Below, piece by piece: positions 1 to 64,000 of a stretch of 64,000 nt of DNA. Source of the stretch: Halorubrum xinjiangense (lineage in GTDB: Archaea; Halobacteriota; Halobacteria; Halobacteriales; Haloferacaceae); contig NZ_FNBO01000001.1 in NCBI RefSeq assembly GCF_900102375.1, positions 476,692 to 540,691 of the forward strand, written 5' to 3'. Each line of letters opens with the position of its first letter. Within the stretch, counting starts at the first letter, position 1. The notes beneath the pieces were generated by a model, which saw nothing but the letters and a program-made list of their open reading frames with translations, searched no databases and had not been told where the DNA came from. Made by a program: the position numbers and the translations under genes.

Positions 1-101
1 GCGGCTGGGGCTTTGGAGGTGTTCGCCATCGATCCGCTCTCAGATGTTTATAAACGAGCGGCTGGGGCTTTGGAGGTGTTTGTCGCGGTTTCGACAGCGC
101 G
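1..101 (-). repeat. Partial copy of the dispersed GC-rich structured repeat (5' boxes only)
   Basis: Two direct copies of a 23-base block (1-23 and 58-80, period 57) are separated by a palindromic AT box (GTTTATAAAC near 47-56). On the minus strand the block reads as the conserved AACACC-CC-AAGCCCCAGCC box that starts the full elements at 9976, 30565 and 31070. The body of this copy would lie to the left of the window edge. The doubled box is also seen beside the copy at 30.5 kb (30531-30553 and 30586-30608). Confidence 0.8.
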
Positions 102-212
102 GGTTCGCAATTGTATTTCAACGACGCGAATCGGTCGAACGCGCACCCATTCCGTGGGCGGCAGAATACTCTTGAGCCGCCGGGACGCATCCCGACCGAG
201 GCGACCGAAGCA

Positions 213-1742
213 ATGTCCGATCAGTCCGCCGACTTCGCCGTGACCGTCGCCGACCGCGAGCGACACGCGAGCGACCCGGCCCGCGAACTCGCGCTCGACT
301 GCGTCACCGCGGGCATCGAGGCCGCGCATCCGGAGCGAATCGTCGCGGAGGCGCTCTCTCTCGACGGCGATCGACTCACGGTCACCGCCGTCGACGACAC
401 CTCGATCACCTACGACCTCGCCGCGTACGACCGCGTGCTGGTCGGCGGCGCGGGCAACGCGGCGGGCCACTTCGCGGCCGCGGTCGAGGAACTCCTCGGC
501 GACCGGATCGACGGCGGCGCGGTCGTCACTGACGATCCCGTCGAAACCGAACGAATCGCGGTCCTGCCCGGCGACCACCCGACCCCGAGCGAGGCGGGTG
601 TCGAGAGCGCCCGGCGGGTACGAGGGCTCGCAGCCGACGCGGGCGAGTCCGACCTCGTGCTCGGCCTGATCACCGGCGGCGGGAGCGCGCTGCTGGCCGC
701 CCCAGCGAACGAAATCGGTCTCGACGACATCCGCGAGACGACCGCGGCGCTGCTGGCGAGCGGCGCGACCATCTCGGAGTTCAACGCGGTCCGCAAACAC
801 CTCTCGGCGGTGAAGGGCGGGCAGCTGGCGCGGGCGGCCGCCCCCGCCGACGTCCTCGGCCTCGCGGTCAGCGACGTGACCGGCGACGACCCGGCCGTGA
901 TCGCGAGCGGCCCGCTCTCGCCCGACCCGACGACCTACGCGGACGCGCTCGCGGTCCTCGACCGGTACGCGGTCGACGCGCCCGCAGCCGTGACCGACCG
1001 GCTCGAACGCGGCGCCGCGGGCGAACTCGCGGAGACGCCGACGCCGGGCGAATCCGCGTTCGAAGGGGTCGACTTTCGGGTCGTCGCGAGCGCGCGCACG
1101 GCCCTGAACGCGGCCCGCGAGGTCGCCGCGGCGCGGGGGTACGAGCCGCTCGTGCTCTCCTCGCGGGTGCGCGGCGAGGCGCGGGAGGCGGCGAAGACCC
1201 ACGCGGCGGTCGCCGAGGAGTGCCGCACGGCCGGGGAGCCGGTCGAACCGCCCGCGGTCGTCCTCTCGGCCGGCGAGGTGACGGTAACGCTCGGGGAAGA
1301 TCCCGGCAAAGGCGGCCCGAATCAGGAGTTCGCGCTGTCGGCCGCGCTCGAACTCGTCGCCGGAGGCGGCGCCGGGGGAGCGAGCGGCGCCGAGACAGGC
1401 GAGGCGACGGCTAGCGACGAGGCCGCGGTCGCCGTCGCGAGCGTCGACACCGACGGGATCGACGGCGCCACGGACGCGGCGGGGGCGCTGGTCGACGACC
1501 GCCTCGTCGGGGGCGGCCCCGAGAGTCCGCTGGACCGCGAGGCGGCCGCGGACGCGCTCGACGCCCACGACGCGTATCCGGTCCTCGACGAGGCGGGCGC
1601 GCTGCTCCGGACCGGACCGACCGGGACGAACGTCAATGACCTGCGCGCGATTGTGGTCGCGGAGCGCGACGCGGTCGCCCCCTCCGGCGAGGATGGCGCG
1701 GGTTCGAAGGCCCCCGACGCGAGTTCGGAAGAGACTAAGTGA
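213..1742 (+). CDS. Glycerate 2-kinase (GckA/MOFRL family)
   Basis: Predicted 509-aa cytoplasmic kinase that phosphorylates D-glycerate to 2-phosphoglycerate with ATP, feeding sugar or serine breakdown into lower glycolysis. The N-terminal DUF4147-like half carries the glycine-rich GLITGGGSALL and NAVRKHLSAVKGGQLA motifs; the C-terminal MOFRL-like half carries AGEVTVTLG and GKGGPNQEFAL, and ends with GPTGTNVNDL. The reading frame is open from 111, but the ATG at 213 is chosen because the upstream part lacks family similarity and has non-coding character. The stop codon is followed 20 bases later by the next gene, so the two are probably co-transcribed. The family assignment is firm; the physiological role is inferred. 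Confidence 0.9.
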   Translation: MSDQSADFAVTVADRERHASDPARELALDCVTAGIEAAHPERIVAEALSLDGDRLTVTAVDDTSITYDLAAYDRVLVGGAGNAAGHFAAAVEELLGDRIDGGAVVTDDPVETERIAVLPGDHPTPSEAGVESARRVRGLAADAGESDLVLGLITGGGSALLAAPANEIGLDDIRETTAALLASGATISEFNAVRKHLSAVKGGQLARAAAPADVLGLAVSDVTGDDPAVIASGPLSPDPTTYADALAVLDRYAVDAPAAVTDRLERGAAGELAETPTPGESAFEGVDFRVVASARTALNAAREVAAARGYEPLVLSSRVRGEAREAAKTHAAVAEECRTAGEPVEPPAVVLSAGEVTVTLGEDPGKGGPNQEFALSAALELVAGGGAGGASGAETGEATASDEAAVAVASVDTDGIDGATDAAGALVDDRLVGGGPESPLDREAAADALDAHDAYPVLDEAGALLRTGPTGTNVNDLRAIVVAERDAVAPSGEDGAGSKAPDASSEETK

Positions 1743-1762
1743 CGACCGGCAAATTCTGCGAC

Positions 1763-2821
1763 ATGCAGACGCTGCTCCTCAACGCGGACGACGTCGACGA
1801 GAACGCCGAGATGGACCGCGTGATCGACGCGGTCCGCGGCGCGTTCACGGCCTACGAGCGCGGCGACGCGAAGATGCCCGCGAAGTCGTACATCGACCTC
1901 CCCGAGTACAACGGCGACTTCCGGTCGATGCCGGCCTACCTCGACGTGCGCGAGGAGGACGTCGCCGAGGAGACCGCGACCGGCGACGGCTGGGACGCCG
2001 CCGGGATCAAGTGGGTCAACGTCCACACCGACAACCCCGGCGACCACGACCTCCCGACGGTGATGGGGACGATGATCTACTCGGACCCGGAGACGGCGTT
2101 CCCGCTGGCGGTCCTCGACGGGACGACGCTGACGATGAAACGCACCGGCGCGGCCGCCGCGGTCGCCACGGACCACCTCGCCGTCCCCGACGCGACCTCG
2201 CTGGGGATCGTCGGCGCGGGCGTCCAGTCGTACACGCAGCTGGAGGCGATCGCCGCGGTGCGTGACATCGAGGAGGTCGTGATCAGCGACCTCGACGAGG
2301 AGCGGGTCGCCGACTTCGTCGACCAGTTCGAGGACCGGTTCGACGTGCGCGCGGGCTCGATTTCGGAGGCCGGCCACTGCGACGTCCTCTCGACGGTGAC
2401 GCCGGTCGAGACCCCGATCGTCGGGCCCGAGGACGTGGGCGACCACACGCATATCAACGCGATGGGCGCGGACGCGGCGGGCAAACACGAGCTCGCGGAC
2501 GACCTCCTCGTCGACGCCACGGTCGTCATCGACGACCACGAGCAGTGCACCCACTCCGGCGAGATCAACGTCCCCTACGCCGCGGGGACGCTCACCGACG
2601 ACGACATCTACGGCGAGATCGGCGAGATCGTCGTCGGCCGCCGCGCCGGCCGCCCCGGCACGCCGGGCACGCCCGCCGACGCCGACGGCGTGAGCGGCGT
2701 CAGCGTCTTCGACTCCACCGGCCTCGCGATCCAGGACGTGGCGGCCGCGCGCGTCGTCTACGAGCGCGCCGACGAGCTGGACAACGGCTACCCGTTCGAC
2801 CTGCTCGGCCTCGACGGCTGA
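1763..2821 (+). CDS. Alanine dehydrogenase / ornithine cyclodeaminase family NAD-dependent enzyme
   Basis: About 352 aa, of the mu-crystallin/OCD family, which in Archaea includes alanine dehydrogenase (pyruvate + NH3 + NADH to alanine). Seen: the substrate-site KSYIDLP and FRSMPAYL segments, [20 protein letters not shown], and the Rossmann NAD motif [13 protein letters not shown], followed by [20 protein letters not shown] at 1739 overlaps the previous stop, but the ATG at 1763 begins the conserved region. A Gly/Pro-rich insert ([14 protein letters not shown]) lies near residue 300. The sequence alone cannot separate alanine dehydrogenase from ornithine cyclodeaminase or ketimine reductase activity. 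Confidence 0.88.
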
Positions 2822-2901
2822 GTCCGGTCGACCTGTCCAACCCCGCCGGCGAGGGTGGAGCCGACGCGCGGATTTTTCACCGACGACCCCGTACTCGGGG
2901 C

Positions 2902-3402
2902 GTGAAACTCGTCAGCGTCGCCGCCGTGGCGGAGAACCGCGTGATCGGGAACGACGGGGAGGTGCCGTGGCCCCACATCGAGGCGGACGTCAGGCAGTAC
3001 CGCGAGCGCGTCGCGGGCTCGCCGGTAATCTTGGGCCGCCGCACGTTCGACTCGATGCGCGACGACCTCCCGGGGAGCCGCCAGATCGTCGTGAGTCGGA
3101 GCGTCGACGCCGTCGACGTCCCGACCGCGACGGTCGCGAACGGCGACGACGAGACGATCGAACTGGCCCGCGAGGCCGCCGACGAGGTCGGGGTCGACAC
3201 GGTCTACGTCCTCGGAGGCGGCGGGATCTACGAGCTGTTCCAGCCGCGCCTCGACGGGATGGTCCTCAGCCACGTCGACGGCGCCTACGAGGGCGACACG
3301 CGCTACCCCGAGTGGGACCAAAGCGAGTGGGCGATCGCGGACGAGACGGCGTACGACCGGTTCACGCTGCGCGAATGGGTCAGGCGCGACGGGGCGAGCT
3401 AA
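2902..3402 (+). CDS. folA: Dihydrofolate reductase
   Basis: 166-aa NADPH-dependent reductase that makes tetrahydrofolate. Family marks are [18 protein letters not shown] at the N-terminus, [10 protein letters not shown], the NADPH-binding [13 protein letters not shown] and GDTRYPEW near the end. The start is a GTG at 2902, since the conserved beta strand [16 protein letters not shown] begins exactly there; the upstream extension of the frame is a shadow of the previous gene. It lies 80 bases after the OCD-family gene in the same direction. Haloarchaeal DHFRs of this length are well characterised. Confidence 0.95.
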
Positions 3403-3544
3403 CGCTCTCGGTCTCCTCCTCGCCGGTCGTCGGATCCGGTACGTGTCGGCTAGAATACAAGAGTTCGAGGTGTTTCGGTCCGCGCTCAGTACCCGAGTTA
3501 GGCGACCGTATTAAGTCGTTCCTGTCCGTCATCTATGTCATCCG

Positions 3545-5218
3545 ATGGTGGTGGCGTGGTGGCTCGTCGGTCTGTTCGCGCTCTCGGGAGCCGCCTGTTT
3601 CGCGGCCGCGTTCCGCGGGTCCCGCCTGCGGAACGGCGACGCCAGACGGGGGCTTCGTTCGCTGCTGGTCCTCGTCGGCGTCTGGGCGTTCCTCCAGGCG
3701 GGCGTCCTGCTCGCCGGCGAGGAGCCGACCGCTGTCGCGCTGTACACCCTCGCGCTGACCGTCGGCTTCGCCACGCCGTTCGCGTGGCTCTACTTCGCCT
3801 CCGCGTACGCCGGTCGGGACTACCACCGCCGAACGCGGTATCGGCTGGCCGCCGTCGCCCTCTACGTCGCCGTCGTGGGGCTGAAGCTCACGAACCGGGT
3901 CCACGGGCGGTACTTCGACGCGACGCTCCGGACGGAGCCGGCCCGACGCCTCGTCGTCGAGGAGGGGGCGCTGTACTGGGGGTCGCTCGCGCTGGCGTAC
4001 GTGCTGTCGGCGGCCGGTTTCTACCTGCTGTACCGGCTGTTCCACCGTTCGGACCGGTTCTCGTGGGCGCTGGTGGGACTGTTCGCGGCGACCGGAGCGG
4101 CGGTCGTCCCGAACGTCGTGGCGTCGGTCGCGCCGAGCGCGCTCCCGCAGCTGAGCTACGAGCCGCTCGGCGTCGCCGTCTTCGCGGTCGGGGTCGTCTA
4201 CCTGGTCGAGGACACCTTCCTCGCGGTCGAGGAGACGGCGACACGCTCGTTCGTCGAACGCACCGCGGGCGCCGTCCTCATCCTGGACACCGACGGACGG
4301 CTCCGGGACCACAACGAGCGGGCCGCGGAGCTGTTCCCCGCCGTCGCCGACGGCGAGGAACAGATCGGGAATATCTCGCCGGCCATCGCGGACGAGTACC
4401 GGAAGGAACGGCCCGCGCTCGTCGACGTCGGGGACGCCGCGGAGGAGAGGCGGACCTACTGCGTCACGAGCGAGCCGCTCGCCGTCGGCGGCGCGGAGTT
4501 CGGGTGGGCGCTGCTCGTCCAGAACGTGACGGCCATCGAGCGCCAGCGCGAGCAGCTCGAACGCTACGAGGAGCAGCTGGGAGACATGGCGGGCGCGATC
4601 GCCCACGAGCTGCGGAACTCCGTCGCCATCGCCGACGGCCACCTCGCGGAGGCGGCGGACCGGCTCGACGACGGCGACGGGGACGCCGCGGCCGAGTCCG
4701 TCGCGGTGGCCCGGAGTCGGGTCGGCCGGATCGGCGACGTCGTCGAGGACCTCCACACCCTGGCGCGGTACGCACGCGACGACGGCGAGCGGTCGTTCGT
4801 CGACTTCGAAACGGTCGCGACCGGCGCCGCGACCGCGACCGACGCCGACCTCGACGTGGCGGTCGAGGGAGAAGGGCGGATACTCGCGGCGCCGACCCGA
4901 CTCAAACAGCTGTTCAAGAACGCGTTCGAGTTCGCGGCGTTCAACGGCGCGACGGCCGTGACCGTGACGCTGACCGGCGACGGGTTCGCGGTCGCGGGCG
5001 ACGGGCGGTTCACGTGGAACGACGGGGGATCGCTGCTCTTCGAGTACGAGAGCGCCGAGCCGAGCGCCGAGGCGGGGATGTCGCTCCCGAACGTCCGAGC
5101 GCTCGCTCGGGTAGAGGGGTGGACCGTCGAGCCCGATCCGACGCGGACGAACGGCGTCGGGTACCGGGTCACCGGTGCGAGGGTGGATCGGAGCGCCGGC
5201 GATCGGGAGGACGAGTGA
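3545..5218 (+). CDS. Membrane sensor histidine kinase (7TM N-terminal, HisKA, degenerate HATPase)
   Basis: 557 aa. About seven hydrophobic helices fill residues 1-225, matching the 7TM sensor region common in haloarchaeal kinases. A PAS-like linker follows (AVLILDTDGRLRDHNERAAELFP), then the phospho-acceptor H354 in the H-box IAHELRN. The ATP-binding half is recognisable by LKQLFKNAFEFA (N-box-like) but is weak: the usual DxGxG and GLGL signatures are replaced by AGDGRFTW and AGMSLPNVRALARVEGW. It may bind ATP poorly or act mainly as a signal relay. No response regulator lies beside it. A TATA-like GTATTAAG (3508-3515) lies 33 bases upstream. Confidence 0.88.
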   Translation: MVVAWWLVGLFALSGAACFAAAFRGSRLRNGDARRGLRSLLVLVGVWAFLQAGVLLAGEEPTAVALYTLALTVGFATPFAWLYFASAYAGRDYHRRTRYRLAAVALYVAVVGLKLTNRVHGRYFDATLRTEPARRLVVEEGALYWGSLALAYVLSAAGFYLLYRLFHRSDRFSWALVGLFAATGAAVVPNVVASVAPSALPQLSYEPLGVAVFAVGVVYLVEDTFLAVEETATRSFVERTAGAVLILDTDGRLRDHNERAAELFPAVADGEEQIGNISPAIADEYRKERPALVDVGDAAEERRTYCVTSEPLAVGGAEFGWALLVQNVTAIERQREQLERYEEQLGDMAGAIAHELRNSVAIADGHLAEAADRLDDGDGDAAAESVAVARSRVGRIGDVVEDLHTLARYARDDGERSFVDFETVATGAATATDADLDVAVEGEGRILAAPTRLKQLFKNAFEFAAFNGATAVTVTLTGDGFAVAGDGRFTWNDGGSLLFEYESAEPSAEAGMSLPNVRALARVEGWTVEPDPTRTNGVGYRVTGARVDRSAGDREDE

Positions 5219-5304
5219 CGGCGGTCGGTCCCGCGGGCCGGCTCGGGCGAGGCGGCGATCGCCTGCCGGGCGAGACGGGCGCTCCCGCCGGTCCGCGCGG
5301 CGCC

Positions 5305-7812
5305 TCAGTCGTCGGCCGCCCGCTCTTCGGTGTACGCTCGCAGCTGGATCGACGCGCTGTCGGCGAGCCGGTCGACCGCGGACTCGACGCCGCGTTCGCG
5401 GGCGTCGACGGAGGCCTGGGCGACGAGCGTCCGGACCGTGTCGAACGGGCCGATCCGAGCGCCGGTCGTGGCGACGCCGCCCTCGGCGTCGAGCAGCTGC
5501 TCGATCGCGGTGCGGTAGCCGGGGTTCTCGTCGAACCACCCGTTGCGGTCGAGCCGGTCGACCGCGCCCTCGTGGACCGGGAAGTAGCCGGTCTCGCGGT
5601 GCCAGCGCGCCTGCCGCTCCGGCGCCGCGAGCCAGCCGAGGAACGCCGCGGCGGCGCGCTGTTCGGCCGATGACGCGCCGTCCGCGACCCACAGCGACCC
5701 GCCGACGACGACGACGCCGTGCCGCTCGTCCGCGACCGGGAAGTAGCCGACGCCGACCGGGAAGGCGGCGCCCTCCCGGACGTCGACCATCGCGGAGGTG
5801 GAGCCGATCAGCATCCCGGCGCGCCCCTCGTGGAACGCCTCGCGGGCCTGCCCGCGGGCCTCGATGCCGGGGTCGTGGTAGAGGCCGTCGGCCGCCATGT
5901 CGGCGATCCAGCGGTAGACGCGCTCGCCGACCGGCCCGTCGAACCGGCTCTCGGTCGGCGTGCCGCCCCGCCCGTTGTCGGCGTCGACGAGCGGCTCACC
6001 CGCCTCGGCGAACCACTGCTCAACGAACCACGAGTACGTCGCGAACGTGATCCCAGTCTCGGTCGCGCCGCTCTCGACGAGCCGCTCGGCGCAGCAGCGG
6101 ACCTCGTCGAACGTCTCGGGCGGATCGTCCGGGTCCAGCCCGGCGCGCTCGAACGCCGCGCGGTCGTAGTACAGCACGGGCGTCGACGCGTTGAACGGCA
6201 TCGAGTGGAGGACCCCATCGGTCCGGTAGTAGTTGGCGACGGGGTCGAGCAGGTCGTCGGGCGAGAACCCGGCGGCCGGACCGTTTGCGGCGTCGACGCC
6301 GACCCCGCCGGAGCCTCCCGCGTCGAGGAGTCGCTCGACCGGGGTGAACGCCCCGCTGTCGAGCGCGCGCTGGGTGCCGATCTCGTAGAGGTGCGCGATC
6401 GCCGGCGGGTCGCCCCGCTCCGCCGCCGCGAGCGTCGCATCGAACACGCCCCGGTAGCTCCCCTTCGAGGAGGGCCGAACGGCGATCCCGTCGGTCTCGG
6501 CGGCGAACTCGGCGGCGAACTCGTCGAGGAGCCGCGCCTTGCGGCCGCCGAAGGCGTGCCAGAAGTCGAGGACGACCGCGTCGTCGGCCGCGGTGCCGTC
6601 CGCGTCGTAGGCGTCGAGCGCGTCGTCCAAGGTGCCGGTCCGGTCGGAGAGCGTCGCGGCCCCGGCCGCCACCTCTGCCAGCGTCGTCTTCTGCGCGTGC
6701 GCGACCGAGGTGGCGTCGCCCGCGTCCGCGGCCGTCTCCTCGGCGAGGTCGCCGACCGACTCGACAGCGTCGACCACCGCCTCGATCGAGGTCGCCTGGT
6801 CGTCGGTCGCGTCGCGGATCTCCTCGACGCCGCTCGTCGTCTCCTCGACGTCGGCGGCGAGGTCGGTGAACGCCTCCAGCGCCGCCTCGGCGGTGGTTAT
6901 CCCCTCGTCGGCGCGCTCGCGCATCTCGGCCATCTCGTCGACGGTCGCGTCCGTCTCCGCGCGCACCGACCGGATCGACGACTCGATCTCGCTGGTCGCG
7001 TCCCGCGCCTCCTCCGCGAGGCCCTTGACCTCCTCGGCGACCACCTCGAAGCCGGCACCGGCCTCGCCCGCGCGGGCGGCCTCGATCGAGGCGTTGAGCG
7101 CGAGGATGTTCGTCTCGTCGGCGATGTCCTGGATCAGGTCGGTGACGTCCTCGATCGCCGCGACCTCCGATTCGAGGGTCTCGACGCGGTCGAGGGCCTC
7201 CTCGGTCCGCTCGTCGACGACGCGGAGCTCCTCGATGGCGGCGGCCGCGGCGTCGGTCCCCTCGTCGGTCCGCTCGGCGACGCCGGCGGCGGTCTCGGCC
7301 ACCTCGTCCGCGGAGGCGGCGACCTCCTCTGTGGCGGCCGAGACGGTCTGGAGCTCGCTCGTCGCGGCCGCGATGTCGTCGCGCTGGCGGGTCGCGGCCG
7401 CCTCGATGTCGTCGACCGCGGCGTACACCTCGTCGCTCTGGTCTTTCGCCCGGTCGACGTTCGACCGGACGTACTCGGTCGCGCCCGCGACCTCGTCGCC
7501 GAAGCCGTCGACGGCGGACACGGTCTCGGCGACCCCGTCGACGAACTCGTTGAGCGTCGCCGCCAGCGCCGCCGCCTCGCCGTCGGGCTCCTCGGCCGGA
7601 AACCGCGCCCCGAGGTCGCCGTCGGCGAGCCGGTCCGCGACCTCGCGGAACGCGGAGACCGGAACATCGCCCCCGGCGGCGGTCCGGGGGGCCGTCGTCT
7701 CCTCGGACGCGACACCGCCGTCCGTGGTCGCGTCGGCGTCGGTCGTCGCCGTCGAGCCGTCCCCCTCGGCGGAACCGCTCTCGGATTCGGAGCGTGCGTC
7801 CTCGCTGTTCAT
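5305..7812 (-). CDS. Soluble chemoreceptor-like signalling protein fused to a UgpB-type solute-binding domain
   Basis: 835 aa. Residues 1-50 are an acidic, Ser/Thr-rich tail. A HAMP-like stretch ([20 protein letters not shown]) follows, then a long MCP signalling coiled coil (about 85-405) with the hairpin tip [19 protein letters not shown] at 232-250 and [16 protein letters not shown]. From about residue 413 it becomes a periplasmic-binding-protein fold of the glycerol-3-phosphate/sugar UgpB type: [30 protein letters not shown], the hallmark [14 protein letters not shown], then [15 protein letters not shown]. No signal peptide, lipobox or membrane helix is visible, so both halves should be cytosolic. 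It presumably signals to a CheA/CheW array; the ligand (glycerol-3-phosphate or a sugar) is inferred. A TATA box sits 27 bases before the ATG. Confidence 0.9.
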
Positions 7813-7834
7813 TTGTCGTCACTGTCCGACCGGA

Positions 7835-7843
7835 GTATATAAG
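7835..7843 (-). promoter_or_regulatory. TATA box of the chemoreceptor-SBP fusion gene
   Basis: On the minus strand the sequence reads CTTATATAC, centred 27 bases before the ATG at 7812. This spacing is typical of a leaderless haloarchaeal transcript. Confidence 0.75.
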
Positions 7844-7885
7844 AGACAGAGTCGAATTATCTCGGCTGATAGCGACCGCGACCGC

Positions 7886-8677
7886 TCAGTTCGACGGGGT
7901 CGACTCGCCGCCGTCGACCGCCTCCGCGAAGCCGAACCGCGGCTTGACGTCGGTGACCTCGACCGCGAGCGTCTCGCCGACATCGCCGTCGACGAACAGC
8001 GTGTATCCCTCGACGTAGGCGATGCCGTCCCCCTCGTCGCCCTCCTCCTCGATCGTCACCTCGATCCGGTCGCCCTCGGCGACGGGCGAGGTCGTGTACC
8101 CCTTCGCGACGAGGTACACCTCCGAAGAGGAGTCCCGCGAGGCGGGCGGAGAGACGGTCCGGACGTACTGGAAGGACGCGGCGACGTCGTCGCGGAAGGC
8201 GTCGAGGTCCTCGCCCTGGAACACCTTCACGACGAAGTCGCCGCCGGGCGCGAGTAGCTCCTCGGCGGTGTCGAGCGCCTGCCGCGCGAGGTGGACCGAC
8301 CGCGCGTGATCGAGGTGGTACTCGCCGGTCATGTTCGGCGCCATGTCGCTGACGACGACGTCCGCGCCGCCCTCGCCGACCGCCTCCCGCAGATAGTGGC
8401 GAGTGCGCTCCTCGGTCATGTCACCGCGGAGCGTCTCGACGTCGTGGTCGTCGAACTCGTCGATGCGCTGGAGGTCGACGCCGACGACGGTGCCGCCCTC
8501 GCCGACCTCTTCGGCGGCGACTTGGAGCCACCCGCCGGGCGCGGCGCCGAGGTCGACCACGGTGTCGCCGGGGCCGAGGAGGGCCGCCTCCTCGTCGAGC
8601 TGTTTCAGCTTGTAGGCGGACCGGGCGCGGTACCCCTGCTGTTTGGATCGGTTGTAGTAGTCGTCTTTCCCACTCAT
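7886..8677 (-). CDS. rlmE: 23S rRNA 2'-O-ribose methyltransferase RlmE (FtsJ) with C-terminal TRAM domain
   Basis: 263-aa SAM-dependent enzyme that methylates a conserved uridine of the 23S rRNA A-loop. The FtsJ core shows RSAYKLKQLDE, the SAM-binding VVDLGAAPGGWLQVA, VVSDMAPNMTG, and FVVKVFQGED; these supply the K-D-K-E catalytic set. After about residue 200 a TRAM-like RNA-binding domain follows (EGDRIEVTIEE through EVTDVKPRFGFAEAV), as in other haloarchaeal RlmE proteins. TTTATC about 27 bases upstream on the minus strand suggests a leaderless start. Confidence 0.96.
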   Translation of the reverse strand: MSGKDDYYNRSKQQGYRARSAYKLKQLDEEAALLGPGDTVVDLGAAPGGWLQVAAEEVGEGGTVVGVDLQRIDEFDDHDVETLRGDMTEERTRHYLREAVGEGGADVVVSDMAPNMTGEYHLDHARSVHLARQALDTAEELLAPGGDFVVKVFQGEDLDAFRDDVAASFQYVRTVSPPASRDSSSEVYLVAKGYTTSPVAEGDRIEVTIEEEGDEGDGIAYVEGYTLFVDGDVGETLAVEVTDVKPRFGFAEAVDGGESTPSN

Positions 8678-8755
8678 TGGCGGCTCGTAGGCCGGCCGGC
8701 CGTTTATCGGCGTCGTTCGCCGGAAGCGGTCGCGCGTCAGGGGCCGCGAGGGGAG

Positions 8756-9205
8756 CTACGCCGATCGCCGGCCGACGCGTCGCCCCTCGTCTGCGCCCTC
8801 GATATCGACCGAAAACCCCAACGCCTCGTAGAACGCGGTCAGCTCGGCGTCGAACCGGGCGGAGACGGTCTCGACCGCGGGGTCCGACTCGCCCCGATCG
8901 ACCGCGGCCGCGACGAGCGCGGAGCCGATACCCCGGCCGCGACGCGTCCGCCTGACCGCGACGGCGTCGACGTGGAGCCGGTCCGGGTCGGGTCGCACAG
9001 CGACCAGCGCGCCGACGACGCCCCCGGTCCGCGTCGACCGCGCGACGAGAACGTCCTCGACTGCGATCCGGTCGCCGACGGCCTCCGCGTCGGTCTCCAG
9101 CATCGCGGCGTCGAGGATTCGCAGGGCGTCGAGGCGGTCGTCGGGCGTCGCGGGCTCAATGGTCACGTCCGCGAGCGGATCGGAGAGGTCGCGCTCTCCC
9201 GTCAC
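8756..9205 (-). CDS. GNAT-family N-acetyltransferase
   Basis: 149 aa. The acetyl-CoA binding motif is clear (VDAVAVRRTRRGRGIGSALVAAA), followed by the C-terminal FYEALGFSVD strand. The substrate cannot be deduced. The start is taken as the GTG at 9205, which overlaps the stop of the upstream SAMP2-like gene in a GTGA, suggesting translational coupling. Another start further in (GTG before TIEPATPDD) is possible. Confidence 0.85.
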   Translation of the reverse strand: MTGERDLSDPLADVTIEPATPDDRLDALRILDAAMLETDAEAVGDRIAVEDVLVARSTRTGGVVGALVAVRPDPDRLHVDAVAVRRTRRGRGIGSALVAAAVDRGESDPAVETVSARFDAELTAFYEALGFSVDIEGADEGRRVGRRSA

Positions 9206-9420
9206 GCGCTGCCGTCCGTCGCACCGCCTTTTATTAATCGGAGGACTCGCACCTCCGCCGCGTCGACGACGCGGTCGCCGGGGACAGGCGAGCCGTCGAC
9301 CAGCGCCGACGCCTCCTGCGGGTGGTAGCCCGCGGCGCGGATCAGGTCGTCGTACGTCGCGTCGGCGGCGAGGCTGTGCTCTTCGGTCCCCTCGCCGACG
9401 ACCTCGACGGTCACGTCCAT
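9202..9420 (-). CDS. samp2: Ubiquitin-like small archaeal modifier protein (SAMP2-like, ThiS/MoaD superfamily) with C-terminal extension
   Basis: 72 aa with the beta-grasp pattern of SAMP2: MDVTVEVVGE, TYDDLIRAAGYHP, LVDGSPVPGDR and the C-terminal VRVLRLIKGG. In H. volcanii SAMP2 the protein ends at the diglycine, which E1-like UbaA activates for protein conjugation or tRNA thiolation. Here the frame continues six residues (ATDGSA) beyond the GG, so a processing step or an inactive tail must be considered. Start ATG at 9420; the longer upstream frame lacks similarity. The gene overlaps the GNAT gene. Confidence 0.85.
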   Translation of the reverse strand: MDVTVEVVGEGTEEHSLAADATYDDLIRAAGYHPQEASALVDGSPVPGDRVVDAAEVRVLRLIKGGATDGSA

Positions 9421-9473
9421 GCGCGTCGTATCGGGCGCGGGGGCGTGAATCGTACGGTTTCGGCGCGCTCGGC

Positions 9474-9788
9474 TCAGTCGCGGTCGGGCTCGCGGACGTT
9501 CCACTTCCAGAGGAACCACGCGACGGCGGCGGCGATCAGGATCGTCACCAGTAGGCCGGGGCGAGGGACCCCGCGGGTCCACGCGTCGACGACGAGGAGG
9601 CTCGTCGCGGCCGCGGCGACGACGAGGACCGCCGCCGCGTCGCGGGCGAGTTCCGCCTCGCGCTCGGGCGGGAGCCCGCCGTCGTAGCCGGCGATCAGGC
9701 CGACCTTCTCGCGACTCCGGATCGCCCACGCGAGCAGGAGACAGACGGCGATCGGGACGGCCGACAGGAGGGTTACAGCGAGGGCCAT
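9474..9788 (-). CDS. Small two-helix membrane protein (DUF3784-like)
   Basis: 104 aa with hydrophobic helices at about residues 3-22 and 48-92 (possibly two segments). Between them lies GLIAGYDGGLPPEREAELAR, which resembles the LIAGYN-acidic motif of DUF3784 proteins. The function is unknown. An AT-rich box (rc CTGTTTTTATT) about 28 bases upstream fits a leaderless start. Confidence 0.75.
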   Translation of the reverse strand: MALAVTLLSAVPIAVCLLLAWAIRSREKVGLIAGYDGGLPPEREAELARDAAAVLVVAAAATSLLVVDAWTRGVPRPGLLVTILIAAAVAWFLWKWNVREPDRD

Positions 9789-9975
9789 AGTGGAGGCACG
9801 TGGGGTGATCGGAATAAAAACAGCCGGTCGTTGACGTACGTGAATCGGAGTTGCGAAGTGGCTTTATAAATAATCGAGTGACCTCGCTGGCGGCTGTTTA
9901 TAAACAGCGCCGACGCTGCGACGAGCACCGTCGAAGCTCCGGCCGCGGCCATATAAATCGGTGCTGACGGATCGA

Positions 9976-10222
9976 CGGAGAACACCGCCAAAGCCCCAGC
10001 CGTGAGGGCGGCGCACGCTCGCTGCGCTCCTCGCTCGCGTTGCTCGCTGCGGTGCTTGCGTCGCCTGCGCCGCCCTCACGGCTGCCCCTTTGAGTCCCAC
10101 CCCGCACAGCACCGCAGCCTCACACCTCCCCAGCCTCGTCGGTGGTCCTCCGCTTCGCTCCGGACCACCGACTCCCTCGCGCGCGCTCCTCGCGTCCTTC
10201 GGACGCTCGGAGGCACGCGCCA
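9976..10222 (+). repeat. Dispersed structured repeat, copy B (candidate ncRNA or non-autonomous element)
   Basis: The 545-base interval between genes (9789-10334) has no credible CDS. It holds the box AACACCGCCAAAGCCCCAGCC (9981-10001) and a perfect 19-bp stem (9997-10015 with 10066-10084, loop 50). Then come CCCCTTTGAGTCCCA-CCCCGCAC, an 11-bp stem (10138-10148 with 10162-10172) and a hairpin GCGTCC-TTC-GGACGC (10192-10206) inside a longer GC stem, ending CACGCGCCACCGCA. A diverged second box lies at about 9924-9945. AT boxes flank it: GCTGTTTATAAACAGC (perfect 16-bp palindrome, about 9890-9906), ATATAAATC (9951) and GTATTTAAATAC (10262). Related copies are at 30.3 and 31.1 kb. Confidence 0.85.
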
Positions 10223-10334
10223 CCGCATCGTTATTTATCAGCGATCTTCGCCACCGCTCACGAGTATTTAAATACCACATCGCGGCCACAGACCCGGTTC
10301 GCCCGGTCCCAGAACCGCTCAACGATCGACCGTC

Positions 10335-11822
10335 TCAGCCGTCCAACTCCTCGCGCAGCAGCCCGTTCACCTGTCCGGGGTCGGCGCTGCCGCCGGTCGC
10401 CTGCATCACCTGGCCGACGAGGAAGTTGATCGCGCCCTCGTCGCCGTCGTGGTAGTCGGCGACGGCGTCGGGGTTCTCGTCGATGGCGGCTTCGACGGCG
10501 GTCTCGACCTCGCCGCTCTCGGCCTTCCCGAGGCCCTCGCGTTCGATGACCGTCTCGGGGTCGTCGCCCTCGTCGAGCATCTCGCGGAGGACGACCTCCT
10601 CGGCGTTTTTCACCGTCAGCTCGTCGGCGGCGACCAGCTCGATCAGGCGCGTGAACTCGTCGAGTCGACCCTCGACGTCGGTTATCGCCATCTCGCGGTA
10701 GTTGAGCTCGCCGAGGAGGTTGTCGGCGACCCACGTCGCGGCGAGGTCGGGGTCGAACTCGCTGGCCACGTCCTCGAAGAAGTCCGCGACCGCCTTCGTG
10801 GAGGTGAGCTTGGAGGCCGCCTCGCGGTCGAGCCCGTACTCCTCGCGGAAGCGCTCGCGGCGGGCGTCTGGCAGCTCCGGGATCGCGATCTGCTCTTTCC
10901 AGTCGGCCACCTCCAGCGCGGGGAGGTCGCCCTCGCGGAAGTAGCGGTAGTCCTTCTCGGCCTCCTTCGAGCGCATCCCGACCGTGACGCCGCGGTCCTC
11001 GTCCCAGTGGCGGGTCTCCTGTTCGATCTCGCGGCCGCGCCGGAGGAAGTTCTCCTGACGGGTGACCTCGTAGGCGAGCGCCTGCTCGGCGCCCTTGTGA
11101 CTGGAGATGTTCTTCACCTCCGCGCGGTTCACGTCCTCGAGGGCCTCCTCGGCGATCGTCCCGTCGTCGGCGACGTGCTCTGCGGGGACGAGGGAGACGT
11201 TGGCGTCGACGCGTAAGCTCCCGTCGCGGCCGGGGTCGAACACGCCGAGGTACTCTAAGACCTCCTCTAACTTCGCGAGGAACGCGCGCGTCTCGGCCGG
11301 CGAGCGGAAGTCCGGCTCCGTGACGATCTCCATCAGGGGCGTCCCGGCGCGGTTGTAGTTCACCAGCGTGTGGGTCGCGGACTCGATGGAGCCGCCGGCG
11401 TGCTGGAGGCTCCCGGGGTCCTCCTCGAGGTGCGCCCGGGTGATCCCGATGGTCCGCGGGTCGCCGTCGACGCGCACCTCGAGCTCCCCGGACTGGCAGA
11501 TCGGCGCGTCGTACTGGGTGAGCTGGAAGTTCTTCGGGAGGTCGGGGTAGTAGTAGTTCTTCCGGTGGAACGTGGTCGTCTCGGGGATGTCGGCGTCGAT
11601 CGCTTTCCCCACCTTCACCGCGGCCTCGACGGCGGCCTCGTTGAGGACGGGGAGCGCGCCCGGCAGCCCGAGGCAGGTCGGGCAGGTGCGCGTGTTCGGC
11701 GCCTCGTCCTCTTCGGCCTCCGTCGAGCAGCCGCAGAAGATCTTCGTGTCGGTCTCGAGCTGGACGTGGACCTCCAGCCCGATCACGACTGTCCGGTCCG
11801 CCGTCGCGGCCTGCGTGCTCAT
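10335..11822 (-). CDS. gatB: Aspartyl/glutamyl-tRNA(Asn/Gln) amidotransferase subunit B
   Basis: 495 aa. GatB is the kinase subunit of GatCAB, which converts misacylated Glu-tRNA(Gln) and/or Asp-tRNA(Asn) to the amidated form. Seen: IGLEVHVQLETDTKIFCGC, the zinc-site Cys set (CGCS...TCPTCLG), LPGALPVLN, HRKNYYYPDLPKNFQ, SRINR-equivalent VNYNRAGTPLMEIVTEPD and MRSKEAEKDYRYFREGDLP. The C-terminal tail/YqeY-like domain ends GQVMQATGGSADPGQVNGLL. ATG at 11822 chosen; the longer frame upstream has no similarity. gatA and gatC are not in this window. Confidence 0.97.
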   Translation of the reverse strand: MSTQAATADRTVVIGLEVHVQLETDTKIFCGCSTEAEEDEAPNTRTCPTCLGLPGALPVLNEAAVEAAVKVGKAIDADIPETTTFHRKNYYYPDLPKNFQLTQYDAPICQSGELEVRVDGDPRTIGITRAHLEEDPGSLQHAGGSIESATHTLVNYNRAGTPLMEIVTEPDFRSPAETRAFLAKLEEVLEYLGVFDPGRDGSLRVDANVSLVPAEHVADDGTIAEEALEDVNRAEVKNISSHKGAEQALAYEVTRQENFLRRGREIEQETRHWDEDRGVTVGMRSKEAEKDYRYFREGDLPALEVADWKEQIAIPELPDARRERFREEYGLDREAASKLTSTKAVADFFEDVASEFDPDLAATWVADNLLGELNYREMAITDVEGRLDEFTRLIELVAADELTVKNAEEVVLREMLDEGDDPETVIEREGLGKAESGEVETAVEAAIDENPDAVADYHDGDEGAINFLVGQVMQATGGSADPGQVNGLLREELDG

Positions 11823-11988
11823 TACGGCTCTGTTGTGAGCGGGCCGCCTAAATCGTGTCGGGACGACGGCCGTCGCAGCGGGCGCCGGAGCGACGGATCC
11901 GCGGAGCCGATCCCGAAGGCCGCGGGGCACCGTCGGGGCGTCTCCTCGTTCCGACCCGTTTATTGTCGGCCGCGGCCCTCCTCCGCGT

Positions 11989-12537
11989 ATGACCGACGAC
12001 GACCGACGACGCGAGCTGATCGCGGCGCTCACCGCCGCCGACGCCGTCCGGTTCGGCGAGTTCGAGCTGTCGCACGGCGGCACGAGCGACTACTACGTCG
12101 ACAAGTACCTCTTCGAGACCGACCCGGACGCGCTCCGGCTCGTGAGCGAGGCGTTCGCCGACCGCCTCGCGGACACAGATACGAAGCTGGCGGGCGTCGC
12201 GCTGGGCGCGGTCCCGCTGGTGGCCGTCACGGCCGCGGAGCTGGGCCGCCCGTACGTCATCGCGCGCAAGCAGGCGAAGGAGTACGGCACGGGCAACCGG
12301 ATCGAAGGGCGCCTCGACGAGGGCGAAGCGGTCGTCGTGATCGAAGACATTGCCACGACCGGACAGTCCGCGGTCGACGCCGTCGAGGCGCTCCGCGAGG
12401 CGGGCGCGACGGTGGACCGCGTGCTGGTCGTCGTCGACCGCGAGGAGGGCGCGGCCGAGCTGCTCGCCGACCACGACATCGAACTGGAGTCGCTGCTCAC
12501 GGCGACGGAGCTGCTGGCGGAGCGGGACGCCGAGTAG
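11989..12537 (+). CDS. pyrE: Orotate phosphoribosyltransferase
   Basis: 182 aa; transfers ribose-5-phosphate from PRPP to orotate in pyrimidine synthesis. Motifs: [16 protein letters not shown] (the substrate-binding lysine region), [32 protein letters not shown] (catalytic flexible loop) and the PRPP-binding [13 protein letters not shown]. Single gene transcribed away from gatB and converging on the moxR gene. A T-run just after the stop probably ends transcription. Confidence 0.96.
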
Positions 12538-12548
12538 CTCACGGCTCC

Positions 12549-12554
12549 TTTTTT
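12549..12554 (+). terminator. T-rich terminator after pyrE
   Basis: Six T residues lie 12 bases after the pyrE stop, in the short gap between two convergent genes. Archaeal polymerase terminates at such tracts. Confidence 0.5.
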
Positions 12555-12563
12555 AAATCGGCC

Positions 12564-13526
12564 TCAGGCCTCCGGCGCGTCCACCGTCGGCACCGCGACC
12601 CGATCGAGCACGTCGGCGATCACGTCGCGCTCGTCGACGTCGTTGACGGCCGCGTCCGGCGTCAACACGAGCCGATGGGCGAGCGTCGGCTCCGCGACGC
12701 GCTTCACGTCGTCCGGCGTGACGAACTCGCGGCCGGCGATGACGGCCGCAGCGCGGGCCGTCTCGAAGAGCCGCTGGGTGCCGCGGGGGGAGACGCCGGC
12801 CTCGACGCGGCGGTCCTCGCGGGTCGCTCGCGCGAGCGATGCCGCGTAGCGCAGCAGGTCGTCGTCGACCCGGACCGACTCGGGGACCTCCCGCAGCGCC
12901 GCCACCGCGTCGGGGTCGAGGACGCGGTCGACCGTCGGCGACTGCTCGACGCGGCCGGCGCGCCGCCGGAGCAGCTCTAACTCCCCCGCCTCGTCGGGGT
13001 AGCCGATCGAGGTCTTGATCGTGAACCGGTCGAGTTGGGCTTCCGGGAGCGGGAAGGCCCCCTCGCTTTCGACTGGGTTCTGCGTCGCGATAACGTAGAA
13101 CGGGCTCGGAAGTTCGTGGGTCTCGCCGTCGACGGTCACCTGTCCCTCCTCCATCGCCTCCAGCAGGGCGGCCTGCGTCTTCGGCGGCGCGCGGTTGATC
13201 TCGTCGGCGAGGACGACGTTCGCGAATATCGGGCCCGGGGAAAACGAGAAGGAGCCGTCGCGCTCGTCGAACACGTTGGTGCCGGTGACGTCGGCGGGCA
13301 GGAGGTCCGGGGTGAACTGGATCCGGGAGAACTCCAAGCCGAGCGCGGTCGCGAACGAGCGCGCCGAGAGGGTCTTGCCGGTGCCGGGCACGTCCTCTAA
13401 GAGGACGTGACCGCGGGCGAGGATGCCGAGCGTGACGCGGTCGAGGAACTCGCGGTCGGCGACGACCGCGCCGCCGACCTCGTCGACGACGCGGGCGCAG
13501 GCGTCGGCCGCTTCGGGGACGTCCAT
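12564..13526 (-). CDS. MoxR-family AAA+ ATPase
   Basis: 320 aa. Walker A GHVLLEDVPGTGKT, Walker B VVLADEINRAPPKTQAALLEAMEE, sensor IATQNP and the MoxR-typical EGAFPLPEAQLDRF are all present; the C-terminal lid domain contains SPRGTQRLFETARA. Such ATPases act as chaperones, often with VWA-domain partners, to mature complexes or surface proteins. No VWA or DUF58 partner lies directly beside it here. The ATG at 13526 is used, because the longer frame runs into the tRNA gene. Confidence 0.92.
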   Translation of the reverse strand: MDVPEAADACARVVDEVGGAVVADREFLDRVTLGILARGHVLLEDVPGTGKTLSARSFATALGLEFSRIQFTPDLLPADVTGTNVFDERDGSFSFSPGPIFANVVLADEINRAPPKTQAALLEAMEEGQVTVDGETHELPSPFYVIATQNPVESEGAFPLPEAQLDRFTIKTSIGYPDEAGELELLRRRAGRVEQSPTVDRVLDPDAVAALREVPESVRVDDDLLRYAASLARATREDRRVEAGVSPRGTQRLFETARAAAVIAGREFVTPDDVKRVAEPTLAHRLVLTPDAAVNDVDERDVIADVLDRVAVPTVDAPEA

Positions 13527-13630
13527 ACCGCCCGCACGGGTGCCGGGCCGAAAAGCGTTGCCGGGATCGGAGACCGCGACGCAAACGCGATCGAAACGCA
13601 TAACAGCGGAACCGGCCAACGTCGAATCGA

Positions 13631-13715
13631 GCCGAGGTAGCCTAGCCTGGCCAAGGCGGTAGATTCGAAATCTACTGTCCATTCGGACACCGGAGTTCAA
13701 ATCTCCGCCTCGGCG
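13631..13715 (+). tRNA. tRNA-Ser (anticodon CGA)
   Basis: Perfect 7-bp acceptor stem (GCCGAGG 13631-13637 with CCTCGGC 13708-13714) and discriminator G at 13715. The anticodon stem GTAGA/TCTAC closes the loop TTCGAAA, giving CGA. A long type II variable arm (TGTCCATTCGGACA) and a TTCAAAT T-loop follow. The long arm and the anticodon both identify serine, reading UCG codons. No CCA is encoded and no intron is seen. Confidence 0.97.
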
Positions 13716-13769
13716 CTTCTTTCAGTCCCGTTCGGCGAGCGGCGGCGCTGCCGTGCCCCTCAATCGTTC

Positions 13770-14393
13770 CTACCCGATCAGCGCCGCCGCGAGGAACATC
13801 CCGCTCGCGGCGGCCGGCGGGATGGTGAGGTTGTCGTCGACGGCGACGCCGCGGATCAGCGGCGGGAGCCCGTCGGCGATCGCCGCGGGGACCGCGCCCG
13901 CGAGCGCGACGATCACGCCGGGGTCGGGGCCGAACTCGGGGATCGCGTACGGGACGGCGATCCCGAAGCAGACGAACACCATCGCCGCCACCACGGAGAG
14001 CCGCTTCGGCTCCGTCGCGGCGTTCTCGCCGAGGCCGCCGCTGATCGGGTCCCCGACGGAGAGCATCCACATCGCGGGCACGGCGAACACCGGCGCGAAG
14101 CAGAGCGCGGTCACGGCCATGCCGATCTGATACAGCGCGTAGCCCGCGATCCCGTCGGCCTCGTAGTCGCGAACGAGCGCGTCGTACAGCGGGTCGAGCG
14201 GGCCCACCGAGCCGGAGAGCCGCAGCGCTTCGAGGGCGCCGGCGATCGCGACGCTGCCGATCAGCAGCCACCCGGTCGTCTCCCAAGAGATCCAGCCCAA
14301 CAGGAACGGGACCGGGTAGAGGGTGCCGCTGGCGTGGACCAGGCGTCGCTCGAACTCCACGCGCTCGCGCCACGCCGCGGCCGGGAGCGTCAC
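13770..14393 (-). CDS. Polyprenol/dolichol kinase-like membrane protein (phosphatidate cytidylyltransferase superfamily)
   Basis: 207 aa with about six hydrophobic helices. RRLVHASGTLYPVPFLLGW near the N-terminus and the SVGDPISGGLGE motif match the SEC59/DGK1 (CTP-dependent lipid kinase) group, whose Asp-Pro motif binds the nucleotide. A role in recycling dolichol for haloarchaeal N-glycosylation is plausible but inferred. The stop of the upstream glyS gene lies 4 bases before this ATG, so the two are transcribed together. Confidence 0.8.
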   Translation of the reverse strand: MTLPAAAWRERVEFERRLVHASGTLYPVPFLLGWISWETTGWLLIGSVAIAGALEALRLSGSVGPLDPLYDALVRDYEADGIAGYALYQIGMAVTALCFAPVFAVPAMWMLSVGDPISGGLGENAATEPKRLSVVAAMVFVCFGIAVPYAIPEFGPDPGVIVALAGAVPAAIADGLPPLIRGVAVDDNLTIPPAAASGMFLAAALIG

Positions 14394-14397
14394 GCCC

Positions 14398-16200
14398 TCA
14401 GTTCCCCGCGGTCTCGACGTCGGTGTCGACGGCGTCGTATCGCTCGGCGACCGATGCGAACGGCTCGTCCCCGCGCAGCGCGGTCAGCTCTTCGGCCAGG
14501 TCCGCGACCGGGATCCGGACCTGCGCCGCGGAGTCGCGCTCGCGGAGCGTGACGGTGTCGGGACCGTCGCCCTCGATCCCGTCGCGGTCGACCGTGACGC
14601 AAAACGGCGTGCCGACCTCGTCCTGCCGGCGGTAGCGGCGCCCGATCGAGCCGGAGTCGTCGTACGCGACCGCCAGCCCCGCGGCACGGAGGTCGGCCGC
14701 GACCTCGTCGGCGAGCGCAGTGAGGCGGTCGTCGTTCGTCACCAGCGGGAAGACAGCGGCGTCCTGCGGCGCGACCTCGGGTTCGAGCGAGAGGTACGTC
14801 CGCGACTCGCCGTCGACCTCGTCCTCGCTGTAGGCGTGCGCCAGCAGCGTCTGAACGGTCCGGCCGACGCCGAACGACGGCTCGACGACGTGGGGCGTGA
14901 TGTGCTCGCCGCTCTCGGTCACCTCCTCGATAGCGAAGTCCGCGACGTCGACGTCGACCGCGTGGCTCTCCGCGTCGTCGCCCTCGCCGACGGTGACCTC
15001 GACCGTCTCGCCGTCGAAGGCGTCCGGGTCGCGCTCGGCGAGGGTCTCGAGCGCCTCGGCGACCGCGGCGGCCTCGCCGCCGAACTCGGGCCCGAGGACG
15101 GACATGTCGGGGTCGACGGTCGCGCGCTCGACCGTCTTCGGCTCGTCGTAGCGTTTGAACACGGTGAACGCGTCGTCCCCGTACTCGTCGTGCTTCGAGA
15201 GGTCGTAGTCGGCGCGGTACGAGAAGCCCGCGATCTCGATCCAGTCGCCGTCGACCTCGCTCTCCGCGTCCCAGCAGTCGGCCGCGTAGTGGGCCCGCTC
15301 GCCAGCGAGGTGCTGACGGAACCGGAAACGGTCGGTGTCGACGCCGATCCGGTCGTACCACTCCTTCGCGACGCCGAGGTAGTAACCGACCCACGGGGAG
15401 CCGATGACCCCCTCGTCGACCGCCTCGCCGACCGTGGTCTCGACGTACTCGCCGTCGTCGGCCTCCTGCTCGGTCGCGGGGTACAGCCGAACCTCGACGT
15501 CGCGGACGCGGTCGAGCGGCGGTTCGTCTTCCTCGGGGTCGATGAACTGCTCTAACTCGGCCTGCGTGAACTCGCGGAGGCGGAGCAGCCCGCCGCGGGG
15601 CGAGATCTCGTTGCGGTAGGCGGGGCCGATCTGGGTGATCCCGAACGGGAGGTTCCCGCGGGCGTACTCCTTCAGCCGCGGGAACTCGACGAAGATCCCC
15701 TGGGCCGTCTCCGGCCGGAGGTAGCCCGGCTGGGCGTCGCCGGGGCCGATGTCGGTCGCGAACATGAGGTTGAACGCCTCGACCGGCTCGCCGGCCAGCA
15801 TCGTGCCGCAGGCGGGGCAGGCGATCTCGTTGTCGGCGATGAGGTCCTCGACATCCTCGCCGGGGAGCGCCTCGGCGTCCTCGATGTCCGTGACGGCCTC
15901 GACGAGGTGGTCGGCGCGGTGGGACTCGCCGCACTCGGGGCACTCGACGAGCATGTCGTCGAACCCCTCCAGGTGGCCGGAGGCCTCGAAGACGGCCTCG
16001 GGCATCACCGTCGGCGCCTCGATCTCGCGGTTCCCCTCGCGGAGGGTGAACCGGTCGCGCCACGCGTCCTCGACGTTCCGCTTGAGGGCGGCCCCCTGCG
16101 GGCCGAACGTGTAGAAGCCGGCGGTGCCGCCGTACGCGCCATTCGAGCCGAAGAAGAACCCGCGGCGCTTCGCGAGTTCGGCGAGCGCGTCCGCCGCCAT
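14398..16200 (-). CDS. glyS: Glycyl-tRNA synthetase (class II, archaeal/eukaryal dimeric type)
   Basis: 600 aa. Charges tRNA(Gly). Seen: KRRGFFFGSNGAYGG near the N-terminus, YTFGPQGAALKRN, a zinc-site pair CPECGESH and CPACGTM, LRPETAQGIFVEF (class II motif 2 region), FGITQIGPAYRNEISPRGGLLR, HVVEPSFGVGRTVQ (motif 3 region) and a C-terminal anticodon-binding domain (VAYDDSGSIGRRYRRQDEVGTPFCVTVD). The stop of the upstream CBS gene abuts this ATG (16201/16200), so the pair is an operon. Confidence 0.97.
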   Translation of the reverse strand: MAADALAELAKRRGFFFGSNGAYGGTAGFYTFGPQGAALKRNVEDAWRDRFTLREGNREIEAPTVMPEAVFEASGHLEGFDDMLVECPECGESHRADHLVEAVTDIEDAEALPGEDVEDLIADNEIACPACGTMLAGEPVEAFNLMFATDIGPGDAQPGYLRPETAQGIFVEFPRLKEYARGNLPFGITQIGPAYRNEISPRGGLLRLREFTQAELEQFIDPEEDEPPLDRVRDVEVRLYPATEQEADDGEYVETTVGEAVDEGVIGSPWVGYYLGVAKEWYDRIGVDTDRFRFRQHLAGERAHYAADCWDAESEVDGDWIEIAGFSYRADYDLSKHDEYGDDAFTVFKRYDEPKTVERATVDPDMSVLGPEFGGEAAAVAEALETLAERDPDAFDGETVEVTVGEGDDAESHAVDVDVADFAIEEVTESGEHITPHVVEPSFGVGRTVQTLLAHAYSEDEVDGESRTYLSLEPEVAPQDAAVFPLVTNDDRLTALADEVAADLRAAGLAVAYDDSGSIGRRYRRQDEVGTPFCVTVDRDGIEGDGPDTVTLRERDSAAQVRIPVADLAEELTALRGDEPFASVAERYDAVDTDVETAGN

Positions 16201-17049
16201 CTACAACCCCTCCAGCAGGTTGACGTCGCGGACGATCCCGTCTAAGTCCGTGCCCGAGACGAGCGGGACCTGCTCGATGTCGTTGCTGATGAGCTCCTGA
16301 GCGACCTCCTTGGCCGTCCGCGTGGCGTTGACCGTGATCAGGTCCGCGGTCATGAAGTGGCGGACCGCCTCCGCGGGGATCTCGACGTTCCGGGTCGGGA
16401 GGTAGCGCGCGCCGGTCGCTTTGATCCCCTCCCAGGACCACTCGGAGTCCTGCTCGGCGATCGAGTCGCCCGTGCTCGCCTCGCCCTCGACGACGCGGGC
16501 GACCTCGAGGATGTCGACCTCGGTGAGCATCCCGGCGACCGCGGCGTCGTCGTCGAGGACGACCGCGTACGGGACCCCGGAGAGGGCGATCTCGCGCTCG
16601 GCGACCGGCAGCGGCGTCTCGGTGTGGGTCGCGTTGACCTCGGGGGTCGCGAGCTCACCCACGCGCGTCTCGCCGTCGACCTCGCCGCGGGCGATGGCCC
16701 GCACCACGTCGGTGACGGTGAGAATGCCGACGAGCTCGTCGCCGTCGACGACGGGGAGCCGCCGCGACCCCTCCGCGGCCATCGTCCGGGCGGCGTCGAC
16801 GATGTCGTCGTCGGCCCCCGCGGTCGGGACCTCGCGCATCAGCAGCGCGAGCTGGTCCTCGTCCGGCTGCTCGATCAGGTCGTCGCGCGTGACGAGCCCG
16901 CGGTACACTTCCTCGCCGTCGGCGTCTTTCACGACCGGGACGGACGAGAAGCCGTGCTCTTGGATGTACTCCAACACGTCGTTCCGGCTCCCGGGGATCT
17001 CGACGACGACGAGCTCCGAGCGGGGCGTCATGGCGTCTGCGACGTTCAT
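16201..17049 (-). CDS. Protein with four CBS motifs
   Basis: 282 aa made almost wholly of CBS sequence (two Bateman modules). Examples are MTPRSELVVVEI, FSSVPVVKDADGEEVYRGLVTRDDL, RRLPVVDGDELVGILTVTDVVRAI, VPYAVVLDDDAAVAGMLTEVDIL and EQVPLVSGTDLDGIVRDVNLL. CBS pairs usually bind adenine nucleotides and report energy state. No effector domain is attached, so the partner may be another protein. It directly precedes glyS. GTATACAAG about 26 bases upstream suggests a leaderless start. Confidence 0.9.
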   Translation of the reverse strand: MNVADAMTPRSELVVVEIPGSRNDVLEYIQEHGFSSVPVVKDADGEEVYRGLVTRDDLIEQPDEDQLALLMREVPTAGADDDIVDAARTMAAEGSRRLPVVDGDELVGILTVTDVVRAIARGEVDGETRVGELATPEVNATHTETPLPVAEREIALSGVPYAVVLDDDAAVAGMLTEVDILEVARVVEGEASTGDSIAEQDSEWSWEGIKATGARYLPTRNVEIPAEAVRHFMTADLITVNATRTAKEVAQELISNDIEQVPLVSGTDLDGIVRDVNLLEGL

Positions 17050-17155
17050 GCCCGTCTTTCAGCGTGCCACCTCTTGTATACTGCGAAGGTGTGCGGAGGC
17101 GAAACACCGGGCGGCGACGGGCCCTCGGGGCGGCGGGCGGCCGGCGAGGTGAGGG

Positions 17156-17232
17156 CTGACGGGTCGACAAGCCGACGAGCCGGCGATCTGACGGGTCGAC
17201 AGGTCGACGAGCCGGCGAGCCGACGGGTCGAG
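17156..17232. repeat. 32-bp tandem repeat, about 2.4 copies
   Basis: Units begin at 17156, 17188 and 17220, each with a GACGGGTCGA core; the first two share most of 32 bases. They lie in the 346-base gap between the CBS gene and the next small gene (17050-17395). No gene is seen in that gap, only this repeat and promoters at each end. Confidence 0.7.
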
Positions 17233-17366
17233 GGACCGTTGAGCCGATGAGAAACCCGACACGTTTCGGCGTATCGTCGTTTGAGCGGCGGTTTTTCGGG
17301 AGATACGTCGGCGACGAGTCCCGGAGATCTCCGATCCGACGGGAAACTTCGATCCGGTTCGCAACT

Positions 17367-17374
17367 CTTATACG
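17367..17374 (+). promoter_or_regulatory. TATA box for the small ORF at 17396
   Basis: CTTATACG is centred 26 bases before the ATG, consistent with leaderless transcription. Confidence 0.65.
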
Positions 17375-17395
17375 TACTGTGAACTATTCACAACC

Positions 17396-17617
17396 ATGTC
17401 ACGGAGTTCCACTCCTTGGGACGAGCCGGACCCCGACCGCCGTCGGACGGCGCTGCCGACGAACCCGGCGCTCGACGCCGCCGACGCGCCGGACGTGATG
17501 GCGTCCATCGACTCCTCGTCGTCGCGGCCGGAGCTCGTCATCGCGGACGTCTCGCGGGAGGACGCGTGGGTGTCGGTCGACGAGACCGACGCGACCGTCC
17601 TCGAGGAGTGGTGTTGA
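17396..17617 (+). CDS. Small conserved haloarchaeal protein of unknown function
   Basis: 73 aa, acidic, no membrane segment. The second half, RPELVIADVSREDAWVSV then an acidic stretch and EEW near the end, resembles small haloarchaeal proteins remembered as uncharacterised (possibly the DUF7556 group). A well placed TATA box and a T-rich tract after the stop (about 17650-17655) support it as a real single-gene unit. Confidence 0.7.
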   Translation: MSRSSTPWDEPDPDRRRTALPTNPALDAADAPDVMASIDSSSSRPELVIADVSREDAWVSVDETDATVLEEWC

Positions 17618-17705
17618 GCCGCGCCCAGCGCCGACAATCCTGATCTCCTTTTTTCTGCCGTAGCGCCGCCGCATTCCCCCGTTCACCGGAGCCTGTGCGC
17701 CGCAC

Positions 17706-18602
17706 TCACCGGAGCCCGCGCGCCGCCTCCCAGCCGCGGATCAGCGACGCGATCGTTCGACAGGTCGGCGTCGAGACCCCATGGCGGTCCGCCCGGTCGA
17801 CGACCGCGCCGTAGACCGCATCGACCTCGGTGCGGCGCCCGTTCGCGACGTCCTCGTACATGGACGACCGGTTCGCGGCGGTGGCGGCGGCGACGCGCTC
17901 GACGGCGTCGACCGCGCGGTCCTCGGCGAGGTCGACGCCGACCGCTCGGGCGACGCGGGCCGTCTCGCGGGCGGCCTCGCAGGCGGCCTCGCTCGCGGGC
18001 CCGTCGAGCGTCGGCCCGTTCTCGGCCCGCGCGAGCGCCGACGGGCCGTTGATCCCGGCGTTGACCGCGAGCTTCTCGAAGCGGCGCGCCGGCATGTCCG
18101 CGGCCACCACCGTCTCGACGCCCGCCGCCTCGAAGGCGGCGCCGGCCCGCGCCGCCGCTGGGCTCGCGCCGCCGGAGAGCGGCCCGACGACGACCTCGCC
18201 GACGCCGGTACAGGTGACGCGGCCCGGCTCGGCGAACCGGGCGCCGTAGCTCGCGGTGCCGGCGAGGACCGTGGCGTCGAGCGCGGCGACCAGCCGCTCC
18301 TCCGTGAGCCCGTTCTGGAGCGAGCAGACTGCCCCGTACTCGCCGGTCGCGAGCGCCCGAGCGGCCGCGTCGGTGTCGTACGCCTTGGTCGTGACGAGCG
18401 CGAGGTCGGCGGTCCGGTGCGTCCCGTCGGTGAGCGCGCGCGGCGCGACGCGGACGTCGACCTCGCCGTCGATCCGGAGCCCGTCCTCGCGGATCGTCCG
18501 CATGTGCGGGTCGCGCCCGACGAGCGTCACGTCGTGCTCGCGCGCCAGCAGCCCGCCCACGAGGCTCCCGAGCGCGCCGGCGCCGTAGACGAGCACCTCC
18601 AT
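17706..18602 (-). CDS. panE: Ketopantoate reductase family protein (2-dehydropantoate 2-reductase)
   Basis: 298 aa. The N-terminal NADP Rossmann motif VYGAGALGSLVGGLLA, the LVTTKAYDTDAAA segment, SLQNGL and the catalytic-lysine region RRFEKLAVNAGINGPSALARA followed by SSMYEDVANGRRTEVDAVYG are characteristic of PanE/ApbA. It would reduce ketopantoate to pantoate for coenzyme A synthesis. Archaea also use other reductases here, so substrate certainty is moderate. A T-rich/TATA-like CCCTTTTCAG lies about 25 bases upstream. Confidence 0.88.
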   Translation of the reverse strand: MEVLVYGAGALGSLVGGLLAREHDVTLVGRDPHMRTIREDGLRIDGEVDVRVAPRALTDGTHRTADLALVTTKAYDTDAAARALATGEYGAVCSLQNGLTEERLVAALDATVLAGTASYGARFAEPGRVTCTGVGEVVVGPLSGGASPAAARAGAAFEAAGVETVVAADMPARRFEKLAVNAGINGPSALARAENGPTLDGPASEAACEAARETARVARAVGVDLAEDRAVDAVERVAAATAANRSSMYEDVANGRRTEVDAVYGAVVDRADRHGVSTPTCRTIASLIRGWEAARGLR

Positions 18603-18682
18603 ACGCGGTCGGACGCGCCCCGACTGAAAAGGGGTAACGGTGAGGACGGGTCCGTCTCGCCCGCGGTCGCCGGCTCCTCAGT

Positions 18683-19885
18683 TCAGCCTTTTAACCCGCT
18701 CCCGGTGAGCGGCACGACGACGTCCTCGTCCGGACCGATCTCCCCCCGCTCGCGGAGGGTCCGCAGCGCGGCGGGCGCGACCGCGCAGGTCGGCTCCGTG
18801 TAGAAGCCGGCGGCGTGGAGCCGGTCGAGCTCGCGCGTCGCAGCCGCCTCGGTGACGGCGAGCGCGTCGCCGCCGGTCGCGTCGATCGCCTCGCGGATCT
18901 CGCGGTCGCGGACCGGGTCAGCGATCTGGATCCCGTCGGCCGCGTCGTTGCGGGCCCCCTCCGGATCGGCCGCCTCCGGACCGTGAAGCGCGCGCACGAT
19001 CGGCGCGACGCCGGCCGCCTGGGCGCCGTAGAGCCGGGGGACGGAGTCGATCCAGCCGGCGCGTTCGAGCCGCCGGAACCCGCGGGAGGCGCCGAGGAAG
19101 AGCGTCCCGTGGCCGAGCGGCGTCACGACGGCGTCGGGGGCGTCCCAGCCGCGCTGAAGCGCGGTCTCGTACGCGACCGTGGCGGTCCCCTCGAAGAACG
19201 CCGGGTTCCAGGCGTGGCTGGCGTACCAGGCGTCGGTCTGAGAGTTTCCATCCGCCTCACCGCCGAGCGCCGCGACGCACGCGTCCGTCACGTCCCCTCG
19301 GCTCCCCTCGATCCGGACCGGCTCGGCGCCGGCGCGGCGGATCGCGCGGAGCTTCGACGCCTTGGCGTCCGCGGGGACGTATATCTCGGCCCCGATCCCG
19401 GCGCGGGCGGCGTAGGTCGCGATCGCGGCGCCCGCGTTGCCGGAAGAGTCCTCGACGACGCGCTCGACGCCCAGCTCGCGGGCCCGGGTCAGCGTCGCGG
19501 TCGCGCCGCGGTCCTTGAACGATCCCGTCGGGAACACGTACTCCAGCTTGAACGACGCGTTCCACGGGGGGAGGTCGGTCCCCGCGTCTCCGGCCGGTTC
19601 GCGCCCCTCGTCGGCGTCGACGAGCGGGGTCAACCCCTCGCCGAGCGTCACGCGGTCGCGGGGGTCGTCGCCGACGGCGAGCAGGTCGCCGAACGCCCAC
19701 AGGCCGTCGCGCGCGTCGAACGACTCGGCGTCGGGCGCCGGGCCCGTTGGCGTCGGCGGGTCGGCGAAGTCGAGCGGAGCGCCGCACCGACACCCCCAGC
19801 GGTCGCGGTACGTCTCACCGCACTCGGAACAGCGGAGCCGGCGGGGACCGGTCGTCGCCGACCCCGAACCGTCGGAGTCCCCCAT
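18683..19885 (-). CDS. thrC: Threonine synthase-like PLP enzyme
   Basis: About 400 aa. An N-terminal zinc-finger-like segment (RCSECGETYRDRWGCRCGAPL) precedes the PLP fold. LGEGLTPLV, the PLP lysine in FPTGSFKDRGA, EDSSGNAGAAIATYAARAG, the glycine loop in VTPLGHGTLFLG and the C-terminal PLTGSGLKG all fit threonine synthase (O-phosphohomoserine to threonine). ATG at 19885 overlaps the stop of the next upstream gene in an ATGA. The longer frame upstream belongs to a shadow of the M14 gene. Confidence 0.92.
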   Translation of the reverse strand: MGDSDGSGSATTGPRRLRCSECGETYRDRWGCRCGAPLDFADPPTPTGPAPDAESFDARDGLWAFGDLLAVGDDPRDRVTLGEGLTPLVDADEGREPAGDAGTDLPPWNASFKLEYVFPTGSFKDRGATATLTRARELGVERVVEDSSGNAGAAIATYAARAGIGAEIYVPADAKASKLRAIRRAGAEPVRIEGSRGDVTDACVAALGGEADGNSQTDAWYASHAWNPAFFEGTATVAYETALQRGWDAPDAVVTPLGHGTLFLGASRGFRRLERAGWIDSVPRLYGAQAAGVAPIVRALHGPEAADPEGARNDAADGIQIADPVRDREIREAIDATGGDALAVTEAAATRELDRLHAAGFYTEPTCAVAPAALRTLRERGEIGPDEDVVVPLTGSGLKG

Positions 19886-20841
19886 CAGTACTCGTCGACG
19901 TTGGTGCCGATCGAGCAGACGTACTCGCCGGCCGCCACCTGCGGGAGCCGGCGCGTCCGCCAGAAGATCCCGTCGGCGTCGGCGGTCACGCGGCCCTCCA
20001 GGGCGCCGAAGGTGTCGGTCACCTCGAAGAGGACGTCGCCGGCCGCGACGCGCTCGCCGAGTTCGCGCTCGAAGCGGACCAGTCCGCCGGCGGGCGACCC
20101 GTACTGGTCGAAGCCGCGGGCGCGGGTCTGCGATTCGAGGGGCGCGTCGCCGTCGAGGAACCCGTAGTGACGGAGCACGTTGAACACACCCTCGACGCCG
20201 TAGCGGATCGACTCCTCGTCCCAGCCGACGCAGCCGCCGAGCTCGGGGTCGACCGTGGGGATGCCGTGTTCCGGGCCAGCCCGGGCGAGCTGGCCGTCGG
20301 GGCCCTTGATGTCGAGGACGTGACCGCAGCCGAACGCCTTCGCGAGCTCCAAGCACTCCCCGTGGAGGCGGTGGCGGACGCCGCAGCGCACGCGCGTCTC
20401 GTTTATCATCCGGCTCGTCGACCCCTGGTGGAGGTCGAGGATGTAGTCGGCGCGCTTGGCGGCCTGGAACGTCTCGTGGGCGATCCGCTCGCTCGTCGTC
20501 CCGTCGGCGTCGCCCGGGTAGCCGCGGTTCATCTTGCGGTCGTCGACCGGGTTCCGGTGTTCCGCGGCCTGGAACGCGAAGTGGTTCACGATGCCGACGA
20601 CGAGGACCGACCCGGACAGCTCGGCCGGGTCGAGCCGCGGAACGACGCGGCTGACGACGCCCAGCCCGTTCAGCTCGTCACCGTCGCTCACCGCCTGTAC
20701 GTACAGCGTCGGCCCGTCGGCCGCGCCGTTGACGACGGCGACCGGCAGCCGGACGGGGCTCCCGTCCCGCATCTCCCCCGCCTCGAGACGGCCCGTGTCC
20801 GTCTCGCCCGGGGAGGCGCGGGCCGTTCCCAGCGTTATCAT
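19885..20841 (-). CDS. Succinylglutamate desuccinylase/aspartoacylase family zinc deacylase (M14-like)
   Basis: 318 aa. The zinc carboxypeptidase-like marks are EHRNPVDDRKMNRGYPGD (the catalytic Asn-Arg region) and YILDLHQGSTSR (zinc His). A C-terminal beta domain contains AAGDVLFEVTDTFG. Members hydrolyse N-acyl amino acids or related amides; the true substrate is unknown. It is translationally coupled to thrC by an ATGA overlap, which may hint at amino-acid deprotection. ATG at 20841 is chosen with a TATA-like CGGATAAAG 27 bases upstream. Confidence 0.88.
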   Translation of the reverse strand: MITLGTARASPGETDTGRLEAGEMRDGSPVRLPVAVVNGAADGPTLYVQAVSDGDELNGLGVVSRVVPRLDPAELSGSVLVVGIVNHFAFQAAEHRNPVDDRKMNRGYPGDADGTTSERIAHETFQAAKRADYILDLHQGSTSRMINETRVRCGVRHRLHGECLELAKAFGCGHVLDIKGPDGQLARAGPEHGIPTVDPELGGCVGWDEESIRYGVEGVFNVLRHYGFLDGDAPLESQTRARGFDQYGSPAGGLVRFERELGERVAAGDVLFEVTDTFGALEGRVTADADGIFWRTRRLPQVAAGEYVCSIGTNVDEY

Positions 20842-20992
20842 TATGCGGAGGTGGGGCGGCCGGGACTTTATCCGTTCGGTCCGCGGCGATCCGACCGACG
20901 CAAGTTTTATCGCCGCTATCGTCCAATCGGACGGTACTACCCCCCGCGGCGTCGGTTCCCGTCCGCCCCGACGACCGCCGCGGCGAGTCCCC

Positions 20993-23191
20993 ATGAGCAT
21001 CGACATCGACCCGCTGCGCGAGGCCGACGGGATCACCGTCACGGACCACATCGAGAACACCCAGTTCGAGGTGTACACCGACCGGCCCGTCGACCCGCGG
21101 CCGCGTCCCGAGTCGGACCACTACTTCCCGGTCGACGCCAGCGTCGCGGTCGAGACGGGGGCGATCGAGATCCCGCGCGTCGCGGTCGTCGAGACGCGCG
21201 CCGGCGACGGGACGCTCCTGACCCACGGGGACTGTTACACGATGCCGGACGGGACGTACCACGTCGGGATCAACCCGGCGCCGACGAAGCTGTACCTCAC
21301 GTTCGACGCCGGCTTCTCCGTCTCCACGACCGACCGGACGACCCGGATCGACCTCGACACGCCGGGCATCGTCGGGCTCGGCTTCCGATCGCTCCACCAG
21401 ACGCCCGCAGGGACGATCACCACCCCCACGGACCCGGAGTCCCTGATGGACGCCGTCTCGCTGCTCGGCTCCGCGCTCCAGACGACCAGCCCGGAGCGGT
21501 CGTTCCCCACCCTGCGGGGCCACCCGCCGCTGATCGAGCCCGGCGAAGAGTTCCGCGTTCCGGAGCGGGTCGAGCCGGTCGACAGCGGCGTCCGGATCGT
21601 CGTTCCCCCGGAGTACCGCTACCTCTACCCCGTCGTCTCGCTGGCGTACTACTTCGCGGCCGACGTCGTCCCGGGCGACGAGCCGCGGATCGAGGGTGAC
21701 GGGTGGTCTTACCCCCTTGAGCCCGGGTTCGAGGCGCGGACCGCGCGGGTGCTCAGGCAGTCGTTCCACATGGACTGTCTCGCCCGCACGGAGGGCTTCT
21801 ACCCGGTCGACCTCCACGAGCGCGAAACCACCGACCTCGGCCTCGACTGGGGGCGGCTGTACGACCTCCCGCTCGCGGAGCGGCTCGGCGAGTACCTCGA
21901 GGTCCCGTTCGCGGACGTCGAGCCGGAGCTGCCGCAGTGGACGCTGACGACGGACGTCCGGCCCGACCCCGAGAACGTGGAGATGCTCCCGTTCGTCGCC
22001 GGCGAGCTCTCGATCGTTCGCTCGCCGGAGACCGTCACGCCGGTAGACGAAGACGGGGGCGTCGGCGTCGGCTTCCTTGGCGGTGCGGACCGGAACCCGT
22101 CGGCGGCCACGAGGCGGGAGATCCCGGTCGGCGGCGTCGCCTCCGACGGCGCCGTCGACCCCGACAGCGGCGGTGCCCTCGGCGGCGGCGAGTTCGTGCG
22201 CGGCGCGAGCGCAGGCGTCACGAGCCCGAGAGCCACCCGCGGCGCGGACGCCTCCACGGACCGCGGCGCCGTCCCAGCGCAGACCGACTTCGTCCGCCCG
22301 GAGCCGGTCGACACCGTCGAGCACGCGTGGGTCGGCGACGGCGTCCCGCTCGACGCGAACAAGGCGACGCTCGACGCGTACCACCGCCGGCTCGAAGCCG
22401 GGCAGGTCGAGCAGTCGCGGATCTCCGTCCTCGTGGTCTGTAACGACGACCAGATGCGCGAGGAGGGGAACGTCGCCGACCTGTACGGGCTCCGCGACAT
22501 GGTCCAGTTCGACATCGAGGTGCGCCACGACCTCACCCGCGAGGAGATGCGCGAGACCCTCGAGTCCGACGTCGACTTCCTCCACTACATCGGCCACGTC
22601 GACGACCGCGGGATGCAGTGCGCGGACAGCTACCTCGATTTGACCGACGAGGACCTCGAGATCGGCGTCAGCGCCTTCCTGCTCAACGCCTGCCAGTCCT
22701 ACCAGCAGGGCGAGGCCCTGGTCCACCGCGGCTCGCGCGGCGGCATCGTCACCCTCTCCGACGTGGCGAACTCGCCCGCGACGACGCTCGGCCGGATCAT
22801 CGCCCGCCTGATGAACAGCGGGTTCAACCTCCGGACCGCGCTTCACGTGGCGAAGCGGGAGTTAATTACGGGACACCAGTACATCGTCGTGGGCGACGGG
22901 GGAACAACCGTTTGCCAGAGCCGGAGCGGCTCCGTTTCTGTGCTTGATCTCTCAGAACCATCTACGGATTCGTGGGATCTGGATGCGAGAATGCTTCCTA
23001 ATGGACCGTATGGGATAGGATCATTAACTGGGATAAATCTCTCAGATTCAACGGACAACCACTATATCCCAACTGTCATAAATATCCAAGAGATTTGTCA
23101 GCATGAACTGATGGATCTGCTCAATTTAGAGACAGTACCTGTTTTTATCAACGACGGACTGAGCTGGAGTGACGAAGTTGTTATTGATTAA
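20993..23191 (+). CDS. CHAT-like (caspase-fold) protein of haloarchaea
   Basis: 732 aa. The N-terminal 440 residues form a conserved haloarchaeal region of unknown fold, followed by a low-complexity Gly/Ala/Asp linker. The C-terminal half has the CHAT/caspase pattern: VDFLHYIGHVDDRGMQC with candidate catalytic His535, then SAFLLNACQSYQQGEALV with candidate Cys567, and GGIVTLSDVANSPATTLGR. CHAT proteases are often effectors in conflict or cell-death systems. The last 100 codons or so (after about 22870) are much richer in A/T than the rest. The frame is open further upstream but ATG at 20993 starts the conserved part. The stop overlaps a convergent small gene. Confidence 0.82.
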   Translation: MSIDIDPLREADGITVTDHIENTQFEVYTDRPVDPRPRPESDHYFPVDASVAVETGAIEIPRVAVVETRAGDGTLLTHGDCYTMPDGTYHVGINPAPTKLYLTFDAGFSVSTTDRTTRIDLDTPGIVGLGFRSLHQTPAGTITTPTDPESLMDAVSLLGSALQTTSPERSFPTLRGHPPLIEPGEEFRVPERVEPVDSGVRIVVPPEYRYLYPVVSLAYYFAADVVPGDEPRIEGDGWSYPLEPGFEARTARVLRQSFHMDCLARTEGFYPVDLHERETTDLGLDWGRLYDLPLAERLGEYLEVPFADVEPELPQWTLTTDVRPDPENVEMLPFVAGELSIVRSPETVTPVDEDGGVGVGFLGGADRNPSAATRREIPVGGVASDGAVDPDSGGALGGGEFVRGASAGVTSPRATRGADASTDRGAVPAQTDFVRPEPVDTVEHAWVGDGVPLDANKATLDAYHRRLEAGQVEQSRISVLVVCNDDQMREEGNVADLYGLRDMVQFDIEVRHDLTREEMRETLESDVDFLHYIGHVDDRGMQCADSYLDLTDEDLEIGVSAFLLNACQSYQQGEALVHRGSRGGIVTLSDVANSPATTLGRIIARLMNSGFNLRTALHVAKRELITGHQYIVVGDGGTTVCQSRSGSVSVLDLSEPSTDSWDLDARMLPNGPYGIGSLTGINLSDSTDNHYIPTVINIQEICQHELMDLLNLETVPVFINDGLSWSDEVVID

Positions 23192-23319
23192 GGACCGGGA
23201 TTCGTGGTAGCGATATTCGCTGCCGCAGATGATGCCTGCGTCAGTAGCAGCAACGCGCTGAACAGGACGCCGGCCATCTTCGGGTGCTCTGCCACGTAAT
23301 CTGCCACACTTTCGTGCAT
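23188..23319 (-). CDS. 43-aa single-span membrane peptide (DUF7503-like)
   Basis: The peptide starts MHESVADYVAEHPKMAGVLF, continues into an Ala/Leu helix (SALLLLTQASSAAAN) and ends NPGP. This pattern (AEHPKM-GVLF-LLLL-Q, Gly-Pro end) resembles tiny haloarchaeal membrane proteins remembered as DUF7503. Its stop overlaps the stop of the CHAT-like gene on the other strand. An AT box (23337-23350) is centred about 25 bases upstream, fitting a leaderless transcript. The function is unknown. Confidence 0.72.
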   Translation of the reverse strand: MHESVADYVAEHPKMAGVLFSALLLLTQASSAAANIATTNPGP

Positions 23320-23336
23320 ATTCGGAAAGTATCAGG

Positions 23337-23350
23337 ATAAATAAATATTA
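23337..23350 (-). promoter_or_regulatory. AT-rich promoter of the 43-aa membrane peptide gene
   Basis: ATAAATAAATATTA (minus strand TAATATTTATTTAT) is centred about 25 bases before the ATG at 23319. The rest of the 23320-23535 gap is AT-rich and shows no other gene. Confidence 0.55.
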
Positions 23351-23535
23351 AGATTGTTCTGCGGTTGAACGATAGAGATATTTGAAATATATTTAAACTG
23401 TATTAAATGGATGTGGCCGTTGAGAGTCGAGGAATCAGCCGTTTAGCGCGATTGTAGACGACTACGCCCGATCGCGCTCGCGACACTGACCGAGGACCGC
23501 GTTTTTTCACCGCCGGGCGCGGAATGTGACCCGCT

Positions 23536-23784
23536 ATGACCGACATCGAGGCGGCAATCCGAGAGGCGTTCGAGCACACCGAGTACGACCTCGGCGACGT
23601 CGCGGTCAACCGCCGACAGGTGCGCGTGCCGGTGAGACAGGAGGGCGCCGACCCCGACGCGCTGCGGGCCGTGATCGAGGAGGCGCTCGGCGCGGACGCG
23701 CTCGCCGCCGTGACGGTGACCACGGAGCGCATCGCCGGCGAGGACACCGTCGGCACCGTCGTGTCGTTCCGCTACCGGGACTGA
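23536..23784 (+). CDS. Small conserved haloarchaeal protein
   Basis: 82 aa, soluble. It reads like an alpha/beta domain (helix IEAAIREAFEHTEYD, strand RRQVRVPVRQEG, helix DALRAVIEEALG, strand DTVGTVVSFRYRD). Codon use is typical of the organism. I do not recognise a named family. It lies 92 bases before the HTH regulator in the same direction. Confidence 0.65.
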   Translation: MTDIEAAIREAFEHTEYDLGDVAVNRRQVRVPVRQEGADPDALRAVIEEALGADALAAVTVTTERIAGEDTVGTVVSFRYRD

Positions 23785-23875
23785 CGCCGTCGAGGAGCGG
23801 GACGGGGCGATCGAGGGACCACCCCCGAGACGCGGTACGGTTAACACGGCGGTACCCGTACACGCGGATCACACG

Positions 23876-24673
23876 ATGACGGCGGAGGAGGGACACGACG
23901 GCGCACAGTACCTCGCCGGCTCGCCCGTTCGGGTCGCGATACTCCGGGCGCTGCGCGAGGAGCCGCAGCGCCCCGCGGCGTTGACCGACGCGGTCGACGC
24001 CACCCGAACGACGGTCCAGCGGATCCTCGGGGGGTTCCGCGAGCGGGACTGGGTCGTGAAACGCGACGGCGACTACCGCGTGACGCCGACCGGGGAGCGC
24101 GTCCACGACGCGTACGAGACGCTCCTCACTGAGGTCGACCGTGCCGAGCGCTACGGGCGGTTCGCCGAGACCGTCGAGCGCGTGGGCGTCGACTTCCCCG
24201 CGGAGGGGATCCCGGACAGCGATCTCACGGTCGCGTCCGACCAGAACCCACTCGCCGTCGTCGATCGGCTCACAGAACTCCTGCGGGAAAGCCGCGGCGG
24301 CGATATCCGCGCCGTCTCCCCCGTCGTCCTCCAGCAGTTCAACGACGCGGCGGCCGCGGCGCTTGACGACGGCGCGAGCGTGGAGCTGATCATCGACCGC
24401 GACGTGGCCGACGCGTCGGTCGCGGAGTTCGAGCCGGCGACGGACCGCGCGCTCGACGACGACGACGCCGAGGTGTACGTCAGCGCCGAGCCGATCGAGT
24501 ACGGCCTCTTCCGCTGTGGCGACGTCGCGTGCGTGACCGCGTACGACGAGCGAAACAACCCGCGGTGCGTGCTCGAATCGAGCGAGGAGGCGGTCGTCGA
24601 GTGGGCCGACGACGCGTTCGCGTCGCTGCGGGACGACGCGACGCGACTCTCCTCGGTCGTCGAGCGGGTCTGA
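23876..24673 (+). CDS. Winged-helix transcriptional regulator (FilR1-like/archaeal HTH family)
   Basis: 265 aa. Residues 10-85 form a winged helix (LAGSPVRVAILRALREEPQRPAALTDAV, TRTTVQRILGGFRERDWV, then wing DGDYRVTPTGERV). The C-terminal 170 residues resemble the sensor domain paired with this HTH in many haloarchaeal regulators (VSPVVLQQFNDAA, VELIIDRDVAD, VYVSAEPIEYGLFRCGDVACVTAYDE). Ligand and targets are unknown. A GTTAACA box lies about 33 bases upstream. Confidence 0.85.
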   Translation: MTAEEGHDGAQYLAGSPVRVAILRALREEPQRPAALTDAVDATRTTVQRILGGFRERDWVVKRDGDYRVTPTGERVHDAYETLLTEVDRAERYGRFAETVERVGVDFPAEGIPDSDLTVASDQNPLAVVDRLTELLRESRGGDIRAVSPVVLQQFNDAAAAALDDGASVELIIDRDVADASVAEFEPATDRALDDDDAEVYVSAEPIEYGLFRCGDVACVTAYDERNNPRCVLESSEEAVVEWADDAFASLRDDATRLSSVVERV

Positions 24674-24687
24674 GAAGGGACCGCCTC

Positions 24688-24822
24688 CTACGCGTCGTCC
24701 GTCGCGTCGGCCTCGTCAGCTGCCTCGTCGGCGGCCGTCTCGGTCGTCGCGTCGTCCGGGTCGAAGTTCGCGGGAACGACCGTCGGGTGGTCGATGCCGA
24801 CGGAGGGCGTGGTGGCGCTCAT
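24688..24822 (-). CDS. 44-aa acidic peptide, function unknown
   Basis: The open frame encodes MSATTPSVGIDHPTVVPANF followed by a strongly acidic Asp/Glu/Ala/Thr tail. The ordered N-terminal part and the acidic tail are typical of small haloarchaeal proteins. An AT-rich box (rc TAATTTTTA, about 24853-24861) lies 30-odd bases upstream. I could not assign a family. It is antiparallel to and directly after the HTH regulator. Confidence 0.5.
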   Translation of the reverse strand: MSATTPSVGIDHPTVVPANFDPDDATTETAADEAADEADATDDA

Positions 24823-24919
24823 GGCTCTACGTGACGATACGCGACTCACGCCCTAAAAATTACCCATAGGCATAACGCATCCGGCTGCGGGCGGCGGATG
24901 CGCCTCGGTTATTTGGCGG

Positions 24920-25453
24920 TTAGGCGACCTGTTCGTCGTACAGGTCCTGCGCGTGTTCGATCGCGTCCTTGGCGGCCTGTTTGTCCTCCCAGCCCAGCGT
25001 TTCGACCTCCTTGCCGGCCTCGAGGTTCTTGTAGGTCGAAAAGAACTCGTCGATCTCGTCGAGGGTCTGCTGCGGGATGTCTTCGAGGTCCTCGATGTGG
25101 TCGAACCGCGGGTCCTCGGTCGGCACCGCGATCACCTTGTCGTCCTGCTCGCCGTCGTCGTCCATCTTCATCAGCGCGACGGGGCGGGCCTCGACGACGC
25201 AGCCGGGGAACGTCTGGTCCTCGACGAGCACCATCACGTCGAAGGGGTCCTCGTCGTCGTAGTACGACTGCGGGATGAAGCCGTAGTCGTACGGGTAGTG
25301 GACGTTCGAGTGAAGCACGCGGTCTAAGACGACGCCGGGGATGTCCTTGTCGTACTCGTACTTGTTCCGTTCGCCTTTGAGACACTCGACGACGGCGTAG
25401 ATCTCGTCCGGCGCGTTCGGTCCCGTCTCGAGATCTTCCCAGAGGTTGACCAT
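24920..25453 (-). CDS. ppa: Inorganic pyrophosphatase (family I, soluble)
   Basis: 177 aa. Hydrolyses pyrophosphate and so pulls biosynthetic reactions forward. Family I marks: VVECLKGERNKYEYDK, HYPYDYGFIPQSYYDDEDPFDVMVLVEDQTFPGCVVEARP (metal-binding Asp residues), and MDDDGEQDDKVIAVPTEDPRFDHI. ATG at 25453 gives the usual archaeal length; upstream sequence is non-coding. Confidence 0.97.
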   Translation of the reverse strand: MVNLWEDLETGPNAPDEIYAVVECLKGERNKYEYDKDIPGVVLDRVLHSNVHYPYDYGFIPQSYYDDEDPFDVMVLVEDQTFPGCVVEARPVALMKMDDDGEQDDKVIAVPTEDPRFDHIEDLEDIPQQTLDEIDEFFSTYKNLEAGKEVETLGWEDKQAAKDAIEHAQDLYDEQVA

Positions 25454-25547
25454 GTGCCCGATGATGGGTGGAAGTCGGGCAAAGTCCTTTCGGGATCGCG
25501 TGGCGACCCGTCCTCGTCGTCGCCACAACGACGAGAAGTCGACGTCG

Positions 25548-25619
25548 CTGAACCGCAGAGAGGCGATGACACTGAACCGCAGAGAGCCGACATCACTGAA
25601 CCGCAGAGAGCCGACGAAA
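25548..25619. repeat. 24-bp tandem repeat, three units
   Basis: Units start at 25548, 25572 and 25596, each beginning CTGAACCGCAGAGAG and ending with variants of a GA-rich spacer. They lie in the 419-base gap between ppa and the PadR gene (25454-25872). That gap shows no gene; it otherwise holds the PadR promoter. There are no spacers between units, so it is not a CRISPR. Confidence 0.8.
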
Positions 25620-25841
25620 CGGAGACGAAACGGGTCGAACCCCCGATCGCTCGGTTTCGATCGCGAGCCGTAATCGGAGCGCGACCGACGATTCCTCGGT
25701 CCACCTGCGGAGAACGGAATCGATCAGTCGAACGCGCTTCACCGCCGGATACCAAGAGCGTCCGCCGAGAGACCGTCGATACCGAGAGATCCGGACAAAT
25801 GTCCGGGGTTACGCATCGCTACGATCGTGAATGTTGAGAAA

Positions 25842-25850
25842 GATTATAAG
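25842..25850 (+). promoter_or_regulatory. TATA box of the PadR-family gene
   Basis: GATTATAAG is centred 27 bases before the ATG at 25873. This decides that start over the in-frame ATGs at 25831 and 25864, because the predicted transcript would begin at or just before 25873. Confidence 0.7.
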
Positions 25851-25872
25851 TTCGGGTCCCCTCATGTCAGGC

Positions 25873-26223
25873 ATGTCAGAGGCACAAACAGTCACTGATG
25901 AGTCGACGGCCGCGAGCGACCTAACGGCGTTCCAACAGAACATCCTCTCCATCCTCGCCGAGGAGCCGATGTACGGCCTCGCCATCAAGCGGGAGTTGGA
26001 GGCGTACTACGGCTCCGAAGTGAACCACGGCCGGCTCTACCCCAATCTCGACGACCTCGTCGACCACGGGCTCGTCGAGAAGAGCGAACTCGACAAGCGG
26101 ACGAACCAGTACGAGCTCACCGACGAGGGCCACGACGTCGTCCTCGGCCAGATCGAGTGGGTCCTCGACCGGTTCGTCACGGACGAGACGCGCGCGGACG
26201 AGGTCCGCGCGCTGCTCGAGTAA
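25873..26223 (+). CDS. PadR-family winged-helix transcriptional regulator
   Basis: 116 aa. LTAFQQNILSILAEEPMYGLAIKRELEAYYG, EVNHGRLYPNLDDLVDHGLVEKSE and KRTNQYELTDEGHDVV are the PadR DNA-binding fold with its wing. The C-terminal helix is short (EWVLDRFVTDETRADEVRALLE), as in the small class of PadR proteins that dimerise through it. No adjacent transporter is present, so the target is unknown. The frame also allows starts at 25831 and 25864. Confidence 0.93.
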   Translation: MSEAQTVTDESTAASDLTAFQQNILSILAEEPMYGLAIKRELEAYYGSEVNHGRLYPNLDDLVDHGLVEKSELDKRTNQYELTDEGHDVVLGQIEWVLDRFVTDETRADEVRALLE

Positions 26224-26322
26224 CGAGTCCGCAGTACCCGAGCACCGACAGCACCGAACGCAACCGAAAAATTCTGGCACACGGCGCGGCGAAAGCCGCG
26301 TTTTCTCTCCGCTGAGCGCAGC

Positions 26323-27063
26323 CTACGCCGAATCGCTGGGAGCGTCGCGGTCGTCCGCGTCGGCGTCCGCGGGGTCGTCGACCTCGGCGGCGACGGACTC
26401 GATCACGGACAGCGACTCGTCGACGGCGTCGAGCTGCTCGTCGGTCGGCCACCCGTTCCGGACCAGGTACTCCTCGCGGAACTCGGCGCGCATCGCCGGC
26501 GTGGCGTCGTCGACCGGGCGGACGTAGTGGTTGCTCATGAACGCCGCGAACGTCTCCGCGGTCCGCGCGTGGACCTCGGCTGCCCGTTCGTCGACCGCCT
26601 CGGCGACCGATTCGTTGTACGCGGCCACCTCCCGGTAGCGGTCGGCGTCGCCCGGGCCGGACAGCGACACCTCGACCGCCCGGTCGGTGTCTTCGACCTT
26701 GTCGAGCTGAACGGTTCCGTCCGCCATCCACTCGTCTGGGTACAACACCAGCGCGTCGTCCTCGTCGCGGACGCGCGCGGTGTAGCCGTACTCGGCCGCG
26801 AGCGCGTCGCGCCGCTCGCGGTACTGGTCGGCCGCCTCCTCGATCTCCGGCGTCGGCTCCGCGGACTCGGCCTCGCGGGCGAGCCGGGTGAGCCGCTCCG
26901 CCTCGTCGACCGCCTCGACCGGCACGTCCGGGACGCGGTCAGCGTCGGGGGCGGGTGCGCCCTCGGCGTCGGACTCGTCCGCCTCCGCGTCGTTCGCCGC
27001 CGCCATCATCTCGCGTGCCCGTTCTTTCGCCCACTCCGGCGGGTCGTCGTCAGTTCGCGTCAT
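26323..27063 (-). CDS. rnhA operon protein (conserved haloarchaeal, function unknown)
   Basis: 246 aa, acidic, soluble. It begins with DDDPPEWAKERAREMMAAANDAE and contains ADQYRERRDALAAEYGYTARVRDEDDALVLYPDEW and AAFMSNHYVRPVDDATPAMRAEFREEYLVRN. Low-complexity acidic ends flank the core. The start overlaps the end of rnhA by 14 bases, so the two are co-translated. The same pairing is remembered from other haloarchaea, where it is annotated as rnhA operon protein. Confidence 0.85.
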   Translation of the reverse strand: MTRTDDDPPEWAKERAREMMAAANDAEADESDAEGAPAPDADRVPDVPVEAVDEAERLTRLAREAESAEPTPEIEEAADQYRERRDALAAEYGYTARVRDEDDALVLYPDEWMADGTVQLDKVEDTDRAVEVSLSGPGDADRYREVAAYNESVAEAVDERAAEVHARTAETFAAFMSNHYVRPVDDATPAMRAEFREEYLVRNGWPTDEQLDAVDESLSVIESVAAEVDDPADADADDRDAPSDSA

Positions 27064-27646
27064 CGAGTGCCTCGTTCGCCAGATCGTCGGCGCGCTCGTT
27101 TATCTCTCGCGGTACGTGGGCGATCGACCAGCGGTCGAACCGCTCCAACAGCTCCCGGACGCGGACGCGCCGCTCGCGGAGCTCCGGGTCGTTGGCGTTC
27201 CACTCGCCGCGGACCTGCTTGACGATGAGTTGGGAGTCCCCCCGAACGTCGACCGCGTCGAAGCCGTACTCGTCGGCCCCCTCTAGCGCGCGGATCAGGG
27301 CGGCGTACTCGGCCTGGTTGTTCGTCGCGCGGCCGATCCGCTCGCCGCCCTCGGCGACGACCCCGTCGGAGGTGACCAGACACCAGCCGACCGCGGCCGG
27401 GCCCGGGTTCCCGCGGGAAGCGCCGTCGAAGTAGACGTGCGCGCGGCCGCCGCCGTCGCGCAACAGGGCGGTCAGTCGGGTCGGGTCGCTCCCCTGAACG
27501 ACGACCTTGTCGTCGTACGCGACCGCGACGGCCCCGTCGCGCTCGGCGCGCCACCGCTCGTGGGGCGTGTTCCCCTCGTCGATCCGAACGTCCTCGCCCG
27601 CGAGTCGCTCGCGCGCGACGGCCGGGTCGCAGTCGATCGTCGGCAT
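27050..27646 (-). CDS. rnhA: Ribonuclease HI (archaeal type) with N-terminal extension
   Basis: 198 aa. Degrades the RNA strand of RNA-DNA hybrids. The catalytic carboxylates are in VYFDGASRGNPGPAAVGW (Asp), NNQAEYAALIRAL (Glu), DVRGDSQLIVKQV (Asp) and INERADDLANEAL (Asp). The first 65 residues, with CDPAVARERLAGEDVRIDEG, are an extra domain seen in haloarchaeal homologues. ATG at 27646; the longer frame overlaps the TFB promoter region. Confidence 0.95.
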   Translation of the reverse strand: MPTIDCDPAVARERLAGEDVRIDEGNTPHERWRAERDGAVAVAYDDKVVVQGSDPTRLTALLRDGGGRAHVYFDGASRGNPGPAAVGWCLVTSDGVVAEGGERIGRATNNQAEYAALIRALEGADEYGFDAVDVRGDSQLIVKQVRGEWNANDPELRERRVRVRELLERFDRWSIAHVPREINERADDLANEALDDAN

Positions 27647-27752
27647 TCGTGCGAACTCCGCGCCCTGCGGACAAAGGGCTGTCCGTCCGCTGTCCGCACG
27701 AGACCGACTGGAGGCTCGCCATCCATGGTATAGACCCACATGGTAACGAACT

Positions 27753-27760
27753 TTTAAGTT
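27753..27760 (+). promoter_or_regulatory. TATA-like box upstream of tfb
   Basis: CTTTTAAG lies about 31 bases before the ATG at 27788 in the divergent gap between rnhA and tfb. Confidence 0.5.
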
Positions 27761-27787
27761 AAACCGTTTGGATAGTATATAAATGCG

Positions 27788-28774
27788 ATGACACGGCCCA
27801 CCCGGCAACGGGATCACGACCGGCAGCGCGTGGGGGACGAGGACGCCGAGGAAGACGAGATCGACGTCGAGGACGTCGACGAACTGGACCCCGAGGACTT
27901 CGATCCGGAGGATCTCACCCGGACGGCCGACGGGGAGCTGATACACGAGGAGACGGGGATGATCATCGAAGACGAGCAGATCGATCCCGGCCCGGAGTGG
28001 CGCGCGTTCAACCACTCGGAGCGGCAGTCGAAGTCGCGCGTTGGCGCCCCGACGACGAAGACGATGCACGACAAGGGGCTGACGACGACGATCGACTGGA
28101 AGGACAAAGACGCCTACGGGCGCTCCATCTCCTCGAAGAAGCGGTCACAGATGCACCGCCTCCGGAAGTGGCAGGAGCGAATCCGGACGAAGGACGCCGG
28201 CGAGCGCAATCTCCAATTCGCGCTCTCGGAGATCGACCGCATGGCGAGCGCGCTCGGCGTCCCGCGCTCGGTCCGCGAAGTGGCGTCCGTCATCTACCGA
28301 CGGGCCTTGAACGAGGACCTGATCCGCGGGCGCTCGATCGAGGGCGTCTCCACCGCCGCCCTGTACGCGGCCTGTCGAAAGGAAGGGATCCCGCGGAGCC
28401 TCGAGGAGATCTCCGAGGTCTCGCGGGTCGACCGCAAGGAGATCGGCCGGACGTACCGCTACATCTCTCAGGAACTCGGCTTAGAGATGCGGCCGGTCGA
28501 CCCCAAGAAGTACGTCCCGCGGTTCTCTTCGGAGTTGGAGCTCTCCGAGGAGGTGCAGTCGAAGGCCAACGAGATCATCGAGACGACCGCCGAGCAGGGC
28601 CTGCTCTCCGGGAAGTCGCCCACCGGCTACGCCGCCGCCGCCATCTACGCGGCCTCGCTGCTCTGTAACGAGAAGAAGACCCAGCGCGAGGTCGCCGACG
28701 TCGCGCAGGTCACCGAGGTCACCATCCGCAACCGGTACCAAGAGCAGATCGAAGCGATGGGGATCCACAGTTAG
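27788..28774 (+). CDS. tfb: Transcription initiation factor IIB (TFB) lacking zinc-ribbon cysteines
   Basis: 328 aa. TFB bridges TBP-DNA and RNA polymerase. The B-reader/linker ([25 protein letters not shown]) and both cyclin repeats ([17 protein letters not shown]...; [34 protein letters not shown]) are intact. The N-terminal zinc ribbon is altered: where CxxC pairs are expected the sequence reads [20 protein letters not shown], with no Cys anywhere before residue 190 or so. No cysteine codons appear in the other frames at this place, so a frameshift does not explain it. Many haloarchaea have several TFBs. Confidence 0.94.
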
Positions 28775-28900
28775 GCGGCGCCCGGCTCGTCTCGGTTTCT
28801 CGTTTCTCCCGTTCTCGCGCTGCCCTTCTCCCGTTCTCGCGCTGCGTGTTCCGCCCGCGCCGGAAACGTTCAAGCCGGTGCGCCGCCAACGCCGATCCGA

Positions 28901-30229
28901 ATGCGGCTCGACGAGTTCATCGAGTTCGAGGCGAACGAGCGCGCCGAGCGGCGGCGCCTCGCCGCGGAGAAGGACTACGGCATCCTCGACCACCTCGACT
29001 CCTTCGAGCGGCGCTTCGACGAGCACGTCTCCAACGACGCCGTCGTCGGCAGCGTCTCCCCGTCCATCTTCGTCGGCCGCGCCGACTACCCGAACGTCTC
29101 GACGGGGCTGCTCTCGCCGGTCGGCCGCGAGGATCGGGCCGAGGCGTTCGAGACCTCCGCCGCGTGGTACGACGAGGGCGTCTCCATCTCCGACGTGTTC
29201 GACCGCCGGACCAGCCTGCTCAACTCGACGCGCGGGGTCGACGTCGCGGACGCGGGCGCGACCGGCGGGGTGAAATCGGTCGGTGGCGGGGGCGGCCCCG
29301 CCGAGAGCGTTCACGACGCGTGGGACGGCTGGCTCGGCGTTCAACGCGAGGTCGCCATCGCGGACCGCCCGGTCGACGTTGAGATCGGACTCGACGGCCG
29401 GCCGGACCTCGACTTCGAGGTCGGCACCGAGGACATCAAGACGCCGACCGGGCCGCGCGCCGCGGCCCGGACCGCCGATCTCGGCGAGAACCCGCACGTC
29501 CCGCGGCCGGTGAAGAAGACGCTCGAAGACGACGACTGGCGCGCGGAGGGGGCGATGACGTACCTCTACCGCCGCGGGTTCGATGTGTACGAGATCAACA
29601 CGATCCTCTCGGCGGGCGCGCTCGGGCAGGGGGAGAACCGCCGACTCGTCCCGACGCGCTGGTCGATCACCGCCGTCGACGACACCGTCGGGCAGTTCCT
29701 CCGCGGCTCTATCCGCGACAACCCGACGGTCGACCGGATCGAGGTCCACCGCAACGAGTACCTCGGCAACGCGTTCTGGGTGATCTTTGTCCCGGGACGG
29801 TGGGAGTACGAGCTCGTCGAGATGAAATCGCCCGGATCGATCTGGAATCCCGACCCCGACGCGGGCGTCTACCTCGCGGCCGCCAGCGAGGGGCGCGAGG
29901 GCCGAACCGGCTACGTCGAGGAGACGGCGGGCGCCTACTACGCGGCCCGGCTCGGCATCTTAGAACACCTCGACGACCGCGGGCGGCAGGCGAAGGCGCT
30001 CGTGTTGCGCCACGTCTCCGACGATTACTGGGGACCGGTCGGCGTCTGGCAGGTACGCGAGGCCGTCCGGAACGCGTTCGCGGGAGAGCGCGGGACCGCG
30101 GAGACGTTCGGCGAGGCCGTCCGGGGCGTCGCCGACCACCTCCCCGTCTCGCTCGGGCGCCTCCGCAGAAAATCGACGATGGCGGCCGGGCTTCAGGCGA
30201 ACCTCGGGGACTTCGTGGACGCCGACTGA
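28901..30229 (+). CDS. nreA: DNA repair protein NreA
   Basis: 442 aa. NreA works with PCNA in repair of mitomycin-type DNA damage in Haloferax. Seen: SPSIFVGRADYPNVSTGLLSP, TSAAWYDEGVSISDVFDRRTSLLNSTRG, LGENPHVPRPVKKTLEDDD, EVHRNEYLGNAFWVIFVPGRWEYE, and the C-terminal PCNA-interaction-like QANLGDF just before the end. No N-terminal zinc finger is present, as in the NreA rather than NreB group. It has an expanded Gly-rich stretch near residue 125. Confidence 0.93.
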   Translation: MRLDEFIEFEANERAERRRLAAEKDYGILDHLDSFERRFDEHVSNDAVVGSVSPSIFVGRADYPNVSTGLLSPVGREDRAEAFETSAAWYDEGVSISDVFDRRTSLLNSTRGVDVADAGATGGVKSVGGGGGPAESVHDAWDGWLGVQREVAIADRPVDVEIGLDGRPDLDFEVGTEDIKTPTGPRAAARTADLGENPHVPRPVKKTLEDDDWRAEGAMTYLYRRGFDVYEINTILSAGALGQGENRRLVPTRWSITAVDDTVGQFLRGSIRDNPTVDRIEVHRNEYLGNAFWVIFVPGRWEYELVEMKSPGSIWNPDPDAGVYLAAASEGREGRTGYVEETAGAYYAARLGILEHLDDRGRQAKALVLRHVSDDYWGPVGVWQVREAVRNAFAGERGTAETFGEAVRGVADHLPVSLGRLRRKSTMAAGLQANLGDFVDAD

Positions 30230-30293
30230 ACCGGCTGCCGGCGACGCCCATTTATAAGCGACTGTGGAAGCGGTTGGGGTCTATTTATAAAGA

Positions 30294-30565
30294 GACGTGC
30301 GGTGGCGCGCGCCTCCGAGCGCCCGCAGGGCGCGAGGAGCGCGTGCGAGGGACGCGGTGAGCGCTCGGAGAGCGCGAACCGCGAGGCTGGGGAGGCGTGA
30401 GGTGCGGTCGCCGTGCTGTGCGGGGCGGGACCCGAAGGGGCAGCCGGGAGGCGGGCGCAGGCGACGCAAGCACTGGAGGAGCGAGCACCGCGAGCGACTG
30501 AAGCGCGCAGCGAGCGTGCGCCCGCCTCCCGGCTGGGGCTTCGGTGGTGTTCGCCGTCGATCCAC
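30294..30565 (-). repeat. Dispersed structured repeat, copy D (inverted)
   Basis: Same element as at 9976 but on the minus strand. The 19-bp stem pairs 30517-30535 with 30441-30459 perfectly, with a GGG/CCC in the position that is GTG/CAC in copy B and GCG/CGC in copy C. A second stem (CGCGGT with ACCGCG, plus inner GCGCT/AGCGC) lies at about 30345-30384, and a hairpin GCGCCC-TGC-GGGCGC at 30319-30333. The AACACC-ACC-GAAGCCCCAGCC box is at 30531-30552, with a second diverged box at 30586-30608. AT boxes ATTTATAAG (30249) and ATTTATAAAG (30283) flank the other end. No CDS is seen in 30230-30680. Confidence 0.85.
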
Positions 30566-30680
30566 AGTCGACCACGAATAACCGAGCGGCTGGGACTTCG
30601 GCGGTGTCCGCCGCGCCGAGTTGGTCAACCAGTTATAACTGAACGACGGGAAGACGAGCCGAGTCTCCGCGCTCGTCGTC

Positions 30681-30977
30681 TCAGTCTTCGGCCCAGTAGT
30701 ACAGCTCCTCGCGGGGCGCGTCGCAGCTGGGGCAGTTCTCGGGGAGTTCCGAGCCGATCTCGCCCATCTCGCCGCACTCCCAGCAGCGCCACATCACGTA
30801 GGCGGTGCCGAACACGTCGCGGGCGTCGGTGAGCGCCAGCGGGTCCGTGCCGGTCGGCGCAGAGACGTAAAAGCCCGCGTCGTCGACCCCGCGGACGGTA
30901 CCGAGCTCCTCGCCGCTCTCGTCGTACACCGTCTGCCCGATGCTCACGTCGGTAAATACGGGTTCTTCAGAGGCCAT
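30681..30977 (-). CDS. Rubredoxin-like zinc-ribbon protein (DUF7130-like)
   Basis: 98 aa. An N-terminal PRC-barrel-like strand pattern (VSIGQTVYDESGEELGTVRGVDDAGFYVS) is followed by MWRCWECGEMGEIGSELPENCPSCDAPREELYYW. The CxxC...CPSCDAP knuckles and the aromatic end resemble rubredoxin or rubrerythrin zinc ribbons. A role in redox or metal handling is possible but inferred. It is a single gene between two copies of the structured repeat. Confidence 0.82.
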   Translation of the reverse strand: MASEEPVFTDVSIGQTVYDESGEELGTVRGVDDAGFYVSAPTGTDPLALTDARDVFGTAYVMWRCWECGEMGEIGSELPENCPSCDAPREELYYWAED

Positions 30978-31069
30978 GCGCGGCTGTACGTGTTTATCAC
31001 TTATAATTGTGATAGTAGGAGGCACCACACACACTGGAGAGCGATGGCAGCGAGGGGCTGCGCTGGCGA

Positions 31070-31343
31070 CTGGTCGACCGTTAACACCATCAAAGCCCCA
31101 GCCGCGAGGCGGGCGCACGCTCGCTGCGGTCCTCGGTCGGTCGCTACCGCTCCCTCCCTGCGGTCCTTGCGTCACCTGCGCCCGCCTCGCGGCTGCCCCT
31201 TTGAGTCCCGCCCCGCACCGCACAGCACCGCACCTCACACCTCCCCAGCCTCGTCGACCTCCCTCCGCTCCGCTCCGGTCGGCCGACTCCCTCGCGCGTG
31301 CGGTTCGCGCCCTGCGGGCGCTCACCGGCACGCGCCGACCGCA
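31070..31343 (+). repeat. Dispersed structured repeat, copy C
   Basis: The 447-base gap 30978-31424 contains this copy and no CDS. AACACCATCAAAGCCCCAGCC (31083-31103) leads into a perfect 19-bp stem (31099-31117 with 31177-31195, loop 59). CCCCTTTGAGTCCCGCCCCGCAC follows, then a weaker CGACC/GGTCG stem. The last hairpin is GCGCCC-TGC-GGGCGC inside an 8-bp stem (GCGCGTGC/GCACGCGC, about 31293-31334). It ends CACGCGCCGACCGCA. Copies C and D flank the rubredoxin-like gene in opposite orientation. Confidence 0.85.
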
Positions 31344-31424
31344 CAGCAAACCGGTGGTTCCGCGCTGGAGGTCCTAAACACGACAAAACAGAGAACTCGA
31401 CGCAAAAGGCCGAGAGAGTCCGCT

Positions 31425-32423
31425 TCAGGCGACCGGCGTGCGCTCAACGACCGTGCCGTCCGCAGTCGGGTACTGCTCGACGATCTCGCCCTCGGCTAAG
31501 TCGCCGTCCTCGACCATCTCTTCGAGGAGCCACCACGCGACCTCGACGTGGTTCGACTTGACGGTGTAGAACTCCTCGGGGACGCCGAGCGCCTCGAAGC
31601 GCGCGGGGTCAGCGAACGCCTTCCCGTAGACGAGCGTGCCGTCGTCGGTCACTTCGTCGAACTCGCGGCGGATGTTCTTCGCCATTCGCTTCAGGCGGTT
31701 GCGGTGTTGGGCGGCGTCTTTGAACACCGACGTACAGAAGTACACCTTCTCGTGGCTCGCCATCTCCTCGAGGATGGCGTCGTCTTTCGACCCCTCGACC
31801 GCAGACATGTGCCCCTCTTGGAGCTCGAACCCCTCCTCTTGCATCCGGCGGTAGTTCCCGTCGGACATCTCGAACTCGTTGATGTTACAGAACTCGGCCG
31901 CGCCCTCGTCTAAGAACTCCAGGAACTCCGGCTCCGCGCGAATTCCCGGGATCTCGAAGGCGGGCGTGAGCCCCTCCTCGCGGGCGATATGGAGGATGTC
32001 TTCCCACTCGGTGCCGTGCATGTCGCCCCACATCTCTAAGGGTGGGTGGAAGCGGATCTCGTCGAGCCCGGCCTCCGAGAGGCGGCGCATGTTCTCGCGA
32101 CCGCCCGTGATCCCGGTGTAGAGGTGGGTGTGGTGGTCCTCGCCGAACTCGTCTTTCAGCAGTTCGAGATACCGGGTCGTCTTCGCCATCGCCTCCTGCG
32201 GCTCGCCGCCGGTGATGGAGGTGCCGAGCGCGCTCATACGCTTGGCCTCCTCGATGACGTCCTCGTCGGACTCGACTTTCCGCTCGTTGGCGTACACGTC
32301 GGTGACGTTCTTCCGGTTCTCTCCGAGGGGGCAGTAGAAGCAGTCCCGCTGGTCGCAGTAGCCGTAGACGAAAAGCACCATCTTCCCGCCCTTGGCGCAC
32401 TGTTCACAGCCCTTGGAGATCAT
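31425..32423 (-). CDS. Radical SAM protein with CX4CX2C cluster motif
   Basis: 332 aa. The cluster motif reads GYCDQRDCFYCPLG, i.e. Cys23-x4-Cys28-x2-Cys31 instead of the usual CX3CX2C. An extra CxxC (GCEQCAKGG) lies at residues 6-9. The SAM-binding GGEP motif is present in TSITGGEPQEAM. The TIM-barrel strands continue through DEIRFHPPLEMWG and FEIPGIRAEPEFLEFLDE. The reaction is unknown; homologues are remembered as widespread in haloarchaea. A T-rich box about 29 bases upstream suggests a leaderless start. Confidence 0.88.
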   Translation of the reverse strand: MISKGCEQCAKGGKMVLFVYGYCDQRDCFYCPLGENRKNVTDVYANERKVESDEDVIEEAKRMSALGTSITGGEPQEAMAKTTRYLELLKDEFGEDHHTHLYTGITGGRENMRRLSEAGLDEIRFHPPLEMWGDMHGTEWEDILHIAREEGLTPAFEIPGIRAEPEFLEFLDEGAAEFCNINEFEMSDGNYRRMQEEGFELQEGHMSAVEGSKDDAILEEMASHEKVYFCTSVFKDAAQHRNRLKRMAKNIRREFDEVTDDGTLVYGKAFADPARFEALGVPEEFYTVKSNHVEVAWWLLEEMVEDGDLAEGEIVEQYPTADGTVVERTPVA

Positions 32424-32584
32424 CTACCACCATCTACCGGCCGCGGCCTCAAAAAGCGTCCGAACCGCGCGCTGCCGGGAGAGCCGTTGGCACGCCCGCG
32501 GATTCGGCGGTCGATCCCGCTTCGACGCCGAAGAAGGGGTGACCGAACACAAAGTATGTACCCGCGCCGCCGCGAGAGGAAGCC

Positions 32585-33304
32585 ATGAAACCCGGTGAGA
32601 CCCTCGACTCCGGCGACGAGAACCGCTCGACGACCGACGCGACAACCCGTCGGGGCGCGCTCGGGCTCGCAGGCGCCGTCGGACTCGCGGGGCTCGCCGG
32701 CTGTACCGCGCTCGACGTCGCCACCGGCGGCCCCGCGGAGTTCAGCGCCGGCACCGCGACCGTCGCCGACGAGACGCTCTCCGAGACGGGGTACGAGCGC
32801 AACGAGATCTCCGACGAGACCCTCAGCCGGGAGTTCGATGTCGGCGGACAGACCCGGGAGGTTCGTGTGACCAACACCGTCGCCGAGTACGACAAGGCGG
32901 TCGAGCTGTTCGGCGAGCGCTACCAGGCGGCCGTCTTCGCCGCGGTGGCGACGCCGCGCGTCGAGGTGCTCGGGCGGGCGTTCAACCCGATTGCCGAGCT
33001 CGGCCCGGACGAGCGCGCCGCCCTGATCGCGGACCGCTACGAGGGCGTCAGCAACCTCGAACGCGGCTCGGAGTACACCACGGAGGTCCTCGGCACCGAC
33101 GCCGAGGTGGTCGTGTATTCGGCCGACGGCGAGATCGAGGGGACCGGCGTGAGCGTCGAGCTCGAGTTCCACGTCGGGGACACGGTCGAGGCCGGCGAGG
33201 ACTACGTCCTCCCCCTGGCGGCGTACCCCGCGCCGCTCGGCGACGGCGAGAACGTCCGCTCGATGATGAACGGGCTCGAACACGAGCCGAACGAGGAGAG
33301 CTGA
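32585..33304 (+). CDS. Tat-exported lipoprotein (DUF6517-like)
   Basis: 239 aa. A twin-arginine signal (TTRRGALGLAGAVGLAGLAGC) ends in a lipobox with Cys40 as likely lipid anchor, typical of haloarchaeal lipoproteins. The mature domain has two beta-rich parts (VADETLSETGYERNEIS..., REVRVTNTVAEYDKAVEL..., VEAGEDYVLPLAAYPAPLGDGE), a layout remembered for DUF6517. The function is unknown; it should sit on the outer face of the membrane. Confidence 0.82.
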   Translation: MKPGETLDSGDENRSTTDATTRRGALGLAGAVGLAGLAGCTALDVATGGPAEFSAGTATVADETLSETGYERNEISDETLSREFDVGGQTREVRVTNTVAEYDKAVELFGERYQAAVFAAVATPRVEVLGRAFNPIAELGPDERAALIADRYEGVSNLERGSEYTTEVLGTDAEVVVYSADGEIEGTGVSVELEFHVGDTVEAGEDYVLPLAAYPAPLGDGENVRSMMNGLEHEPNEES

Positions 33305-33424
33305 CGGCGGTCGACGACGCGGGCGCGCGCACCAACGCGACCGCCTGCGCCGACGCAGTCGACGGGTTCCCCGACCGCGAGTCGAGCCGAAAACATATGT
33401 CGCCCCCTCGCGTAGCCGCGTACG

Positions 33425-34534
33425 ATGCTGCTCGTCCTCTGTGTCGACCTCGACGACGACCTCGGCCGCAAGACCGGGATCCCCACCCCGGTCATCGGCG
33501 CCGACGACGTCACCGAGGCCGCGGTCGCGCTCGCGACCGCCGACCCGGAGGACTCGGACGTCAACGTCCTCTTCCAGGGCGTCAACGTCCACGACGAACT
33601 GGCCGCCGAGGGCGAGGCCGTCGAGGTCGCGGCCGTCACCGGCGTCGACGGCCCCGACGTGAAGGCGAACCGCGCGGTCGGTCAGGAGGTCGACCGCGTG
33701 CTCGCCGAGCTGTCGACCGGCGAGGAGATCTCGGCGGTCGTGATCACCGACGGCGCCCAAGACGAGTCCGTCCTCCCCGTGATCCGGTCCCGGATGCCGA
33801 TCGACGGGATGCGCCGGGTCGTCGTCCGGCAGGCGCAGGACCTCGAATCGCTCTACTACACGATCAAGCAGGTCCTCGCCGACCCGGAGACCCGCGGCAC
33901 AATCTTAATCCCGCTCGGCGTGGTCCTCCTCATCTACCCGCTCGTCGTCGTCGCGAACCTCTTCGACGTCGCCGGCGCGGCCGTGCTAGGAATCCTCTCG
34001 GGCGCGGTCGGCCTCTACTCGCTGTTCCGCGGGCTGGGGCTCGAAGACACCGTCGACGGGACCGCCGAAACCGTCCGTAACGTCCTCTACACCGGCCGCG
34101 TGACGCTCGTCACCTACGTCGTCGCGCTCGCCTTAGTCGTCGTGGGGGGCGTTCAGGGGATCGACACCGTCGACGTCGTCCGGAGCGCACAGGGGAGCCC
34201 GCTCGCCGCCGGCACCGCGGTCGCCGCGTTCGTCCACGGCTTCGTCCAGTGGCTCGGCGTCGCGGGCGTCACCTCCAGCCTCGGGCAGATCACCGACGAG
34301 TACCTCGCCGGCCGGTTCCGGTGGCGCTACCTCAACGCCCCGTTCTACGTGGCCGCCATCGCCGTCGTGTTATTCGCGGTCTCCGGGTTCTTCCTCCCGG
34401 ACGCGCCGGGCGTGACGGCGCTCGGGCTCTCGGAGCTGGCGATGGCGCTCGCGGCCGGGACGCTCATCGGCGTGTTGAGCACGCTCACGTTCGCCGTCGC
34501 GGAGTCGCAGCTCCCGTCGACGGAGCCCGTCTGA
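33425..34534 (+). CDS. DUF373 family membrane protein
   Basis: 369 aa. The N-terminal cytosolic domain begins LLVLCVDLDDDLGRKTGIPTPVIG and contains VITDGAQDESVLPVIRSRMPIDGMRRVVVRQAQDLESLYYTIKQVL, both hallmarks of the archaeal DUF373 family. About six membrane helices follow (residues about 155-365). The family is common in Archaea but uncharacterised; the Asp-rich start resembles a nucleotide- or metal-binding fold. A TATA-like AACATATG lies about 30 bases upstream. Confidence 0.9.
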   Translation: MLLVLCVDLDDDLGRKTGIPTPVIGADDVTEAAVALATADPEDSDVNVLFQGVNVHDELAAEGEAVEVAAVTGVDGPDVKANRAVGQEVDRVLAELSTGEEISAVVITDGAQDESVLPVIRSRMPIDGMRRVVVRQAQDLESLYYTIKQVLADPETRGTILIPLGVVLLIYPLVVVANLFDVAGAAVLGILSGAVGLYSLFRGLGLEDTVDGTAETVRNVLYTGRVTLVTYVVALALVVVGGVQGIDTVDVVRSAQGSPLAAGTAVAAFVHGFVQWLGVAGVTSSLGQITDEYLAGRFRWRYLNAPFYVAAIAVVLFAVSGFFLPDAPGVTALGLSELAMALAAGTLIGVLSTLTFAVAESQLPSTEPV

Positions 34535-34566
34535 GAACGACGAGAGTTGGCGGTCGGGGAGGGTCG

Positions 34567-35709
34567 CTACCGGGGCGTCCAAGAGTCGCACGCCTCCATG
34601 TCGTCCATCAGCTCGTCGTAGTGGGCACAGTAGGGGCGCATCCCGTCGTCCGTCCGGACGTAGTCGAACTTCGCACAGTTGCCGCAGTAGGTGTCGCCGG
34701 GGCCGTCACGCGCGGCGGGAGAGCCGGGCGACGGCGTCGGCTCCGGCGTCGCCGGCGACGACGGACCGCCCGCCGGCCCCGCGTCGTCGAGCGGCGAGGT
34801 GATGTCGCTCTCGGCGCTGCCGCCGTCGCTCACGCCCGCCGAGCCGGGGCCGGAGCGGCCGCCGGGGACGCTCGACTGCCCGCCCGAGCCGGTGGCCGGA
34901 CCACCCGCGCCGGTAGCCGGACTGCCCGCACCAGAGGCTTCCGCGCCGGTAGCCGGACCGCCCGCACCAGAGGCTTCCGCGCCGGTAGCCGGACCGCCCG
35001 CACCGGAGGCTCCCGCGCCGGATCCCGACGACGCGTTTGCCCGGCCGCCCGACGCGGACGCGGAAGAACCGCCCCGCGTCGCGGAGCCGGCAGCACCGTC
35101 GTCGGGGCGGTTCGTCTGCGTCTCGACCTCGCCGTCGGGCGTCCCGCCGAGGAGGCCGATGCCACCGCGCCCGCTCAGCTGGTCGCGGGGGACCTCGACG
35201 ACTCTCGTCTCCCCCTTGTGGGTCACCTCCATCGAGACGGTGCCGCCGGGGTCGTTTCGGGTCTTGAAGTTGGCGACGCCGACGAACACGCTCCACAGCG
35301 TCGTCGCGGCGCCGAGGAAGTAGACCCCGGCGGTCGGGAGGGTGAGGTCGGTCAGCTCCGGACGCGGCCCGCCCACCCACTGCTGGGGATACGCGTGCGC
35401 GAACAGAGCCACGCCGAGGCACATGACGGCCGCGCCGACGACCGCCGCGACGTAGGTGTTGCGCTCGGCGGGGAGGACGGCCATCACGCCGAGCAACACG
35501 AGCGGGACGCCGACGCCGCCGACGATTCCGCCGACTTCCCGGGCCGTGCCCGAGGTGAACCCCGACGGCAGCACCACCTCGGCCGCCACGAGTATCCCCG
35601 CGACGACGAGCAGCGCGCCCGCGACGAACGACCCCACACCGAGGTACAGCCGACGCGGGTCGACCCCGGAGCGCCCCCGTCCGCCGTACGCCTCCGAGAG
35701 ACTGGTCAT
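34567..35709 (-). CDS. Haloarchaeal membrane protein with Gly/Ala-rich repeats and C-terminal Cys cluster (DUF7139-like)
   Basis: 380 aa. Four membrane helices lie in residues about 22-150 (YLGVGSFVAGALLVVAGILVA; GIVGGVGVPLVLLGVMAVL; TYVAAVVGAAVMCLGVALF; TAGVYFLGAATTLWSVFVG). A basic/acidic domain follows, then a long low-complexity Ser/Gly/Ala/Pro linker with three 12-residue repeats of the GAGGPATGAEAS type. The end has CGNCAKFDYV, MRPYCAHYDELMDDMEACDSW, which looks like a metal-binding Cys cluster. Homologues are remembered as DUF7139; the function is unknown. Confidence 0.8.
   Translation of the reverse strand: MTSLSEAYGGRGRSGVDPRRLYLGVGSFVAGALLVVAGILVAAEVVLPSGFTSGTAREVGGIVGGVGVPLVLLGVMAVLPAERNTYVAAVVGAAVMCLGVALFAHAYPQQWVGGPRPELTDLTLPTAGVYFLGAATTLWSVFVGVANFKTRNDPGGTVSMEVTHKGETRVVEVPRDQLSGRGGIGLLGGTPDGEVETQTNRPDDGAAGSATRGGSSASASGGRANASSGSGAGASGAGGPATGAEASGAGGPATGAEASGAGSPATGAGGPATGSGGQSSVPGGRSGPGSAGVSDGGSAESDITSPLDDAGPAGGPSSPATPEPTPSPGSPAARDGPGDTYCGNCAKFDYVRTDDGMRPYCAHYDELMDDMEACDSWTPR
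34907..35014. repeat. 36-bp in-frame tandem repeat, three units
   Basis: Units start at 34907, 34943 and 34979 with only a few base differences; each encodes 12 residues of the Gly/Ala/Pro/Thr linker of the membrane protein on the minus strand. In-frame repeats of this kind change copy number by slippage without breaking the gene. Confidence 0.85.
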
Positions 35710-35814
35710 GGGCGGGGTACGTCGTCCACCGTGAAAACAGTACGTCAGACGATCACGGATCGCGGGCGAACACGACCGCGGACCGGGAGCGAACCGGAGG
35801 GGGAGAGATCCCCC

Positions 35815-36876
35815 TCAGACCAGCGCGTCGACGTCGACGTGGTCGCCGAGCAGCTCGGCCATCCGGTCGACCGTCCGCACGTCGCGCGTGCGCCCGCCGC
35901 GGACGACCTCCTCGGCGCGGTCGATGGCGGTGACGGTGTCGGTGTTCACGGCGAGGACGGGCTTTCCGGCGTCGGCGGCCTTGCCTAACACCGCGCCAGA
36001 GGGGCGGTGGCCGCCGGTGAGCACGAGGCAGGCGACGCCGGAGGCCTCGAGCGCCGCGGTCTGGACGTCCGCGCGGTCGCCGCCGGTGATGACGGCGGCG
36101 TCGCGGGCGCGTCGGAAGTAGCGCAGCGCCTCGTCCCCGCCCATCGCGCCGACGAGGAAGCGCTCGACAAACGCGTCGGTGGGCGCGTCGGTGAGCAGCT
36201 CGGCGCCCAGCTCGTCGGCGAGCTCGCCGACCGTGACGCCCGCGAGCGCCTTCTCGTGGGGGATCGCGCCGAAGACGGTGATCCCCTTCGACTCCAGGAA
36301 CGGGATGCCGTCCTGGTCGAGCGACTCGAAGGCGTCGTCGGACACCTTGTTGAACACGACGCCGGCGAGGCGGTCGCCGAACGCGTCGGCGGCCGCCAAC
36401 ACCTCGTCTAAGTCGTTCGGCGAGCCGTACTCGGCGACGAGGACGACCCGCGCGTCGAGCAGCTCCGCGACGTCGACGTCGGTGAGGTCGACGACGCCGC
36501 CGGTGGTCCAGCTGCCGCCCCCCTCGATAAACACCCGGTCGTGGTCCTCGGCGATGTCGTCGTACTCCTCGCGGATCCGGTCGCGGAGCGCGGCCGGGTC
36601 CTCGGTGCCGCGGATCGCGCCCTCCACGAACGTCGGCGAGTAGACGACGGGCTCCATCTGGTGCATCTCCGCGTCTAAGCCGAGCACCTCGCGGGCGAGC
36701 ATGGGGTCCTGGTCGAGCGTCTTGCCGACGTTCGACTGGAGTCGGGTGCCCTTCGGTTTCATGTAGCCGACGCTGCTGTCGCGGTCGGCGGCGAGTCGCG
36801 CTAAGGCGACGGTGATCGCTGTCTTTCCGGCGCTGTCTCCGGTCGCGGTGACGAGTGTGGTGGGTGTGTCAGTCAT
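35815..36876 (-). CDS. P-loop/DRTGG-domain protein (phosphotransacetylase N-terminal-like)
   Basis: 353 aa. The BioD-like P-loop domain has TLVTATGDSAGKTAITVALARLA, VGYMKPKGTRLQ, VFIEGGGSWTTGG and VVFNKVSDD. The C-terminal part is a DRTGG-like regulatory domain (TAALEASGVACLVLTGGHRPSGAVLGKA...). The same two domains form the N-terminus of large phosphotransacetylases, but no catalytic Pta domain is present. Its ATG overlaps the end of the ADP-forming acetyl-CoA synthetase gene, so it is probably a regulatory partner of acetate metabolism. Confidence 0.87.
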   Translation of the reverse strand: MTDTPTTLVTATGDSAGKTAITVALARLAADRDSSVGYMKPKGTRLQSNVGKTLDQDPMLAREVLGLDAEMHQMEPVVYSPTFVEGAIRGTEDPAALRDRIREEYDDIAEDHDRVFIEGGGSWTTGGVVDLTDVDVAELLDARVVLVAEYGSPNDLDEVLAAADAFGDRLAGVVFNKVSDDAFESLDQDGIPFLESKGITVFGAIPHEKALAGVTVGELADELGAELLTDAPTDAFVERFLVGAMGGDEALRYFRRARDAAVITGGDRADVQTAALEASGVACLVLTGGHRPSGAVLGKAADAGKPVLAVNTDTVTAIDRAEEVVRGGRTRDVRTVDRMAELLGDHVDVDALV

Positions 36877-39043
36877 CGGTGGGTTCCTCCGCGTCGAGCG
36901 GTTTCGGGTCGGTCTCCGCGTCGGACTCCGGCGCGTCGAGCGCCTCCGGGTCGACGGTGAGTCTCACGTCGACGGCGGCGGCGTTCGTGCCGCCGTCGTC
37001 GTCGGGCAATGCGACGAGGGGGTTGATGTCGAGTTCGAGGATGGCCGGGAAGTCGGTGACCAGCTGCGAGAGCCGGCCGATCGTCTCGATCACGGCGTCG
37101 ACGTCGACGGGGTCGCGGCCGCGGGCGCCCCGGAGCAGGGGCGCCGACTGGATCTCCTCGGTCATCTCGCGGGCCTCGGGCTCGGAGACGGGCGCGACGC
37201 GGAAGGTGGTGTCCTCCATCACCTCCACGAAGATGCCGCCGAGCCCGAACATCAGCAGCGGCCCGAACTGCGGGTCGCGGTTCATCCCGACGATGGTCTC
37301 GACGCCGTCGTCTAAGTCGACCATCTCCTGTACCTGTACGCCGAGGACGGTCGCGTCCGGCTGGTAGTTGCGCGCGCGGGTGATGAGGTCCTCGTAGGTG
37401 TCGGCCACGTCGTCGTCGGCGACCCCGACGGCGACGCCGCCGATGTCGGATTTATGGAGGATATCCGGGGAGACGATCTTCATCACCACGTCGCCGTCGA
37501 CGCCTTCGGCGACCTCGCGGGCGCGGTCGGGCGAGTCGACGATCTCGCCGTCGGGCGTGGGGATGCCGTACGCGTCGAGCAGTTCCATCGCCTCGACACC
37601 CAAGCGGTTGTCGTCGCGGTCGCGCACCGTCGAGAGGATCTCGCGGGCGCGCTCGCGGTCGACGTCGAACGCCATGGGAGGCGCGTACTCGCGCGCCTTG
37701 ATGTCGCGGTAGCGCGCGAGCGTCGCGAGGCTGTCGATGGCGCGCGCGGGGTCGAAGTAACAGGGGATCCCCTTCGCCTGGAGCTGCTGTTTGGGCTCGC
37801 GGGTCCGGTCGCCGCCCATCAGGCAGGCGGCGACGGGCGCGTCCATCTCCTCGCTGACCGCCTCGATCGCGTCCGCGAGGTCGCCGAAGTCGATCGTCGC
37901 CGTCGGCGCGGCCAACACGAGGGCGGCACCGACGTTGTCGTCTTCGACGGTGATCTCCAAGGCCTCGCGGAACCGGTCGACGTCGGCGTCGCCGATCACG
38001 TCGACCGGGTTGTGGATGTTCGCCTCCTCAGGCATCGACGCGGCGAGCCGGTCGCTCGTCTCGCTCGTGAACGACGCCATGTCGAGGTCGGCGTCGCCGA
38101 CCGCGTCGGTCGCCATCACGCCCGGGCCGCCGGCGTTCGTGACGATCGCGACGCTGTCGGTGTCGGGCAGCGGCTGGCTCCCGAGGATGCCCGCCGAGTC
38201 GAACAGCTCGTCGACCGACTCTGCGCGGATGACGCCCGCCTGGTCGAGGCCGGCCTCGTACGCCTTGTCGGAGCCGGCGAGCGTGCCGGTGTGCGAGGAG
38301 GCGGCCTGCGCGCCCGCGCTCGTCCGCCCGGACTTCACGGCGACGATAGGGGTGTCCTGCGTCGTCTCTCGGGCGGTCTCGATGAACTCGCGACCGTCCT
38401 CGATCCCCTCGAGGTAGCCGATTATCACGTCGGTCTCCTCGTCGTCCCCCCAGTGGTCGACGAAGTCCGTCTCGTCTAAGACGGCCTTGTTGCCGAGCGA
38501 AACGACGTCTTTGAACCCGATCCCGTTGTCGTTGGCCCAGTCGAGGACCGCGGTGACGAACGCCCCGGACTGGCTCATAAAGGAGAGCCCGCCGGGGAGG
38601 GCGTTCTCGGGGCCGAACGTCGCGTTCATCCCCGAGGGGGTCGACATGATCCCCAGGCTGTTGGGGCCGACGAGGTTGAGGTCGTACTCGTCGGCTAGCT
38701 CCGCGAGGCGACGCTCCCTCGCCGCTCCGTCCTCTCCGGTCTCGCCGAACCCGGCGGTGATCACGACGACGTTGCGGACCCCGGCCTCGCCGCACGCCTC
38801 GATGGCGTCCAACACGATCGAGGGCGGGACGACGACGACGGCGACGTCGGCGTCCGCGTCGGCGACGTCGTCGACGCAGGGGGTGTCGAGCACCGCCTCG
38901 TAGTTCGGGTTGACGGGGACCGTGTCGCCGTCGAAGTCGTCGAGGAGATTCGACGTGACGGCGCGGCCGACGGCGCCCTCGCGGGCGGTCGCGCCGACGA
39001 CGGCGACCCGGTCCGGGTCGAACAGCTCGTTGAGCGTACCCAT
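36869..39043 (-). CDS. Acetate-CoA ligase (ADP-forming), fused alpha-beta subunits
   Basis: 724 aa. Converts acetyl-CoA + ADP + Pi to acetate + ATP + CoA, the archaeal energy-conserving step of acetate formation. The CoA-binding half has AVVGATAREGAVGRAV, VVITAGFGETGEDG, VGPNSLGIM and the phospho-His region SFMSQSGAFVTAVLDWA, with SSHTGTLAGSDKAY. The ATP-grasp half has MELLDAYGIPTPDGEIV, VMKIVSPDILHKSDIGGV and FGLGGIFVEVMEDTTFRVAP. ATG at 39043 is the first; an in-frame TTG precedes it. First gene of a two-gene operon. Confidence 0.95.
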   Translation of the reverse strand: MGTLNELFDPDRVAVVGATAREGAVGRAVTSNLLDDFDGDTVPVNPNYEAVLDTPCVDDVADADADVAVVVVPPSIVLDAIEACGEAGVRNVVVITAGFGETGEDGAARERRLAELADEYDLNLVGPNSLGIMSTPSGMNATFGPENALPGGLSFMSQSGAFVTAVLDWANDNGIGFKDVVSLGNKAVLDETDFVDHWGDDEETDVIIGYLEGIEDGREFIETARETTQDTPIVAVKSGRTSAGAQAASSHTGTLAGSDKAYEAGLDQAGVIRAESVDELFDSAGILGSQPLPDTDSVAIVTNAGGPGVMATDAVGDADLDMASFTSETSDRLAASMPEEANIHNPVDVIGDADVDRFREALEITVEDDNVGAALVLAAPTATIDFGDLADAIEAVSEEMDAPVAACLMGGDRTREPKQQLQAKGIPCYFDPARAIDSLATLARYRDIKAREYAPPMAFDVDRERAREILSTVRDRDDNRLGVEAMELLDAYGIPTPDGEIVDSPDRAREVAEGVDGDVVMKIVSPDILHKSDIGGVAVGVADDDVADTYEDLITRARNYQPDATVLGVQVQEMVDLDDGVETIVGMNRDPQFGPLLMFGLGGIFVEVMEDTTFRVAPVSEPEAREMTEEIQSAPLLRGARGRDPVDVDAVIETIGRLSQLVTDFPAILELDINPLVALPDDDGGTNAAAVDVRLTVDPEALDAPESDAETDPKPLDAEEPTDD

Positions 39044-39132
39044 CAACTCGGGAGTACGCGAAGCGTCGGCTTAAGATCGGTGGGAGGTTCTTCGAAATCG
39101 GAGTTAACAGTGAACGATCGATCGGGTTTCGG

Positions 39133-40722
39133 TCAGCCGTCCGTCGATTCCCACGGCGGTCCGCCGTCCTCGCCGTCCCGATCCGGACCGGTGTCGGCGA
39201 CGTCGGCCGGCGATCCGCCGTCCGGCTCGGCCGCGGCGGACCTACCGGCGAGCCCTTGCGGTGGGGACCACCGTCCCGAGGGAGGCGTCGGGTCGCAGTC
39301 GGCGTCCGGCACGCTGATCGTCACCTCGTTCCCGTCGGCGTCGGCGTCGAACGCGAGGTCCCCGCCCGAGCGGTCGGCGATCCAGTAGACGAGCCACAGC
39401 CCCATCCCCCCGGTGTGTTTCAGGTCGTCCATCTCCCAGCGGTCGGTGATCGGGTCGCGCTCGTCCGCGGGGATCGGCGGCGCGTTGTCGCGGACCGTGA
39501 TCTCGACGCGGTCGGCCGGGGCGGTGACCTCGACCTCGACTCGCGGCGCCGCCTCGGCGTGTTCGATCGCGTTCTCGACCAGCTCCGCGATCGCGTAGTC
39601 CAGCTCGGGATGCGTGAACGCCCGCAGATCGTCCGGGCAGTGAACAGACACCGCCGCGGCTCCCGCGTCGCTGTCGGCGAGCGCGTTGTCGACCGCGGTC
39701 CCGACGAGCGACGCGACCCGGAGCGGCTTCGGCGGCTCCTTCCGACGGAGCAGGTCGATCACGCCGCGCTGTTTCTCGGCGGAGGTCAGCAGGTCGTCGG
39801 CGACGCGTCGAATCGTCTCCGCGTGGTCGATCAGATCGGCGGCGAGTTCGGCGGCGTCGCCCTCGCTCGACGGGTCCGGCGCCCGGAGCGCGTCGTCCGC
39901 GCGGGCCGCGATCCGCTCGGCGGTACCGTCGACGATGTTCATGTCGTTGCGGATCGTGTGGCGCAGCAGGTTGTCCATCACCGTGAGCTGGCGCTTCCGC
40001 CGGTACTCGTCGGTGACGTCGCGAGCGAAGCCGGTGATCGCGACGACCTCGCCGTCTTCGACAACGGGACGGGCGGGCACCCGAACCCAGCGCATCCCCT
40101 CGTCAGAGACCCCGATGCGGTAGTCGAGGTTTGTCGATTCGCCGGCCGAGAGCCGCTGTAACGCGTCCTCGACCGCAGAGCGGTCATCCGGATGGATCAC
40201 CTCGAGGAACGCCCGCGGCCGCTCGCGCAGCGCCTCGCGGTCGATCCCGAACACGGCTTTCACCGCTTCGTTGACGAACAGCAGTTCGTTCCAGTCGGCT
40301 GTGAACATCCACAGCACGTCCGGCGAGGTGGAGGCGATCGTCTCCAGTCGCCGGCGGGACTCGACCTCGAGCGTGACGTCGCGAGAGCTCAGCGCGTAGC
40401 CATCGAGTCCGGTCTCCGCCGGCGGGTACACGCGCGTGCGGAGCCACAGCCAGTCGCCGTCAGCGGTCGCATACCGGTACTCCAGCGGGCCGTCCGGAGG
40501 AGCGTCGCCGGCAACGGACGCGTCGAACGCGGCCCGGACCCGGTCGACGTCGTCGGGGTGGATCAGGTCGAACGCGTCCGTGCCGACGAGCTCGTCGGGG
40601 TCGAACCCGAGGAGGTTGCGAGCGGCCGCGTTGAGATACCGGAACCGTCCGCGCTCATCGATCACCGCGAGTTTGTCTTGCGCGAGATCGATAAGGGTAT
40701 CTGGCTCCGGCGAGCGAGACAT
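39133..40722 (-). CDS. PAS-domain sensor histidine kinase (soluble)
   Basis: 529 aa, no membrane helix. Two PAS domains (about 8-125: KLAVIDERGRFRYLNAAARNLLGF; about 130-245: SPDVLWMFTADWNELLFVNEAV) precede a haloarchaeal-type phospho-acceptor, LLRHTIRNDMNI with His255. The ATPase domain is complete: ELVENAIEHA (N-box), VRDNAPPIP and KHTGGMGLWLVYWIADRSGG (G boxes). A Pro/Gly/Asp-rich tail of 45 residues follows. GATTATAC centred 26 bases before ATG 40722 supports a leaderless start and rejects the longer frame. Confidence 0.92.
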   Translation of the reverse strand: MSRSPEPDTLIDLAQDKLAVIDERGRFRYLNAAARNLLGFDPDELVGTDAFDLIHPDDVDRVRAAFDASVAGDAPPDGPLEYRYATADGDWLWLRTRVYPPAETGLDGYALSSRDVTLEVESRRRLETIASTSPDVLWMFTADWNELLFVNEAVKAVFGIDREALRERPRAFLEVIHPDDRSAVEDALQRLSAGESTNLDYRIGVSDEGMRWVRVPARPVVEDGEVVAITGFARDVTDEYRRKRQLTVMDNLLRHTIRNDMNIVDGTAERIAARADDALRAPDPSSEGDAAELAADLIDHAETIRRVADDLLTSAEKQRGVIDLLRRKEPPKPLRVASLVGTAVDNALADSDAGAAAVSVHCPDDLRAFTHPELDYAIAELVENAIEHAEAAPRVEVEVTAPADRVEITVRDNAPPIPADERDPITDRWEMDDLKHTGGMGLWLVYWIADRSGGDLAFDADADGNEVTISVPDADCDPTPPSGRWSPPQGLAGRSAAAEPDGGSPADVADTGPDRDGEDGGPPWESTDG

Positions 40723-40819
40723 ACGCAAAACCTTCGTAAACGGGCGTATAATCTTGACCGTTCGATTATCAGGTTCGAAAGCTTGCGGGGCCTCCGGCCC
40801 GGATCGGCCCTGAAAAACG

Positions 40820-41206
40820 TCAGTCGGCCGAGACACCGGGCGCGTCAAGCGCGGCCCGCAGGGGATCGGTCCCCCCGTCGTCGACCGTGAGCGAGACGCC
40901 GTCGTCGCCGAGTTCGACTGCGGCGTCGGCGGCATCGCGGACGTACTCGGCGGCGTGGTCCCCGTCCGGGTCGAACCGGACCCCCTCGGCGAGCAGCGGC
41001 GTCTCGCTCAGCAGCTCGACCTTCCGGTAGGCGGTCGAAAGCGCGATGTCGCAGTCCTCGGCGAGCTCGCTCGTCGTCTTCGGCGTCGCCGCCGCCGCGA
41101 GAATCGCCCGGCAGTCGGCGTCGGCGAGCGCCTCGAACGTGGCGTCGAGCGCCGCGTCTCCCTCGGTCGTCGTCGTCGCGTCGGTCGTCCGCAGGGGGCG
41201 TTTCAT
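40820..41206 (-). CDS. ArsR-like winged-helix regulator
   Basis: 128 aa. DATFEALADADCRAILAAAATPKTTSELAEDCDIALSTAYRKVELLSETPLL is a typical winged-helix DNA-binding domain. The C-terminal part is a short acidic beta region. An alternative ATG at 41230 adds eight residues and lies closer to the TATA box (rc CGGTATAAAA, 41261-41270), so the true start may be there. It is divergent from the HTH-10 gene at 41322, and the two may share control. Confidence 0.82.
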   Translation of the reverse strand: MKRPLRTTDATTTTEGDAALDATFEALADADCRAILAAAATPKTTSELAEDCDIALSTAYRKVELLSETPLLAEGVRFDPDGDHAAEYVRDAADAAVELGDDGVSLTVDDGGTDPLRAALDAPGVSAD

Positions 41207-41321
41207 ATCTGTAGATACCGCCTCCACCATCCCGAACGGTGGCCCACCATATGCGGGGGGTTTTATACCGCGAGAGCACGCCCGCCAACGTTTTTGCTCG
41301 GGGCGGGTACGGACGAACGAG

Positions 41322-41954
41322 ATGGGATCGGGAATTCGGGCGGAGGTCTCGCTGCCGACCACGGTGTCCCCGTTCGACGGCGTCGTCGACGGAGCGACGC
41401 CGATCATCGAGGTGGCGCGCTGTACGCCGGCGGACAACCGCGAGCGCGTCGTCGTCGAGTTCATCGCTGACGCCGACCTCTCGGTCCCCGAGGGGGTCGA
41501 GGTCGTCTTCGACTACGGCGGGCGGGCGGCCTACCGGTTCGACGCAGCCGTCGACCCCGACTCGCCGTTCGCCGTCCTCGACCGCCACGGAACGCCCGTC
41601 TCGGAGGCGACGATCCGCGACGGGCGGCTCCGGATCACCTTCCACGCGAGCGACCTCCCGACGCTGCGGTCGGTGTTGGAGGCGTTCCGCGACGGGTGTC
41701 CGGACATGGAGGTGTTACGCCTGCTCCAGTCGACGACGACGCCGACGGAGTCGGACCTCGTGACCGTCGACCGGAGCGAGCTGACCGAGCGCCAGCGCGA
41801 GGTGCTCACGGCCGCCTACGAGGCGGGCTACTTCGACCACCCGAAGGGCGCGAACGCCGGCGAGGTCGCCGCGTCGCTGGGTATCGGCCGGTCGACGTTC
41901 ACGGAGCACGTCGCGGCCGCCCAGCGGAAGCTGTTCGGGTCGCTGCTGGATTGA
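41322..41954 (+). CDS. Bacterio-opsin activator-like HTH-10 regulator
   Basis: 210 aa. The C-terminal HTH-10 domain is clear: LTERQREVLTAAYEAGYFDHPKGANAGEVAASLGIGRSTFTEHVAAAQRKLFGSL. The N-terminal 150 residues form the usual beta-rich sensor of this family (VVVEFIADADLSVPEGVEVVFDYGG...). Such single-domain Bat-like proteins are very numerous in haloarchaea; the targets are unknown. It is transcribed divergently from the ArsR-like gene. Confidence 0.9.
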   Translation: MGSGIRAEVSLPTTVSPFDGVVDGATPIIEVARCTPADNRERVVVEFIADADLSVPEGVEVVFDYGGRAAYRFDAAVDPDSPFAVLDRHGTPVSEATIRDGRLRITFHASDLPTLRSVLEAFRDGCPDMEVLRLLQSTTTPTESDLVTVDRSELTERQREVLTAAYEAGYFDHPKGANAGEVAASLGIGRSTFTEHVAAAQRKLFGSLLD

Positions 41955-42018
41955 CCGCGTTCCGAAGCCGCGAGAATCCGAGGCCCGTTTGATGAGCGTG
42001 GGTGTCGTACCCACAGAT

Positions 42019-42177
42019 ATGACGGGGCGATCCACCCACACCTTCGTCTGCCCGGAGTGTCGGCGCTCGATCGAGGTGGACGACGCGATGCGGGCGACGC
42101 TGCTCGAGACAGGCTGCGTCGTCTGCGGGGCGCCGGTCACCGAGGAGGACATCGACGGGGCGCCGGCGATGCACTGA
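42019..42177 (+). CDS. Small zinc-ribbon protein (DUF7560-like)
   Basis: 52 aa. Two CxxC knuckles, FVCPECRRSIEVDD and GCVVCGAPVTEEDI, are separated by a short helix, giving a single zinc ribbon. The ATG at 42019 is chosen; one upstream ATG in frame (41992) would add nine residues without family character. Common as a stand-alone small protein in haloarchaea (remembered as DUF7560). It follows the HTH-10 gene by 64 bases. Confidence 0.8.
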   Translation: MTGRSTHTFVCPECRRSIEVDDAMRATLLETGCVVCGAPVTEEDIDGAPAMH

Positions 42178-42335
42178 GAGCCCGCGCCGCGACCGGCCAG
42201 CGGTCCGCCCGTCGCACCGTCGACACTGCCCCCGGTCCCCGCGCCGCCCCGCACCGCGTCGTCGTCGATCCCCGTTCGCCCCCGCTCCCCGCGCCGTCTC
42301 GTGCCCTTTAAGCCGCCGTGCGAAGAAATTCGGGT

Positions 42336-42791
42336 ATGCCGACGAACAGCGAGGTCGAGATGTCGGAGGCCGAGGTCGACGCGCACCTGTCCCGTCACGA
42401 GACGGGAGTGCTCGCGCTCGCGCGCGACGACGCGCCGTACGCCATCCCGATCTCCTACGGGTACGACGCCGACGAGCGCGCGTTGTACCTCCGGCTGGTG
42501 TCGACGCCCGACAGCGAGAAGCGCGAGTTCCTCGCGTCGACGCCGCGGGCTCGCGTGGTCGTCTACGAGGACGAAAACGACGAGTACGCGAGCGTCGTCG
42601 GCGTCGGCACCCTCGAACGGGTCGACCTCGATGAGCTCACCCCGAAGACGATCGCGCAGTACGGCGAAGCGCGGCGCCCCCTGTTCGAGATCTGGGCGGA
42701 CGACAAGCCGGACCTCGACATCAGTCTCTACCGCTTCACGCCCGAGACGCTGACCGGGCGCACGGTCGTCGTCGAGCGCGACGAGGAGTAG
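42336..42791 (+). CDS. Pyridoxamine 5'-phosphate oxidase family flavin-binding protein
   Basis: 151 aa. The split-barrel FMN fold is indicated by GVLALARDDAPYAIPISYGYDADERALYLRL, KREFLASTPRARVVVYED and VVGVGTLERVD. A haloarchaeal C-terminus (LFEIWADDKPDLDISLYRFTPETLTGR) follows. Such proteins bind FMN or F420/haem and have varied roles; no substrate can be named. CTTTAAG centred 28 bases before the ATG indicates a leaderless transcript. Confidence 0.88.
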   Translation: MPTNSEVEMSEAEVDAHLSRHETGVLALARDDAPYAIPISYGYDADERALYLRLVSTPDSEKREFLASTPRARVVVYEDENDEYASVVGVGTLERVDLDELTPKTIAQYGEARRPLFEIWADDKPDLDISLYRFTPETLTGRTVVVERDEE

Positions 42792-42875
42792 GCGCTCGGG
42801 GTGGTGATCGGGGACAGTGAGGCGACGATCGGGCCTGCGGAAGAACGATTGTTTTGTGGACAAGGATAGAACGGT

Positions 42876-43277
42876 ATGACCGGTGAACTGTCGTATCCGT
42901 CTCGCGAACTCATCTGCGATCTACACGAGCAGGTCGTCAGGGAAGGCGAGGTGACGGAGCCGGGTGTCCGATCGACAGATTCGATCGAATCGGCGTTACA
43001 GTACGTTTCAGAGGGATACTTCGGGGAGAGCCCAGAAACGATCCATCAAAAGGCGGTCCACCTGATGCGGTTGCTCGTCGCCGACCATCCGTTCGTCGAC
43101 GGGAATAAACGAACCGCGCTCCGGACGGTAGTCGTTTTCTACATGCTGAACGGGTACACGTTCGAGTACGGCGGCGAGATTCGAGCCTTGCTCCACCGGT
43201 TTGCGACTGCCGAATCGGACGTCGACGTCGCGACGGCCGTCGTGTATTTTCGTGCGTGTGCGCGCCGCAACGGCTAA
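42876..43277 (+). CDS. doc: Fic/Doc family toxin (death-on-curing type)
   Basis: 133 aa. The Fic motif HPFVDGNKRTA starts at His71, with the general base His and the nucleotide-binding loop GNKR intact; Doc proteins phosphorylate EF-Tu, other Fic proteins AMPylate targets. Residues SALQYVSEGYFGES and HQKAVHLMRLLVADHPF match Doc-like proteins. The stop codon directly abuts the ATG of a small downstream gene (TAAATG), the likely antitoxin. GC content is lower than in neighbours, suggesting transfer. Confidence 0.9.
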   Translation: MTGELSYPSRELICDLHEQVVREGEVTEPGVRSTDSIESALQYVSEGYFGESPETIHQKAVHLMRLLVADHPFVDGNKRTALRTVVVFYMLNGYTFEYGGEIRALLHRFATAESDVDVATAVVYFRACARRNG

Positions 43278-43478
43278 ATGGGATCCGGCATGATTAACAG
43301 TACACAGATGGCGTCCAGTAGCGATTCCACGACTCCGGTCGATGACGAAGTTCGCCGCCTGTACGAGCGGTATCAGTCGGCCGAGACGGAGGCGGAACGC
43401 CGAGAGATCGCCTTAGAGATGGGCGAACTCGACGGTCGACGCCACGCGATCATCTACGAGCGACTCGAAACGGAGTAG
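43278..43478 (+). CDS. Small acidic helical protein, candidate antitoxin of the Doc-like toxin
   Basis: 66 aa (56 if ATG 43308 is used). The core DDEVRRLYERYQSAETEAERREIALEMGELDGRRHAIIYERLE is all helix and strongly charged. It shows no ribbon-helix-helix or AbrB signature and no (S/T)xxxE(G/N) inhibitory Fic motif, so it is not a classical Phd or Fic antitoxin. Position directly after the toxin without a gap is the only evidence for the pairing. A T-run follows the stop (43481-43486). Confidence 0.6.
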   Translation: MGSGMINSTQMASSSDSTTPVDDEVRRLYERYQSAETEAERREIALEMGELDGRRHAIIYERLETE

Positions 43479-43556
43479 CTGTTTTTCCGGGCCCCGGCTC
43501 TCAGTGCGCCTCGATCCGAACGCGCTCGCCGAGTATCGTCCGCGGCGAGCGCGATT

Positions 43557-43582
43557 GCCGCCGCTGGCCGGCGTGAGCGCGA
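43557..43582 (+). repeat. 26-bp direct repeat, left copy
   Basis: Identical to 43989-44014. The two copies bracket about 400 bases with no supported gene in the 613-base gap 43479-44091. Its core is GCTGGCCGGCGTGAGCGCGA. Confidence 0.85.
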
Positions 43583-43988
43583 CGAGGAGTAAGGGTCCGC
43601 CGACCGCGGGCGGCGTCGGAGCGGTCCCGGACGCGGAGTCGATCTGCGGTCCTTTTCGGGTTCATCGTCGCCGCCGAGTGACGTCCGTCGACTCGTTCGC
43701 GGCGAGTCGCGGTCGAACGACGGGCTCGAGTAGTCGGCTCGCTCAGAGCGGGCCTGGTGCTCAGTGCCGGGATTCGTTGATGGACCTCGTGTGAGGAACA
43801 ACGTCGACTCTATCGATCGCTGACCCTTGGATTCGACCGTAACGAGAGTCCGGCGATCCGCCCGGATAGCGAGCCGATGCCAAGTCGGGATACGAGACGT
43901 CGTGCGTATCGAGCGGTGTCGCCGGTAGTTACCGGTGACACTTACCGGATAAATAGATACGCATCAGCGCAACACTTCGACCGTGAGC

Positions 43989-44014
43989 GCCGCCGCTGGC
44001 CGGCGTGAGCGCGA
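43989..44014 (+). repeat. 26-bp direct repeat, right copy
   Basis: Exact second copy of 43557-43582, placed 78 bases beyond the 3' end of the S-layer gene. An AT box (GGATAAATAG, about 43957) lies between the copies. Confidence 0.85.
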
Positions 44015-44091
44015 TAAAGAAAGACCGCGTGTGGGTCGGCCCGCGTGGGCCGATGGTTTAGCGACTGCGAGTCGCGACCGTAGCAGCGACG

Positions 44092-47000
44092 TTAGTCGTT
44101 GCGGCGGGTCGCGAGCAGCGCAGCGGCGATGAGGGCGACGAGCGCGACGAGCGCGCCGAAGCCGGGCGTGCTGCCGTCAGTGGAGTCGTCACCAGAGGAG
44201 TCGTCTCCGCTGGAGTCGTCTCCGCTGGAGTCGTCACCAGAGGAGTCGTCTCCACTAGAGTCGTCACCAGAGGAATCGTCTCCGCTGGAGTCGTCACCAG
44301 AGGAATCGTCTCCACTGGAGTCGTCACCAGAGGAGTCGTCTCCGCTGGTGTCTTCCTCAATGGTCAGCGTGCCGGTGGCTTCGTCGTCGTCGGACGCGAT
44401 GCCGTGCTCGTAGTCGCCGGCGTCGAGGCCGGTCGTGTCAGCGGTGAACTCGACCGTCGTGCTGTTACCACCCGCGAGGGTGACTTCAGTCGTGTCGAGT
44501 TCGTCGCCGTCGAGCGTGAGCGCGATGTTCTGCGTGGCCTCCTGCTCGCCGGTGTTCTCGATCGTGGCCGAAACCGTGACCGAGTCACCAGCAGTGGCGG
44601 TGGCCTCCGCGGGCTCGAGGTCCGAGACCTCGAGGAAGGCGGCCTCGCCGACCGTCTCGACGACGGTGCCGTCTTCCTCAGCGTCGAAGGTCGCCTGCTG
44701 CGCGGTCACGGTGAACGTGTCGTTCACCGAGGCCTCGCTCAGGTCGAGACCCGTCGCCTCGAAGGAGCCGTCAGACTGGACGGTTACGTCCTCGGAAGTC
44801 TGAACGAAGCCGGGCGAGACATCAGAGTCGGAGCGCACGCGGACCGTGAACTCCTGACCGGGCGCAGCGTTGGTCGTGCCCGTGATGGTCTGATCCTCGG
44901 CGGCCTGGACTTCGACCGGCGTATCGAATTCGCCAGTCGCTTCGACGTACTCGAAGCTGACCGTGGCGGTCTCGTAGAAGTCCGTGATGTCCACGTCGCT
45001 GTCTTCGAGTTCGTCCTCGTCAGGGTCGAGCAGGCGCTCGTCCTTCACGCGGAGACGCACGTCGAAGGCGTCCTCGTCCGAGATGGAACGGCTGGAGTCA
45101 TCAAGGACGATGTTGCTCTCTTCGAACGCGATGTAGTACGAGCCTTCGGTCGAGATGATGTCGACGTTACCGTCGGCGATCATCTGCTGAACGTCGACCT
45201 GCTTACGCTCCGAGTTCGGCGCGGTGCTGTCGGCCGTCTGGCGGATGCGCAGGTCGATGCCCGTGCTGTCGTTCGCAGAGCTGGTATCCGTGATGAGGTC
45301 GGCGAGGCTGCCACCGTTCGCTTCGATGGCGCCCTCGAGACCCGTCGCGCTGAGCTCGTGAATGAGGACGTCGCCCTCAGTCAGCGAGTCAGTCTCGACG
45401 ACGGTGTCGTTCTCGACACCGTTCGAGATGTCCTCGACATCTTCGACGTCCTCGTAGACGTCAGCCGAGGTGGTCCAGAGGTTGAACGAGTCAACCGAAC
45501 GCTCTTCGAGTTCGAGGTCGCCGACCGCGTCGGAGTTGCCGTTGGCGATCTCATCGAAGCTCGTGTCGCTCACCTCGAACGGGTACGTACCCGTCTCGAG
45601 GATGTTGGTGAGGTTGTCCGGGCTTTCGTCCACGGACGTGATCTCCGCGTCGCTGTCACCGTCAGCGATGTACACGAGATCAGCGTTGTTCAGCGTGCTG
45701 GTGTTGCCAGCAACGTACGTGTTGAAGCCGACCGTGACACTGTCCTCTCCGCCGGAGTCGACGGAGACGTTAGCCTCGTAGCCGACCTCTTCCTGGTCGC
45801 CAATCGTGAGGTTGGCGGTTTCGACGTCGCCCTGGAAGTTGATCGTGATGTTCGCATTGTCACCGCGCTCCTCAGTGATGAACGTCTCCTCGAAGGAGAT
45901 GTCACCCTCGGGCGCCTCGGTGACTTCAAAGTCACCGCTCTCGACGGAGACCGCCGAGTTGTCGTCAGTGACTTCGACCGTGTAGGTACCAGTGTCTTCG
46001 ACGGTACCGAAGTCGACGGCGACCTCACCGTCGGAGTCGATCGAGGTTTCGACCGTGTCAACGACATCGCCGTCGTCGTCGAGCAGGTCGGCCGTGATTT
46101 CGCGGTTGATCGCGTCGGACGTGACCGTCGCGGTCACCGCGTCATTGGTCGTGAACTCGTCCTCATCGACCTCAACGTCAAGGCCGAGGTCGCTGATTTC
46201 GAGGACGGAGGTGACATCAGCATCGTTAGTGATATTGTAGTCACCGTTCTCGAAGTCGTCGGTGTCGAGAACGTACACGAGGCTGTTCGTGCCCGTACCA
46301 CGGGTCCGGCTAACGCCGGGGCCGTCGATATCGAACGTGGAGTCGGCAGAGGCGTTTTCGAGGGCAACGTTCTCACCGGAGAACGCCTCGAAGGTGGAGT
46401 CGTCGTTCACCTTGACGACGCTCGGAGCGAACGTGACATCGAAGTCGTCGTCGCTCACGTCGTTACCAGCGGCATCTTCGAAGCCGGCTTCAACAGAGAC
46501 GTTCTGAACGTTATTGAACGTGGTACCGGTATCGACTTGAATGAGACCGGCACTAACCTCAGTGAATGAGGTAGCCGCGCCGGGTCCGATCGTCACGACC
46601 GAACCATTGTCGAGACCAACTTCAACTTCGGCGTTGCTCTGGTCAGGGATAGTGACATCATTCGAGTACGAGAGCTCGATGATGGCAGTACTCGAGTTCG
46701 CGTAGTGAGTTGCCTTACGAAGGTCATCAGTCACACCATCAACGTCCAGAGTAGTGGTAGTGTCAGCAGCACTGACATCAGTACCGTCCGCTTCTGACGA
46801 ATTGGGTGCTTCGATGACTGCAACATCGAAGGTGTCATCAGCGTCTGCTCCGAGTCCCGCAGCGTCGCTCGGAGTGAAGGTGGCGCTGTCGCCACCACTA
46901 GTCGTGTTAGCGACTACCTCGTCTTCTTGAATCGTTCCGTCGCCATCAGCGTCGATAGCGATTTGATAGTCATCTGAATCATCTGTATTAAACGAGATGT

Positions 47001-47166
47001 CTGTACTCTCGTCCGGAGTTACCGGTTGCGTAGAGTCAATGGTCGCACTGTTAGCAGCGGCAGCTGCTGGAGCAGCAGCGAAGCCGACTGCAACCATGGA
47101 TACGACCATGACCGCCGCAAAGAAGACCGCGTTAGCCTTCTTGCGTGTGTTATTGTCGTTTGTCAT
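44092..47166 (-). CDS. csg: S-layer glycoprotein
   Basis: 1024 aa, extremely acidic. The N-terminus (MTNDNNTRKKANAVFFAAVM and a hydrophobic helix to AAPAAAAA) is the classical haloarchaeal S-layer Sec signal. Ig-like acidic domains follow, with many N-x-S/T sites (e.g. VANTTS, APNSSE, ANSSTA, ENASAD, DYNITN, NANITI, TANLTI, DNLTNI). The C-terminus has 11 pentad repeats of the GDDSS type in place of the Thr-rich O-glycosylated stretch of H. salinarum and H. volcanii. It ends TPGFGALVALVALIAAALLATRRND, a PGF-CTERM signal for archaeosortase ArtA and lipid anchoring. It forms the cell wall lattice. Confidence 0.95.
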   Translation of the reverse strand: MTNDNNTRKKANAVFFAAVMVVSMVAVGFAAAPAAAAANSATIDSTQPVTPDESTDISFNTDDSDDYQIAIDADGDGTIQEDEVVANTTSGGDSATFTPSDAAGLGADADDTFDVAVIEAPNSSEADGTDVSAADTTTTLDVDGVTDDLRKATHYANSSTAIIELSYSNDVTIPDQSNAEVEVGLDNGSVVTIGPGAATSFTEVSAGLIQVDTGTTFNNVQNVSVEAGFEDAAGNDVSDDDFDVTFAPSVVKVNDDSTFEAFSGENVALENASADSTFDIDGPGVSRTRGTGTNSLVYVLDTDDFENGDYNITNDADVTSVLEISDLGLDVEVDEDEFTTNDAVTATVTSDAINREITADLLDDDGDVVDTVETSIDSDGEVAVDFGTVEDTGTYTVEVTDDNSAVSVESGDFEVTEAPEGDISFEETFITEERGDNANITINFQGDVETANLTIGDQEEVGYEANVSVDSGGEDSVTVGFNTYVAGNTSTLNNADLVYIADGDSDAEITSVDESPDNLTNILETGTYPFEVSDTSFDEIANGNSDAVGDLELEERSVDSFNLWTTSADVYEDVEDVEDISNGVENDTVVETDSLTEGDVLIHELSATGLEGAIEANGGSLADLITDTSSANDSTGIDLRIRQTADSTAPNSERKQVDVQQMIADGNVDIISTEGSYYIAFEESNIVLDDSSRSISDEDAFDVRLRVKDERLLDPDEDELEDSDVDITDFYETATVSFEYVEATGEFDTPVEVQAAEDQTITGTTNAAPGQEFTVRVRSDSDVSPGFVQTSEDVTVQSDGSFEATGLDLSEASVNDTFTVTAQQATFDAEEDGTVVETVGEAAFLEVSDLEPAEATATAGDSVTVSATIENTGEQEATQNIALTLDGDELDTTEVTLAGGNSTTVEFTADTTGLDAGDYEHGIASDDDEATGTLTIEEDTSGDDSSGDDSSGDDSSGDDSSGDDSSGDDSSGDDSSGDDSSGDDSSGDDSSGDDSTDGSTPGFGALVALVALIAAALLATRRND
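44182..44346. repeat. 15-bp tandem repeat in the S-layer gene, 11 units
   Basis: Units of the form GGAGTCGTC(A/T)CC(A/G)(G/C)(A/T) run without spacers and encode the GDDSS pentads on the minus strand. Silent differences between units (AGA and GCT ends) alternate irregularly, so copy number has probably changed by slippage. Confidence 0.9.
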
Positions 47167-47636
47167 TGTTGTGTTGTGTTCTGCGTCGCGACAGTCTGCT
47201 TTGTCCTCGCCTGAATCGCCCGTTCGTCGTCTGCCAACACACTCGATGTGGTACGGCCGGACTCGACGCGGATTACTTGCGGTCGTGTCGCATTGTGGGG
47301 TAGGGGCTGCGTCAGCTTGTTAAAGCGGTCGGTATAAGTACTTTGTGTCGATCATCGTTGTGTGTGAATGCGTCTCACAGGCTTCTCAGGCGCTGAGGCG
47401 CCCGTTTTCGGATTCGAGGTGTTCGGAGTTGGTCATGGTGGGCATATGAATCGGTGAGTATGAATCCGATATTCCGTCGCAGTCGGTCCGACCGAAAGGG
47501 GTACAAGCCGAGACAGCCTTCCTTCAACCGGGGCCTACGGGTCCACGCGACCGGGCAGTCACGCTGGCGGTAGGGGACGTCCGGTCGTCTGTGCCCGTTC
47601 GGCTCCGTTTTGCTATTTCGGTACCGGCTGGACCGC
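47167..47636 (-). promoter_or_regulatory. Upstream region of the S-layer gene
   Basis: 470 bases without a supported CDS. A TATA box (rc TACTTATACC, 47331-47340) lies about 165 bases before the csg ATG, giving a leader of about 140 bases, as is known for strongly expressed haloarchaeal S-layer genes. A 19-codon frame at 47386-47445 on the same strand lies upstream of that box and is not called. The rest lies downstream of aglB and shows GC-rich imperfect hairpins only. Confidence 0.55.
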
Positions 47637-50174
47637 TTACGCTGGTGGGACAGTCGTCTGATTGCCCGCGAGCACGTCGTCGTCGGTCACCGTGACGGTC
47701 TCGTTGCCCACCTGATACTCGCCGGGATGCGCGACGCGAATCGTCGCGGTGCCGTTTGCGACCGTCGCGTTACGCGCGTACTCGTACGTGGTGTCGTCAG
47801 ATCCACCGTCGATTGTCAGAGTCGTCGTCGCGGTCACCGCCTCGCCGCTCGGCTCCGAGACCTCAATCGTCGCGCCGGGGACGACCGCGAACGTCCGCAC
47901 GCCGTCGTCGCTCGCGAGCAGCTGGTAGTGGCCGGTCGGAGCGGTGTCGTTGGCGCCGAGCCCGAGCCCCTCGTGGAGCGCCGCGTAGGTGGTGTTCGTC
48001 GCGGGCGCGTTCTCGCGGTCGGTGACGACGACGTACCCGACCCGGTCTCGGAACCGATCGTAGGAGTCGTCCGGGTTTGACGAGGCGAGGAACTGGTCGT
48101 GATTGCTCCGGGCATAGCCGTACCCCTGCGCCTCGCCGTTCACGAAGTAGTTGTACATGCGGTTGTCGCCCCATTGGCTCAACACGAAGTTCCGCGGGTA
48201 CTCCCGGTCGACCTCCTCGGCGTGGGAATCGACCGTGAGCGCGGCGTCGAACTGCGCGCGGTCGTGGGTCGTCTGCCCGACGAGCGACGGAACGAGGAGG
48301 AGATTGAACAGCAACACGAGCGCGACGGTCGCAGCGAGGTACCCGCGCAGGCGGGTCCCCGCCGGGAGCGCGAGCGAGGTGATCGCGTTCCCCTCGCTCG
48401 ATACATCGTCCGCTCCGGCGCGACTCGACCGGGAGCGACTCGAGCGAGTCCCGGTTGACACGGGCTCGGCGTCGTTGCCCTGCCCGAGGGCGGCCACAGG
48501 GCGTGCGATGTCGATCGCTGAGAGCAGGTAGACGAGCCCGATCCCCGCGAACGGCGCGATGAAGATCGCCAACTGCCCCGCGAACCGCACCTGAACCGTC
48601 GCGAGCAGCGTGTAGTACCACGCGAAACAGACGGGAACGAGCCATCCGGGCTCGTAGCGGCGGGCGACCGCCCACGTCGCGACCCCGAGGACCGCAATCG
48701 CGAAGTAGAAGCCGAGCCCGAGCTGGAGCAGCGGCCCGAATATCACCGCGAAGTCCGGAGAAAACAGCGAGGTCGTCTCGGAGATCCCCTCGCGGAAGAA
48801 CAGGTCGTCCGCACGCGTCTGGAGCCGTTCAACGTCGCCTGGGCGTAGGCGTGCGTACGCGACGAGTCCGCCGACGGCGACGACCGCCTCGGCCGCGACG
48901 AGCGCGAGGGGAGGCCACGCGACCCGCCGCCACAGCTCGCCCAGTCCGACGACGACGAGCGCGCCCCCGGCCACGAGGACGGGCGTAATCGCGGCGATCG
49001 ACTCGTGCCACCCTAAGGCGAGATGCGCGGCAAGTGCCAAGCCGCCGCCGAGCGCCAGTCCGCCGAGCAGCGGTGCGTTGGCGGCGGCCGGGGAGACGTC
49101 GTGACGAACGTCGAGGGCGACGCGGAGGCCGACGACGGCCGCGACCGGGACGAACGTGAGCGGCGAGCCGCCGTACGCGTGCGCGGACGCCGCCACGGCG
49201 AGGGCGAGCGCGAGCGCGACGAGCCACATCGTCGCGTCGCGTGCGTGTGCCCGGACGGCCGCCTGCGGGTCAGTGTGGGTAGTTCGCCGCGTCACGTCGA
49301 CCCCGAGCGCGGTCAGCGTCAGGACGAGGAGCCCCAGCCACAGGTACTGGTGAGCCTGATGATCGAGGAAGCCGACGGAGGTGTAGACGACGTTCACGGG
49401 CGCGAGCCCGTAGAACAGCACCGCCGCGAGTGCGACCCGCACGTCGTCGGTGAGCAAGCGCGCGAGCCGGTAGACGAGGTACCCCAGACAGACGGACGCG
49501 ACGACCGGGAGCCACGCGGCGACCGCGGGCGCGGCGTCGACGCCGCCGAGCAGGACCGTCACCCACCAATTGATCGCGTGGGCGAGCGGGCGCGTCCCCG
49601 CGGCCCCGCCCATGTCCGCGAACAGCCCCAGATCGAAGACTCCGTCGGCGCGGGCCGCGAGCCGCTCCTGCCAGTAGCGGAAGAAGTACGTGTCGTTGGC
49701 CGGCGAGACGACGAACCCCTGCTGGAACACCGCGGGCGCGGCCACGAGTCGTGCGCCGGCAACCGCCAGCAGCGTCCCGACGAGCCCGAGGAGGGTGACG
49801 ACATCGACGTCGGCTGAAGTGGGGAGTTGCGACAGCCTGGCACGGACATCACCGGACGGCGTCGAGTCGGCCGGGCTCTCGGCTGGGGCGGCCGCCCCGG
49901 CGGCCGCGTCCGCACCGTCGGCCGGGGCGGGCCCAGCCTCGATCGCGGCGCGGATCGCGGCCGGATTTTCGAGCCGATAGCCGTCGTCGACGGACGTCGC
50001 GAGATCCCGAGCGACGAGCTCGCCGAACTGGCCGGAGTCGAGGGCGATGTCGGCGAACGTCCACGGCGCGTCGCGGGCGTCGCGCTCGACGAGAGCTGTG
50101 AGGGCGTCCTCGGCCTCGGGGTGGTCGGCGAGGAACTCGCGCGCGGCCGCGGTCGTCTCCTCAGGCGCGGGCAT
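47637..50174 (-). CDS. aglB: AglB/STT3-family oligosaccharyltransferase
   Basis: 845 aa. AglB transfers lipid-linked glycans to Asn-x-Ser/Thr of exported proteins such as the S-layer. Residues 1-115 are a soluble N-terminal region, including a winged-helix-like piece (DSGQFGELVARDLATSVDDGYRL). About 13 membrane helices follow. Catalytic-loop candidates are SPANDTYFFRYW (first DxD-like motif) and VGFLDHQAHQYLWL (second). The WWDYG-equivalent appears as SQWGDNRMYNYFVNG at the start of the C-terminal outer domain. The neighbouring S-layer gene is a likely main substrate. Confidence 0.88.
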   Translation of the reverse strand: MPAPEETTAAAREFLADHPEAEDALTALVERDARDAPWTFADIALDSGQFGELVARDLATSVDDGYRLENPAAIRAAIEAGPAPADGADAAAGAAAPAESPADSTPSGDVRARLSQLPTSADVDVVTLLGLVGTLLAVAGARLVAAPAVFQQGFVVSPANDTYFFRYWQERLAARADGVFDLGLFADMGGAAGTRPLAHAINWWVTVLLGGVDAAPAVAAWLPVVASVCLGYLVYRLARLLTDDVRVALAAVLFYGLAPVNVVYTSVGFLDHQAHQYLWLGLLVLTLTALGVDVTRRTTHTDPQAAVRAHARDATMWLVALALALAVAASAHAYGGSPLTFVPVAAVVGLRVALDVRHDVSPAAANAPLLGGLALGGGLALAAHLALGWHESIAAITPVLVAGGALVVVGLGELWRRVAWPPLALVAAEAVVAVGGLVAYARLRPGDVERLQTRADDLFFREGISETTSLFSPDFAVIFGPLLQLGLGFYFAIAVLGVATWAVARRYEPGWLVPVCFAWYYTLLATVQVRFAGQLAIFIAPFAGIGLVYLLSAIDIARPVAALGQGNDAEPVSTGTRSSRSRSSRAGADDVSSEGNAITSLALPAGTRLRGYLAATVALVLLFNLLLVPSLVGQTTHDRAQFDAALTVDSHAEEVDREYPRNFVLSQWGDNRMYNYFVNGEAQGYGYARSNHDQFLASSNPDDSYDRFRDRVGYVVVTDRENAPATNTTYAALHEGLGLGANDTAPTGHYQLLASDDGVRTFAVVPGATIEVSEPSGEAVTATTTLTIDGGSDDTTYEYARNATVANGTATIRVAHPGEYQVGNETVTVTDDDVLAGNQTTVPPA

Positions 50175-50327
50175 TGGCTGTCATCTGTCGGGGGCGCCGA
50201 TTAGCGGTTTCGGTCGCGGGCGGGACACAGCGGCTGGTCGGAGAGCTGTCAGGGACGCTCGATCCCTACCCCATCGCCGAAACGGGAAACATAGTGTTTA
50301 ACTCGATACATGTGACAGTAGTTGGTA

Positions 50328-51794
50328 ATGGATACGGGATGGCGGTACCGCGCCGCGAGCGTGGGGGGCGTCGCTGCCCTCGTTGCGCTCGCGGTGATGC
50401 TCGCCAACAACGGGACCGTTCAGGCGACCGCGGCGATAGTACCCGTCTTCGATCGCCTCCCGGTGGACCCGCCCGCCGGGGCGGAGTTCATCATCGAGGT
50501 CGCGTTGACCGTCGCTGTCGTGACGGCCGCGTTCGTCCCGCTGTACAAGCCGCGGCCGCGGCGGATCCTCGACATCGTCGCGCTCGCGCACAAGCGCACG
50601 TTCGTCGCCGTGTTCGCGCTCGCGACCATCGGCTACTTCGATTACACGTACAAGGTGCCGCGGCTGACGCTGGTGTTGATCACGCCGCTGCTGTTGGTCG
50701 TGCTGCCGGCATGGTTCGTCTGGCTGCGCCGGCCCGAGGCGCGCGGCGAGCGTGCGATCATCGTCGGGGACGATCTCACGGAAATCGCACAGGTCACCCA
50801 GGCCGCCCGTGAAACGGACCTCGTGCTGCTCGGCTACCTGTTCCCCACACAGGCGCACGCTGGAGCCCACGGTCAATCAACAGAAGACCACGAGGCGACA
50901 GGGGCTGGAATCGCTTCTGTGGCGGACGGCGGCAGAGAACTAAATAGTAGTCTCGAACAACTTGGCGGCCTCTCACGGCTTGAAGACGTACTGGTCACAC
51001 ACGACGTCGACACGGTGATTCTGGCGTTTGGCGAGACAGATCGGGCCGAGTTCTTCGGCGCTCTCGACGCCTGTTACGAACACGGCGTCGCCGCGAAGGC
51101 CCACCGTGACACAGCGGATACAGTGCTACTCGCGGAGGATGACCCAGGGACCCTCGTCGATATCGACATCGAACCCTGGGACGTTCAAGACCACATCCTG
51201 AAACGCGCGTTTGATGTCGCGTTCGCGGGGGCGGGGCTGATCGGACTGTCACCGGTTATCCTCGCCATCGTGGTGGCGATCAAGCTTGAGGACGGGGGAT
51301 CGGTCCTGTATCAACAGGATCGGACCGCCGTATTCGGTGAAACCTTCGACGTGTATAAATTCCGGTCAATGGTCGAGAACGCCGAGTCCGCGACAGGCGT
51401 GAAAATCAGTGACGAAGACGATGGTGGTGTCGACCCCCGGGTGACACGCGTCGGGCGCGTGCTACGGCAGACACACCTCGACGAGATTCCACAGCTGTGG
51501 GCGGTGCTATCGGGGGATATGAGCGTTGTCGGGCCACGGCCCGAACGTCCTGAAATTGATGCCGACATCCAGCACGGCGTCGACGACTGGCCGAAGCGGT
51601 GGTTTGTGAAACCGGGCTTAACTGGATTAGCACAGATCAACGACGTGACCGGCAAGGAACCGGACCGAAAGATCCGCTACGACCTCCAGTATATCAAACA
51701 GCAGTCGTTCAGTTTCGATATGAAGATCGTGACGCGACAGATTTGGAAGGTGTTGGTCGATGCCGCCGCTATTGTATCTGGAAAGCGCGAATAA
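50328..51794 (+). CDS. Polyprenyl-phosphate glycosyl-1-phosphate transferase (WbaP/WcaJ type)
   Basis: 488 aa. Four to five N-terminal membrane helices, a nucleotide-binding-like middle (ERAIIVGDDLTEIAQV...), then the bacterial sugar transferase domain: LKRAFDVAFAGAGLIGLSPVI, VLYQQDRTAVFGETFDVYKFRSM, VTRVGRVLRQTHLDEIPQLWAVLSGDMSVVGPRPE and KPGLTGLAQINDVTG. It would start glycan assembly on dolichol phosphate. GC content drops clearly after about 50860, so the gene seems a mosaic. GTTTAAC about 30 bases upstream suggests a leaderless start at ATG 50328. Confidence 0.92.
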   Translation: MDTGWRYRAASVGGVAALVALAVMLANNGTVQATAAIVPVFDRLPVDPPAGAEFIIEVALTVAVVTAAFVPLYKPRPRRILDIVALAHKRTFVAVFALATIGYFDYTYKVPRLTLVLITPLLLVVLPAWFVWLRRPEARGERAIIVGDDLTEIAQVTQAARETDLVLLGYLFPTQAHAGAHGQSTEDHEATGAGIASVADGGRELNSSLEQLGGLSRLEDVLVTHDVDTVILAFGETDRAEFFGALDACYEHGVAAKAHRDTADTVLLAEDDPGTLVDIDIEPWDVQDHILKRAFDVAFAGAGLIGLSPVILAIVVAIKLEDGGSVLYQQDRTAVFGETFDVYKFRSMVENAESATGVKISDEDDGGVDPRVTRVGRVLRQTHLDEIPQLWAVLSGDMSVVGPRPERPEIDADIQHGVDDWPKRWFVKPGLTGLAQINDVTGKEPDRKIRYDLQYIKQQSFSFDMKIVTRQIWKVLVDAAAIVSGKRE

Positions 51795-51824
51795 GAAGAA
51801 CAGCGTTGGGGACGTGGTCATCCC

Positions 51825-51982
51825 AAGCGATACACCGTCGAGCTCCCCCAGCTGTGGTCGATCCTTCGGGGAGACATGACCTCCAGTACGTGCGCGAGCA
51901 GTCGTTCGCGTACGACCTGAAGATCGTGGCGCGGCAGCTGTGGAAGGTCGGTGAAGACGTCTGGATGGCCCTGACGAGCTAA
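51825..51982 (+). pseudogene. Remnant 3' end of a second sugar transferase gene
   Basis: Right after the intact transferase, one frame reads VELPQLWSILRGDM (51837-51878), equal to DEIPQLWAVLSGDM of the intact gene. After a one-base frame shift it continues DLQYVREQSFAYDLKIVARQ and LWKVGEDVWMALTS to a stop at 51982, equal to the intact C-terminus. The 50 or so codons between these two blocks are missing. The remnant has the high GC of the chromosome, unlike the 3' half of the intact gene. Confidence 0.8.
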
Positions 51983-52487
51983 CGCGGCCCGAAACCGATC
52001 GTCGGGAGGTCGGTGGCGGAGATGTGTCGGACGGTGGGTAGAATACGGCAGCGGTCTCGGATCCGAGTCGGAAGCGCGGACGGGCACGCCAGCGTGCCCC
52101 GAGTGACCGCGAAGGGACAGGTCGCCGCGGGCACGCTGGCGTACCCGTGCGGGTTCGAGAGACGCACCTCACGGCCGCAGAGACTTCCTGCGAGAAACCG
52201 ACGATGCGGAGCCGGGCCGATGGCACGGCCCGCGCGAGTCGAGGGGGACGACCACGAGCGAGCGGGGAGGCCAGCCCGTCACAACGGTTCCAAAAGAGCG
52301 CGCGCGACCCCGCACGACGCCTCCGCGGGTCGGTGAACGACGCCACAACGTGGGACTCCTCCCGAGTCAGTGCGGGGAGGACATCAAGGGCGGCCACGGG
52401 CGCTGACGGCCGACGGCGACCCGCCAGCCGTGTTCCCCGGCGGCGACATCTCCGGGGCTGTCGGAGAGCACGAGGCCGTGTGAGCGG
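51983..52487. other. Gene-free stretch with possible transposon remnant
   Basis: No supported CDS. Inverted repeats such as GGGCAC-GCCAGC-GTGCCC (about 52080-52097) occur. At 52357-52387 a TCCTCCC/GGGAGGA hairpin is followed by CATCAA, resembling the right end of haloarchaeal IS200/IS605 (IS1341-type) elements, but no recognisable TnpB sequence remains. The stretch separates the glycosylation genes from the tubulin-like operon. Confidence 0.35.
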
Positions 52488-54212
52488 CTACGCAGACTCG
52501 GTGGCTTCGACCACTATCTCGAACTCTTCTCCCGGATATATTTCTCTCGAAGCTCGGCCATCGGGGACGACCTCCGCGGTCGTGCCTTCGTAGTCGCCGC
52601 TCGTGAGTTCGACCTCGTACGTGCCGGCCGCGACGCTTATATTGTACCAGCCGTCGGTATTGGTTTTGGAACTGCGGATCGGCTCATCTGTTTCAGCGTC
52701 GATCAGGCGCACGTCTTCGCGGGTGACGGCGGAGCCGTTCTCATCGACGAACTGGATTGACGCCGAGACGTTCGGTGCCAGCTCGATGGCGTCGACCTGC
52801 GTCTCCGAGCTGTCCACGGTAATCTGTTGTCCGTCCGACGCGGCGTATTCGTCCGCGTTCGCCGAGAGCGTGTACTCGCCGGACGCCACGTTTTCGAAGG
52901 AGTACTCTCCTCCGTCTGCGGTGGTCGTCTCGTCGGTCTCATTCTCGTCGTTGGTGAGTGTCACGGTTGCGTCTGAGACGCCATCGCCGGTTTCCGAATC
53001 GATTACGCTCCCCTCAACGAGCGATTGAGACGGATCAAGCCGGAGATCGCCCCCGGGACTGTCTTGGGAGAGGTTCATCCGCCGTTCCTCGTACCCATCC
53101 ACGGAGGCGACCAGCGTGGCGTTCTCGATGTCTCCCTCAGTGATGGTGAAGTTGTATTCCGGCTGTTCGGTGCTGTTCATCACCGTCCCGGTCCCGTTGC
53201 GGAGTTCGACGAACTCGACATCGGTCGCGCTGATCTGCTCGTCGGTGGCGTTGTCGACGAGCGTCCCGTTCACGTTCAGCTCCGCGTTTCCGGCCTGGTC
53301 GCCGGCATCTACCAGTCCGATAGCTCCCAACACCTGCGGGCCGAAGGTAACTGCGGCGAACAGGACAAGCAGGACGATAGCGCCGACAGCGACGTACAGA
53401 CCGGCTTTCGGCGGAATGAGATAATCATCGTCCGATCCGCTTGTTGTCGATCCGAGGTTCGAACTGGTCGCGGGTGCTTTGAGCGCGGGAACGCTGCTTT
53501 GGACGCGCTTTCGTATCTCTCCGTTCGAGAGGCCGTGTTCGCGTGAGAGCGTCTCCACCGACTCGCGTATCGACGCGATCTCCTCTTTGATATGCTTATC
53601 ACGGAGTGACCGAGACGTCGACTCCCACCGCGCTTCCGTCTCGCCGAGCGGGGTGATACCGCGATGTCCACCGGGCGTGACGACGAGATCAAACCTCGAG
53701 AGGACGTCCGCGTCCGTCGAATCGGCGACCGCCGCTTGGTCGTACTCGCCGAGGTACTCGTCGAGCAGACCGAGGGCATTCCGTTCATCCGACACCCCCA
53801 CCGTCACCGAATTGCGAGAGGCGACGAGTTCGGAGAGAATATCCTGTTCCGTACTGTCGCCGGGGAGGGCCGTGTTCCCGCGTTTCAGTTCGCGGTACAC
53901 CTGCATCTCTTCGGAGGACTCGTCGATCGTGTACCCCCACTCGGACTCGATACGCGTCGTGAGATCCGTGACGAGGTCCTGGAGCGGCGCTGAGGAGTTG
54001 TCGACGGAGTAGACGGCGTAGAACTGCTCTGTGCGGGCGTTGCGGGTCTCGCGAGCACGGAAGAACAGGCTGATTTCGTGTCTGTGATCTGAACGGATCG
54101 CGAGCCGAACCCCACCGTAAAACAGCTCTTTGATCTGCTCGTCTGATCCCGTCGCGGTACCATCGGGGGAGTACGCGTTCCCCTTCGTGTCATAGATGCG
54201 TAGCGTTGACAT
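52488..54212 (-). CDS. Single-span membrane protein with cytosolic domain and carboxypeptidase-regulatory/Ig-like repeats (operon gene 3)
   Basis: 574 aa, no signal peptide. Residues 1-265 are a soluble domain of unknown fold (YGGVRLAIRSDHRHEISLFFRARE; QFYAVYSVDNSSAPLQDLVTDLTTRIESEWGY). One membrane helix lies at about 271-298 (AGLYVAVGAIVLLVLFAAVTF). The outer part holds about three carboxypeptidase-regulatory-like beta sandwiches with N-glycosylation sites (e.g. LVEGSVIDSETGDGVSDATV; GGEYSFENVASGEYTLSANA; DGWYNISVAAGTYEVELTSG). It lies 6 bases after the GTPase gene, as third gene of the tubulin-like operon. It may carry the signal between outside and the cytosolic complex. Confidence 0.85.
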   Translation of the reverse strand: MSTLRIYDTKGNAYSPDGTATGSDEQIKELFYGGVRLAIRSDHRHEISLFFRARETRNARTEQFYAVYSVDNSSAPLQDLVTDLTTRIESEWGYTIDESSEEMQVYRELKRGNTALPGDSTEQDILSELVASRNSVTVGVSDERNALGLLDEYLGEYDQAAVADSTDADVLSRFDLVVTPGGHRGITPLGETEARWESTSRSLRDKHIKEEIASIRESVETLSREHGLSNGEIRKRVQSSVPALKAPATSSNLGSTTSGSDDDYLIPPKAGLYVAVGAIVLLVLFAAVTFGPQVLGAIGLVDAGDQAGNAELNVNGTLVDNATDEQISATDVEFVELRNGTGTVMNSTEQPEYNFTITEGDIENATLVASVDGYEERRMNLSQDSPGGDLRLDPSQSLVEGSVIDSETGDGVSDATVTLTNDENETDETTTADGGEYSFENVASGEYTLSANADEYAASDGQQITVDSSETQVDAIELAPNVSASIQFVDENGSAVTREDVRLIDAETDEPIRSSKTNTDGWYNISVAAGTYEVELTSGDYEGTTAEVVPDGRASREIYPGEEFEIVVEATESA

Positions 54213-54218
54213 TCGTGA

Positions 54219-55661
54219 TCACCCCAGTTTCTCTAACATCTCCTCGAATCCGACCGTCATCACGTTCCCGTTCCGGTCGCGCATCGGCACGCGTTCGCCG
54301 TCGTCGTTCACCGTCGTCTCGTAGTACACCGGATGGATCTCCGAGCCAGACGTGTCCTGAACGAGCGTCCGTACCGCTTGGTTGTTCTCGATCAGGGTGT
54401 CGTTCACGTACTGGCGGAAGTCCTCGAAGTACTGGTGCGGGTCCAGCGCCTGCTCGTCTTCGAACTGCTCCGCGAGAATGTCGGACTTCGTCGCCACCAA
54501 CAGGACGTCCTTGTTGTCGGCCGTATCGAGAATGTCGAAGTACGGCTCAATACCGAGCGGTTCGTTGTTGTGATAGCGCTCGACGTCGATCACTAAGATG
54601 AGCGTGTTCGCCGCCCGAACGCGGTCGGAAAGCAACTGGACCGTGGAGTTGTCGATCTCCGAGTCGGGACTCATCAGTGCCCCCGGGAGCTCTTCGAGAT
54701 ACTCCCCGGCGTAATCGAGGCTCGACAGCTCGATGTTCTTCGGGAAGACCCGGCCGTTAACGAATCGGAACTGGAGATCCTCGACCTCCGTCGCGCCCGT
54801 CGAGTCGAGTTCCCAGCCGGCGCTTTTGGTCGCAGCGTCGAGTCTGCCGACGAGCTCCATCAGATCGCCGCTCGGATTCAGCGGCGTGTCGCTTTTCCTG
54901 TCGACTGCGTCGTCGAGTGCGGCGAGATACTTGCCGACGAGAAACAGCGATTTCCCCGATCCCGGCGGGCCGAGCACGAAGAAGTTCTCCGAGGAGTCGT
55001 ACGTGACGAACCGGCGGAGCGTCACGACGAACACCCCGGCCATCAGGATGTTCGTGGTGAGCCCGCCCCACGCGACCGAGACCGTCGGTTCCGGCGCGAT
55101 GATCTCTACCGTGCCACCCGACGGGTCGATGAACTGCGGGAAGTTGACGTGGAATTCGACGAGGCCGACGAGAACGATGGCAGTGATGAGGTAAAACAGA
55201 ATACTCGCCGACTGGCGGAACTCGAGTGCGGAGGTGGTTCGAACTTCCATGAGCTGTTTGCCGCCACCGATGACGGTTCCACCCACAAGGCCGGCGCCGA
55301 GCCACGCGACGTTCGCGGCGAAATCGATGTTCGGGATGAACAGGCCGATCGAGAGCAGTCCGATAAGGGCAGACCCGGTTCCGAGCCAGAGCAGCGCGCC
55401 TTGGACCCGTTTTTTCGGGTCGATTGTCATCAGTAGGAGCAAGCCGAGATAGATCCCGAACACCGCCGCTGAGAACTGTTCGAGTGATATCGACAACAGG
55501 GGGTTTAACGAGAGTATCAGCGGCCGGAACACGTCGGACGCGACCCACGCTTCGCCGAGGGTCAAGAACAGCGGCCCGGCGACGACGACCATGATGAGGA
55601 AATACACCCCGAGGAAGAACTTCTCACCGTGTTCCTCGAGGAACGTGGCTGGTGAGTCCAT
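54219..55661 (-). CDS. Membrane-anchored P-loop GTPase-like protein (operon gene 2)
   Basis: 480 aa. About six membrane helices fill residues 14-216. The cytosolic part begins ENFFVLGPPGSGKSLFLVGKYL (Walker A/G1, 231-238), with DYAGEYLEELPG (G3-like DxxG, 316-319), a strand TLILVIDVERY and LLVATKSDIL (G4-like TKSD, 391-394). The motif set points to a TRAFAC-like GTPase rather than an AAA ATPase, although the G4 is non-standard. It follows the tubulin-like gene by 5 bases. Its place in the membrane suggests it anchors or regulates the tubulin-like protein. Confidence 0.85.
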   Translation of the reverse strand: MDSPATFLEEHGEKFFLGVYFLIMVVVAGPLFLTLGEAWVASDVFRPLILSLNPLLSISLEQFSAAVFGIYLGLLLLMTIDPKKRVQGALLWLGTGSALIGLLSIGLFIPNIDFAANVAWLGAGLVGGTVIGGGKQLMEVRTTSALEFRQSASILFYLITAIVLVGLVEFHVNFPQFIDPSGGTVEIIAPEPTVSVAWGGLTTNILMAGVFVVTLRRFVTYDSSENFFVLGPPGSGKSLFLVGKYLAALDDAVDRKSDTPLNPSGDLMELVGRLDAATKSAGWELDSTGATEVEDLQFRFVNGRVFPKNIELSSLDYAGEYLEELPGALMSPDSEIDNSTVQLLSDRVRAANTLILVIDVERYHNNEPLGIEPYFDILDTADNKDVLLVATKSDILAEQFEDEQALDPHQYFEDFRQYVNDTLIENNQAVRTLVQDTSGSEIHPVYYETTVNDDGERVPMRDRNGNVMTVGFEEMLEKLG

Positions 55662-55666
55662 GGCTG

Positions 55667-58600
55667 TTACTCTTCCTCCTCCCCGTCAGCCGGGGCGGTG
55701 AAGTCGGTGCGGCTGATGTGATCGGCGAGGAGATCCGCTTTGATGTCTCCCTCATCCCTGAGGAAGAACTCCACGTCGTCGGGGTGTTCGAGGTTCAACA
55801 CGGAGTCGCGTTTCACGTAGTACCCATCATCGAGGCCGTACGCGTGATGGACGAGAATATCGGTCTCGTCCGACTGGTTCCGCGCCTCGTAGCCGTTCCG
55901 GTAGCCGTCGGCCTCGATCTCCGCCCGAAGGTTATCCAGGAAGATGCCGTCGATGAAGATTCCGAGGCCGACGTCCCAACTCCCGCCCGCTTCGACCGGG
56001 AACGACGCGTAGTTCTCGCCGCCCGCACCGAGGTTGTACGCGCCCTGAAACTCGGATTTGAGATCGGCGACGTCGTTGATCTGCTCGATAGCGCGGCTCA
56101 TGACGCCGACGACGACGTTCATCTCGTTGTATCGCGCGCGGTCGCCGCTGATCCGGCGCCGGCGAATCCCGGTGTAGCGGGGGTTGTGCGCGTTCCGGGC
56201 GAGTTCTTCGAGCGAGCCGCGCAGCCGCTGCCGCTCGGTCTCGTCGTCGAAGATCTTGCTTTCGGCGATGTCGGTGTCGTCACTGAGTTGGAGGATATCG
56301 TTCGGCTGGACGGTTTTGACGTAGCTGTACTCCTCGGTTTCGGTCGCCACCGATGAGTCCTTCTCAGTGTTGTACTCTTCGCGAAGCCGCTTGTACGACT
56401 CCTGGGCGTTCAGGAACGAATCTCGCGGGCCGTTTAGTTCCTCAAACAGCGTGACAGTCGCCTCGTAGAGATCTGATTCGTTCTTCGCGGTTTCCAGATC
56501 CGATTGGAGGTCGTCGCGTCGGCGTTCGATGTCTGCCGTCTCGACGATCTCGTCGCGAACGAGCTCTTCGTACTGGCGAGTGAGTTGGTCAAAGCCGATC
56601 CCCGACTCGAGGTCGCGTTCCAGTTCGTCGATCGCCGCTCGGTGTTCCTCGTCGAGCTCGGAGCGCGTCCGCGAAACGATCTCCTGTTGGCGCTCGTCCA
56701 CCTCTCTTTCGATGAGGTGTTTGAGTTCGGTGACCGAGAACTGAACCTCGATCGAGAGGTTGCTGCCTGCCCGCGACATCTTGAACACCTCCGCTTCGTC
56801 GAGCTGACTGCGCTTGCGGCGGTAGTTCTTCTCGGCCTTCTTGCGTTCCTCCTTGCCTGAGGAGTCCCACGGGAGGATGGATTCGAGCGTTCCCTCCTCC
56901 TGGTTCATCGTGAGGAACGACTTCTTGGCGTCTGCGAGGTCCGCGAGCGACGAGTTGATCCGGCGCTCGATATCGGTCGTATCGACGCCGACGGTCTCGA
57001 ACTCGTTGCTGATATCCTCGAGGGCCGTCCGAACGGTGCTGTCGTTGACGGATTCGACCTGGTCCGCCTCTTCGGCGTTCTCGACGGCCCGTGCGAACGA
57101 CTCGAGTCCGTTGCGGAGATCCCCTATCAGCTCGTCGACGGCCATCGACTGGCAGTCGTTGTACTCCCGGTACAGGGGCTCGACCGCGTTCTTCCACGTT
57201 GCGACCCGACGGTCCACCTCGTCCTGCTGTTCTCGCTTTCGGGTGTCGAGCTCGGCTTCGGCCTCTTCGAGTTCCGACTGAAGTCGGTCCCGGCGGTCGA
57301 CGACCTCGTCTCGTTTCGCTTCCAGTCGGTTGATGCGGACCCCGGGGTTGATCCCCTCGTCTTCGACGGCGAGCAGGTAGCTGATCGTGCCTTCAACGCG
57401 GTTGTTGTCGATCGACCGGAGTCGGACGAGCAGGTCCTTGCGGTGGGCGATCCGGTTTAGTTCCGTGTCGATGATGTCGGCCAGCTGCTTGTCGATGCTA
57501 TCGACATACTGTTCGTTGTCGCCGATGCGCGCGGTGCCCGCTCGAATGGACCCGGCGATAACGTCGATTCGGTCGAGGATATCGTCGGTTTCGGCCTCGG
57601 CCTCCGACATGATCTCGCGGTAGGCGGAGACGGACTCGTACTCGAGTTCGGTGAAAATGTCGAGCTCCGTGAGCGACCAGACGTTGTCGAGCCGCGTCTC
57701 GAGATCCGTCCGGTCGGAGTCGTGGAGTTCGCCCTCCATCTCGTCGGGGCTCCACTCCCGCGAGAGGAACCGGTCGACGCCCGTGTACACGTCCGCTTCC
57801 GCCTCTAAGGCGTCCTGTTTTGCGTTGAGGATCTCTTTGGTGACCGTCTTCGCGTCTTGGATGGCGTCGACGTTGTACCGGAGGACCTGCGGGATACCCA
57901 TGATGAATGGGGCATACGACGGGGTGTCCGCGAACGGATCCTCCATGTCCATCATGTTGTAGTACGACGTGATGAGATAGATCGCCGCCCTGTCGAACTC
58001 GACAAGCGCGTCAGAGCTCTGGATGAGGTTCCCCTTCTTCCCGCCGAACCCGGTGGGATCGATCGGGATGAGGATCCGGTCTTTGAACAGGTCCTCTCCC
58101 TGAAGGCTCATGTACTCCAACTCGGAGAGGACGGCGTGCGCGTTCGCGCTTTCCGCGTCACCCTCCTCGTCGTTGGGGAGCACCCCGAAGAGCGTGATCT
58201 CAGCGGTTCGTTTCGTTCGTTTGAGATGTTTGACTAAGTCGATAAAGATTCCCGATCCGGAGCCGCCGCCGAGGCCAGCAATAACGGCAACCTTACCGCG
58301 GTTCGGGAGGTCGATCGACGTCCGAACGTTGTCGTCTTCGGCGTAGGACTTGTAGTACAGTCCCTTTCCGAGTCCCCGTTTCCTGACGACGCCGGTCGCG
58401 AAGTCGAGGTTCTCGTTGATGAACTCGGGTTTGAGCCACCAGTTATCCTCGTCAATACCGACCCCGGCCGCGATCCGCGGCACCGCCTCTTCCCCGATCA
58501 GGTCGTTCTGATCGTGGAGTTGGATGTTCTGTGTAAGCGGTAGGTAATCGATGTTGATCTCACCGAGCCGGCCCTCCCCTGTCGTCTCCTCACGGAGGCG

Positions 58601-58816
58601 TTCTCTCGTCTCCTGAATGGAGTCCCTAATCTGTTGAATTCGATCGAGGTCTCTGTTCTCTTCTTCTTCGGCCGTGTCGATCACGGTCACCGTCAGGGTT
58701 CGCGGATTCCGTCGCGGCTGGAGCACAGACTCTTGAACCCAGTCTGCCTCCAGAAGTTCGTAGGTGATCGCTTTGCCAGCACCACCCACCGCGAAAATCC
58801 GACTTGGTAGATTCAT
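55667..58816 (-). CDS. Large tubulin-like protein with coiled coils (operon gene 1)
   Basis: 1049 aa. The N-terminal domain has SRIFAVGGAGKAITYELL and the tubulin/FtsZ glycine-rich signature VAVIAGLGGGSGSGIFIDLV (GLGGGSGSGI at 181-190), then FDRAAIYLITSYYNMMD. This matches the divergent Tubulin_2-like class, not haloarchaeal FtsZ or CetZ. Long coiled coils lie at about 495-560 (KRDEVVDRRDRLQSELEEAE) and 735-850. A C-terminal alpha/beta domain follows, then an acidic end. ATG 58816 is preferred over 58834, because the AT box (about 58848-58857) would place the transcript start between them. First gene of a three-gene operon. Confidence 0.87.
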   Translation of the reverse strand: MNLPSRIFAVGGAGKAITYELLEADWVQESVLQPRRNPRTLTVTVIDTAEEEENRDLDRIQQIRDSIQETRERLREETTGEGRLGEINIDYLPLTQNIQLHDQNDLIGEEAVPRIAAGVGIDEDNWWLKPEFINENLDFATGVVRKRGLGKGLYYKSYAEDDNVRTSIDLPNRGKVAVIAGLGGGSGSGIFIDLVKHLKRTKRTAEITLFGVLPNDEEGDAESANAHAVLSELEYMSLQGEDLFKDRILIPIDPTGFGGKKGNLIQSSDALVEFDRAAIYLITSYYNMMDMEDPFADTPSYAPFIMGIPQVLRYNVDAIQDAKTVTKEILNAKQDALEAEADVYTGVDRFLSREWSPDEMEGELHDSDRTDLETRLDNVWSLTELDIFTELEYESVSAYREIMSEAEAETDDILDRIDVIAGSIRAGTARIGDNEQYVDSIDKQLADIIDTELNRIAHRKDLLVRLRSIDNNRVEGTISYLLAVEDEGINPGVRINRLEAKRDEVVDRRDRLQSELEEAEAELDTRKREQQDEVDRRVATWKNAVEPLYREYNDCQSMAVDELIGDLRNGLESFARAVENAEEADQVESVNDSTVRTALEDISNEFETVGVDTTDIERRINSSLADLADAKKSFLTMNQEEGTLESILPWDSSGKEERKKAEKNYRRKRSQLDEAEVFKMSRAGSNLSIEVQFSVTELKHLIEREVDERQQEIVSRTRSELDEEHRAAIDELERDLESGIGFDQLTRQYEELVRDEIVETADIERRRDDLQSDLETAKNESDLYEATVTLFEELNGPRDSFLNAQESYKRLREEYNTEKDSSVATETEEYSYVKTVQPNDILQLSDDTDIAESKIFDDETERQRLRGSLEELARNAHNPRYTGIRRRRISGDRARYNEMNVVVGVMSRAIEQINDVADLKSEFQGAYNLGAGGENYASFPVEAGGSWDVGLGIFIDGIFLDNLRAEIEADGYRNGYEARNQSDETDILVHHAYGLDDGYYVKRDSVLNLEHPDDVEFFLRDEGDIKADLLADHISRTDFTAPADGEEEE

Positions 58817-59153
58817 CTGGACACTCTCACACATGAAATATCTTTCAATAAACTATTCGGTCTTGTCCATACTATCTGATAATTTGGGTAGGCTGATCCT
58901 TCTGTGTGGTTTGGTTTATATTTCAACTACTGTATTGTGAGTTCAATAGGCTTGATATGGGAGTGGTTGATCTGACGGGTATTCAGTATCGGGTTACAGT
59001 CATCGATGGGGCGGCCGGAGGGGTGCGGGCGCGGTCGAAGCAGGGATGAACGCAGCGGGGTGGCCACCGAGGAGTACTATCAACCTACCGAGGACAAATG
59101 GTGTGAGCCAACAGAACCACGCGAGTTTTGTGTCGGCCCACTGAACGGCGCGT
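58817..59153. other. AT-rich divergent promoter region
   Basis: 337 bases between the tubulin-like operon and the epimerase gene. It is clearly richer in A/T than the surroundings (58835-58970), with AT boxes such as TTTATTGAA (rc, near 58850) and GGTTTATATTTC (58914-58925). No CDS is seen. The composition change fits an acquired operon edge. Confidence 0.55.
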
Positions 59154-60140
59154 ATGCGAATCCTCGTGACAGGTGGGGCCGGGTTCATCGGCGGGCACCT
59201 CGCCGAGTCGTTCCTCGAAGACGGCCACGACGTGACGGTCCTCGACAATCTCGAACCATTCTACGCCGAGGGGATCAAACGCCACACGCTCGACGTCCAC
59301 CGCGAGGTGGCCGCGGAGCGAGACGTGGCGTACCAGTTCGTCGAAGCCGACGTTCGGGATCCGGACATTGTCCAAGAACTCGTCGGTGCTGCGGACGTCG
59401 TCGTCCACCAAGCCGCACAAGCGGGCGTGCGCGAGAGCGTGGACAATCCCCGGAAGGTGACCGACATCAACGTCGACGGGACGGTGAACCTCTTGGAGGC
59501 GGCGAAGGAGGCGGACGTGGAGCGCGTAATCTTAGCGAGCTCGTCGTCGGTGTACGGGAAACCGAAGTCGCTCCCCTACGAGGAGGACCACCCCACCGAG
59601 CCAGTGAGCCCCTACGGCGTGACGAAGCTCACCCAAGAGCATATGGCGCGTGTCTATACGGAGCTTCACGGGCTGCCGACAGTCTGTCTGCGCTACTTCA
59701 CGGTGTACGGCCCGCGAATGCGGCCGAACATGGCAATCTCGAATTTCGTTTCGCGGTGTGTGAACGGCGAGCCGCCGGTGATCTACGGGGACGGCCAGCA
59801 GACGCGAGATTTCACCTACGTGGCCGACATCGTGGACGCGAACCGGACGCTGCTGGAGTCGGGCGCGGCCGACGGCGACGTGTTGAACATCGGGAGCTCG
59901 GACAACATCTCGATTCAGGAGTTAGCCGAGACGGTGCGGGATCAGTTAGCGCCCGAACTGGAGATCGAGTACGAGTCTGCGCGCGAGGCCGACGCCGAGC
60001 ACACGCACGCGTCCGTCGAGAAGGCCGGCGAGGTGATCGGCTACGAACCCTCGCGGACGATCGCGGAAGGCGTTGGGGAGTTCATCGAGTGGTATCAGGC
60101 GAACCGCGAGTGGTACGAGCCGTTGGTGCGGGAGTCGTAG
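59154..60140 (+). CDS. NAD-dependent nucleotide-sugar epimerase/dehydratase (extended SDR)
   Basis: 328 aa. MRILVTGGAGFIGGHLAESF is the NAD Rossmann motif; the catalytic pair is in LASSSSVYGKPK and SPYGVTKLTQE (Tyr-x3-Lys). Substrate-binding residues follow (RYFTVYGPRMRPNMAI; VIYGDGQQTRDFTYVADIV). Closest in pattern to UDP-glucose 4-epimerase or UDP-glucuronate epimerase types. It probably makes a sugar nucleotide for S-layer glycans. ATG 59154 gives the full Rossmann strand. Confidence 0.93.
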   Translation: MRILVTGGAGFIGGHLAESFLEDGHDVTVLDNLEPFYAEGIKRHTLDVHREVAAERDVAYQFVEADVRDPDIVQELVGAADVVVHQAAQAGVRESVDNPRKVTDINVDGTVNLLEAAKEADVERVILASSSSVYGKPKSLPYEEDHPTEPVSPYGVTKLTQEHMARVYTELHGLPTVCLRYFTVYGPRMRPNMAISNFVSRCVNGEPPVIYGDGQQTRDFTYVADIVDANRTLLESGAADGDVLNIGSSDNISIQELAETVRDQLAPELEIEYESAREADAEHTHASVEKAGEVIGYEPSRTIAEGVGEFIEWYQANREWYEPLVRES

Positions 60141-60224
60141 GTGACCGCCGTAATCGGGCTACAAGACAGCTATGTGGATGCTGGGGCCGGCAATAGTTTA
60201 GTGGAAAGGTTAACTGTGTTGTAG

Positions 60225-60515
60225 TTGCAACTCAAATGTATCTCAACAGCGGTCAAGATGGATGAGGACGCAAAATCCCAACTCGAAGAACTCCAGGCAG
60301 AGATCCGGCTCAAAACGGGGAAGAAGGTCACCCAGCAAGAAATCCTCTCAACACTGATTCAATCGGTGGTTGACTCCCGCGCGGAGTTCGTCGATTCGTT
60401 CCGAGATGGAACAACAGCCCTGAACGAAACGGAACTCGAGGAATTCAACCGAGGGACGATCGCCTCCGGTGTCGAAACGACCGAAGACGACATCGACGAT
60501 ATCCTATACGGATGA
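60225..60515 (+). CDS. VapB-like antitoxin
   Basis: 96 aa. The N-terminal part STAVKMDEDAKSQLEELQAEIRLKTGKKVTQQEILSTLI reads as a ribbon-helix-helix DNA-binding domain; the acidic C-terminal tail (ETTEDDIDDILYG) would cover the toxin. No ATG precedes the beta strand, so the TTG at 60225 is taken; AATAGTTTA centred 29 bases upstream supports it. An ATG at 60258 would cut into the DNA-binding strand. Its stop overlaps the toxin start (ATGA). Confidence 0.82.
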   Translation: MQLKCISTAVKMDEDAKSQLEELQAEIRLKTGKKVTQQEILSTLIQSVVDSRAEFVDSFRDGTTALNETELEEFNRGTIASGVETTEDDIDDILYG

Positions 60516-60949
60516 GCGTCTTCGTCGACACCGGCGTCTTCTACGCACATCACGACACCGACGCCAGCCGACACACGGTCGGTACTGAGGCCCTGAATAC
60601 CGTCCTTTCGTCCGCGGAATACGGCCACGTGATGACGAGCGACCACGTCTATGATGAAACGGTCACGCTGACGCAGATGCGGACAGGGGATGTCGACGCC
60701 GGTCTTGAAGTTGGACGGCGTATTCGCGGCACGGGATACCCCTCGGCCATCGAACTACTCCATTCGTCTCCGACGCTCTTCGACCGTGCTGTGTCTGTCT
60801 ATCAGACGTACGACCACGAGCTCAGTTTCACCGACGCGATGACTGTCGCGATGGTCAAATACCACGAGATAGACGGGGTGTTGAGTTTCGACGACGACTT
60901 CGATGGGGTCGTTCCCCGGCTCGTTCCGGATACACTAACGTTTCAGTGA
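60512..60949 (+). CDS. PIN-domain ribonuclease toxin (VapC-like)
   Basis: 145 aa. The PIN-domain acidic residues are visible in MSVFVDTGVFYAHHDTDAS (Asp6), VYDETVTLTQMR (Glu), LSFTDAMTVAM (Asp) and LSFDDDFDGV (Asp). It would cleave tRNA or rRNA when free. It is coupled to the antitoxin gene by the ATGA overlap. GC content is lower than average, as for other genes of this accessory segment. Confidence 0.9.
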   Translation: MSVFVDTGVFYAHHDTDASRHTVGTEALNTVLSSAEYGHVMTSDHVYDETVTLTQMRTGDVDAGLEVGRRIRGTGYPSAIELLHSSPTLFDRAVSVYQTYDHELSFTDAMTVAMVKYHEIDGVLSFDDDFDGVVPRLVPDTLTFQ

Positions 60950-61065
60950 CGCCGCTGCGACAGTCACAGTCACGCGAGACGTATTGAAGCCGGATTGCGA
61001 ATTGCTCGACGTCTCGGTAGATCGGAACCAACGGCTTGAGGGGGCTGGTGTGTGCCACGTCCCGT

Positions 61066-61773
61066 ATGGACGCGGTCATCCCCGCTGCCGGGCGCGGCAG
61101 TCGACTCGGCGAGCTAACGGCAGATCGACCGAAGGGACTCGTCGACGTGGCGGGGCGACCCCTGCTCGCGCACGCCTTCGAGACGGCGGTTGAGGCCGGG
61201 GCCGACAAGCTGGTCGTGATCGTCGGGTATGAGGCGGCCCAGATCGTCGACCGGTTCGGCGACGCCTTCGCGGGCGTCCCGATTACGTACGTCCACCAGC
61301 GCGAGCGCCTGGGGCTCGGGCACGCCGTGCTTCAGGCGGAGCCGCACGTCGACGGGATCTTTCTTCTTTTGAACGGCGACAACGTCTTCGCGGAGAGCGT
61401 CGCGCCCGCGGTGGAGGCTGCTGGGGAGGCGGACGCCGCGCTCGCGGTCGAGGAGGTGTCGCCAGAGGTGGCGACGACGACCGGCGTGATCGAGACGGAC
61501 GAGCGGGGGCGCGTGACGGGACTCGTCGAGAAGCCGGCCGAACCGTCATCGACGCTCGTGACGACCGGGTGTTACGTGCTTCCGGAGGACATCTTTCACG
61601 CCTGTGCGCTGCTCAGGCCGTCGGCTGAGGGCGAGTACCAGCTGAGCGAGGCCGTGGGGTTGTTGGTGCGGGCTGGGTATGAGGTGGCGACGGTTCGGCT
61701 GGGTGAGCGCGTGAACGTGAACATGCCGGAGGACGTTGAGCGGGCGGGCGAGTTGGTTCGCGAGGAGTGGTAA
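61066..61773 (+). CDS. aglF: Sugar-phosphate nucleotidyltransferase (AglF-like UTP-glucose-1-phosphate uridylyltransferase)
   Basis: 235 aa. The nucleotide-binding motif DAVIPAAGRGSRLGELTADRPKGLVDVAGRPLL, the metal-binding LLLNGDNVF and VTGLVEKP are standard; TTGCYVLPEDIF follows. In H. volcanii AglF makes UDP-glucose for S-layer N-glycosylation. The partner epimerase lies 1 kb upstream, separated by a toxin-antitoxin pair. ATG at 61066 is chosen over the earlier in-frame start at 61036. Confidence 0.88.
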   Translation: MDAVIPAAGRGSRLGELTADRPKGLVDVAGRPLLAHAFETAVEAGADKLVVIVGYEAAQIVDRFGDAFAGVPITYVHQRERLGLGHAVLQAEPHVDGIFLLLNGDNVFAESVAPAVEAAGEADAALAVEEVSPEVATTTGVIETDERGRVTGLVEKPAEPSSTLVTTGCYVLPEDIFHACALLRPSAEGEYQLSEAVGLLVRAGYEVATVRLGERVNVNMPEDVERAGELVREEW

Positions 61774-61909
61774 ACCTCGAGAGTTCGGAGGACATCCCCG
61801 TTCGGGAGCCGGGGCGGAACCACCCAGTTCGTCCGTTCGTCGTGGGCACGTTCTCGCATATCTGAGAGCCGTCCAAAGAAATAATAGAGATCTCTTCCTA
61901 CGACTGACT

Positions 61910-62467
61910 ATGACTGAACGAGGCCTCGCGTCATGGAGTGACGGGCAGACCGCCCGTGAGCGGGTCAGGGCGATCGCCACGACGCTCACGCAGCCGCGGT
62001 CCGTCGACTGGGTACGCGACGAGGCGCAGGTGTCCTCGTGGCAGACAGCCAAAGACGAACTGGAGATGCTCGCCGAGTTCGGACAGGTACAGATCGTCGA
62101 CGGTGACGACGGGAGTCCCAAGTACGCGCCGAACTACCAGCAGCGGTATTTCACCGAGCTCACCGAGTTGATCAACGACCACACCCGCGAGGAACTCCGT
62201 GAGGAGGTCGCGACCGTCCAAGCGCAGATCGACGACTGGAAGACGGCGTTCGATGTCGAGTCACGCGACGAACTCGAAGTGACACTCACCGACGACGCGC
62301 TTTCGAGCGACGAGATTCGGGAGCGAAACCGCGTACTCCGTCGGTGGGAACACACCGAGGACAACAAACGGCTACTTAAACACGCGCTCGAACTCTACGA
62401 CGACGCTCGTGAACTCTATCCCGGACCGGGAGACTCGACGAACGCCTCAAATCCGCTTTCACAGTAG
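61910..62467 (+). CDS. HTH-type protein paired with the next gene (DUF7342-like)
   Basis: 185 aa. The first 75 residues form a winged helix (TARERVRAIATTLTQPRSVDWVRDEAQVSSWQTAKDELEMLAEFGQVQIVDGDDG), followed by long charged helices (EELREEVATVQAQIDDWKTAF...). It is remembered as a frequent haloarchaeal family encoded just before a small partner gene. It probably is the antitoxin/repressor of that pair. Confidence 0.78.
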   Translation: MTERGLASWSDGQTARERVRAIATTLTQPRSVDWVRDEAQVSSWQTAKDELEMLAEFGQVQIVDGDDGSPKYAPNYQQRYFTELTELINDHTREELREEVATVQAQIDDWKTAFDVESRDELEVTLTDDALSSDEIRERNRVLRRWEHTEDNKRLLKHALELYDDARELYPGPGDSTNASNPLSQ

Positions 62468-62472
62468 TCGCG

Positions 62473-62976
62473 ATGATCGTTCTCGCAAATCGTGTCACCC
62501 TCGACAAACGGACGCTTCTTACTCGGATCCACACCCAGCTACAGACACAGGCCGGTGCGGACGCGCCGGTTGAACAGGTCCGGTATCATCCCTCGAAGGC
62601 GAACAAACTCGAGGTTCGAGCGACGATTCGCCCGGAGCGATTTCTCGGCGGGTCGTATCCCGTCAGCACGGTCGAACTCCACGTGTCGTTCGATTTTCCG
62701 AGTGAGTATTCGTACGACTTCTACCGGATCCAGTGGGTCGACCCCGACCGGGAGCTCATGTTGGGGTGGCATCAGGATGACACGCATATGAACCTCGGTG
62801 AGTGTCACTTTCAGCTTGATTACCGTGGTGACACCATCCACCGAACGGAGGCGGCGTTTCTCGACCGGCATCCACGGAATGTGTTTGACCACCGAATCGC
62901 CCAGCTCGTGGATGTCGTCGATGGGCTCACATGGACCAACGGTCGACCTACGGTCCCGAGCGATACGCTCGGGTGA
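62473..62976 (+). CDS. Candidate toxin of an HTH-linked pair (TumE/DUF6516-like)
   Basis: 167 aa. YDFYRIQWVDPDRELMLGWHQDDTHMNLGECHFQL resembles the strand-rich core of TumE-like toxins (aromatic strand, then an acidic W-x-H motif). It starts 6 bases after the HTH gene, so both are one transcript. The identification is by pattern only; catalytic residues are not certain. Confidence 0.65.
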   Translation: MIVLANRVTLDKRTLLTRIHTQLQTQAGADAPVEQVRYHPSKANKLEVRATIRPERFLGGSYPVSTVELHVSFDFPSEYSYDFYRIQWVDPDRELMLGWHQDDTHMNLGECHFQLDYRGDTIHRTEAAFLDRHPRNVFDHRIAQLVDVVDGLTWTNGRPTVPSDTLG

Positions 62977-63222
62977 CCACTGAGATCGTCGCGGCTGGAA
63001 TCTCATCGTCGAGTGTATCGAGTGCCGGCCGAAGATACGGATGCGTATCGACGCCGGTTTCGAGGTCCTCGTGTACGACCGGAACGGCACAGATTCCGGA
63101 GAGCCCTATGACGACAATGACGTCACAAGATGCCGGTGACCGGATCCCGGGGAGGCCTTCCCTGCGTCTCCTCGCGGTACGGATTCGCTGCTCGCTCTGT
63201 CTGTGCCCGCGGTCGGACCACC
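62977..63222. other. Short gap with a possible gene remnant
   Basis: No complete CDS. On the minus strand, a stretch ending at a stop at 62948-62950 reads ICAVPVVHEDLETGVDTHPY, with codon use like real haloarchaeal genes. It lacks any start codon and homology I can name. It may be a decayed gene. Confidence 0.25.
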
Positions 63223-63636
63223 TCAGAACGTCTCCCAGTCGACGACGCGGAGGTCGTCAATCCGGTCGAAGTGATCGACGTTCGCGGTCAACACCGGGAG
63301 GTCCCGTGTTCGGGCAGTCGCGGCGATATACGCGTCGTGGAGATCATCGAGCGGCCGACCGGCTTGTCGCAGCGTCGCGATGATCGTCGCGGCCGTCGTC
63401 GCGACCGGTCGCGATATCGGGAGCACGTCGAACCGCGAAAGGAGGCGATCGAGGTCGTCGATCGCCCGTTGATGTCGGTCTGTCCCTCGTTCGTACTGGA
63501 GGTCCACGCCGAGCCGGAGTTCGGTCACCGTCACGATGCTGATTGCGTGTCGGCCCGCTTCGTCAAGAGCAGCGACTTTCCCGTCGACCCCGCCGCGGTC
63601 GATATCGACGAGGACGGACGTGTCACAGATCTTCAT
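63223..63636 (-). CDS. vapC: VapC-family PIN-domain toxin
   Basis: 137 aa. MKICDTSVLVDIDRGG carries the first PIN Asp, followed by IVTVTELRLGVD (Glu), LDDLHDAYIAATARTRDLPVLTANVDHF (Asp) and the final ANVDHFDRI. It cleaves RNA and is held inactive by the VapB encoded just upstream. Its start overlaps the antitoxin stop by 14 bases. Confidence 0.93.
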   Translation of the reverse strand: MKICDTSVLVDIDRGGVDGKVAALDEAGRHAISIVTVTELRLGVDLQYERGTDRHQRAIDDLDRLLSRFDVLPISRPVATTAATIIATLRQAGRPLDDLHDAYIAATARTRDLPVLTANVDHFDRIDDLRVVDWETF

Positions 63637-63850
63637 CGGTGACTCGATCCATCGTTCCCTCGCTCAACCGCTCGATCTCATCAGTGACCTTGTCAGGCGT
63701 TTCGGCGTCGAAGATGCCTTGGCCGGTGACGTCCGAGATCTCACCGCCGCCGTCGAGTTTGTCGGCGATCACCTCGCTGAAACTCCGGTCTCCCTTCTCG
63801 CGTTTCAGTCGACGGTACACGTCGTCGCTGATCGAGATGTTCTTGCTCAT
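63623..63850 (-). CDS. vapB: VapB-family antitoxin
   Basis: 75 aa. MSKNISISDDVYRRLKREKGDRSFSEVI is the classical archaeal VapB-antitoxin N-terminus (PF02697 type) with the DNA-binding strand; the rest is an acidic toxin-wrapping tail. A TATA box (rc AATTTATGT, about 63872-63880) lies 26 bases before the ATG. A perfect palindrome lies between TATA and start, the likely autorepression site. Confidence 0.92.
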   Translation of the reverse strand: MSKNISISDDVYRRLKREKGDRSFSEVIADKLDGGGEISDVTGQGIFDAETPDKVTDEIERLSEGTMDRVTDEDL

Positions 63851-63857
63851 ATATTGC

Positions 63858-63873
63858 GTATGGGTACCCATAC
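63858..63873. promoter_or_regulatory. Perfect 16-bp palindrome, candidate VapB operator
   Basis: GTATGGGTACCCATAC lies 8 bases upstream of the vapB ATG and overlaps the probable transcription start. Binding of the VapBC complex here would block its own transcription, as in other VapBC systems. 63874-64000 shows no further complete gene before the window ends. Confidence 0.75.
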
Positions 63874-64000
63874 ATAAATTGATAGCGGCGCGGAAGCCGT
63901 CGCCGAAGGGCTCACCGTGACGACGATCTCCTCGTCCACCGGCTCGATTGCTCCTGTCGCGGGAAGATATCAACCAGACGTTTCTGGAACCGGTGCGTTT

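Follow-up and report, generated by a model that had tools for sequence, protein, structure and literature searches.

The minus strand of a 64,000-nucleotide stretch of the Halorubrum xinjiangense genome, referred to here as the window, carries three adjacent genes that almost certainly belong to FtsZl1, since the same three genes occur in the same order at the founding locus of that family. The trio represents a compact haloarchaeal version of that system with a single GTPase. To the 2010 description our analysis adds that the third protein combines a conserved cytoplasmic head with a fast-evolving, swappable exterior. We propose, with a probability of about 0.5, that the trio forms a membrane-anchored scaffold that is gated by GTP and linked to a variable surface protein.

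Locus organization and match to FtsZl1

The genes of the trio and the PIN-domain gene near it are as follows.

55667..58816, minus strand: FtsZl1 / Tubulin_2 protein, 1049 aa
54219..55661, minus strand: polytopic membrane P-loop GTPase, 480 aa
52488..54212, minus strand: single-span membrane protein (third gene), 574 aa
60512-60949: PIN-domain gene (38.5 bits)

The order on the minus strand is FtsZl1, GTPase, surface protein, and the genes are separated by 5 and 6 bases. This confirmed the co-directional three-gene set that a sequence-only reading of this DNA had proposed (open reading frames at 55667-58834, 54219-55661, and 52488-54212, all on the minus strand). A longer ATG at 58834 would extend the first protein to 1055 aa. 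The start at 58816, which that reading had used, was preferred because the MNLPxRI start is conserved across relatives in the alignment.

The GC content at the trio is 58 to 61%, versus approximately 70% over most of the remaining window. The trio had been placed in a low-GC segment beside toxin-antitoxin genes; the low GC content and the PIN-domain gene held up, whereas the small partner, a 96-aa open reading frame, matches no family. This frame overlaps the PIN-domain gene (60225-60949 together), and the two are likely a toxin-antitoxin pair. Surface-glycan genes flank the trio at 44092-51794 and 59154-60140, encoding a PGF-CTERM/DUF7827 S-layer-type protein, an AglB-like protein (weak match), a sugar transferase, and an NAD epimerase. 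The open reading frame at 51599-51982 is possibly a remnant of a second copy of the sugar transferase gene (50322-51794), as its end (HDLQYVREQSFAYDLKIVARQLWKV) is similar to that of the transferase.

FtsZl1 was described in 2010 by Makarova and Koonin from Huta_2051 of Halorhabdus utahensis, a protein of 1051 aa with a coiled coil (PMC2875224). The type locus, Huta_2050-2056, contains kinase genes, archaeal forms occur with a membrane GTPase, and membrane remodeling was predicted for the system (PMC2875224). Its hallmarks are a GGGTG(S/T)G-type loop, a central coiled coil, a conserved C-terminal domain, and a diverged P-loop GTPase in the operon; vWA or protein kinase genes adjoin it frequently but not universally (PMC2875224). 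Counterparts of T6-H7 were not found at that time, and filament formation was left open (PMC2875224).

The presumed H. utahensis locus reads kinase-like protein, FtsZl1 (1052 codons), GTPase, third protein, kinase-like protein. Compared with the presumed Huta_2051-2053, the window trio has the same order and identities of 44% (FtsZl1, full length), 47% (GTPase), and 27% (third protein). Both loci share the tubulin-like N terminus, the long coiled coil, the conserved C-terminal domain, and the membrane-associated P-loop GTPase. They differ in a nondefining feature, as neither a kinase nor a vWA gene was found adjoining the trio among the open reading frames and Pfam matches within the window. 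They also differ in the third protein, which carries CarboxypepD_reg sandwiches in the window, whereas the H. utahensis exterior is shorter and gave no convincing alignment. The earlier statement that no described function was known for this trio was not borne out, since it matches the founding locus of a system whose role was predicted in 2010. No biochemical or cell-biological study of FtsZl1 was found in the open papers searched.

Features of the three proteins

The FtsZl1 protein comprises three parts.

Residues ~1-330: N-terminal tubulin-like GTP-binding domain (predicted)
Residues ~330-870: coiled coil
Residues ~870-1040: conserved C-terminal domain

A tubulin glycine-rich loop and long coiled coils had been claimed for this protein. 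Both were supported, by a match to Tubulin_2 (PF13809; 34.1 bits, cut-off 27), by the loop GGGSGSG at residues 189-195 (numbered in the 1055-aa reading), and by long helices over approximately residues 308-827 of a low-confidence AlphaFold model. A GGGxG(S/A)G loop is present in 23 of the 24 aligned FtsZl1 rows, the remaining row being gapped there, and F960, G963, D967, and N968 are invariant in the aligned C-terminal domain. The model, built on 8 close sequences, has a mean pLDDT of only 47.8. Structure prediction had been suggested as a check on the tubulin fold; in this weak model, the top structural matches of residues 7-284 were tubulin-superfamily chains (TubZ, CetZ, tubulin, and FtsZ), with VIA Z up to 11.6 and Foldseek E values down to 3e-4.

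CetZ is the haloarchaeal tubulin-like cytoskeleton. The tubulin-like part had been regarded as unlike CetZ, which did not prove to be the case: it is divergent, yet the haloarchaeal CetZ profile matched FtsZl1 with an E value of 1.4e-8 in a profile-profile comparison. Identity was 44% over 55 columns, in which the glycine-rich T4 loop and the LPxxxEG...NA stretch after it align. FtsZl1 carries inserts between T1 and T4 and a coiled coil that set it apart from CetZ, and its C-terminal half and probable T7 loop also differ; global hhalign comparison of the two gave no reliable alignment of helix H7 and T7.

In FtsZ and tubulin, conserved acidic residues of the T7 loop activate GTP hydrolysis. 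The probable T7 loop of the FtsZl1 family, assigned from motif order and the weak model, has a near-invariant APF followed by a conserved proline (APFxxxxP) and no conserved D or E over 67 rows, and classical dynamic polymerization is therefore doubtful. If motif order is a reliable guide, APFxxxxP may bear on the T6-H7 counterparts that were not found in 2010. The apparent lack of conserved acidic residues favors a signaling switch that operates without filaments, in which a tubulin-like GTP sensor would use its coiled coil as a rigid lever within a fixed three-protein complex. Such a switch would also agree with the kinase-like neighbors of some trios, and a nonfilamentous FtsZl1 was likewise allowed for by Makarova and Koonin (PMC2875224). 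However, characterized FtsZ/tubulin relatives polymerize (PMC2875224), a coiled coil of ~540 residues suits assembly, and we consider the switch unlikely.

Two short FtsZl1 paralogues from other Halorubrum-group genomes (L075:3931-5613 and L076:8155-9843) have no coiled coil, no adjoining GTPase or third gene, and a damaged glycine loop (GGAT-SG). Each gave two separate matches, to the tubulin-like and the C-terminal domains, with nothing coiled between them; the MAFFT alignment places their C-terminal part wrongly. Because both end domains occur here without it, the coiled coil of FtsZl1 looks like a removable insert between two globular parts.

The second protein has six hydrophobic segments within residues 15-214, followed by a G domain with the motifs GPPGSGKS (Walker A, residue 231), DYAGE (316), and TKSD (391), in agreement with its earlier description as a six-helix membrane protein with GTPase motifs. 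Together with weak profile matches, these motifs suggest a GTPase with a cytoplasmic G domain. It shows faint similarity to G-alpha and to DO-GTPase2. Filing it under DO-GTPase was rejected on score, as the DO-GTPase models (PF19975 and PF19993) gave E values of 0.15-0.19 and 11-12 bits, below the cut-off of 27; DO-GTPase2 was matched by 4 of 16 relatives (best E value, 0.0042).

DO-GTPase/GAP1-N2 systems include a tubulin theme, which has been assigned to Firmicutes and Actinobacteria (Kaur et al. 2020, PMC7159879). Like the trio, the tubulin systems among them combine a GTPase with a coiled-coil tubulin and membrane association, and they carry rapidly evolving FNIII-like repeats of their own. 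GTPase pairs occur in them and, likewise, in the FtsZl1 sister clade described below. Unlike them, the trio is without GAP1, GASH, HSP70, and vWA, and its GTPase remains below the DO-GTPase cut-offs. Pfam-type searches of the three trio proteins gave no GAP1 match.

The third protein is organized around one membrane span.

Residues 1-245: cytoplasmic head, conserved
Residues 272-290: transmembrane segment, one only
Beyond the transmembrane segment: exterior of CarboxypepD_reg / SpaA-like beta-sandwich domains, fast-evolving

The head (~245 residues) had no match in a Pfam search. The exterior matched CarboxypepD_reg (E value, 4.5e-24) and was modeled as beta-sandwiches with a pLDDT of ~70-90, so that a single-span protein with extracellular beta-sandwiches, as read from the sequence earlier, was upheld. 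Eleven of its 12 NxS/T sequons lie outside.

Conservation differs sharply along this protein: overall, the exterior is 38-77% identical among relatives versus 85-100% inside. When the window is compared with its two closest relatives, identity is 92-98% in the FtsZl1 and GTPase regions and 38-48% in the third-protein exterior; for H. halodurans, H. rubrum, H. cibi, and H. aquaticum, the corresponding values are 90-100% inside and 49-77% outside. The nearest named relative of the trio is H. coriense, with identities of 96% (GTPase) and 95% (FtsZl1). The dN/dS ratio ranges from 0.01 to 0.25 for the cytoplasmic and GTPase regions, compared with ~0.37-0.74 for the exterior where dS is unsaturated. 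These values suggest strong constraint inside and a relaxed or diversifying exterior. Synonymous divergence is likewise higher in the exterior, and misaligned repeats or the swapping of exterior segments may be part of the cause. In relatives the exterior is swapped or nearly absent, its length after the transmembrane segment being 7 residues at L045, 22 at L081, and up to 828 at L084. That the inside is fixed while the outside evolves fast and is dispensable is a clue to a surface-facing role of the trio. Surface proteins in general commonly evolve fast, and the suggestion that the exterior senses outside signals is possible, being consistent with this evolution but not demonstrated by it.

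Foldseek matches of the exterior were pilin and adhesin stalk sandwiches. This resemblance, the 11 exterior sequons, and the S-layer and N-glycosylation genes adjoining the trio in H. xinjiangense would suit an apparatus that serves as an adhesin or anchors the S-layer, with the surface protein doing the work and the other two merely placing it. On the other hand, no part is less conserved than the exterior, which is sometimes missing, and the S-layer/glycosylation neighborhood is common, in part, to H. coriense only, which shares the sugar transferase alone. We regard this apparatus as quite improbable.

Conservation and gene neighborhoods across haloarchaea

Matches to FtsZl1 with an E value of 1e-10 or better were found in 42 of the 392 genomes of the order (~11%). 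A tree of 62 sequences was obtained by quick maximum likelihood, with the midpoint root serving for drawing only. The trio falls in a well-supported part of this tree, in whose core clade every full-length locus (31 of 31) has a single GTPase whose P-loop is intact, together with the third gene. Gene order and strand are the same throughout, and these loci are spread over five haloarchaeal families. Co-occurrence of the three genes elsewhere, named earlier as a check on the set, was thus observed throughout the clade. Genes flanking the trio in the window are common to just one of the relatives checked (H. coriense, in part). Since the order of the trio is kept in all 31 loci while its flanks are shared with a single relative, the linkage is not mere inheritance of a neighborhood.

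In the other large part of the tree, the sister clade, most loci have two linked GTPase-family proteins, one without a P-loop, and some third proteins carry a PQQ propeller. Membrane proteins of the type without a P-loop adjoin FtsZl1, with an intact GTPase nearby, at L055:10597-12090, L057:5089-6564, L059:10350-11798, and L060:9963-11390.

Beside some trios there are PQQ-propeller membrane proteins, none of which adjoins the window trio, and kinase-like proteins without HRD or DFG motifs. A regex search found no canonical kinases among trio neighbors, and the kinase-like proteins may be pseudokinases because they have neither motif. One of them (L036:12412-14595), directly downstream of the third gene, has DWG for DFG and the same type of transmembrane segment and exterior as the third protein, which fits a shared surface-facing role. 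At L066:10291-12132, a protein with an Mrr-type restriction endonuclease domain is encoded immediately upstream of an FtsZl1 gene without a GTPase neighbor.

These neighborhoods bear on the earlier proposal of a conflict or defense function, in which the exterior would recognize viruses or competitors, also as a means of self-recognition, and the GTPase-tubulin pair would trigger a membrane or dormancy response. The patchy distribution (42 of 392 genomes), the low-GC segment with its PIN gene, and the fast-evolving exterior are in keeping with it, as may be the analogy with the tubulin theme of the DO-GTPase/GAP1 systems (PMC7159879). The trio, however, has no recognizable effector domain, no GAP1 or HSP70, and, in a PADLOC search of its three proteins, no match; fast evolution is usual for any surface protein. 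Nor were neighbors richer in PADLOC matches than control regions: 54 families were matched in 132 neighbor proteins versus 100 in 132 control proteins, the counts being families rather than proteins. The control proteins came from some of the same genomes, genes in both sets were called by an open reading frame heuristic, and this small control happened to contain Cas12f- and BREX-like matches. A clear excess near trios was seen for kinase models (PD-T4-6 and PglW). Assignment to a defense island by association was rejected on these counts. The defense proposal thus gained no positive support, and we hold it to be a minority possibility, if the foremost of the alternatives.

A viral origin of the trio was rejected because no viral relatives were confirmed when IMG/VR was scanned with a profile; this negative is a weak one, as the scan relies on short peptide patterns.

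Proposed function of the trio

For the scaffold reading that we prefer, we infer nucleotide binding, polymerization, contacts among the three proteins, and output as follows. The tubulin-like protein would bind GTP and assemble, via its coiled coil, into a scaffold or filament beneath the cell membrane, with the six-helix GTPase acting as the membrane switch for its recruitment or release. The third protein would relay the state through the membrane: the conserved cytoplasmic head would touch the GTPase or the scaffold, and the exterior, which is variable and probably glycosylated, would touch the S-layer, a surface, or a neighboring cell. The output would be local organization or remodeling of the envelope. 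It should be noted that the low confidence of the FtsZl1 model (pLDDT of 47.8) argues against the scaffold, as does a patchy distribution that is unusual for a housekeeping cytoskeleton. Exteriors of 7-22 residues occur in some loci, and surface contact is therefore not essential everywhere. A transmembrane recognition system, in which a diversifying surface receptor would act through the membrane GTPase on assembly of the tubulin-family scaffold and so tell neighbors, surfaces, or viruses apart, appears rather improbable.

Within the tubulin superfamily, FtsZl1 is a highly divergent lineage with a wide distribution. The haloarchaeal trio represents a small conserved unit of FtsZl1, and this unit occurs in relatives of genetically tractable haloarchaea.
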